The notes under the pieces were generated by a model. The model did not search any database. It saw nothing but the letters and a program-made list of their open reading frames with translations, and was not told where the DNA came from. From a virus, in the IMG/VR virus record IMGVR_UViG_3300025889_000886, positions 1 to 25,035 of that record: a stretch of 25,035 nt of DNA. One strand, given 5' to 3'. The translations under genes were made by a program, and so were the position numbers. The first letter of the stretch is position 1; each line of letters starts with the position of its first letter. This document shows, piece by piece, positions 1 through 25,035 of the stretch.

Positions 1-327
1 CCGGCGAGAAGAATTGCTCCATTCGTTTGTTGAAGTGCTGGTTGCTTCGCTAATAGCGACAAACAAACACCTCTGCAGCCGAGCAATATCCTTATCAGAC
101 AAAGTGTCGTCCCAGTTGTCAACGTCTCCATCTTCAAGGTCTGCCCATGCGCGAATTTCGTAAGTTTCAAGCATGGCGTCTGCGTCAGCTAGACGTGTGC
201 CCTGATCCCATGACAAAGGTCGATCAGACTCCAAAGCTTCTTCAAGAATCCTACGGCGAGCTTTCAAAGCACCTGCATATTTGTTTTTAGCCCATTCACG
301 GAGATCAGCATAAGTTGCGTATGACAT
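1..327 (-). CDS. Hypothetical protein, C-terminus cut by window edge
   Basis: An open frame starts at ATG 327 and stays open for 109 codons to position 1, so the C-terminal end lies outside the window. An AGGAAAG Shine-Dalgarno sequence precedes the start by 9 bases. The N-terminal part (about residues 1-30) is basic and rich in Ala, Arg and Lys. The middle (about residues 50-75) is acidic with several Trp and Asp residues. I recognise no domain. It follows the 101-residue gene at 341-646 with a 13-base gap and is very probably in the same transcript from the promoter at 676-704. The function is unknown; that it is a real gene is likely from the start context and the uninterrupted frame. Confidence 0.7.
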   Translation of the reverse strand, partial: MSYATYADLREWAKNKYAGALKARRRILEEALESDRPLSWDQGTRLADADAMLETYEIRAWADLEDGDVDNWDDTLSDKDIARLQRCLFVAISEATSTSTNEWSNSSRR

Positions 328-340
328 GATATAGCTTTCC

Positions 341-646
341 TTAGTAGTTGATTGAAACTTTGGGACTGTCGTCAACAAGATGTCCGACGGTCTGCATGAT
401 TTGAACCAGGACAGATTCGCGAACAACCGTATCCGTGGCTTCCCCAGCTAGAGTCGGCAGTTCATTTGAAATGCTATTAAGAACGTTTTTTGTGATCTTG
501 ACAAGATCTTCCTGATCAAGTCCAGTCCAGATCTTCCGGCCGTCTTTGTTGGCCAACATCGCGATAATCAACTGACAGATCGGTTCAAAAACGCGGTCGT
601 TGACAATAGAATCGCCGCGGCGGGAAAACATTTTAAAGGTTCGCAT
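341..646 (-). CDS. Hypothetical protein (101 aa), first gene of a transcription unit
   Basis: The frame extends upstream to a TTG at 664, but the ATG at 646 is the better start: AAAGGAAC lies 6 bases before it, and the TTG would sit too close to the promoter's start point. The product is 101 residues with no signal peptide or membrane segment. The first ten residues are basic and the rest is a mixed helical sequence with many Val, Ile and Leu. I do not recognise the family. It is the first gene after the strong promoter at 676-704, with an untranslated leader of only about 20 bases, so it is probably made early and in quantity. Confidence 0.75.
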   Translation of the reverse strand: MRTFKMFSRRGDSIVNDRVFEPICQLIIAMLANKDGRKIWTGLDQEDLVKITKNVLNSISNELPTLAGEATDTVVRESVLVQIMQTVGHLVDDSPKVSINY

Positions 647-675
647 CTGATTGTTCCTTTCCAATTGTTAATATA

Positions 676-704
676 ATTCTACCAGGAAAAGGATATTTCG
701 TCAA
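676..704 (-). promoter_or_regulatory. Sigma70-type promoter, TTGACG-17-TAGAAT (copy 1)
   Basis: On the minus strand the -35 hexamer TTGACG (704-699) and the -10 hexamer TAGAAT (681-676) are separated by exactly 17 bases. It drives the gene at 341-646. About 70 bases around it are nearly identical to copy 2 at 7148-7176, and the core matches copy 3 at 13364-13392. The AAATATCC at the start of the spacer is conserved too, which a plain sigma70 promoter does not need. Confidence 0.85.
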
Positions 705-716
705 TAGTTTTTTCAC

Positions 717-774
717 AAAAAAATATAGTGCAGAATCAATGACTTATCTCTAAGTGCCTGATTCCACACTATAT
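717..774 (-). terminator. Probable intrinsic terminator before promoter copy 1
   Basis: The minus-strand transcript can form a long hairpin with arms 774-759 and 738-723: an outer 8 bp (ATATAGTG/CACTATAT), a two-base mismatch, then GAATCA/TGATTC, with ACTTA/TAAGT closing a GAGA tetraloop inside. Six further T residues follow (722-717). It should end transcription from the winged-helix gene before the next promoter starts. Confidence 0.65.
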
Positions 775-837
775 GTTTTTTTTAGTTTATTAAAAACAGT
801 GTTATATCAACAGGTTGTCGATAAGTGCCTGTTTTTA
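717..837 (-). repeat. GGCACTTA hairpin repeat cluster 1 (two direct units)
   Basis: Two related units of about 40 bases lie at 792-831 and 721-760, both in minus orientation. Each starts CAGGCACTTA, continues with a GATA-like and then a TTGAT element, and ends in CACTGT or CACTATAT with a T run. The first unit begins right after the stop codon of the gene at 835-1083 and can pair AAAAACAG (836-829) with CTGTTTTT (799-792). Related units occur at 7189-7288 and 13420-13498. Confidence 0.7.
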
Positions 838-1083
838 AACGGCTTCGCGAAGAGCCTGTACTCCTGCCGCAACAACCGAACGCTTCGGTGTGCCGAGACG
901 ATACTTCGTACGAACATCACCGGCACTGTTGACACGACGGTTGGAATAGATAGAGTAACCATCCTTGCGAAGAAGAGAGATAACAGCTGTCGGATTTGCC
1001 AGACGATAACGTGCAACAATCTGATCAGCAGTCAATTCATCACCGCGCTTAAAAGCGGCAATCAGTTTCTTAGTGCGACTCAT
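835..1083 (-). CDS. Small winged-helix/HTH DNA-binding protein (82 aa), candidate regulator
   Basis: The product is 82 residues and basic. Residues about 17-45 read as a helix-turn-helix (the ADQIVARYRL segment followed by a second helix with SLLRKDGY), and a basic segment near residues 46-65 (SIYSNRRVNS, KYRLG) looks like a winged-helix wing. Small proteins of this kind recur in large phages, but the target is not known. AAGGA lies six bases before the ATG. The gene stands alone between its own strong promoter (1140-1167), which carries two inverted repeats, and the terminator cluster at 717-837. That layout suggests an early, self-regulated DNA-binding protein. DNA binding is inferred from the fold; the autoregulation idea comes only from the palindromes. 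Confidence 0.75.
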   Translation of the reverse strand: MSRTKKLIAAFKRGDELTADQIVARYRLANPTAVISLLRKDGYSIYSNRRVNSAGDVRTKYRLGTPKRSVVAAGVQALREAV

Positions 1084-1115
1084 GTTTTATCCTTTCATAA
1101 AGTTTCACACAATAA

Positions 1116-1128
1116 TGACAAAATGTCA
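1116..1128. promoter_or_regulatory. Operator-like inverted repeat TGACA-3-TGTCA
   Basis: A perfect 5+5 inverted repeat lies just downstream of the -10 box of the promoter at 1140-1167, in the untranslated leader of the winged-helix gene. A bound protein here would block transcription. This is a candidate operator only. Confidence 0.4.
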
Positions 1129-1139
1129 TCAACTATATT

Positions 1140-1167
1140 ATTATACATTATTGACTAGTAGAGTCAA
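1140..1167 (-). promoter_or_regulatory. Sigma70-type promoter of the winged-helix gene
   Basis: The minus strand carries TTGACT (1167-1162), a 16-base spacer and a perfect TATAAT (1145-1140). The -35 box overlaps the stop codon of the upstream gene and is one arm of an inverted repeat, TTGACT-agtag-AGTCAA (1151-1167). The spacer is one base short of ideal. The strength of the -10 box makes this a confident promoter. Confidence 0.75.
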
Positions 1168-1361
1168 TGAATTTTCGAATATTTTTCCATAATTTTTTTC
1201 TCTACAGAAGACCAATATTCTACTCCCCATTCTGATAAATCATCTCTCTTGAGAACTGTTCTGACGTTTGTTAGAAGTTCTTCTACTGTATTAGAGGATA
1301 GATTATAGTTGAGTGATAAAACCTCTGCCGGCAACTCAACATCCCACAGCGAGCTTGACAT
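1164..1361 (-). CDS. Hypothetical protein (65 aa)
   Basis: AAGGAG lies seven bases before the ATG at 1361. The frame overlaps the end of the exonuclease gene by 26 bases, so the two are translationally coupled. The 65-residue product is soluble and acidic in its first half, with a basic C-terminal helix (about residues 50-65). I recognise no domain. It is the last gene of the PhoH/exonuclease operon before the promoter of the winged-helix gene. Confidence 0.7.
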   Translation of the reverse strand: MSSSLWDVELPAEVLSLNYNLSSNTVEELLTNVRTVLKRDDLSEWGVEYWSSVEKKIMEKYSKIH

Positions 1362-2040
1362 TTTCTTTCTCCTTTCGATATAACTCTCTTACTTCAAGAA
1401 ATTTAGGCAACCATTTAGAATTCTTTTCACAGAATATTTGCAGATCACCGTGTGGTGTAGCAAGTGCAATAATAGTCAATGGCACTTCAATTCCATATCG
1501 TTCTTCGACCATCTTTCCATATCCAGCACCCTGCATGAAATATCCGTCGATCCATTCTCGTTTCTTTGGTTTCTGAAGTGCTTTGAAATCAAGGATAGCA
1601 TTTACCGTTTGATATTGACACACAAGGTCAGAAGTACCAGCGGTTTCTAGTTCATTACTATAGAGTGGAAGTTCGATTCCATAGATCTTAGAAACTTTCT
1701 GTTTAAGAACACGAAGCAGTTGTTTAAAAGCAATGTATTCTATTGGCATGAGAAGCTTTGAATAATCTGGATGAACAGTTCTATTCAACTCATGAAGAAT
1801 ATACTCTTCACAAAGCTTATGAATGTCCTTTCCAAAGTTTGCAGCCTGTCGACCAATCCTTTCTGCTTCTCTAGGTCCTACACGTTCTTTCCATTTTTCG
1901 AGACCATCCTTGGGACGAATCCCAAGGACAGTCGTCATGGAAGGATATGATTTACCATCAGGCGTAATATATCGACGTTCTTCGCCATTCTCATATCGTG
2001 CCAGATCTAATACAGGCACACGTGCATCTTCTAATACCAA
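1336..2040 (-). CDS. PD-(D/E)XK exonuclease, RecB/Cas4-like
   Basis: Motifs of the PD-(D/E)XK nuclease superfamily occur in order: His74 in a KDIHKLCEEY helix, Glu130, the GTSD motif with Asp138, then AILDFKALQKPK with Asp151 and Lys153, followed by a Q-rich helix (about 165-175). The overall pattern, including the early PSMTTVLG stretch, matches the RecB-like exonucleases carried by T4-like cyanophages. It probably processes DNA ends during recombination, replication or host DNA breakdown. The frame starts at TTG 2040, with AGGA eight bases upstream and a 10-base overlap with the PhoH stop region; a GTG seven codons further in (2019) is an alternative. The length of 234 residues suits a single-domain nuclease. 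Confidence 0.82.
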   Translation of the reverse strand: MVLEDARVPVLDLARYENGEERRYITPDGKSYPSMTTVLGIRPKDGLEKWKERVGPREAERIGRQAANFGKDIHKLCEEYILHELNRTVHPDYSKLLMPIEYIAFKQLLRVLKQKVSKIYGIELPLYSNELETAGTSDLVCQYQTVNAILDFKALQKPKKREWIDGYFMQGAGYGKMVEERYGIEVPLTIIALATPHGDLQIFCEKNSKWLPKFLEVRELYRKEKENVKLAVGC

Positions 2041-2783
2041 CTTGTAAGTCCTAATTCTTCTCTAAGAATGATAAATTGTTTAACCATATCTGATCTAACT
2101 ATATCATCCTTTTCAAATTCAATGCAATCGAAATACGACATTCTTTTCAGTATTTCCATAAAGGAATGAAGATGGCTTCGTTCTTTCTCTTTAGAGAGAT
2201 CTGACTGTCGATAATCTCCTGAGAAGATAATACGTGAGCTATCTTTTAGTCGTGTGATAATTGTATTGAGTTCGTTTCCGTTTAAATTCTGACATTCATC
2301 GACGACCACAATCTTATCTTCTAGATTGATTCCGCGCAAATAAGACGTTGTGCAAAATTCGATAAGTCCCTTTGATTTGAGATATGCGTATGCATCTCCT
2401 CTATTAAATAGTTCGCTGCATATATCCGCGTAAGGAGCCTCATAAAGAGCGGCCTTTTCCTTAATGTTCCCTGGCATAAATCCAATATCTCTGCTAGGGA
2501 CGGCTGATCTGATAATTGTGACTCCTGCAGCTCCCTCGCTTCCATTATCAAGGATGTCTTGACACGCAAGATAAAGCGCAAGGAACGTCTTTCCCGTTCC
2601 ACTGAATCCATGCATGAGTAAATTCTTGTCATTATAGAAGGAATTGATTGCACTGGATTGTCGTGGATTTTGAGGTACGATAGGTCGAAGTCTGAATTCA
2701 TTTTTGGTAGACTTTTTAAGTTTACGTTGTTGCCGATTTGACAATTTTACGGGAGAAGGAGTGGCAACGGAAAGGTGGCTCAT
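2031..2783 (-). CDS. phoH: PhoH-like P-loop ATPase
   Basis: The 250-residue product carries a Walker A motif GFSGTGKT (residues 59-66), a Walker B motif VVVDECQN (159-166) and the downstream SGDYRQSDL segment, all typical of the PhoH family. PhoH is widespread in T4-like phages; it is an ATPase, probably RNA-linked, with an unsettled role in infection. The frame is open upstream to 3026, but that part overlaps the gene at 2839-3156. The ATG at 2783 has AAGGA seven bases before it, so I start there. About 30 basic residues precede the ATPase core. The stop overlaps the exonuclease start by 10 bases. Confidence 0.9.
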   Translation of the reverse strand: MSHLSVATPSPVKLSNRQQRKLKKSTKNEFRLRPIVPQNPRQSSAINSFYNDKNLLMHGFSGTGKTFLALYLACQDILDNGSEGAAGVTIIRSAVPSRDIGFMPGNIKEKAALYEAPYADICSELFNRGDAYAYLKSKGLIEFCTTSYLRGINLEDKIVVVDECQNLNGNELNTIITRLKDSSRIIFSGDYRQSDLSKEKERSHLHSFMEILKRMSYFDCIEFEKDDIVRSDMVKQFIILREELGLTSWY

Positions 2784-2838
2784 ATGAACGTCCTTTGTTA
2801 AATGTGAGACTGAACATTCTATGTCCTCACCCAAAGTT

Positions 2839-3156
2839 CTAACGGCCAACAGCTTTATCTCTTGCCTTTCTGTATTTCTTAACAGCTTGTCGTTTTTTAG
2901 TTGCGGTAATACCTTTATCACCATACCGTTCGCCAATCTCAGAATAAGGATTAGCATCAGCAATACGTGAAAGCATTTCATTCCAACCACCGTCAGTTTT
3001 CTGACTATGGTTAACACCTGAAACAAGTCCAGGTGCTTTTGTGATAATGGCTATGATGTGTGGATTGTCTTTGAGATACTGAACCTTCTCATTATATGAC
3101 ATCATTTCGTCAAATTCTTTGCCGGTTTTAGTGTTTTCAAAAGAATAAATTGGCAT
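2839..3156 (-). CDS. Conserved T4-like phage protein, FmdB-like N-terminus (105 aa)
   Basis: The protein opens MPIYSFENTKTGKEFDEMMSY, the beta-hairpin start seen in FmdB-like regulatory proteins and in a family of small T4-like phage proteins, but the zinc-binding Cys pairs of true FmdB are absent. The rest is helical, ending in a strongly basic tail (KKRQAVKKYRKARDKAVGR). The ATG lies one base after the stop of the DUF6356 gene, so the two are coupled. The function is unknown. The resemblance to FmdB is limited to about the first 35 residues. Confidence 0.75.
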   Translation of the reverse strand: MPIYSFENTKTGKEFDEMMSYNEKVQYLKDNPHIIAIITKAPGLVSGVNHSQKTDGGWNEMLSRIADANPYSEIGERYGDKGITATKKRQAVKKYRKARDKAVGR

Positions 3157-3157
3157 T

Positions 3158-3355
3158 CTAATTTCCGTTCAAATCATTATGGATTTTTTCTATGGAGTTT
3201 GATGTATTCCACTGAAACAATCCTGGAAAAAAACCATGTAAACAGAGAACAAATGAAGCTTTAAGCAGGCGGAAAGAAATCTTTTGCGCAAAACAAAAAT
3301 GTTCCCACCAACTTTTATTGACTACTTCAAGATGTTGTTTTGACTTTTCTATCAT
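3158..3355 (-). CDS. DUF6356-like small membrane protein (65 aa)
   Basis: The opening MIEKSKQHL, a WWEHFCFA segment, and a hydrophobic stretch LLKASFVLCLHGFFPGLF (about residues 30-47) followed by a polar tail match my recollection of the DUF6356 family, small proteins found in proteobacteria and some phages. Residues 30-47 could form one membrane helix. The function is unknown. No clear Shine-Dalgarno sequence is visible, and the ATG lies only four bases after the TATAAATA motif at 3360-3367. Translation from a transcript starting there would be leaderless or impossible; read-through transcripts from upstream would serve it. Confidence 0.65.
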   Translation of the reverse strand: MIEKSKQHLEVVNKSWWEHFCFAQKISFRLLKASFVLCLHGFFPGLFQWNTSNSIEKIHNDLNGN

Positions 3356-3359
3356 ATTC

Positions 3360-3367
3360 TATTTATA
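3360..3367 (-). promoter_or_regulatory. T4-type late promoter motif TATAAATA
   Basis: A perfect TATAAATA on the minus strand, in the context CTTATAAATAG, overlaps the stop codon of the gene at 3363-3965. T4 late promoters consist of this -10 element alone. The two other copies in the window, at 5827-5834 and 24022-24029, share the flanking TTATAAATAG. Confidence 0.55.
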
Positions 3368-3965
3368 AGACTGCATATGTTTTGTAATGAACATTTGGTA
3401 AATCAATAGAGATATATGGTACATTTTCTGGAAGGTAAAACGTAAATGTTACATTACGATTTTTTTCTACTATCCAAGAGATATATCGAACACGAGAGAT
3501 ACTTTCTTCAAATGTTGCTTTTGTCTCTGTACTATAATTCTCTGTTCCTTCGTATATATTGCTTTCAGCAATATTCTTCTCATAAACAAAAGAATCGAAA
3601 CCAACTAATCGCAGATCTGTATAGCCACGTTTGATTGCTTCAAGAATAGCATTTGTACCAGCATTTGATCTTGGAGTAGAAGAAAACGCAGGAATTTCAG
3701 CCCAGATTTCTCTTGGTTCCCAGCATTCTTCTTCGGGAGGTATAATCACTCTTGAGGAAGGAAATGTGCTACATTCAATCTCAGTAATGATACCCTCATC
3801 AATAGCTACCAGATAATCTGGTACATTATAATCAGGAGCATAATCTCTGTAGATTGCATTACAACCAAAGATAGTCATATTGTCGTTAACACGAGCTACC
3901 TCTCTAAGATCAATATCTTTACGAGATAGGCCGTTGCCAACAATCAGTGCTTTATTTGGATTCAT
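3363..3965 (-). CDS. DUF115/MptE-like Rossmann-fold protein (200 aa)
   Basis: The N-terminal ALIVGNGLSR and the following IFGCNAIYRDYAPDY and DYLVAIDEGI segments resemble the DUF115/MptE-like family (pyrophosphokinase and motility-associated glycosyltransferase-like folds). GYTDLRLVGFDSF near residue 120 is also typical of that group. The enzymatic activity cannot be told. A nucleotide-sugar or pyrophosphate-transfer role is possible, and this phage carries other sugar genes. The ATG at 3965 overlaps the upstream small basic gene by 14 bases. The stop codon lies inside a late promoter motif. Confidence 0.65.
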   Translation of the reverse strand: MNPNKALIVGNGLSRKDIDLREVARVNDNMTIFGCNAIYRDYAPDYNVPDYLVAIDEGIITEIECSTFPSSRVIIPPEEECWEPREIWAEIPAFSSTPRSNAGTNAILEAIKRGYTDLRLVGFDSFVYEKNIAESNIYEGTENYSTETKATFEESISRVRYISWIVEKNRNVTFTFYLPENVPYISIDLPNVHYKTYAVL

Positions 3966-4128
3966 GACCTACAAGTGCCTCAATGTCTTGTTTGTCCAAT
4001 TGAACAAACTTCTTTTTCTCACGTTTCTTTTGCTTTTTGAGAGCTTTCTTTTTACGACCACCAACTTCTTCATAGGAATAGTTGTCATCGTCGAAATAAC
4101 GTTTCCGGTTTCGAAACGTCTTTCCCAT
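3952..4128 (-). CDS. Small lysine-rich protein (58 aa)
   Basis: The frame opens at 4152, but the ATG at 4128 has GGAG seven bases upstream and follows the previous stop by one base, so I start there. The product begins MGKTFRNRKRYFDDD and has a very basic middle (KKKALKKQKKREKKK, about residues 26-40), suggesting contact with nucleic acid. Similar small proteins occur in T4-like phages. I know of no assigned function. Confidence 0.7.
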   Translation of the reverse strand: MGKTFRNRKRYFDDDNYSYEEVGGRKKKALKKQKKREKKKFVQLDKQDIEALVGHESK

Positions 4129-4129
4129 T

Positions 4130-4573
4130 TTACTTCTCCCATCCTTTGGCAATACCAGGAAACGCTTCTGCTACAACTTCTTTGCTGACCTTTGAATATT
4201 GCTCGGGAAGTTTCTTATCCTTGATAGCAATAAGAAGTCTTGCATCATCAGGATCAACACTTTCAAGCAGCTGAAAGAAGATACGTTCGCGTTCAATAGG
4301 CTTTGACTTATTTGTCGGCGTTTGAATAACATAGTCCAGCATTCGTGCACGATTATATAATGCACCCTGTAGATCATCAGCCTTGTTCGCAAAGTTGATT
4401 GCCTCGTCTGGAATGTTTCCTTCTGGTAATGCAAAGACGACTCGTGGGTCATATGCAAAACCTAGAACTTTCTTAAGAGCAGCAGATGAATTCTTCTGAA
4501 GTATAGCAACACGATCTGCCTTTTTGTTTTTTGAGGCTGCTTCTGCCAAAATTTCTGATATACTTTTAGTCAT
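4130..4573 (-). CDS. Conserved T4-like phage protein, probably DUF6433 (147 aa)
   Basis: The pattern MTKSISEIL, then AALKKVLGFAYDPRVVFALPEG, FQLLESVDPDDARLLIAIKDKKLP and a final EAFPGI is one I associate with the DUF6433 family of T4-like phages; the name is from memory. It is mainly helical and soluble with no membrane segment. The ATG overlaps the Rnh stop as ATGA, so the two are translationally coupled. It may work with replication or nuclease functions, but that is inference from position only. Confidence 0.75.
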   Translation of the reverse strand: MTKSISEILAEAASKNKKADRVAILQKNSSAALKKVLGFAYDPRVVFALPEGNIPDEAINFANKADDLQGALYNRARMLDYVIQTPTNKSKPIERERIFFQLLESVDPDDARLLIAIKDKKLPEQYSKVSKEVVAEAFPGIAKGWEK

Positions 4574-5439
4574 AGTTTCGTAAACTCCTGTGCACGATCT
4601 GTTAGATTTTTAAGTGATTTGGACATGAGATAGCCAAAGATATCTCTAGGTGGAGTAATACCAGCTTCCTCATATGATTCAAGGATTTTTTGTTTATGCT
4701 CTTCAGGAATAGTACTAAGATCAATCAGTTCTTTATTCCGATTATACTTTTCAAGCATACGTTCATCACAAAAATCTTCTGGACTCAATTCAGCCCATTC
4801 GTTGAGCTTCTTAGTTCGAATAGGTTTTTGCCTCTTTTCTGTGAGAAACACATCATCGTCTGATAGGAAGTTAGGAATGCCATCACCTCCATCACCTTTC
4901 ATGATGTGCATATGAAGAAAACGAGCAGGGTTTTGTTCACGAAGCATCTTCTTTTGAATTGGTGCGTACTGTTCTACGTTTCCATAGCGCTGCAATTGCA
5001 CGAAATCTTTATCACTTGAGATGATGACAATCTTTTCACTGTTTTTGGTGACAAACCAATCTTCACCTTTTTCTTGAACAAGGACAGCGATAATATCATC
5101 TGCTTCACATTGATCGACTTTGATAACACGCAACCCAAGATATTCAGACAGTTCACTTCGAATTTTATCGAGAATATCAAACAGCATGCTCCAATTTATA
5201 GTAGATGCTTCACGTGATTTTTTACGAGAGGCTTTATAGTATGGAAAGATTTCTTTACGCCAATAGTTCTGATCATCACAACAGATAATCATTTCTCCAT
5301 GGTCAGGAAATTTCTTTCGATAAAGAAGCAGACTCGACAAAACCATATGGCGAATGAGTCCTTCCTCCATGTCGGCTTCGTTTCGAATTTGCTGAAGAAT
5401 ATTTGATATACAAACTTGGTTAAAATCAACAAGAATCAT
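4570..5439 (-). CDS. rnh: T4-type RNase H / 5'-3' exonuclease (FEN-like)
   Basis: The 289-residue product has the acidic motifs of the T4 Rnh/flap endonuclease family in order: ILVDFNQ at the N-terminus, ICCDDQNYWRKE followed by YYKASRK, CEADDIIAVL, ISSDKDFVQLQ and KGDGGDGIPN. These Asp residues hold the two metal ions. In T4 the enzyme removes RNA primers and flaps at lagging-strand forks and is needed for Okazaki fragment joining. The frame can be read from GTG 5445, but ATG 5439 is preferred. The Shine-Dalgarno GAAGGAG (5470-5464) is separated from it by a 16-base perfect palindrome, described separately. It is followed directly by the DUF6433-like gene. Confidence 0.93.
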   Translation of the reverse strand: MILVDFNQVCISNILQQIRNEADMEEGLIRHMVLSSLLLYRKKFPDHGEMIICCDDQNYWRKEIFPYYKASRKKSREASTINWSMLFDILDKIRSELSEYLGLRVIKVDQCEADDIIAVLVQEKGEDWFVTKNSEKIVIISSDKDFVQLQRYGNVEQYAPIQKKMLREQNPARFLHMHIMKGDGGDGIPNFLSDDDVFLTEKRQKPIRTKKLNEWAELSPEDFCDERMLEKYNRNKELIDLSTIPEEHKQKILESYEEAGITPPRDIFGYLMSKSLKNLTDRAQEFTKL

Positions 5440-5470
5440 TTTCACATAGAGTTAATTAACTCTCTCCTTC
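5440..5470 (-). promoter_or_regulatory. Split ribosome-binding site: SD, hairpin, start of rnh
   Basis: Reading the minus strand: GAAGGAG (5470-5464), then the perfect palindrome AGAGTTAATTAACTCT (5463-5448; a 6-bp stem with an AATT loop), then eight bases, then ATG 5439. Without folding the SD is 24 bases away; with the hairpin folded the effective spacing is eight. T4 gene 25 is known to use a similar looped-out arrangement. The palindrome also contains the stop codon of the upstream gene. Confidence 0.5.
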
Positions 5471-5791
5471 TGGTTCATCTTCTAATGAATCAGCCATTGT
5501 CTTAAGGAATGGCATAAATGGATGGTCTTGTCCGACAACGTCATAAAGTGCAGCCTGCAAAAGATTACAAATAAGCTCATGATATTCAAGAAATTCTGGA
5601 TCTTCCCAGTCAATATCATTTGCTTCCATGTCTACAAGAATTTTACGTGCTACTGAGTCTGTAATAAGATGTGTAATTAAAACGGCCCGATGTGTATCTT
5701 CGACTATTTCAACACCTTCTTGTAACTCAGGAGAAGGTTCTTTGAGTTCAACTTTTTCTCTTGTTGGGAACCTTATAACGTTATTGCTCAA
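5456..5791 (-). CDS. Conserved phage protein of unknown function (111 aa), TTG start
   Basis: The frame is open to a TTG at 5845, but that lies upstream of a late promoter motif. The better start is the TTG at 5791, giving a protein that opens MSNNVIRFPTRE, a form seen in small T4-like phage proteins. The body is acidic and helical (about residues 40-111) with no membrane segment. The TTG overlaps the TGA of a five-codon ORF at 5788-5805 that has an excellent Shine-Dalgarno sequence, so translation probably begins by reinitiation. Alternatively a single-base error splits the true ATG from the frame. The gene is directly upstream of rnh. Confidence 0.65.
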   Translation of the reverse strand: MSNNVIRFPTREKVELKEPSPELQEGVEIVEDTHRAVLITHLITDSVARKILVDMEANDIDWEDPEFLEYHELICNLLQAALYDVVGQDHPFMPFLKTMADSLEDEPEGES

Positions 5792-5805
5792 CGACCAGTA
5801 TCCAT
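5788..5805 (-). other. Five-codon leader ORF (MDTGR) overlapping a TTG start
   Basis: AGGAGG lies five bases before ATG 5805, which opens a frame of only five codons ending in TGA at 5788. The stop overlaps the TTG start of the next gene as TTGA. It is the only ATG with an ideal ribosome-binding site in this leader, so it may load ribosomes for the downstream gene. Confidence 0.4.
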
Positions 5806-5826
5806 TTGATCCTCCTATTCTATACC

Positions 5827-5834
5827 TATTTATA
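5827..5834 (-). promoter_or_regulatory. T4-type late promoter motif, overlapping a sigma70-like pair
   Basis: TATAAATA lies on the minus strand in the context CTTATAAATAGG. A start point about six bases downstream would place AGGAGG near the 5' end of the mRNA. The same segment also reads as TTGACT (5845-5840), 17 bases, TAGAAT (5822-5817), so early and late recognition may overlap here. Confidence 0.55.
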
Positions 5835-5849
5835 AGGTAAGTCAACTAT

Positions 5850-6185
5850 TTACCACTTACTTTTTAGAACAATATCGTCTTCGTTTGGATTGTCACTTTT
5901 GACTACAATTTTATCTGAATTGATAGCAATGGTAAATGGAACGTTATAATTAGCAAGGTTTCTTTGATCGGTTGAGGGATTTCCTAACATATCACATCTT
6001 GGTTGCAAACGTTCCTTTTCAATATTTAGTTGAACACGATATCCTGTTTTCCAAATTCCCTTGAAAAATGATTCTATTACTTTATGGTTCTTACTTGACG
6101 GAAAGTCGTCCAATGTTAGAACGATAATTTTCGGAGATTTTGGAGGTGTATTTAGCAATTCGCTGTTTGGATTGGATGCTATCAT
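5850..6185 (-). CDS. Hypothetical protein (111 aa)
   Basis: The ATG at 6185 overlaps the stop of the upstream gene as ATGA and has GAGG eight bases before it; a GTG three codons earlier is less likely. The product is soluble, with a beta-rich central segment around KIIVLTLDDFPSS (about residues 19-31) and a C-terminal half rich in Asn and Asp. I recognise no family. Strict coupling to the 284-residue gene suggests that the two products act together. Confidence 0.7.
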   Translation of the reverse strand: MIASNPNSELLNTPPKSPKIIVLTLDDFPSSKNHKVIESFFKGIWKTGYRVQLNIEKERLQPRCDMLGNPSTDQRNLANYNVPFTIAINSDKIVVKSDNPNEDDIVLKSKW

Positions 6186-7036
6186 TTCAAGCACCTCAGG
6201 ATGATTGTGTTTTCGTTGAGTCGGCCGTTGAGTTTACCCGGCTTCGTTTTGATAGTATCCAACAGCTTACGAAGGTCAGGCTTTGAACCAGTCAGACAGG
6301 CCTGAGTAATCTTTTCAATCGCTGGACCACGGAGCCGTTTCTTAGCTGACTCCTCTTTGTCAAAGCCTTTGATCGTGCTGCCTTTAATTTCAAGACCTTC
6401 ACGACGTTCACTGACATATTTGCCAATCGTATTGTACTTTGTATTGAAGATCCAGACTTCTCGAGCACCAACAATATTGACAGGATCAACAGAGACAAGC
6501 TTAAGCTCTGACGCGTCTTTTTGATAGTTGACCTTGGATACAATCTTTTCTTTAGAACGAGTACGCTTCCGCTTAATGATGCGTCGGCGTTTCTTGTTCT
6601 TCATCCAGATTTCACAATCAGCAATCAGACCATTGATAAAGTTCTGAGCACGCTTGATGTCCGCTTTCGAATAGCAGCTATAAGCTTCTGCAAGATCATC
6701 ATCCGTAGCAATGGCGTTAACCTCAGCTTGCAACGGCAGATAATAATCATGAATGACTTTTACCTGAGGACGACCAATGACATTCAGATTAAAATAATCG
6801 TAAAAACTGAAATCAACATCACCATCCCAAATTGCATCAACCTTTTCTTCAAAGATTGCAATATGCGCATTAGCAGCGTCAACAGTTCGTTGATAAGGAG
6901 TCCTCTTGTCGAGCTTCTCTGCTTTGATAGGAGGAGCCTTAGGAGCAGAAGTTTCCCAGCTTTTCGGAAATTCTTTGGGAGCTTCTCCAGCTTTACGGCG
7001 AAGAAACTTAGGAAGATTAGGCATTGACGAGATCAT
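6182..7036 (-). CDS. Conserved T4-like phage protein of unknown function (284 aa)
   Basis: The N-terminus (about residues 1-50) is Pro- and Lys-rich and looks disordered. Residues 50-150 are helical and acidic with many aromatic residues. A very basic segment KNKKRRRIIKRKRTRSKEK (about 147-165) follows. The C-terminal 100 residues contain VDPVNIVGAREVWIFNTKY and NGRLNENTIILR, a pattern I recall from other marine T4-like phages. The basic cluster suggests nucleic-acid or capsid contact. The ATG overlaps the stop of a 26-codon gene (TAATG). The function is unknown. Confidence 0.8.
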   Translation of the reverse strand: MISSMPNLPKFLRRKAGEAPKEFPKSWETSAPKAPPIKAEKLDKRTPYQRTVDAANAHIAIFEEKVDAIWDGDVDFSFYDYFNLNVIGRPQVKVIHDYYLPLQAEVNAIATDDDLAEAYSCYSKADIKRAQNFINGLIADCEIWMKNKKRRRIIKRKRTRSKEKIVSKVNYQKDASELKLVSVDPVNIVGAREVWIFNTKYNTIGKYVSERREGLEIKGSTIKGFDKEESAKKRLRGPAIEKITQACLTGSKPDLRKLLDTIKTKPGKLNGRLNENTIILRCLK

Positions 7037-7116
7037 TAAGAGAAAACTCCAAAGTAGAGATAAACGACGCTAAAGAAAAGATATAACGCTACTGACTCTT
7101 TGAGAAAACTTTTCAT
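7036..7116 (-). CDS. Tiny membrane peptide (26 aa)
   Basis: A 26-codon ORF starts at ATG 7116 with AAAGGAAC nine bases upstream and ends in a TAA that overlaps the ATG of the next gene (TAATG). It is the first ORF after promoter copy 2. The peptide opens MKSFLKESVALYLF and is hydrophobic from about residue 9 to the end, enough for one short membrane helix. It may be a real membrane peptide or a leader that couples translation of the 284-residue gene. Confidence 0.55.
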   Translation of the reverse strand: MKSFLKESVALYLFFSVVYLYFGVFS

Positions 7117-7147
7117 TTTGATTTGTTCCTTTCGAATTGTTAATATA

Positions 7148-7176
7148 ATTCTACCAGGAAAAGGATATTTCGTCAA
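7148..7176 (-). promoter_or_regulatory. Sigma70-type promoter, TTGACG-17-TAGAAT (copy 2)
   Basis: TTGACG (7176-7171) and TAGAAT (7153-7148) on the minus strand are spaced by 17 bases. The surrounding sequence, about 7127-7195, is almost identical to copy 1 at 676-704, including the TTAACAATT downstream and the TTTTTTTGTGAAAAAAC run upstream. It drives the operon from the tiny membrane peptide onwards. Confidence 0.85.
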
Positions 7177-7188
7177 TAGTTTTTTCAC

Positions 7189-7245
7189 AAAAAAATAGCT
7201 AACGAAAACAGGCACTTAGAGCTAAGGCCTTGAAATCGTTAGCTA
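7189..7245 (-). terminator. Intrinsic terminator before promoter copy 2
   Basis: A perfect 10-bp inverted repeat, TAGCTAACGA/TCGTTAGCTA (7245-7236 with 7205-7196), encloses a second hairpin (AGGC-CTTA/TAAG-GCCT around a GCTC loop) and is followed by seven T residues (7195-7189) on the minus strand. It closes the upstream dNMP-kinase operon. Confidence 0.8.
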
Positions 7246-7288
7246 AAAACATTATAGTGTAAAATCAATAGGTTATATCTAAGTGCCT
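7189..7288. repeat. GGCACTTA hairpin repeat cluster 2 (inverted pair)
   Basis: One unit lies at 7249-7288 in minus orientation. Its GAGGCACTTAG start encodes the last residues and the TAG stop of the gene at 7279-7584, and it ends CACTATAATG. A second CAGGCACTTA (7209-7218) is in plus orientation inside the terminator hairpin. The unit at 7249-7288 also shows TATAAT 17 bases after GATATA, so a weak promoter there cannot be excluded. Confidence 0.65.
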
Positions 7289-7584
7289 CTCTCAGCATCA
7301 AAAATCAGGAAATCGCCATTTTCGTCAATTTTCTGATCCTCGTAAGGAACAGCAATTCGACGATACAGTTCCATCTTGGCACATTCCAAAGCACCGATCA
7401 TTTCCTGTATTTGACTGTATGCCATATTATCAGACAAATCTGGATGCAAACCAAGAAAATTTCTTACAAGTGTACAGACAATATAATTCATCTCTGCACC
7501 ATTTCTTGGAGTAAAGTGATTAAGACCATAATCATGAAAATGCTGATCTATTTTTCTACGAAATTCATCACGAATGTACGGCAA
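7279..7584 (-). CDS. Conserved phage protein, probably DUF6899 (101 aa), TTG start
   Basis: The frame extends to 7623 and has an ATG at 7599, but GAGGAG lies seven bases before TTG 7584. Starting there gives MPYIRDEFRRKID, the usual opening of this family as I remember it. Other family features are GAEMNYIVCTLVRNFLG, GALECAKMELYRR and PYEDQKIDENGD near the end. It is soluble and helical. The function is unknown, though the family is common in T4-like phages. The start overlaps the deoxyribosyltransferase-like gene by 17 bases. The last codons are part of a GGCACTTA repeat. Confidence 0.72.
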   Translation of the reverse strand: MPYIRDEFRRKIDQHFHDYGLNHFTPRNGAEMNYIVCTLVRNFLGLHPDLSDNMAYSQIQEMIGALECAKMELYRRIAVPYEDQKIDENGDFLIFDAERGT

Positions 7585-8011
7585 TTTTTTTCTCCTCATA
7601 ATAATATACTTCTGCGTATTCAAGACCCAGTTTCAAATCGTGTGTTTCAACCCACCTAAAATTCTTATAGTGAGTAAAAGCAGCATCTGAAACATGATCG
7701 GCTTTCGTGCTTCGGCCAACACCAATTCCAAAACACGGTTTATCGAAACCATAAGCCATTCCGAGTTCTACGAGAGCACCTCGTTGCTCATCAGCGGGTT
7801 CCGAATAGATAACGAAAAAATCGCAATCATAAACATCCTTAAGACAGATTTCCCATAGACGTGGTTTATCGTTAAGAACAATTGGATGATCTTTACCCAT
7901 TTCCATCCATCGTCCATTGATATTGAAACCCCACACATCGCGTGCTTTGAGAATTTTAGGAGCATGCCAGACTTTACTAGCTACATAAATTTTAGGCTTA
8001 GCAGATTTCAT
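7568..8011 (-). CDS. Nucleoside 2-deoxyribosyltransferase-like protein (147 aa)
   Basis: Starting at ATG 8011 (GGAG six bases upstream), the protein opens with the strand PKIYVAS, has DVYDCDFFVIY (about residues 59-69) and then ADEQRGALVELGMAYGF with Glu82, the layout of the nucleoside 2-deoxyribosyltransferase fold with its catalytic Glu. Such enzymes swap or remove bases on deoxynucleosides; related proteins hydrolyse deoxynucleoside monophosphates. It overlaps the dNMP kinase gene by 14 bases, which supports a role in deoxynucleotide salvage or in handling a modified nucleotide. The substrate cannot be told. The longer frame to 8125 lies inside the kinase gene. Confidence 0.72.
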   Translation of the reverse strand: MKSAKPKIYVASKVWHAPKILKARDVWGFNINGRWMEMGKDHPIVLNDKPRLWEICLKDVYDCDFFVIYSEPADEQRGALVELGMAYGFDKPCFGIGVGRSTKADHVSDAAFTHYKNFRWVETHDLKLGLEYAEVYYYEEKKIAVHS

Positions 8012-8609
8012 AATATGCTCCATTGATATTCTCATGAAATCCATAAAGATCTTCTTTTGTATTGATGATCTGTCGATAACGATCAATTCCTTTGATTGCC
8101 CAATCCCATTCAGACTGATGAACATCTGTTGGTTCTTTTCGTGTAATGATCAGATCTTCTAACCATTTTGGTAACCCAGGTTCACGAACCCACCAAATAT
8201 GTCCACCGTTTTCGAGAATGGCTTCAATCTCATTTTGAAAACGAACATCTGTAATGACTGTTTTTTCATCATATTCACGTTGTTCGAATAGAGATTTCAC
8301 CCAGATATCGTCTCCGAAAACTCCACGCATAGCTTCTGTTCCGATTTTTTGTAACGCTAATCGAGGAGTCAAAATACCATCGTTTAGATCAGGAAATACA
8401 CCTGCCCAGTTTGGATCAGGTTGTTCTCTCCATTTTCTACTTTCAGGAGTATTTCCTTCAAGTGCTTCGCGATCCCAACCAAAGACAACAGATGCAACAT
8501 CTTTAACCGGTGATGCAAATGCACGTTGTTTAAAGTTGTAATTGTCTTTAAGATAATTTCCAGTAGTACCCTTGCCAGAACCGATAAGTCCGACCACTCC
8601 AATAATCAT
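7998..8609 (-). CDS. Deoxynucleoside monophosphate kinase, T4 gp1-like
   Basis: The 203-residue product opens MIIGVVGLIGSGKGTTG, a P-loop (residues 7-15) of the T4 gp1 type. It continues with FASPVKDVASVVFGWDRE (about residues 31-48), GTEAMRGVFGDDIWV and TVITDVRFQNEIEAI, all typical of phage dNMP kinases. It converts dNMPs to dNDPs for phage DNA synthesis. The ATG at 8609 has GGAG nearby and overlaps the stop of a 23-codon ORF as ATGA. The frame upstream to 8651 is not needed. The downstream partner is a deoxyribosyltransferase-like gene. Confidence 0.9.
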   Translation of the reverse strand: MIIGVVGLIGSGKGTTGNYLKDNYNFKQRAFASPVKDVASVVFGWDREALEGNTPESRKWREQPDPNWAGVFPDLNDGILTPRLALQKIGTEAMRGVFGDDIWVKSLFEQREYDEKTVITDVRFQNEIEAILENGGHIWWVREPGLPKWLEDLIITRKEPTDVHQSEWDWAIKGIDRYRQIINTKEDLYGFHENINGAYYEIC

Positions 8610-8677
8610 AATGCTACTCCAAAGATAACACCCATAGTTAGAAGAAAACAAATAATGAATATATTGATCGGTTTCAT
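8606..8677 (-). CDS. Tiny membrane peptide (23 aa)
   Basis: A 23-codon ORF lies exactly between the capsule-transferase-like gene (stop at 8682) and the kinase, and its TGA overlaps the kinase ATG (ATGA). The peptide opens MKPINIFIICFLL and is hydrophobic nearly throughout, forming one membrane helix. No clear Shine-Dalgarno sequence is visible, so it may depend on coupling. Exact packing between two genes is the main evidence that it is used. Confidence 0.45.
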   Translation of the reverse strand: MKPINIFIICFLLTMGVIFGVAL

Positions 8678-8681
8678 ATTA

Positions 8682-9683
8682 TCACAGAACTAAGGATGTC
8701 TTCAACTCTTTTTCTGGTGTTGAGTCAAAATGACGATGGACATAGTGATTGAAAAACTCTTCATAAAGATGAATTTTATTCCGCAATCCATAGGTTGCTC
8801 TTAAAGAACTATAGTTTGGTTCTACTTTAACTGCTACATCTTGATAGTCAGATCTACCAAAGGTGAAAATTGGCTTTCTATGAAGAATGGCTTCCAATCC
8901 GGTTCCGCTGTTGACTGTATAGAGTGCTTGACAGTGTTCAAGAAGAGTATGGATATTACTATCTTCAGTCCAGAAAGAATTTCCGTAACCAAAATTTTTG
9001 ACTATATTTTTCAGAGGAACCATAGCAGCGCGATTGATTGGATGTGCTTTGATAACTAAGTTTAAATTCCACAGTTTTGCAAAGTTCAAAACAGATTTCA
9101 GAGCATCTTCCACAGATACATCACTTTGATTAACAATATTCTGATCATGTGGTAGCTGACACGTGAAAAGAATAAACGGTTCGTTAATCGGAGGTAAAGC
9201 ACTATCCATAGGCTGTATAAATTTACTTTTTCTTTTCACAACAAATTCATTGATGTACTGATGAAAGTAATCTTCAGGAGAAACGGATTTATCAGACAGT
9301 GCAAAAGTATTATCTCCACCCCAACCAGATATATCTATAGAAAACAGATGAGGAAATACTGTTTGCATGTAATATCTAACAGAACTATGAATTTTACTCC
9401 AAGTTCCATAAAAAGATTTTGCACTATGATGAGGAACGTATGTATGATCAGCATTATAGTATGGAATGATATCCTTTGTAATTTGCCAAAGAGGAAGTGT
9501 CACAACGAGAACACGATCTCCTCGATCTTCGTGAAACTTCTTTAGCTTAATAACAAAGTTCTGCCAATGAATACGAATAGGATGATTTGGTGGACCCATT
9601 CTTTCAACAGGCGGAATTGGATTGCCATCATTTTTAAAACTCACATCAAGACGTGGTGCAAGTATTAGAATTTTCTTAGACAT
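8682..9683 (-). CDS. Capsule-polysaccharide transferase-like protein (333 aa)
   Basis: Numbered from ATG 9683, the C-terminal half has LNLVIKAHPINR (about 207-218), TVNSGTGLEAILHRKPIF (256-273) and GRSDY (276-280), the layout of the KpsC/KpsS-type capsule synthesis family (GT-B-like). FSIDISGWGGD (114-124) fits as well. Family members add sugars, often Kdo, during capsule or lipid-linked glycan assembly, using nucleotide sugars in the cytoplasm. Here it may alter host surface glycans or decorate virions. The start overlaps the upstream glycosyltransferase by eight bases and has only a weak SD. Confidence 0.75.
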   Translation of the reverse strand: MSKKILILAPRLDVSFKNDGNPIPPVERMGPPNHPIRIHWQNFVIKLKKFHEDRGDRVLVVTLPLWQITKDIIPYYNADHTYVPHHSAKSFYGTWSKIHSSVRYYMQTVFPHLFSIDISGWGGDNTFALSDKSVSPEDYFHQYINEFVVKRKSKFIQPMDSALPPINEPFILFTCQLPHDQNIVNQSDVSVEDALKSVLNFAKLWNLNLVIKAHPINRAAMVPLKNIVKNFGYGNSFWTEDSNIHTLLEHCQALYTVNSGTGLEAILHRKPIFTFGRSDYQDVAVKVEPNYSSLRATYGLRNKIHLYEEFFNHYVHRHFDSTPEKELKTSLVL

Positions 9684-10449
9684 TGAATGGATCCACTTCT
9701 TCAAATGATTTCATGTAAAAATCTCTTAGACTAATATAGTCTTTGTTTGTGTATTTACGATCGCCTTTACCGGTCCAGATTTTCGAACCTTCTTTGAAAT
9801 CCCAGTCCATAAATCCAGGTGTGTTGAGATTTAGAATTGGCGTATGCTTCTTGTAACTATTCCAATAAACGGCCGTCCGGTAGAGAACACGTTGATCGAA
9901 AAACCATGCTCTTTTTTCTGGAGAATTTAACATAGAATCTCTAAGGTCATTAGCAAAGCATTTTCCCATATTTCCAGAAAGATAAACAACACCGGCTGCG
10001 ATAGTACTTTCTTCTACCATTCCAGGGAATGGTTCTCGAATAAACAATCCAATGTCTTCTTGAAATTCTTTTAAATCAATATGACTGTTTATGATACAGT
10101 CAATGTCGACAATAAGTACATCTTCGATACCATATCCCATGATATCCGCAGCATATTTAAATCGTGCGCACGCGTATACAGTTCTCAATGGATCACCAGT
10201 AAGACTCTCTACATTATCCAACGACCACGAAAAAGAAGCTGTAGCGTCATGATCCATTGCTCGTGCTTTATCTCTGAAAAAAGCAGCTTGTCCGAAGAAA
10301 TACGGCTCCGGGTTTACTACATGCACATGAATATTATTAAAATTGGCAACACAAGAATAGATCAAAGCAGGAGCATGCTCATCGAAATATTTCTGATCAC
10401 ATGCAGCCAACAGTGTCTGTTTTTCTGGTTCGTTTATAAGACTAAACAT
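9676..10449 (-). CDS. GT-A-type glycosyltransferase-like protein (257 aa)
   Basis: The sequence has the layout of a nucleotide-sugar GT-A enzyme: an N-terminal SCVANFNNIHVHVVNPEP strand pair, then ARFKYAADIM and EDVLIVDIDCII with the DID metal-binding motif (Asp115, Asp117). Further on are FIREPFPGMVEESTIAAGVVYLSG, the usual acceptor-loop region, and a C-terminal NLNTPGFMDWDF. It has no membrane segment and acts in the cytoplasm. Donor and acceptor are unknown. It overlaps the metallopeptidase-like gene by eight bases and the capsule-transferase-like gene by eight bases, so the three form one unit. Confidence 0.7.
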   Translation of the reverse strand: MFSLINEPEKQTLLAACDQKYFDEHAPALIYSCVANFNNIHVHVVNPEPYFFGQAAFFRDKARAMDHDATASFSWSLDNVESLTGDPLRTVYACARFKYAADIMGYGIEDVLIVDIDCIINSHIDLKEFQEDIGLFIREPFPGMVEESTIAAGVVYLSGNMGKCFANDLRDSMLNSPEKRAWFFDQRVLYRTAVYWNSYKKHTPILNLNTPGFMDWDFKEGSKIWTGKGDRKYTNKDYISLRDFYMKSFEEVDPFNV

Positions 10450-11053
10450 TTGCTAATTGTCTGAACTTTTCGTAAAGAGGTTTTGGAAGGCGCCGGTGTG
10501 ATTTCTGAATTTTATCTTTAACAAGAGGAAAAAGAGAAGAGCTTCTGCTGCTAAAATAATGCCAACCTCTATGTCTTCTCATAAATTCATATGAATAAAG
10601 ATATATGTTTACACTTTTAGCATAAGTTTTCAGATTAATTGGCAATCCATATTGTTTGATTTTTCTAACAGTTCGTAACTCACAATCAAGCTCAAGCTCT
10701 TGTATTGTTCTAATCATATTATCAATTTGTTTCTGAGTCAACTCCTTTTCGTAAGCCACCCAATCTTCAAAATCTTCAAGTGCTTCATCAGCTTCTTCCC
10801 AAATAGTCTTTCCTTCGAGAAATTGATCCATATGACAACTTTCATGAGCAAGAACACCCAACCATTGTGATCTTGGTTTTTTAGTTGCTACTGCTAATAT
10901 AGCGTTGGTTTTATCTTCACTTTCTTGGAAATATCCTGAGCAAGCACCACCATGAATCTTAAGAAATTCTTTATCAGCCATTATAAATTTAATGTTATTC
11001 TCTTTACATTCTTTCCGAACAGCATCAATGAATTTCTCAATAGCTTTTGTCAT
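10442..11053 (-). CDS. Putative zinc metallopeptidase (203 aa)
   Basis: VLAHESCHMDQFLEG contains an HExxH zincin motif (His70, Glu71, His74). It lies in a predicted helix after a strand (NAILAVATKKP), as in zinc-dependent peptidases. A possible third ligand lies in the acidic helices that follow (residues 84-130), for example in LELDCELRTVRK. The C-terminal part is basic and aromatic. GAGGAG precedes the ATG by eight bases. There is no signal peptide, so it would act inside the cell. A phage peptidase set among glycosyltransferases could process a virion or host protein. The target is unknown, and a non-catalytic fold is possible. Confidence 0.65.
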   Translation of the reverse strand: MTKAIEKFIDAVRKECKENNIKFIMADKEFLKIHGGACSGYFQESEDKTNAILAVATKKPRSQWLGVLAHESCHMDQFLEGKTIWEEADEALEDFEDWVAYEKELTQKQIDNMIRTIQELELDCELRTVRKIKQYGLPINLKTYAKSVNIYLYSYEFMRRHRGWHYFSSRSSSLFPLVKDKIQKSHRRLPKPLYEKFRQLANV

Positions 11054-11056
11054 ATG

Positions 11057-11857
11057 TTATTCTCCTCGAGTGACATCAAAGCCATTTGCAGCCGTGTAAT
11101 CTTTCTGACTGCGCTTTTGATAATTCACAAATGTTTCTGGAATATAATCTTCTGGATTCATTCTTCCAGCAAGAATAGCTTCTTGATAGTAATCATCAAA
11201 GAGTTTTACCACATCATCACGCCGGTGCTCACGAATGGGGCCATCATACCAGTGTTCTTGGTTGTTTTGCTCTAAACGAAATAATGCATATTTCAAATGG
11301 GGCTGTGTGCTCATGTCTGTGTAGTGAAGAATTTTAATCTCATCAAGTGGATCATTTTCTCCATCATAGTTATTCCAACGGCGATCAAACTGTTGAATTA
11401 GCTGAGGTCTGCCTGCGAAATAACTGCAGTATCGTGAATGTGATTCTGCGATATTGCGCATACGTGCTACAGGCATGAGATGATCACGAGCTCGTTCACA
11501 ATTCCATTTGGATACACAGAAACGCCATCCGCCTTTAGATTGCAGAACAGCATTTTCTTCCCATGGGGCATTCCAGAGTTCGGCGAGATCGGCTTGGATA
11601 ATCATATCGCTATCCATGTAAATAGCCTGACCTTCAAAGCCACAATACTCTGGAATGCCCCAACGAAATCCACTGAATGGAGTTGACCATTGAGAACTAT
11701 TCCAACCAGACCAATATCCATCCTCTGAAATTTTCATCCAGACAATATCAATAGGTAAAGACGATTTGGTTCGAGCTGTATACTCAAGAACCATTTGAGA
11801 CTCGGCATCTTCTCCATTTGGTGCACAGCCGACAAAGAGTTTAATCGTATCTGTCAT
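11057..11857 (-). CDS. GT8-like glycosyltransferase (266 aa)
   Basis: The N-terminal IKLFVGCAPNGEDAESQMVLEYTARTK and the AIYMDSDMIIQADLAELWN segment with the DSD metal site (Asp82, Asp84) are typical of GT8-like enzymes of the lipopolysaccharide galactosyl/glucosyl type. ILHYTDMSTQPH (about residues 174-185) matches the usual late His motif. It would transfer a hexose from a UDP-sugar in the cytoplasm; the acceptor may be LPS core or a phage protein. GGAG lies ten bases before the ATG. The gene overlaps its upstream neighbour by 17 bases, and the peptidase gene follows within four bases. Confidence 0.75.
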   Translation of the reverse strand: MTDTIKLFVGCAPNGEDAESQMVLEYTARTKSSLPIDIVWMKISEDGYWSGWNSSQWSTPFSGFRWGIPEYCGFEGQAIYMDSDMIIQADLAELWNAPWEENAVLQSKGGWRFCVSKWNCERARDHLMPVARMRNIAESHSRYCSYFAGRPQLIQQFDRRWNNYDGENDPLDEIKILHYTDMSTQPHLKYALFRLEQNNQEHWYDGPIREHRRDDVVKLFDDYYQEAILAGRMNPEDYIPETFVNYQKRSQKDYTAANGFDVTRGE

Positions 11858-12116
11858 TCAATATAGTCTCCACTTTATCTATTTCAAGAAAGACAAAACC
11901 GTCACTAAGACCAGACACAACATAATAACAGTCTGTCAGATATTTATCCTGAAAATAGTCTGACTTCTTAGACAGATACTTAATTTTTTTCTTATCAATC
12001 GGCCGTTTGGATCTAACTGACTCTATTCTCTCAATAACGCCCGTATGTTCATTATCTTCAAGAGTAAATTTAATCTTTGTGCCGGGTTCGATAACATCAC
12101 TAAAGCTCAAACCCAT
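11841..12116 (-). CDS. Hypothetical protein (91 aa)
   Basis: The ATG at 12116 follows GGAGGTAGAGG and overlaps the upstream gene by ten bases. The product is short and beta-rich in its first 30 residues (DVIEPGTKIKFTLEDNEHTG, reading like a small barrel). It has a lysine cluster (about 36-51) and a final strand VSGLSDGFVFLEIDKVE. I recognise no family. It is co-transcribed with the GT8-like gene. Confidence 0.65.
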   Translation of the reverse strand: MGLSFSDVIEPGTKIKFTLEDNEHTGVIERIESVRSKRPIDKKKIKYLSKKSDYFQDKYLTDCYYVVSGLSDGFVFLEIDKVETILNDRYD

Positions 12117-12442
12117 CCTCTACCTCCTATCAGTTCTGATTTATATGTATGATTATCCTCGTAATAGTAAAAGGTTTCAGTAATAAAGTCAAGGCATTCC
12201 TGAAGTGTGGAGAATTCTCCTTCACAAGAATATGAGTCATTCGAAGATCCATCATCTCCAAAATAAGGCGTAAGACGACAGACGGACCATGGAGTATCAC
12301 GATATTTTTCTTTTAAATATTCAGGAGGAGAATAACGAATGTCAATATAATCTCCGTCTTCTCCCTGATAGATCATAGCAAAAATGCCATTGGGATAATC
12401 TGGAAGTTCATATTCTCTACCGTTGTGAGTAATACACTGCAT
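12107..12442 (-). CDS. Hypothetical acidic protein (111 aa)
   Basis: GGAG lies seven bases before the ATG at 12442, and the promoter-like segment 12483-12511 lies just upstream. The 111-residue product is acidic and rich in Tyr and Asp, with an N-terminal beta-hairpin (MQCITHNGREYELPDYP) and a central IYQGEDGDYIDIRY. I recognise no family. It overlaps the 91-residue gene by ten bases. Confidence 0.65.
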   Translation of the reverse strand: MQCITHNGREYELPDYPNGIFAMIYQGEDGDYIDIRYSPPEYLKEKYRDTPWSVCRLTPYFGDDGSSNDSYSCEGEFSTLQECLDFITETFYYYEDNHTYKSELIGGRGWV

Positions 12443-12482
12443 TGACGCACTCCACCATAAGTCTATTCATAGTATACACAGC

Positions 12483-12511
12483 ATTATATGACGAATAGGA
12501 TATTTCATTAG
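12483..12511 (-). promoter_or_regulatory. Variant promoter sharing the AAATATCC spacer
   Basis: On the minus strand TATAAT (12488-12483) follows a 17-base spacer and a weak -35, CTAATG (12511-12506). The spacer opens with AAATATCCT, as in the three TTGACG promoters. The -35 overlaps the stop codon of the gene at 12508-12921. It probably drives the gene at 12107-12442 and those after it. Confidence 0.5.
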
Positions 12512-12921
12512 TGCTTCCAAGCTTCATAAGCCTGAGAAAAATCTTTATAAACAGCACGCCCAAGGACTTCACCAACGGCGGTGACATTCATTTCAGAAGA
12601 TCCACCAATATGCCAAATTTCTTTACGGTCACGATCTCCATCTGAAAGATCCTCTTTGTAATCATAGATCTCAGAAACGACCGTCATGTAGGACACGGCC
12701 CGCGAGGTCGCGTTTGAGAACCGCATTTGGATATTCCAAGAATTTGTGATCTTGTCGCAGGGTTCATCTGGTTGACCAAATAATTCCACAAGTTCGTTGT
12801 AGGTTGCTAAAACATATCCCTGCAAGCAACAGTCCTGCTTATTAGCGTTGTAGTATGTTTCGAATGGAACACGAGAAACATGAGTTGTCTTTACGAACTG
12901 AACTTCTTTGAACATTTCCAT
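12508..12921 (-). CDS. Hypothetical protein (137 aa)
   Basis: GGAGG lies seven bases before the ATG, which follows the upstream stop by two bases. The segment YNELVELFGQPDEPCDKITNSWNIQMRF (about residues 41-68) resembles a recurring small phage protein family of unknown role in which a predicted helix precedes a beta-sheet. It is soluble, with no membrane segment. It shares a transcript with the 133-residue gene from promoter copy 3. Confidence 0.65.
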   Translation of the reverse strand: MEMFKEVQFVKTTHVSRVPFETYYNANKQDCCLQGYVLATYNELVELFGQPDEPCDKITNSWNIQMRFSNATSRAVSYMTVVSEIYDYKEDLSDGDRDRKEIWHIGGSSEMNVTAVGEVLGRAVYKDFSQAYEAWKH

Positions 12922-12923
12922 GA

Positions 12924-13325
12924 TTAGACCTCCAGTGCCGAAAGATAATCTTTCGACTCATCAGAAAAAAGTACACCTTGGTTGTAGAGAAAATGTTCGT
13001 AATCCTGAGTATGAGACTCACGGCTCTCAGGAGCCTCGGACTGATAAAGCCAGCGGATGGCCGTATCGCGGTCACCGGCACCAGCTTCAATAACATGTGC
13101 AATGCGTGCCTCAAAGGCTTCAACAGCCATGCGCTCATATTCGGCTTCTTCAGCCTGACGAGCAACCATTTGCTCAATGAGAAAATCCCAAATGGACTGC
13201 TTGTCGTCGTCGGACCCATTAAAGAAATCCCAAGCCAGCGAAGAATCCTGACGAGGACGATAACCTAAAGCATCCTTGTGAAGGTCAGAAAAAAGATCTT
13301 CGCTGAAGGTATATTCTTTTGCCAT
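12924..13325 (-). CDS. Conserved phage protein of unknown function (133 aa)
   Basis: The opening YTFSEDLFSDLHKDALGYRPR (about residues 5-25) recalls a small family common in phages, where the same place reads roughly 'SDLHKDAYGFRPR'. The remainder is helical and acidic with a conserved-looking WDFLIEQM. No function is established. It is the first gene after promoter copy 3, with GGAG upstream of its ATG, and probably an early product. Confidence 0.72.
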   Translation of the reverse strand: MAKEYTFSEDLFSDLHKDALGYRPRQDSSLAWDFFNGSDDDKQSIWDFLIEQMVARQAEEAEYERMAVEAFEARIAHVIEAGAGDRDTAIRWLYQSEAPESRESHTQDYEHFLYNQGVLFSDESKDYLSALEV

Positions 13326-13363
13326 TGATTTTATCTCCGTTTGCCTTTTCCAATCTTAGTACC

Positions 13364-13392
13364 ATTCTACCAGGCAACGGATATTTCGTCAA
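13364..13392 (-). promoter_or_regulatory. Sigma70-type promoter, TTGACG-17-TAGAAT (copy 3)
   Basis: TTGACG (13392-13387) and TAGAAT (13369-13364) on the minus strand have a 17-base spacer that again opens AAATATCC. Outside the core it diverges from copies 1 and 2, so the conserved part marks what recognition needs. It drives the genes at 12508-13325. Confidence 0.85.
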
Positions 13393-13419
13393 TAGTTTTT
13401 CTGAGTTTTTTATGGTGAG

Positions 13420-13498
13420 AAATCAGGCACTTAGAGATTATTATCAGTTTTTTTGAAAACAGTGTAAAATCAATGGTTTATCAATAAGTGCCTGATTT
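13420..13498. repeat. GGCACTTA hairpin repeat cluster 3 (inverted pair)
   Basis: Two 14-bp arms, AAATCAGGCACTTA (13420-13433) and TAAGTGCCTGATTT (13485-13498), form a perfect inverted repeat with a 51-base interval holding T and A runs. The minus-orientation unit (13455-13494) starts right after the TAA of the gene at 13499-14461 and has its own smaller AAAATCA/TGATTTT hairpin. As a minus-strand terminator it lacks a clean final T run; in plus direction a T run follows. Confidence 0.65.
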
Positions 13499-14461
13499 TT
13501 AAAGGAATTTTAATCCTAGAGGGTAGTAGGTCCGCATATACCAATCGATACCATGACGAAGACCATCGTTCAAATCATACGTTGGTTTCCAGTCTGGAAG
13601 GAGTTTCTGAAATCTATAACTGTTGAGAAGCTTTCTCTTCATTCCAACAGGTTTGTCTTTATTATAGACAAATTCACAATCCACATCCATAATATCTCTG
13701 ATGGCATTAGCAATCTCTGTAACTGTATATTCTTTTTGAGTACCAACATTCAAAAGATGATATGGAATAGTTGGAGCTTTAGCCATAAGATCAAATGATG
13801 CGCGGGCGAGATCATCGACATGCATAAGCTCACGCTTTTGAGTTCCGTCTCCCCAGATTTCAACTTTTGTGCGGCCACCTTTCTTTTTGGCTTCAATCAT
13901 TTTATAGATAAGAGCTCCAACCACGTGGCTGTTTGTTCCGTTGATTTTATCAAGAGGACCATAGAGATTTGGAGGAATGATAGTCACAAATTTATTCTTT
14001 GTGAATTTGGATCCAAACCAACTGGCTTTATGACCTAGCAATTTACCTTCAGCATATCCAATATTTGTTTCCTCAGGAGACAAACCGGAGTACAGATCCA
14101 TCTCATCCATGATAGCAAGATCTGGAGGATAGACACAGCTTGAACTGTAATAAAAAACATTGACATCTTCGAAGTTTTTATTGATTGCATCTATGAGGTT
14201 CAATGCAATCATACCGTTTTCCATGAAATAGTCATAATGACGATTCATATTATCAGCAATTCCACCAACCAACCCTGCAGTGATGAAAAACTGATTTTCA
14301 TTCGGTCTTTCATTTCTAAGTCTCATCAACAAACGATATGTATCTTTACGATCTGTGAAATCTGCATCATCTCTGTCAAGTGTAATAGCAAATTCTGATC
14401 TGCGTCGAGCCTCATGCATTAAAGCTTTACCGACCATTCCTGCGCCTAGAATTACAGCCAT
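13499..14461 (-). CDS. GDP-L-fucose synthase / ColC-like epimerase-reductase
   Basis: This is an extended short-chain dehydrogenase of 320 residues, the usual length of GDP-fucose synthase. It has a nucleotide-binding GAGMVG (6-11), SSSCVYP (106-112), GYAEGK with Tyr136 and Lys140, and PPNLYGP followed by NSHVVGAL with His179. Ser107, Cys109, Tyr136, Lys140 and His179 coincide with catalytic positions I recall for E. coli GDP-fucose synthase: Ser-Tyr-Lys for reduction, Cys and His as epimerisation acid/base. It would convert a GDP-4-keto-6-deoxymannose-type substrate to the L-sugar using NADPH. The neighbouring ColD-like gene makes a GDP-colitose route equally possible. It overlaps that gene as TAATG and closes the sugar operon. 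Confidence 0.87.
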   Translation of the reverse strand: MAVILGAGMVGKALMHEARRRSEFAITLDRDDADFTDRKDTYRLLMRLRNERPNENQFFITAGLVGGIADNMNRHYDYFMENGMIALNLIDAINKNFEDVNVFYYSSSCVYPPDLAIMDEMDLYSGLSPEETNIGYAEGKLLGHKASWFGSKFTKNKFVTIIPPNLYGPLDKINGTNSHVVGALIYKMIEAKKKGGRTKVEIWGDGTQKRELMHVDDLARASFDLMAKAPTIPYHLLNVGTQKEYTVTEIANAIRDIMDVDCEFVYNKDKPVGMKRKLLNSYRFQKLLPDWKPTYDLNDGLRHGIDWYMRTYYPLGLKFL

Positions 14462-15669
14462 TAAGTTATACTCCGCATTATATCAATAAAGTGATCTATT
14501 TCTGTACTAAGATCGCGGCTGTCATTTCCAATAAAGAATCCATTATCATGAATACCATCTGCGACAGTCATTTCTCCATAAACACGATGTTCTATATTCT
14601 TCATGACTGGTGTTCTAAGAAAATTACCAGCAACAATAGGACGAACAGCAATACCAGCCGCTTTCAGTTGATCGGCAATTTTATCTCGATCCAATCCTTT
14701 TCTTAGAATGAAACCAAAGCCAAATGATGATGTCAATCCATCGTCAAACTGTGTTTGAAGTCTTCCCCACGTAACTTTTGTTTTTTCCATTTCGTTTCTG
14801 AGATAGAAAAGATTTTCACGACGTTTGTTTATGAATTTGCCGGCTTTATTGAGTTGCTCATATCCAATTGCACCAGAAATTTCAGTAGGACGAACATTAT
14901 ATCCTAATGCCACAAAATTGAATGGAGCATAGAAGTCGTTCTTTTTCTTGATACTAAGTGCACTGACATTATCTAAATGTCTATCCCATCCGTGAGATCG
15001 AATAGATTTAAGATAATCTCTAACAGAAGAATTATCTGTAACAACCATTCCTCCTTCCATCGTTTGTAAATGATGACTAAAGAATGTACTATATGTAGTC
15101 ATGAGTCCAATTGAACCAGGTTCTTCAAATTTTTCATCCACGATTTCATCATCAGAATTTTTGTATTGTCTCAGAACTTTACATCCAAATCCCTCACAAT
15201 TATCAATGAGCAAAAAAAGATCATTTGCTCTACAAAATCTATCTACTTCTTTTAGGTTTGAAGAATTGCCAAGGAGTGTTACAAACAGAATAGCTTTTGT
15301 TTTATTCGACAAAACTGCTTCAAGATAAGAAGCACGCATAGTAAAAGATTCACTGTCTACATCTACAAACACTGGAATAAGACCATATTGTACGAGAGGA
15401 AAATACGTAGTTGACCAACTGACAGCAGGAACAATAACTTCATCGCCGGGTTGAAGTAATCCCATTTGTACCATTGTGGAAATCATAATGAGATTAGCAG
15501 ATGATCCACTATTCGTCATGACACCATAATCTGCTCCTACATATGTCGCAAATGCGTCCTCATATTTCTCTACTTTTTCACCCATAGTGTATTGACCACT
15601 GAGAAGTACATCAATACCAGCTTTTAGTTCTTCTTTTCCCCATGTGTCTGTTGCAAGTTCATATTTCAT
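14461..15669 (-). CDS. DegT-family enzyme with His at the PLP-lysine site, ColD-like 3-dehydratase
   Basis: The 402-residue product is a DegT/DnrJ/EryC1/StrS fold-type I enzyme: TNSGSSANL (52-60), PAVSWSTT (81-88), LIDNCEGFG with Asp156, and TFFSHHLQTMEGG (195-207). Where aminotransferases have the Schiff-base lysine, this sequence has His199. That replacement is known from 3-dehydratases such as ColD, which use PMP to make GDP-4-keto-3,6-dideoxymannose. I infer sugar 3-dehydration rather than transamination. The ATG at 15669 has GAGG nine bases upstream; the longer frame to 15735 lies inside the upstream gene. It overlaps both neighbours, so the operon structure is tight. The nucleotide on the substrate (GDP or CDP) cannot be seen. 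Confidence 0.83.
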   Translation of the reverse strand: MKYELATDTWGKEELKAGIDVLLSGQYTMGEKVEKYEDAFATYVGADYGVMTNSGSSANLIMISTMVQMGLLQPGDEVIVPAVSWSTTYFPLVQYGLIPVFVDVDSESFTMRASYLEAVLSNKTKAILFVTLLGNSSNLKEVDRFCRANDLFLLIDNCEGFGCKVLRQYKNSDDEIVDEKFEEPGSIGLMTTYSTFFSHHLQTMEGGMVVTDNSSVRDYLKSIRSHGWDRHLDNVSALSIKKKNDFYAPFNFVALGYNVRPTEISGAIGYEQLNKAGKFINKRRENLFYLRNEMEKTKVTWGRLQTQFDDGLTSSFGFGFILRKGLDRDKIADQLKAAGIAVRPIVAGNFLRTPVMKNIEHRVYGEMTVADGIHDNGFFIGNDSRDLSTEIDHFIDIMRSIT

Positions 15670-16366
15670 TTTCATTGACCTCGATTGTGGTAATATTAAA
15701 ACTATCAGAAAGATATCGTAGAGAAATAATATCACTTTCTGAAACGACAGGATTATCTTTGTTTATATAAATCTTTGTCCGATTCCGCCCTAAAACTGCA
15801 GCAGAAATAGTAAACATAGAAAAACCACCAATAACCAAATCTGAATACATACAAGAATACCAATCTGCAACTGGAGAATTAGACTTTAGAAGATTATTTT
15901 TGTACATTGGATAATATAGTTCTTCAATTCTCTGATGATCGTTTCCAATAAACAAAGCATCATCTTGAAAGTCATGAAAATAGATGCTCCAAAGTTGCCT
16001 ATAAAAACTATCTGGAAGACATTTACGATCGCCATTGCGATAATGAAACAACAAATGACTGGATCGAAAAAGAAAATCTCTTTTCATTCGCCACAATGCT
16101 TCTTTCTTTACATCCGAAAAATATTTTATGAGAATCTCAAGATTTTCTTTCTTAAAACACCCAACCTTTTTTGTATCATCTACAAACTGTACTGGAACCC
16201 CGAGATCAAAGATTTGACTGAGATAGTCAACCTTAGAATGATCTGCTGTGTCTTTTGTATTGATATGAATTTCTTTCAATTCATGTCCAGTCATTTGAAG
16301 CTGAGCAAGACCAACAAGATATTCCATCACCTGTGTGCCAAGAGAACCTCTTACATTAAGAATCAT
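15659..16366 (-). CDS. GT11-like (fucosyltransferase-type) glycosyltransferase (235 aa)
   Basis: The N-terminal VRGSLGTQVMEYLVGLAQLQ recalls the GGLGNQMFQYA motif of alpha-1,2-fucosyltransferases (GT11). LFHYRNGD has the HxRxxD pattern (His108, Arg110, Asp113) that binds GDP-fucose. DLVIGGFSMFTISAAVLG (about 176-193) resembles the late 'SxFSxWaAyL' motif. At 235 residues it is shorter than most GT11 enzymes, so it is divergent or minimal. It would transfer the L-sugar made by the two downstream genes. GGAG lies six bases before the ATG, which overlaps the methyltransferase stop as ATGA. The acceptor is unknown. Confidence 0.62.
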   Translation of the reverse strand: MILNVRGSLGTQVMEYLVGLAQLQMTGHELKEIHINTKDTADHSKVDYLSQIFDLGVPVQFVDDTKKVGCFKKENLEILIKYFSDVKKEALWRMKRDFLFRSSHLLFHYRNGDRKCLPDSFYRQLWSIYFHDFQDDALFIGNDHQRIEELYYPMYKNNLLKSNSPVADWYSCMYSDLVIGGFSMFTISAAVLGRNRTKIYINKDNPVVSESDIISLRYLSDSFNITTIEVNENEI

Positions 16367-16842
16367 TTCTTACTCCACAATGTGAGAACACCACGCGGGT
16401 GCTCTTCAAGTTCTTCAATCTCACAACCCAACTCCGCGGCCCAATATTCATAAAATTCAGGAAAATATCCAGTTGAATAGATATAAGGTTCTTGATGACG
16501 GTCACATTTCATTGGGCACGTAATAATAAACTTACCTTTATAGTCTGTTATTCTAACAAGCTCTTTAAGTAAGTCAACCGGATTTGGTATGTGTTCTAAA
16601 ACTTCAGTCAGTAGAATATTTTCCATACTTCTATCATTAAAAGGCAAAGGTTGTGTTAGATCATGCTTTATATCTACATCATATTCGCCAAAATCAAGAC
16701 TTATATATTCTAAACCATGAGCTTCACAAATAGACTTATAAGGCATCGGTCCAGCACCAACATCAAGAATAGCCTCTTTAGAACTGAGCTTTTGAATTTG
16801 GTTTGGAATCCATTCTTGTCGAAATGATTTATAATCTTGCAT
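16363..16842 (-). CDS. SAM-dependent methyltransferase, class I (159 aa)
   Basis: The glycine-rich motif I, AILDVGAGPMPY (near residue 25), is followed by an acidic strand end, YISLDFG, and the post-motif LTEVLEHIPNPVDLLKEL, the usual layout of small class I (Methyltransf_11-like) enzymes. It would move a methyl group from SAM to a small molecule or sugar; position in a sugar operon favours sugar O-methylation. The start is taken as ATG 16842, two bases after the upstream stop (TGA-TA-ATG). It has no membrane segment. The missing C-terminal cap compared with longer family members means that substrate recognition cannot be judged. Confidence 0.82.
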   Translation of the reverse strand: MQDYKSFRQEWIPNQIQKLSSKEAILDVGAGPMPYKSICEAHGLEYISLDFGEYDVDIKHDLTQPLPFNDRSMENILLTEVLEHIPNPVDLLKELVRITDYKGKFIITCPMKCDRHQEPYIYSTGYFPEFYEYWAAELGCEIEELEEHPRGVLTLWSKK

Positions 16843-16844
16843 TA

Positions 16845-17906
16845 TCAAAAGGTCTGCATAGGATAAGGAATACGAATTGAGCCATGAATAGCATCACGAT
16901 ATGTTGTTTCTGTTACGTCACCTCGACGATGAAAACCGAAGACATTTGCAATGATAAGAGTGTTTGCTTTGACTTTCATTTTCTGTGGCGACAATCCAAG
17001 TTTTCCAATTTCACTTTCATTGATTCTTAAACTTCCTTCATGATGACCGGCACCACGCCAGTCTTCATAGTTTTTATCAAAAGCATTTAATGACTGTTTA
17101 TAATGCCAATCAATAATCTCTGGACTTTCCATAAGATCAACGGAACATGGAACATACTCGAATGCACCTTCTTCTACATCATTTGGAAAATACCAGAACT
17201 TTACAGCAGGGAAGAAAATATCAGAATGGAAAACCTTTTGAATATCGTTGTCGTCTGGTTTGTTTTCAATTCTCTGTAAAAAGATGTTTTCATAAAACAA
17301 TTTTTCTGCTCCATCTGCTCGTTGCAGACCGGTAGCATTACAGACATACAACTTAATTAGATCATAGATCATAAGAAGATGCCCATCGGGTGTGGGCCGA
17401 TTGAAAGGTTGCTTATTGACTGAAAATTTGTCAACTCTTGAAATTGAGAGATCTGCAACTTGCGTTAGATACTTTTCTAGAACATTATTGATTTGAACAT
17501 ATCCAAGAGTATGATACTTATTAGAGAACACACTTGTATGTGATCGGATAATTGAAGCATAATAAGAAAAGATCATACGAAAAACATGAAGACCGTTTTC
17601 AAGTTTTTCTTTCGTATAGACAACACCGTCTATGTTTTTATAGTTTGAGGTGAGTCTAACATATTCTTCTTCATCTTCTGTATAATTTAAAAGAAAAGAA
17701 ATATTTTGAAGATTGCATTCACGTTGATATGGTGTAGAATTTGGATCTAGAAATTGCAGTTCGTTTTTCTTAATAGAAAAAAGCTGATCATCATTAAGAT
17801 CTAATCCGTTCTGACATAAAAACCGGGTGAACAGAGGAATTCGCATACAACCGAGCCTGTGAAATATGCTCTGGTTTTCTGTGCCACTTTCCGTTGATAT
17901 TGTCAT
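16845..17906 (-). CDS. PhyH-like Fe(II)/2-oxoglutarate dioxygenase (up to 353 aa)
   Basis: The C-terminal half has KVFHSDIFFPAVKFWYF with the HxD iron pair (His227, Asp229), EGAFEYVPCS, and ANTLIIANVFGFHRRGD with the distal His326 and a basic 2-oxoglutarate-binding residue after it. This is the phytanoyl-CoA dioxygenase fold, used for hydroxylations including natural-product and sugar tailoring. The N-terminal 200 residues are not recognised. The frame from ATG 17906 overlaps the GIY-YIG gene by 113 bases; ATG 17846 (residue 21) reduces the overlap to 53 bases and is an alternative start. It is the first gene of the sugar operon, so it may hydroxylate the sugar or its carrier. Confidence 0.75.
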   Translation of the reverse strand: MTISTESGTENQSIFHRLGCMRIPLFTRFLCQNGLDLNDDQLFSIKKNELQFLDPNSTPYQRECNLQNISFLLNYTEDEEEYVRLTSNYKNIDGVVYTKEKLENGLHVFRMIFSYYASIIRSHTSVFSNKYHTLGYVQINNVLEKYLTQVADLSISRVDKFSVNKQPFNRPTPDGHLLMIYDLIKLYVCNATGLQRADGAEKLFYENIFLQRIENKPDDNDIQKVFHSDIFFPAVKFWYFPNDVEEGAFEYVPCSVDLMESPEIIDWHYKQSLNAFDKNYEDWRGAGHHEGSLRINESEIGKLGLSPQKMKVKANTLIIANVFGFHRRGDVTETTYRDAIHGSIRIPYPMQTF

Positions 17907-18258
17907 TATAATAATTGTCCTCTTCTAATACATTATGAAAGAACTGCTGACGAACCTCTTCGTAGTTGCAGTCTCCTCTTGTCTTATGGAGAGAAATAAC
18001 TTCTCTCTTGAAATTTTCTTTACCGTACTGCTCAACGTCTTCTAAGAGAGTCTTAGATGAGCCATAATAGTCTCTCCAATCGCTCTCTTTACGCTGTCTT
18101 CTTTTTCTGCCTTTGACTTTTCTTATGGAGAAGAAATATTTGCGACCAATGTATTTTTTACCAGTCAATGTATTTGTTATAATATAAACCATTCCCTCAT
18201 ATTTGTCAATGTCTTTTAATTCTTCTCCACGGAAAATCCATGGATTATTCTTCTTCAT
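17794..18258 (-). CDS. SegE-like GIY-YIG endonuclease-like protein (154 aa)
   Basis: GMVYIITN and KKYIGRKYF form the two halves of the GIY-YIG motif. WRDYYGSSKTLLEDVEQYGKENFKREV and the CNYEEVRQQF helix with its Glu are typical of the Seg-like subgroup in T4-type phages. T4 Seg proteins are freestanding homing endonucleases that cut and copy themselves into related genomes. Many members in cyanophages have no shown activity. The ATG at 18258 overlaps the zinc-ribbon stop by 14 bases. The C-terminal 20 residues run into the dioxygenase gene, which suggests that the boundary was made by insertion or recombination. Confidence 0.82.
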   Translation of the reverse strand: MKKNNPWIFRGEELKDIDKYEGMVYIITNTLTGKKYIGRKYFFSIRKVKGRKRRQRKESDWRDYYGSSKTLLEDVEQYGKENFKREVISLHKTRGDCNYEEVRQQFFHNVLEEDNYYNDNINGKWHRKPEHISQARLYANSSVHPVFMSERIRS

Positions 18259-18400
18259 CAAAGAAAATATCGTCCTCCGCCTCTGATAATTCAAAACCAC
18301 AGATAGGACAGAATTTTACTTCCAAATCGTCATTTTCTAATTCAATGGTTGATTCTTCAATACACTTTGGACAGATGATTGTATCGCTTACTGCGCCCAT
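18245..18400 (-). CDS. Small zinc-ribbon protein (51 aa)
   Basis: A 51-codon ORF starts at ATG 18400 inside the last codons of nrdB, with GGAGG four bases upstream, and ends at 18245. It has two CxxC pairs, CPKC and CPIC, 18 residues apart, which should bind one zinc ion. It ends in an acidic tail (SEAEDDIFFDEEE). Such ribbons often mediate protein or nucleic-acid contacts. It joins nrdB to the GIY-YIG gene by overlaps of 13 and 14 bases. The strong SD and the paired cysteines make it a convincing gene. Confidence 0.75.
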   Translation of the reverse strand: MGAVSDTIICPKCIEESTIELENDDLEVKFCPICGFELSEAEDDIFFDEEE

Positions 18401-19356
18401 ACTTCCTCCCAGCTTCCTTTGAGTGCTCCCTTAGCATAATCTGTTGCTCGATTCTCAAAGAAATTAGTATGAATCGGAGCATTGATAAGAGTTTCCACCC
18501 AAGGTAGTGGATTTCTTTTGACTTTGAAGATACCTTTGAGACCCATACTAATCAGACGGCGATCTGCGATATATCGAATGTATTTTTTGACCTCATCATC
18601 TCTTAAGCCTTGAATGGTACCCATCTGAAAAGCCAAATCAATGAATTGATCTTCAAGTTCAACCATCTTTTCACAGATGGAATAGATCTGTTCTTTTGTT
18701 TTGTCATTCCATTCACCGCGGTTTTCTTCAACAAGATATCGAAATAGCTTGATCATTGCTTCTGTATGCATTGTTTCATCAACAATAGACCAGGTAATAA
18801 TCTGCCCCATACCTTTCATTTTTCCATGACGTGGAAAATTCAGAAGCATAATAAATGAGCTGAATAGAGCAAGACCTTCTGTAAATGCACTGATGGCTGC
18901 GATCTTAATTAAAGTGGATGCATTGTTTTCAATCTTCTCCATAAAGTATTCATGCTTCTGACGCATAGCATCATACTCATTGAATTCGTTGTAGGTTGAC
19001 TCAGGCATCCCTAATGTTTCAATGAGGTGACTATAGGCTGCAACGTGTAAAGCCTCACGTGCACCAAATCCAAGAAGCATCATACGAATTTCGGGCTGCT
19101 GAAAATATGGGAGATAATTCTTAACATACCCACCAGCAACATCAAGATCTGACTGTGTAAAGAAACGAAAAATCTGTGTAAGGAAGTATTTTTCCTCCAC
19201 AGATAATTTTGTCTTCCAATCTTTGATATCTTCCAGCATTGGAACTTCCGTATGCAACCAGTGAGATTGCTCATGCTTGAGCCAGATGTCGTAGAATTCT
19301 GGATATTGAAACGGTTTGAAATATTCGCGTGGTTCTGTAAGCTTAAGCTTCTTCAT
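18388..19356 (-). CDS. nrdB: Class I ribonucleotide reductase, small subunit
   Basis: At 322 residues it is slightly shorter than cellular NrdB. The di-iron ligands appear in order: Asp in FTQSDLD (70-72), Glu101 and His104 in REALHVAAYSH, Glu in FTEGLALF, and Glu and His in VDETMHTEAM. Tyr108 sits four residues after His104, the spacing of the radical tyrosine in E. coli NrdB, so a tyrosyl radical cofactor is expected. It works with NrdA, three genes upstream, to reduce ribonucleotides. The start overlaps the 65-residue zinc-ribbon gene by 14 bases. The last codons overlap the next zinc-ribbon gene. Confidence 0.95.
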   Translation of the reverse strand: MKKLKLTEPREYFKPFQYPEFYDIWLKHEQSHWLHTEVPMLEDIKDWKTKLSVEEKYFLTQIFRFFTQSDLDVAGGYVKNYLPYFQQPEIRMMLLGFGAREALHVAAYSHLIETLGMPESTYNEFNEYDAMRQKHEYFMEKIENNASTLIKIAAISAFTEGLALFSSFIMLLNFPRHGKMKGMGQIITWSIVDETMHTEAMIKLFRYLVEENRGEWNDKTKEQIYSICEKMVELEDQFIDLAFQMGTIQGLRDDEVKKYIRYIADRRLISMGLKGIFKVKRNPLPWVETLINAPIHTNFFENRATDYAKGALKGSWEEVWAQ

Positions 19357-19540
19357 TGATTGTTGCTCTATCGTTAGGTAACACTTCTGTTAGCAACTTC
19401 TTATCACCATACTGTTTGGCAACTTCTTCGTTGTAATAAGGAGATGGTTTCATTGGGCAACCGCCAACACATTGTGTCCAATCATCGCCACTGTTTTTGC
19501 CGCATTTTGGACAAATTAGCTTATTTTCTGCTTCAAACAT
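19343..19540 (-). CDS. Small cysteine-rich zinc-ribbon-like protein (65 aa)
   Basis: ATG 19540 has GAGG seven bases upstream; the frame above it is not needed. The product carries CPKC and CVGGC (about residues 11-29), a likely zinc knuckle, then MKPSPYYNEEVAKQYGD. The function is unknown. Its position between nrdA and nrdB and its two Cys pairs could suit redox or subunit contact work with the reductase, but this is inference. Confidence 0.65.
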   Translation of the reverse strand: MFEAENKLICPKCGKNSGDDWTQCVGGCPMKPSPYYNEEVAKQYGDKKLLTEVLPNDRATINEEA

Positions 19541-19713
19541 TCTTCTACCTCTAAGTTTATTGTACCACATACTGGATATTGCCCAGGCTTAATTCTCGAC
19601 GTAACGATCATATCAGGTTCTGTGGATGTGTCGTTACCATTTATATATCCTCTTTTCCAAGCATACTCTGGATTAAATCTTGCTCTGCATCCTTTACAGT
19701 TAATCAGTGACAT
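19516..19713 (-). CDS. Small cysteine-containing protein (65 aa)
   Basis: The ATG at 19713 follows AGGAG by 11 bases. The product opens MSLINCKGCRARFNPEYAW, with a CxxC pair, and has two more Cys (in QYPVCG and EVEECLK) that could complete a zinc site. It overlaps the next small gene by 25 bases. I recognise no family. Together with its neighbour it forms a pair of Cys-rich proteins inside the nrd operon. Confidence 0.6.
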   Translation of the reverse strand: MSLINCKGCRARFNPEYAWKRGYINGNDTSTEPDMIVTSRIKPGQYPVCGTINLEVEECLKQKIS

Positions 19714-19758
19714 TTATAAAAGGTCTCCTATCTGCCCATCAACAATATCATCAATTTT

Positions 19759-21549
19759 TTATCCTTCACAAGCTAAACAGGTTTCTCCATCAGCAACCTG
19801 AGTAAGATCAATCTCTTGAATAATCTCACGTTCGATTCGTTTTGCAATTTTATCTGCTTTCCCAATCTTATCAGAACGACAATAATATAAAGTCTTCAAT
19901 CCAGATTTCCAAGCTAGGAAATGAACAGCATGAAGATACTTAATGTTAGTGTCTGGTCTAAAAAATAAATTAACAGACTGTGCTTGATCAATGAATTGCT
20001 GTCTATCAGCAGCATGTTCAATCAACCATCTTTGATCAATTTCCATGGCAGTCTTGAAGATATCTTTTTCTAAGTCAGAAAGAAACTTCAAATGCTGTAC
20101 AGATCCATCGTTTGAAATGATAGATGACCATATTTCATCATAATCTAATTTGGTATTTTCTGTACACTTGTTTTTAATCAGTTCGTCAAGATATTTGTTC
20201 TTTGCGAAATGAGAACCGGAAAGTGTATCCTGTCTGTAGGCGTTTGCTCTAAACGGTTCAATAGAAGGTGATGTATTTCCCATGATAATTGAGCTTGAAG
20301 CGTTCGGTGCAATTGCCATAAGATGAGAAAATCTTTTTCCGGTTCCGACTGCATCTGGAGCTTCTCCTCTCTTTTCAGCAAGAACTTCGTTAGCTTCATC
20401 GAGGTTGCTTCTGATGTGTTTGAAGATTCTCATATTGGCAGATTTAGCCATAGCGCTCTCAAAAGGAATTCCTTTCTTTTGAAGATATGCATGAAAACCA
20501 AGAGCACCGACACCAATTGATCTCTCACGCATGGCAGAAAACTTAGCACGACTAATAGTATCTGGTGCAAGATTGATAAAGACAGTCAGTACATTATCAA
20601 GCATTTCAGCTACATCAAGAATAAACTGAGGATTCTTAGACCAAGCATCATAGTGTTCAAGGTTCAAAGAAGACAGACAGCAAACAGCTGTTCGATCTTT
20701 TGATGTTGGAAGAATGATTTCTGAACACAAATTCGATTGATTAATTGTCAATCCTTGATCTTTAAGAAACTGTGGCAACCCGCGCCGGGATGTATCAATG
20801 AAATGCAAATATGGTTCTCCGGTCATCATTCGCAATTCGATGATCTTTTGCCAAAGACTACGAGCACTAAGTGTCTCTATTATTTCTTTAGAGTGCGGAT
20901 CAATCAATGGCCAACTGTCATCTGCGTTTGGATCTTTCATACAATTCTCAATCAGCTCCATAAAGTCATCTGTGATATTGACTCCATGATGAAGATTAAG
21001 ACAGCGAAGGTTCTGATCACCAGTCGGTTTACGCATTTCAAGAAACTGAATAATGTCTGGATGGCTAATATCTAAATAAACAGCGTATGATCCACGGCGA
21101 GTTTTACCCTGTCGAAAAGCAAGAGAACTTGCATCATACATTTTGAGATGAGTTGAAACACCAGTAGATTTATCGTCACTTGAACGAATACCAAAACCAA
21201 TACCAACACCGCCGCCGAGCATTGACAACCAATTTGTTTCACTAAGTGTATCAACCAATCCCTCTGCTGTATCATCAATATAGTTCAGATAACAGGAAAT
21301 AGGCAAGCCTTTTTTAGCACGGCCATATGATAGAATTGGAGTACTAAAAGACAACCAATGCTTTGAAGAATAATCATACAGCCTTTGTGCATGATCATCA
21401 TCTGTAGCAAATGTCTTTGATACAAATGCAAATCTTTCTTGAGGCGTCTGTTCGTCTTCTTTCATGTACGATTCTTTAAGACGCGTGATACCAGCCTCTC
21501 CAATCAATGCATCTCTGTTTGGCTCAAGTTTGATTCCTAGATATTCCAT
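19759..21549 (-). CDS. nrdA: Class I ribonucleotide reductase, large subunit (no ATP cone)
   Basis: At 596 residues it is clearly shorter than cellular NrdA (about 760) because the N-terminal ATP-cone domain is absent, so dATP inhibition is probably lost, as in other phage reductases. Active-site residues are present: Cys86 in PISCYL, the NLCSE motif with Asn273, Cys275 and Glu277, Cys290-291 in the AVCCLSSLNL segment, and the C-terminal redox pair CLAC (591-594). Substrate- and effector-loop segments GGGVGIGFG and GKTRRGSYAVYLD are intact. AAGGAG lies five bases before the ATG, which abuts the ThyX stop. It makes dNDPs for phage DNA together with NrdB. Confidence 0.95.
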   Translation of the reverse strand: MEYLGIKLEPNRDALIGEAGITRLKESYMKEDEQTPQERFAFVSKTFATDDDHAQRLYDYSSKHWLSFSTPILSYGRAKKGLPISCYLNYIDDTAEGLVDTLSETNWLSMLGGGVGIGFGIRSSDDKSTGVSTHLKMYDASSLAFRQGKTRRGSYAVYLDISHPDIIQFLEMRKPTGDQNLRCLNLHHGVNITDDFMELIENCMKDPNADDSWPLIDPHSKEIIETLSARSLWQKIIELRMMTGEPYLHFIDTSRRGLPQFLKDQGLTINQSNLCSEIILPTSKDRTAVCCLSSLNLEHYDAWSKNPQFILDVAEMLDNVLTVFINLAPDTISRAKFSAMRERSIGVGALGFHAYLQKKGIPFESAMAKSANMRIFKHIRSNLDEANEVLAEKRGEAPDAVGTGKRFSHLMAIAPNASSSIIMGNTSPSIEPFRANAYRQDTLSGSHFAKNKYLDELIKNKCTENTKLDYDEIWSSIISNDGSVQHLKFLSDLEKDIFKTAMEIDQRWLIEHAADRQQFIDQAQSVNLFFRPDTNIKYLHAVHFLAWKSGLKTLYYCRSDKIGKADKIAKRIEREIIQEIDLTQVADGETCLACEG

Positions 21550-22227
21550 TTAGTCTCCTTGTACGCAATAATTGATATATGGAAAGATCTTTCCAAGTTC
21601 ATCCGCAGTCATCAGTGCAATTTCTCGATGTTCTTTCTGAGTACCGTTTCCACTACGTAACTGAATGTAATGAATCCAACTACGAAGAGAACCTTTCATA
21701 TACATCTTACTCATGGTCATACCTTCAGGCAACACAGCCCGAGCTTGTTCTTTAGCAATACCATGCTCAATAGCCCATGCATATTTTCTCTTTGCAGACT
21801 CCACATGTTCTTCTTGAAGACGTTCCCATTCAGCAATAAGCTCATCATCACCATCTTCAAGTTCAATACTATTCTGACGATTTTTCTTGTCTTGCAAACG
21901 AGCTTCTCGAACCAAGAAATCCAACGACTTAGTTGGATCAGCATAACGTTGTGAGAACTCCTGAAAAGAAAAAGATCGGTGACGAAGAATCTGTCGACCG
22001 ATATCTCTTGTGGTAATAATTTCTAACGTTGCATCAACCATCTCAAAGACTGACCAATGCTGATTTTTGGCACAATAAGAGACAAGCTTTTCTGCCGTTT
22101 CGTTATTATGCTGATTAGAAGGATTTGAGACGCGAGCTGTATAAGCAATCATCTCAAGTGTATTCATTCCAGATAATTCATCACATGCTGGCTGTGTATA
22201 ACTTACCAGTTTCACGCTTGGTTGCAT
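21550..22227 (-). CDS. thyX: Flavin-dependent thymidylate synthase ThyX
   Basis: The ThyX signature RHR-x7-S is present as RHRSFSFQEFSQR (Arg82 to Ser92), in a protein of 225 residues, typical for the family. It makes dTMP from dUMP using FAD, NADPH and methylenetetrahydrofolate, without depending on a separate dihydrofolate reductase. MSKMYMKGSLRSWIHYIQLR near residue 170 is the second active-site helix. The start is buried 47 bases inside the primase gene with a poor SD, so translation is coupled. It is followed directly by nrdA, forming a nucleotide-supply unit. Confidence 0.95.
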   Translation of the reverse strand: MQPSVKLVSYTQPACDELSGMNTLEMIAYTARVSNPSNQHNNETAEKLVSYCAKNQHWSVFEMVDATLEIITTRDIGRQILRHRSFSFQEFSQRYADPTKSLDFLVREARLQDKKNRQNSIELEDGDDELIAEWERLQEEHVESAKRKYAWAIEHGIAKEQARAVLPEGMTMSKMYMKGSLRSWIHYIQLRSGNGTQKEHREIALMTADELGKIFPYINYCVQGD

Positions 22228-23257
22228 ATTTTTTCCACTTCATAAAGTTGAGATAAAATTCTGGCCCATGATATGCATGTTTATTTATCAGAGTCAGAAT
22301 ATCTTTTACAGACATACCAGACATAATCATTTCATTAATGTCTTTTCCATCTGTCTTTGGCCACACAACGATTGAAAATCCCATATCCGCAGCTTTCTCC
22401 ATTGTGTATGCGATATGCTTATTGCGTGGCTGATTGTCAAAAATAAGTACTGTGTTTTTACGATTTTTTACAATTGGATATACAGCTAATAGATTTGAAT
22501 TACCAACTGCAAGAGAATTTGGGAGAAAGAGAGAGTCAATAACACCCTCGACCACATAGATACGCTCGGCACGATTAACTCTTGGAATGTTGTAAACAAA
22601 AGGATAATTGTCGAGAAGACGAAAGGCTGTATATCTCATGTTTGTTTTACCACTGATATCTCTACCAGTAAACCCGATCAATCGACCACGGCGTGTATAT
22701 GCTGGAAAGATAATACGAGGTCCATCATCATGAAGTCTATCTGGTGTAACTCTCTCTTTTAGAGATGAATGTACTTCAAGAAGTTTCTGTGAATTGTCAC
22801 AATAAAACAATTCACTTAGAAATTCTTTTGGAATCTTTCTTTCACGCATGTATACGCGTGCAGGATGATCTTCTTCAAGAAAAGAAAGTTTTGGAAACAG
22901 TGCATCTAATCCAGAAGATCGAACAATATTCTTTTTCTTTGAGACAACCTTGACATCTTCTCTTCCTGAAGATTTGAATTTCTCAAGTCTATAAGAATTA
23001 TACAATGCTCCATTTGCGTCTTTAAGAAAATTCTCGAACGACATACCAGCGTTGCAATTATGGCAACGATAGTTTAGTTTTCCCTTCTTCACATAAAAGT
23101 ATCCACGCATCTTGCGTTTGTTCTTTTGTGAATCACCACAAATTGGACATCTTAATGAAGCAAGAAATGGATTTCGTTGCTTAATTTTATGCACTGGAAA
23201 ATTTGTAGTGAGAAGAAGTTGTGCGTATTTAATATCAATGTGATTCATAATAGACAT
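22181..23257 (-). CDS. DNA primase, T4 gp61-like
   Basis: An N-terminal zinc finger (CPIC at 37-40, CHNC at 65-68) is followed by a TOPRIM region with IYVVEGVIDSLFLPN and VLIFDNQPRNK. The C-terminal part includes WPKTDGKDINEMI. The order and the 358-residue length match T4 gp61, which makes RNA primers with the gp41 helicase. The first ATG (23257) touches the -10 box of the promoter at 23258-23285; ATG 23248 (residue 4) could be used from that transcript. It heads the operon primase-thyX-nrdA-nrdB. Confidence 0.9.
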   Translation of the reverse strand: MSIMNHIDIKYAQLLLTTNFPVHKIKQRNPFLASLRCPICGDSQKNKRKMRGYFYVKKGKLNYRCHNCNAGMSFENFLKDANGALYNSYRLEKFKSSGREDVKVVSKKKNIVRSSGLDALFPKLSFLEEDHPARVYMRERKIPKEFLSELFYCDNSQKLLEVHSSLKERVTPDRLHDDGPRIIFPAYTRRGRLIGFTGRDISGKTNMRYTAFRLLDNYPFVYNIPRVNRAERIYVVEGVIDSLFLPNSLAVGNSNLLAVYPIVKNRKNTVLIFDNQPRNKHIAYTMEKAADMGFSIVVWPKTDGKDINEMIMSGMSVKDILTLINKHAYHGPEFYLNFMKWKKYATKRETGKLYTASM

Positions 23258-23285
23258 ATTATACTAATTACACTATAGTGTAAAC
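23258..23285 (-). promoter_or_regulatory. Candidate primase promoter with embedded palindrome
   Basis: TATAAT (23263-23258, minus strand) directly precedes the primase ATG. The -35 region is weak (GTTTAC at 16 bases or TTTACA at 15). Between them lies a perfect 16-bp palindrome, TTACACTATAGTGTAA (23268-23283), a strong candidate operator. A transcript starting here would have almost no leader. Confidence 0.45.
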
Positions 23286-23303
23286 CCAGAAAACATTCTC
23301 TGG

Positions 23304-23329
23304 AAAAAAAGTTGACAACGGTTTCGTTG
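23304..23329 (-). terminator. Possible weak terminator after the lysis genes
   Basis: The minus-strand transcript can form CAACG-AAAC-CGTTG (23329-23316), followed five bases later by seven T residues (23310-23304). The stem is short and the gap before the T run is unusual, so termination may be partial. It lies after the holin-like gene and before primase. Confidence 0.35.
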
Positions 23330-23340
23330 ATGTTTATATT
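23312..23340 (+). promoter_or_regulatory. Plus-strand sigma70-type promoter pointing against the genes
   Basis: TTGACA (23312-23317), 17 bases, then TATATT (23335-23340) lie on the plus strand. No plausible plus-strand gene follows. The expected RNA would begin near 23347 and run antisense to the holin-like gene, with a small hairpin ACCAT-ATGGT (23350-23366) and a T-rich stretch just after. Confidence 0.45.
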
Positions 23341-23366
23341 AGTATCTGTACCATGGAAACAATGGT

Positions 23367-23600
23367 TTAGCTTCTTTTAGGACCATTATTAACGTAAAGC
23401 CCAAACCAACCTGCACCAATACCAACAACAGTTGAAACAAATCCTGCTTGCTGTGTGGTGGGACTGTCTAGAGACATAAACCAATCTGTTGCATTAAAAA
23501 GAAGAACAATGTATGCAATGATAAAGATACGTGGGAAGATACGCCATTCATTAACAGCTAATGCAAGACCAGATATCTTTGAAAAGAGAGCATCTGACAT
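23367..23600 (-). CDS. Two-helix membrane protein, holin-like (77 aa)
   Basis: Taking ATG 23600 (GGAGG five bases upstream) gives 77 residues with two hydrophobic segments, about IFIIAYIVLLF (25-42) and GFVSTVVGIGAGWFGLYV (53-70), joined by a short loop with a DSPTTQQ turn, and a basic tail. WRIFPR before the first helix and QQAGFVSTVVG are features I recall from a family in T4-like marine phages. Size, topology and place at the end of a lysis module fit a holin. No activity is established for the family, so the holin role is inferred. Confidence 0.65.
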   Translation of the reverse strand: MSDALFSKISGLALAVNEWRIFPRIFIIAYIVLLFNATDWFMSLDSPTTQQAGFVSTVVGIGAGWFGLYVNNGPKRS

Positions 23601-23601
23601 T

Positions 23602-23985
23602 TTAACCTCCAATGAAGAAGGTTTTAATTGAGTTGAAAGCAAATGATATAAACGCACCAATACCAGCAGCCAGACCTAGAGCAAAGATCTTTGTGTTTTC
23701 CAGTTTGGTAATTCTAGCATCAAGTTCATTTGTTTCTTTTCTACGATCTGTCTGTTCAGTAAGAACAGCAAGCTTATTTGATGCGGTCTCTGCTTCGTTT
23801 TGTGTCAGTCGATTTTCATGGAGTAAAACAACACGGCGGACTTCTTCCGCAATTTCAGAAAGTTTGTCAATAGTTATATCCATTTTATTGATAATTTCTT
23901 TAAAACTATTGAGATCTGCCTGTACGACAGCTACATTGGTTTTAATATCAGCAAAATCGGCGTCTATTTTTTTACGTTCTTCCAT
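23602..23985 (-). CDS. XhlA-like coiled-coil membrane protein (127 aa)
   Basis: About the first 98 residues are a long heptad-rich, highly charged helix (MEERKKIDADFADIKTNVAV onwards). A C-terminal hydrophobic segment, IFALGLAAGIGAFISFAF (about 101-118), then anchors it in the membrane. This layout matches XhlA-type phage lysis proteins, which help holin and amidase act. ATG 23985 has AAGAAGAA upstream. The stop is one base before the holin-like gene's ATG, so the two are coupled. The name is by layout, not by a conserved motif. Confidence 0.62.
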   Translation of the reverse strand: MEERKKIDADFADIKTNVAVVQADLNSFKEIINKMDITIDKLSEIAEEVRRVVLLHENRLTQNEAETASNKLAVLTEQTDRRKETNELDARITKLENTKIFALGLAAGIGAFISFAFNSIKTFFIGG

Positions 23986-24021
23986 TATTGTTCTTCTTAT
24001 TTTTGGAGCTAACTAACATAC

Positions 24022-24029
24022 TATTTATA
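24022..24029 (-). promoter_or_regulatory. T4-type late promoter motif upstream of the XhlA-like gene
   Basis: TATAAATA on the minus strand, in the context ATTATAAATAG, lies just after the stop of the spanin lipoprotein gene and 36 bases before the ATG at 23985. Placement before lysis genes suits a late promoter and would give the holin pair its own late transcript. Confidence 0.6.
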
Positions 24030-24030
24030 A

Positions 24031-24471
24031 TTAGCGGTTGTTGAAGTCCTCAATGGATTTTTCCAGTTCTTTCTTTGCTGTTTCAAGATTATCGAGATTG
24101 CCTTCATTAGACTCATAATATTTCTTATAAGCTTCAATGAGAAGTTTTTGCTGTTCAATGAGTGACATTGTCTTTTTTGTATTTACAGAAAGTGTTTCAT
24201 ATCCACGATCTGTCAATCCAAAAAAGACAGGTGTGTAATCTTTATCTGTAATTTCTTTGAACTTCTGGTCTGTATTAAATTCTGTGACAATATGCCATTC
24301 AAGAGGCTCAAGTTGAATTTGATCTACAGATGTAGTGTTGAGTTTCTCGCGAGGAATCTCAAGTTGTGCTACGGATCCAACATCAAATGTCTTCGTGCAG
24401 CTACTCAACGATAAGATTAGGATTAGCGATAGAAGGACAAGATGTGTTACTCTTGCTCGGCCGATCTGCAT
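24031..24471 (-). CDS. Outer-membrane spanin-like lipoprotein (Rz1-like, 146 aa)
   Basis: An N-terminal basic segment and hydrophobic core (residues 9-21) end in the lipobox LSSC, with Cys25 as the expected lipid-attached residue. The mature part has LEPLEWHIVTEF and FFGLTDRGYETLSVNTKKTM, then a charged coiled coil. It starts inside the Rz-like gene and overlaps it by 71 bases, the embedded layout of many Rz/Rz1 pairs. It would sit in the host outer membrane and join the inner-membrane spanin across the periplasm. It is longer than classical Rz1, so a different lipoprotein role is possible. Confidence 0.72.
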   Translation of the reverse strand: MQIGRARVTHLVLLSLILILSLSSCTKTFDVGSVAQLEIPREKLNTTSVDQIQLEPLEWHIVTEFNTDQKFKEITDKDYTPVFFGLTDRGYETLSVNTKKTMSLIEQQKLLIEAYKKYYESNEGNLDNLETAKKELEKSIEDFNNR

Positions 24472-24916
24472 TGATTTCTTCTCCTGTCAAAGGAGCTCCG
24501 GACAAAATTTCAAAGCATCTGTTTACGTCCGATGTTCCTTTATTGATTACTTTCTCTATGAGCTCTGGACGACCGACGGCAAGTTTACCTATATCTCTTT
24601 CACCCAAAAGCTTAGAGGTCTTATTGAATTTATCCTGAAGATCAGAAATTCCATCACGTGCTTTTTTAAGATCTTCGTTAAGATTAGATATAATAGCATT
24701 TTTACGTTCGGAATCTTCTATCATCTGATTGATGGTTTCTTGTTGTTTCAAAGTCGTCTGTTCAAGCTTCACTGTTTGTTCAATTCGTGCTGCAAGTTCA
24801 TTTTGAAGATTTGTGACATAAACATATCCTGCATATATGACACCACCGATAGCTGCAAGTGCAAGGCCACCAATTGCAATTTTTTGAATAAGAGGATTGG
24901 CAAGAAGCTGTATCAT
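24401..24916 (-). CDS. Inner-membrane spanin-like protein (Rz-like, 171 aa)
   Basis: A single N-terminal membrane helix (about residues 12-32, IAIGGLALAAIGGVIYAGYV) is followed by a long coiled coil (about 36-100) and a Cys-containing C-terminal region, the layout of Rz-type inner-membrane spanins. Its ATG overlaps the endolysin stop (TAATG), and its 3' end contains the start of the lipoprotein gene. Together they should fuse inner and outer membranes at the end of lysis. Two Cys residues (about 133 and 160) could allow disulphide-linked dimers. Confidence 0.75.
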   Translation of the reverse strand: MIQLLANPLIQKIAIGGLALAAIGGVIYAGYVYVTNLQNELAARIEQTVKLEQTTLKQQETINQMIEDSERKNAIISNLNEDLKKARDGISDLQDKFNKTSKLLGERDIGKLAVGRPELIEKVINKGTSDVNRCFEILSGAPLTGEEINADRPSKSNTSCPSIANPNLIVE

Positions 24917-25035
24917 TATGCAATCAATCCTGTATTGTAAACTGTTCCTGCATCTGTTTTTAGAGCAGTAAGAACAGACTTACGATTTTGTGCAGGAGAA
25001 ACATAACTTACATGAACCCAGCCACTCATCGGTTT
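24916..25035 (-). CDS. C-terminus of an M15-like endolysin (partial)
   Basis: The last 39 codons of a gene that begins outside the window are visible. GWVHVSYVSPAQNRKSVLTA contains the WVHVS pattern that ends the catalytic domain of M15-type peptidoglycan peptidases, where the His binds zinc. Its TAA overlaps the Rz-like ATG. Position ahead of the spanins supports an endolysin. The rest of the domain must be seen to confirm it. Confidence 0.65.
   Translation of the reverse strand, partial: KPMSGWVHVSYVSPAQNRKSVLTALKTDAGTVYNTGLIA

Follow-up and report, generated by a model that had tools for sequence, protein, structure and literature searches.

A lineage-specific candidate split ribosome-binding site before the RNase H gene of a T4-like phage

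Neighboring genes in operons can be linked by termination-reinitiation coupling, in which a stop codon lies within about 20 nt of the next start, and the split ribosome-binding site of E. coli thrS has a role in regulation. In our literature searches, split or structure-accommodating ribosome-binding sites are represented by the T4 cases and by E. coli thrS (PMC3014915, PMC3936740). For T4 gene 25, the T4 review describes reporter and DMS evidence and retention of the site in close T-even phages together with its absence from distant relatives; it also gives the shortening of the spacer as 27 to 11 nt at gene 25 and 22 to 5 nt at gene 38, counted differently from the values that we derive below (PMC3014915). 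Among the literature titles and abstract openings listed, which cover few subscription journals, none mentions such a site before rnh or in any T4-like phage from the sea. Here we describe a junction that is a real sequence feature and, judged from its sequence, a credible candidate split ribosome-binding site. It lies in a marine T4-like virus record of 25,035 bases (the whole stretch analyzed, hereafter the window), where the open reading frames that we treat as genes follow one another closely on the minus strand.

Read directly from the sequence, the junction runs from 5470 to 5437 on the minus strand in the order GAAGGAG-AGAGTTAATTAACTCT-ATGTGAAA-ATG. This bears out the earlier note on this DNA, which had described GAAGGAG, a perfect 16-base palindrome, eight further nucleotides, and the ATG, and had placed the palindrome across the stop codon of the upstream gene (TAA 5458-5456 indeed falls inside 5463-5448). 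The features are as follows:

4570-5439, minus strand: rnh, encoding a T4 RNase H-like 5'-3' exonuclease of 289 aa counted from the conserved ATG (Pfam, PHROG, and alignment)
5456-5791, minus strand: upstream gene, a homologue by phmmer of the small gene preceding rnh in other T4-like phages
5470-5464, minus strand: GAAGGAG, the sole strong Shine-Dalgarno (SD) sequence near rnh, within the last codons of the upstream gene
5463-5448, minus strand: perfect 16-base palindrome AGAGTTAATTAACTCT, a predicted RNA hairpin of 6 bp with an AAUU loop
5458-5456, minus strand: TAA stop codon of the upstream gene, within the hairpin and 16 nt ahead of the rnh ATG
5447-5440, minus strand: 8-nt link ATGTGAAA from hairpin to ATG, containing ATGTGA and the alternative GTG at 5445
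5439-5437, minus strand: ATG of rnh, by sequence reading

Within the hairpin, the U of the stop codon is the base that closes the stem and its AA belongs to the loop. The 3' arm of the palindrome is non-coding, intergenic sequence, so that the complementarity of the hairpin is not imposed by a protein sequence. Immediately 3' of the hairpin is a start-stop ATGTGA (5447-5442, minus strand), which overlaps the alternative GTG start of rnh.

The rnh product carries the domains PF02739 (2.2e-17) and PF09293 (6.5e-10) and belongs to PHROG 107; its best match, among the 60 listed of 1668 matching phage records, is from a cyanophage (47.6% identity). ATG 5439 is the likely start, because the opening MIL[VL]D.NQ is common to all five aligned rnh proteins, and most of the junctions listed open likewise; GTG 5445, two codons upstream, could conceivably serve instead and would add two residues. 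The upstream reading frame is open from TTG 5845, with homologues suggesting a start near TTG 5791, and its product gave no Pfam or PHROG match at 0.001 and no tblastn match at 0.01 in phage records. Ahead of TTG 5791 we find, in order, TATAAATA (5834-5827, minus strand), which we take to be T4-late-promoter-like, then AGGAGG (5816-5811), and then ATG 5805, which opens a five-codon reading frame (MDTGR) whose TGA overlaps TTG 5791 (region 5788-5834, minus strand); the upstream gene thus possibly starts at a leader-coupled TTG.

GAAGGAG is a strong SD that stands too far from the start in linear sequence, with AAGGAG 24 nt from the ATG, and no rival strong SD occurs at normal spacing: the far site GAAGGAGA forms an SD duplex of -8.8 kcal/mol versus -3.2 kcal/mol for the best near site, 2-10 nt from the ATG, both calculated with an anti-SD that may not be that of the host. 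Looping out of the predicted hairpin would reduce the spacing to 8 nt, within the working range. Taken alone, the 16-mer folds into 6 bp with an AAUU loop at -3.9 kcal/mol, versus a mean of -0.43 for shuffles; the corresponding z is -1.06 in a 40-nt context and -0.10 in a 91-nt context. With short flanks (15/15 and 30/12) the five outer pairs have predicted pairing probabilities of 0.88-0.99 and the innermost pair one of 0.74-0.76. The outer pairs fall to 0.56-0.89 when the flanks are 30/30 or 60/60 and to about 0.1 when they are 100 nt long; at all flanks the innermost pair is the less probable. With the same flanks, the T4 gene 25 pairs have probabilities of 0.48-0.88 overall (0.57-0.88 in the short contexts), and those of gene 38 are 1.0. 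By these predictions the rnh stem is plausible, weaker than both T4 precedents, and dependent on context.

The frequency with which such an arrangement would arise by chance depends on how it is defined. A first version of our detector found rnh along with 6 of 1492 pseudo-starts and missed both T4 sites (genes 25 and 38), for which reason it was loosened to admit trimmed stems and weaker SDs. In its loose form it matches 2 of the 41 starts in the window, 5439 and 24471, the latter having a good near SD; only 5439 scores as strong. Strong matches occur in 58 of 8200 shuffled upstream sequences (21 as strong as rnh), in 20 of 2673 window pseudo-starts, and in 22 of 3000 shuffles of the upstream sequence of rnh itself (8 as strong as rnh), and the shuffle rates give an expectation of about 0.1-0.3 such starts per 41. 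A strict detector was modeled on the way genes 25 and 38 are laid out; its hairpin cut-off just admits rnh, and its thresholds were partly chosen post hoc so that rnh passes. Of the 41 window starts it accepts rnh alone; it accepts none of the 2673 pseudo-starts, and 11 of the 41000 shuffled upstream sequences, an expectation of 0.011 per 41 starts. Applied to T4, the strict detector picks out genes 25 and 38, both proven split sites, alone among 103 starts (one of them an ATT) drawn from three stretches, two of which were picked to contain these genes, and 1 of 20600 T4 shuffles. When only the 24-nt spacer is shuffled and the SD kept, the strict rule is satisfied by 220 of 20000 shuffles (1.1%) and a looser rule by 410 of 20000; at gene 25 the strict count is 702 of 20000. 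AAGGAG is found not only at starts, with 6 occurrences on the coding strand and 7 on the other, and no Rfam family reaches its gathering score within the window. Allowing for selection, we judge the rnh arrangement unusual but not overwhelmingly so, at roughly the 1-10% level. The earlier note's comparison with T4 gene 25 proved apt, in that one detector recovers genes 25, 38, and rnh with similar geometry: in all three the SD adjoins the hairpin and the looped spacing is 5-8 nt, the same script giving a change from 26 to 8 nt for gene 25 and from 21 to 7 nt for gene 38.

Our preferred reading, held tentatively, is that of a lineage-specific candidate split ribosome-binding site, probably acting together with termination-coupled initiation. 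On this reading a 30S subunit would pair with GAAGGAG in the last codons of the upstream gene, and the palindrome would form a looped-out 6-bp hairpin, which would put ATG 5439 roughly 8 nt from the SD rather than 24; the split site would work jointly with ribosomes that terminate at the upstream stop, 16 nt from the ATG. The layout, the predicted fold, the lack of any other strong SD, and a geometry like that of genes 25 and 38 are what we observe or predict directly; from these we infer formation of the hairpin in the mRNA, its use by ribosomes, and their cooperation with terminating ribosomes. The suggestion that the hairpin acts as a translation switch for RNase H found no support. A ribosome terminating at 5456 would presumably cover and melt the hairpin, standing 16 nt from the ATG, and because it stands so close, coupling alone would suffice for translation of rnh; the hairpin would therefore matter only for fresh initiation in the intervals between upstream ribosomes. 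Were the arrangement functional, it would place a split ribosome-binding site beyond the T-even phages, and it would suggest both that phages reinvent spacer looping at gene junctions to start translation and that start-site predictors reliant on spacing overlook such starts.

The candidate split site appears to be confined to this phage population. The only other contig found to carry the junction (L001, with L009 and L164 being the same contig) is 99.8% identical in DNA over 6.4 kb and thus represents the same population; at that identity it is uninformative on covariation, the earlier note having proposed a comparison of related phages for stem-preserving changes. Relatives lend the arrangement no support. 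A phmmer search against the upstream reading frames of 143 loci (a redundant set, four of them this phage) yielded, at E values of 0.003 or better, 20 further entries; these correspond to 16 distinct junctions at which the upstream gene is a homologue. The SD-hairpin-ATG arrangement occurs in 0 of these 16, which makes it look lineage-specific; some other hairpin lies within 60 nt before the ATG in 5. By analogy with T4 gene 25, its absence from distant junctions would still be compatible with a lineage-specific site. The earlier note had also taken unpaired relatives with a normal SD close to the ATG as counting against the idea, and the two halves of that pattern fare differently: all 16 junctions lack the arrangement, but a normal near SD (-5 kcal/mol or better) is present in only 3, the other 13 having near sites of -2.7 to -4.8 kcal/mol.

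Across 88 rnh starts, not deduplicated, the sole match was L001, the same phage (the start of L089 is offset by one residue). GGAG situated 18-30 nt before rnh was found in 86 stretches, 80 of which were taken as loci, giving 46 distinct junctions; L145 and L167, having a stop inside, are not rnh. A hairpin is present in 6 of the 45 full-length GGAG junctions, versus 1.0 expected from spacer shuffles, the six being by listing this phage, L126/L134, and four of an oxygenase type (described below). Across the loci collected, the arrangement occurs at 2 of 1363 first-ATG starts, counted without redundancy, versus 0.45 expected; the two are the rnh site and the oxygenase type. In an earlier set of 966 starts there were 30 orphan distant SDs, with a hairpin of -3.0 kcal/mol or below in 2 (0.5 expected), of -3.9 in 1 (0.3 expected, the rnh site having apparently been lost by rounding), and of -5 in 0 (0.1 expected). 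A class-wide enrichment of the arrangement is not convincing.

A serious competitor, if in our view a somewhat doubtful one, is termination-coupled initiation with a fortuitous hairpin, in which ribosomes arriving at 5456 restart with the aid of GAAGGAG at ATG 5439, 16 nt on, or at GTG 5445, 10 nt on, and the hairpin plays no part. Both distances fall within the range for coupling, and the close packing of genes on one strand, the 16-nt gap between stop and start, and the loose chance estimates of 0.1-0.3 per window all favor it, as do the short gaps of 2-9 nt in 3 of the 16 homologous junctions (near SDs of -3.8 to -6.8 kcal/mol). What coupling leaves unexplained is the T4-like folding of the spacer, reproduced in 1.1% of spacer shuffles.

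We consider it unlikely that the hairpin and the distant SD are both products of chance, with rnh starting from the weak near GTGA or with no SD at all. The near-site duplex of -3.2 kcal/mol accords with such a start, and many relatives seem to start in this way; given that 13 of the 16 homologous junctions are equally weak, a near site of this strength is ordinary for rnh, and the gene, to judge from these sequences, may often dispense with a strong SD. The far SD, however, is much stronger (-8.8) and adjoins the hairpin exactly. The weak-site junctions also differ in setting: gaps are long (27-68 nt) in 13 of the 16, with near SDs of -2.7 to -4.8 kcal/mol in 12 and -8.5 in one, so that 12 of the 13 weak sites stand behind long gaps, which by eye often hold promoter-like sequence, unlike the 16-nt gap here.

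A look-alike occurs before rnh in another clade (L131/L152, L142, L119, and L162), where GAAGGAG is followed by a 7-bp stem with a looped spacing of 7-10 nt. We rejected these oxygenase-rnh junctions as independent support, since the SD and stem coincide with the conserved codons for RRSMSFNAH, a motif that four aligned proteins share without change and that varies little across the 78 loci read; it lies at the end of a gene with 24-31% identity to phage 2OG-Fe(II) oxygenases among the matches listed. Where rnh follows, 10 of 12 distinct 30-nt segments have the stem and 10 of 12 the SD; where it does not, the figures are 14 of 18 and 10 of 18, a segment that occurs in both contexts being counted once. 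A cluster test on 78 usable loci of 80 (L235 and L236 dropped; 23 clusters, 32 cluster-states) gave no significant link to a downstream start at a looped spacing of 5-12 (p = 0.46 for the SD and p = 0.11 for the stem); by eye, a more generous limit on spacing would improve the result, but such a choice is post hoc and we make no claim from it. SD-hairpin layouts can be coding by-products, and the oxygenase one looks like such a case; this explanation is inapplicable to the rnh site of the window, where the 3' arm is intergenic. In L181-L260, from marine phages, the RRSMSFNAH codons often give an SD-like GGAG and a stem just before whatever gene follows. It strikes us as quite improbable that split sites evolved repeatedly before rnh in marine phages of T4 type, as an intercistronic hairpin here and elsewhere from the C-terminal RRSMSFNAH codons of the oxygenase-like gene, which would then also provide SD and hairpin for the following gene.

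We consider it very unlikely that the palindrome acts at the level of DNA, for instance as a site bound by a protein, and is positioned only incidentally at a start codon: the window does hold 3 perfect 16-base palindromes versus 0.44 expected, one of them (23268-23283) intergenic and upstream of another start, but the three share no common motif by eye and a consensus scan gives no promoter-like site over the rnh palindrome. The intergenic one, TTACACTATAGTGTAA (minus strand), stops 10 nt short of ATG 23257, which opens a reading frame that is primase-like by eye, in a 109-nt intergenic stretch with a promoter-like TATAAT beside that ATG and a weak GGG-type SD only. The third, TGGAAAGATCTTTCCA (21580-21595, minus strand), lies within the end of a reading frame at 21550-22227 (thyX-like by eye), upstream of a reading frame starting at 21549.

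Termination-reinitiation coupling in operons shares with the rnh junction a stop near the start and an SD in the end of the upstream gene, and, unlike a split site, requires no hairpin between SD and start. The E. coli thrS site resembles rnh in that ribosome contacts are parted by structured mRNA (PMC3936740); it differs in having larger structures between single-stranded regions, with no SD-hairpin-ATG unit of this size. T4 gene 38 is closer, with AAGGAG followed almost at once by a hairpin and a spacing given as 22 shortened to 5 nt in the T4 review (PMC3014915), although its UUCG hairpin is far stronger (-7.9 to -8.5 kcal/mol) and spans no stop codon. T4 gene 25, at the gene 26-25 junction, has a stem of 7 bp and -6.4 kcal/mol versus 6 bp and -3.9 kcal/mol at rnh, and is backed by reporters, DMS, and T-even conservation (PMC3014915), whereas the rnh hairpin is a prediction from sequence. 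The two nevertheless share an SD adjoining a short hairpin, 8 nt from hairpin-looped SD to ATG by our own count, the placement of SD and hairpin in the end of the upstream gene, and the lack of a strong near SD.

Follow-up and report, generated by a model that had tools for sequence, protein, structure and literature searches.

A predicted colitose-type gene cassette in a T4-like phage as one version of a modular GDP-deoxysugar island

Among the closest described counterparts of the phage genes analysed here is the bacterial GDP-L-colitose pathway, whose enzymes GMD (GDP-mannose dehydratase), ColD and ColC are encoded in O-antigen loci. As in those loci, ColD- and ColC-like genes lie side by side in the phage and carry the same active-site signature. 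GMD also accompanies them in related phages, but is absent from the stretch studied here. Unlike the bacterial pathway, the phage set comes with a dioxygenase/transferase pair, and no member of either family turned up in the neighbourhood of 80 bacterial ColD genes.

Sugar gene clusters of LPS type, rich in epimerases and transferases, have been described in the T4-like phages P-SSM2, S-SCSM1, ACG-2014f and S-CAM7 (PMC7824862, PMC9602691, PMC7029224). Cyanophages with such clusters and GDP-fucose genes are already known (PMC9602691), and the clusters of cyanophages and pelagimyophages have been read as a means of surface modification (PMC7824862, PMC7029224). S-SCSM1 resembles the present case in its GMD, GDP-fucose synthase, fucosyltransferases and many 2-oxoglutarate oxygenases. 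The published clusters have nevertheless been described as fucose or generic LPS genes, in contrast to the colitose-like set reported here. The cyanophages ACG-2014f and S-CAM7 appear to hold consecutive genes for GMD, an Fcl-like protein and a histidine-type 3-dehydratase, annotated as aminotransferase and epimerases; these 3-dehydratases differ, however, being no more than 29-30% identical, and lie outside the ColD branch of our tree.

A further parallel is provided by serotype-converting phages (Shigella SfIV and SfI, Escherichia coli Kapi1), which alter the host O-antigen and thereby the phage receptor. These phages are temperate, and what they attach is mostly glucose or acetyl drawn from common donors, whereas the phage set described here encodes enzymes predicted to make a new nucleotide sugar. 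A search confined largely to the open-access literature found no phage colitose-type route, no dioxygenase/transferase pair of this kind and no sugar swap at a single genome position.

The window (the whole stretch of DNA analysed) is a complete virus record of 25,035 bases. It is a fragment of a T4-like phage, with primase, ThyX, NrdA, NrdB, GIY-YIG and RNase H-like genes, and its closest isolates by the gp61-like primase are marine cyanophages at about 37% identity. The five cassette genes all lie on the minus strand at 13499-17906 with intact frames. They form part of a sugar island, at about 8.7-17.9 kb of the window, that extends past the cassette, to about 8682, through three more genes of glycosyltransferase type. 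The features are as follows.

17794..18300, minus strand: segE-like GIY-YIG gene (PF19835), marking the upstream edge of the island
16845..17906, minus strand: PhyH-like Fe(II)/2-oxoglutarate dioxygenase, from its HxD...H site and fold
16363..16842, minus strand (ORF listed to TTG 16848): SAM methyltransferase, PF08241/PF13489 above cut-off
15659..16366, minus strand: fucosyltransferase-like GT-B glycosyltransferase, short and divergent ('GT11-like'), from its HxRxxDR motif and predicted fold
14461..15675, minus strand (longer ORF to GTG 15735): ColD-like, predicted GDP-4-keto-6-deoxymannose 3-dehydratase, from its ColD score, His201 and lack of [2Fe-2S] cysteines
13499..14461, minus strand: ColC-like reductase/epimerase of the extended SDR type and GDP-fucose-synthase superfamily, with GDP-L-fucose synthases as its best solved matches
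11057..11857, minus strand: GT8-like glycosyltransferase of the same island, weak PF01501 match
9676..10449, minus strand: probable glycosyltransferase of the same island without a family match, homologues at a like position in phages
8682..9704, minus strand: Capsule_synth (KpsS-like) glycosyltransferase at the downstream end of the island, PF05159 at 2.8e-19

The preliminary description of this DNA had proposed five overlapping genes, running from dioxygenase through methyltransferase, transferase and ColD-like gene to the ColC-like gene. This order holds, but ATG 16842 is the most likely start of the methyltransferase, which hence does not overlap the dioxygenase gene. The remaining overlaps are of 4 bases (methyltransferase/transferase), about 17 bases (transferase/ColD-like) and 1 base (ColD-like/ColC-like). 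For the ColD-like gene the start is probably ATG 15675 rather than GTG 15735, because the longer reading aligns with ColD only from its residue 23 onward. At its upstream side the dioxygenase gene shares 113 bases with the segE-like gene, and a similar overlap occurs in the related loci L009, L282 and L283; in these three, as in L297 and L333, the segE-like gene stands between nrdB and the sugar genes. Misassembly was ruled out by contig L002 from a separate metagenome, which matches the window at 99.8% DNA identity across the dioxygenase, methyltransferase and transferase genes and into the beginning of the ColD-like gene. The T4-type late promoter TATAAATA occurs three times in the window against 1.75 expected, and none of these sites is at the cassette. 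Judged by eye, the gene at 7998-8651 resembles a dNMP kinase.

Of the solved DegT-fold enzymes, ColD is the one to which the DegT protein scores best: it reaches 308 bits to ColD (2gms) as against 173 to E1 and about 101 or less to other solved DegT-fold relatives, and is 44% identical to ColD. Its His201 corresponds to His188 of ColD, which is mutated in the structures 3b8x and 2r0t. This position, where aminotransferases have lysine, is histidine in all 169 of 169 aligned homologues. The [2Fe-2S] cysteines that mark E1 are missing from the window protein; L007 and the second DegT protein of L004 have them. In a FastTree phylogeny of 168 proteins, in which joins among long branches are uncertain, the window protein groups with phage proteins from L156 and L333, and the 80 bacterial ColD-like proteins all fall on its side, while E1-like proteins and the cyanophage versions lie apart from it. 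A plain-sequence scan for ColD had recovered L002 only, and the wider set of homologues needed an alignment query. Active-site residues, score and tree together rule out a lysine aminotransferase or a CDP-sugar E1, and the protein groups with ColD, as the preliminary description had held, not with ordinary aminotransferases or CDP-sugar enzymes. On these sequence grounds it is a ColD-like protein and a predicted GDP-4-keto-6-deoxymannose 3-dehydratase. Enzymes of the ColD type use PMP and a histidine base and need no external reductase (PMC8987622).

The neighbouring reductase had likewise been described as GDP-fucose-synthase/ColC-like, and this is borne out by its best solved matches, the GDP-L-fucose synthases 8du0 and 1bsv; it does not group with non-GDP epimerases. 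Residues C109, Y136, K140 and H179, which we take to be the catalytic positions from established knowledge of GDP-fucose synthases, are invariant in nine phage proteins. Against the GDP-fucose-synthase equivalog NF047922 (Fcl) it scores 186.7 bits, below the cut-off of 500, as does a bacterial ColC adjoining ColD (293 bits); other phage ColC-like proteins score 281-358. In a ColC/Fcl tree the window reductase lies opposite all 25 Fcl rows at a split of 95/90, but its own end branch measures 4.1 and ColC does not form a single clade, so that its placement is weak because the branch is so long. The protein is very divergent and its glycine-rich motif is shortened, and its exact reaction could therefore differ from that of ColC. 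Neighbouring ColD and ColC-like genes occur in 35 viral loci and in 65 of 80 bacterial ones.

For the transferase and the dioxygenase, sequence profiles gave little guidance. The transferase has no Pfam match at an E value of 1 and no match to any other family profile, the window dioxygenase likewise matches none, and PDB profile searches with the transferase and the dioxygenase returned chance matches only. Their folds were therefore predicted instead. An RGxLGxQ-type start and an HxRxxDR motif recur in five relatives of the transferase, and the transferase model (pLDDT 78) aligns with NodZ, POFUT1/2, FUT8 and AtFUT1 at Z scores of 8.3-9.9, but also with GT9 heptosyltransferases at up to 10.8. 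A user of a GDP-fucose-type donor is thus suggested by motif and model, although the fold fits GT9 heptosyltransferases equally well. The earlier label 'GT11-like' has no family match behind it and draws on motif and fold.

In the dioxygenase the metal site HxD...H (H227, D229 and H326) is invariant in six relatives. The window protein itself has no PF05721 match, while three of the six relatives do (best 5e-4). Its model has a mean pLDDT of 63, is ordered from about residue 100, and reaches a Z score of about 13 to 2-oxoglutarate enzymes, among them KanJ, EvdO2, AviO1 and SnoN, which modify sugars during natural-product synthesis. The metal site and fold agree with its earlier description as PhyH-like, and the model fits sugar-tailoring 2-oxoglutarate enzymes. 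The methyltransferase was also correctly named, both of its Pfam matches being above cut-off, but the tailoring role once suggested for it gains no backing from conservation, as it is not kept with the cassette in other phages.

GMD had been reported as missing from the window, and a PF16363 search of the window confirmed this, its sole match being the ColC-like gene. In the T4-like phages L116, L118, L156 and L288 and in the 154-kb G091, GMD adjoins ColD and ColC, and the GMD proteins of L118, L156 and L288 score above the TIGR01472 cut-off. Gene order varies: transferase-GMD-ColD-ColC-dioxygenase in L116 and in L118 (a 107-kb record); transferase-dioxygenase-GMD-ColD-ColC followed by GT8-like, second transferase and Capsule_synth genes in L156 and L292; and transferase, dioxygenase, GMD, ColD and ColC with three further transferases in L288. 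G091 (NrdB 79%) has its GMD-ColD-ColC run at about 8-11 kb of the record, whereas a separate stretch at about 90-98 kb, behind nrdB and segE, has its GT8-like, second transferase, Capsule_synth, transferase and dioxygenase genes. GMD may therefore well sit elsewhere in the genome of the window's phage. L333 (NrdB 79%) shows the window's order, nrdB-segE-(methyltransferase)-transferase-ColD-ColC-...-GT8-like-transferase-Capsule_synth, with no dioxygenase and no GMD within its 29 kb. The downstream part of the island is also conserved. GT8-like homologues, 51-70% identical, follow the sugar genes in L156, L282, L327 and L333; homologues of the 9676..10449 gene lie between GT8-like and Capsule_synth genes in the same four loci and in L306; and the Capsule_synth gene keeps its position in L147, L156, L282, L288 and L333.

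The closest relatives of the window, L282 and L283 (NrdB 86% identical), retain the dioxygenase and the transferase behind segE but otherwise carry a different set of genes there: a short unclassified protein, a formyltransferase-like protein, a short DegT protein and a GMD-like protein that scores 349 bits, under the GMD cut-off of 415. Their DegT protein has the aminotransferase lysine (SFQIKKRVPIG) and is encoded in one frame in L283 and in two ORFs in L282. Set against established pathways, these genes look like those for GDP-perosamine and its N-formyl derivative. In L289 the DegT/GMD-like genes come with a hexapeptide acyltransferase, and much the same is seen in L306 and L308. Colitose and perosamine-type sets are presumed to branch from a common GDP-4-keto-6-deoxymannose.

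What stays constant between these versions is the dioxygenase/transferase pair. The transferase is present at 37 of 54 dioxygenase loci, compared with 0 of 79 nrdB loci of similar length. A tight link between the dioxygenase and colitose was rejected, as most dioxygenase loci lack ColD; since most dioxygenase/transferase loci lack it, the pair is not colitose-specific. In nrdA, nrdB and segE the DNA of L279 hardly differs from that of the window, and a divergence of about 4% sets in within the dioxygenase gene and continues beyond it, the pattern that recombination of the island would be expected to leave. Judging from these gene comparisons, these phages have a modular GDP-deoxysugar island, of which the window cassette is one version. 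More tentatively, and with the balance tipping slightly against it, T4-like aquatic phages may share a swappable GDP-deoxysugar island in which the constant pair is combined with exchangeable colitose or N-formyl/N-acyl perosamine-type sets, each lineage imposing its own serotype during lytic infection.

As to function, we lean modestly towards a phage that makes GDP-L-colitose and transfers the sugar to a surface glycan of the infected cell, so that rival phages lose their receptor. GMD, supplied by the host or by another part of the phage genome, would convert GDP-mannose to GDP-4-keto-6-deoxymannose. Phage ColD would then remove the C3 hydroxyl using PMP and its catalytic histidine, and phage ColC would invert C5 and reduce C4 to yield GDP-L-colitose. 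The fucosyltransferase-like GT-B enzyme and the three further transferases would pass the sugar on, the most likely acceptor being LPS or some other glycan on the surface of the infected aquatic bacterium, and the PhyH-like dioxygenase, as the transferase's steady partner, may oxidise either the transferred sugar or the acceptor. The likely benefit would be receptor loss for rival or sibling phages. Product, acceptor and benefit are our inference, which for the host-surface target and the benefit agrees with how the LPS-type clusters of cyanophages and pelagimyophages have been read in print.

As a target, the chief alternative is the phage's own virion, with the sugar decorating tail fibre or capsid. 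Annotated cyanophage sugar clusters do sit near tail-fibre genes, and a Capsule_synth-like gene with several transferases could serve any glycan, but the window holds no tail-fibre gene and published readings favour the host surface; we consider a virion target rather unlikely. Equally unlikely in our estimation is a different product, either another GDP-3,6-dideoxyhexose (made, for example, without C5 inversion) or the output of a GDP-fucose synthase working alongside ColD. The retained epimerase residues C109 and H179, the adjacency of ColD and ColC-like genes in the 35 viral and 65 bacterial loci and a reductase score far under the Fcl cut-off argue against this, even if the reductase is divergent with a tree position on a long branch, and many viral and SAR11 loci have ColD and a GMD-like gene without ColC.

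Attachment to phage DNA as an anti-restriction modification, like glucose in T4, seems very improbable. It would suit a T4-like phage with a dNMP-kinase-like gene (that at 7998-8651), but no base-hydroxymethylating enzyme was recognised in the window, the transferases resemble glycan-building families and the gene set matches bacterial surface-sugar loci. The frequency of GMD/ColC/ColD sets in bacterial genomes could point instead to host O-antigen DNA misclassed as viral or to a transient passenger. We give this the least credence, as the sugar genes stand behind nrdB/segE in several independent phage contigs, the window ColD groups with those of phages L156 and L333, the frames are intact and the dioxygenase and transferase families are absent from the surroundings of the bacterial ColD genes.

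The surface-glycan reading, under which phages may repaint the cell they infect, would give the loosely defined 'LPS genes' of aquatic phages a specific sugar that can be tested for. If it is true, lytic phages import routes to rare dideoxy sugars and, as bacteria do in their O-antigen loci, keep alternative versions at a single genome position. The cell surface might then change within a single infection, a matter of relevance to competition between phages and to how rare-sugar genes spread. A related GMD/reductase/3-dehydratase set appears to be present in the isolates ACG-2014f and S-CAM7, so the idea is testable in cultured phages.

Comparison of the contig L279 with the window over 16782-23306 gave a divergence near zero across nrdA, nrdB and segE, and a divergence of ~4% that starts inside the dioxygenase gene (between ~17000 and ~17500) and continues up to the contig end. 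Based on this sequence comparison, the island of sugar genes may have a recombination boundary at the divergence step within the dioxygenase gene.

The GIY-YIG gene at 17794-18300 of the window is a member of PHROG family 447, which carries the label 'NAD synthetase', a label also found on cyanophage records. As Pfam assigns this gene to a GIY-YIG nuclease family, the label looks wrong.

A second type of ColD neighbourhood was also seen, in which a GMD-like gene directly follows ColD and a ColC-like gene is absent. This arrangement occurs in 46 viral loci, and also in SAR11 genomes:

many of loci L095-L158, viral examples
L169, L170, L171, L175, L177, L179, L187, SAR11 loci

The GMD-like protein of these ColC-less loci shares ~46-54% identity with cyanophage GMD.

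In some phages with ColD, a shortened UDP-glucose/GDP-mannose dehydrogenase-type gene adjoins the transferase:

L147 6848-7657, shortened dehydrogenase-type gene, by Pfam match
L293 8291-9106, putative gene of this type, by likeness to the L147 gene by eye
L287 2030-2845, putative gene of this type, likewise by eye

The 642-kb record of an uncultured phage (LR756502, L004) holds two 3-dehydratase-like genes, at 7935-9104 and 15493-16794. One is of the ColD type, lacks the Fe-S cysteines and adjoins an Fcl-like gene; the other is of the E1 type, with the cysteines present.

Elsewhere in the window, 7568-8125 encodes a putative nucleoside 2-deoxyribosyltransferase-type protein, judging by eye, and 3363-3965 a protein of unknown function that matches phrog_30607 and has counterparts of 43-45% identity in loci L118 and L297, near gp32-like and RNase H-like genes.
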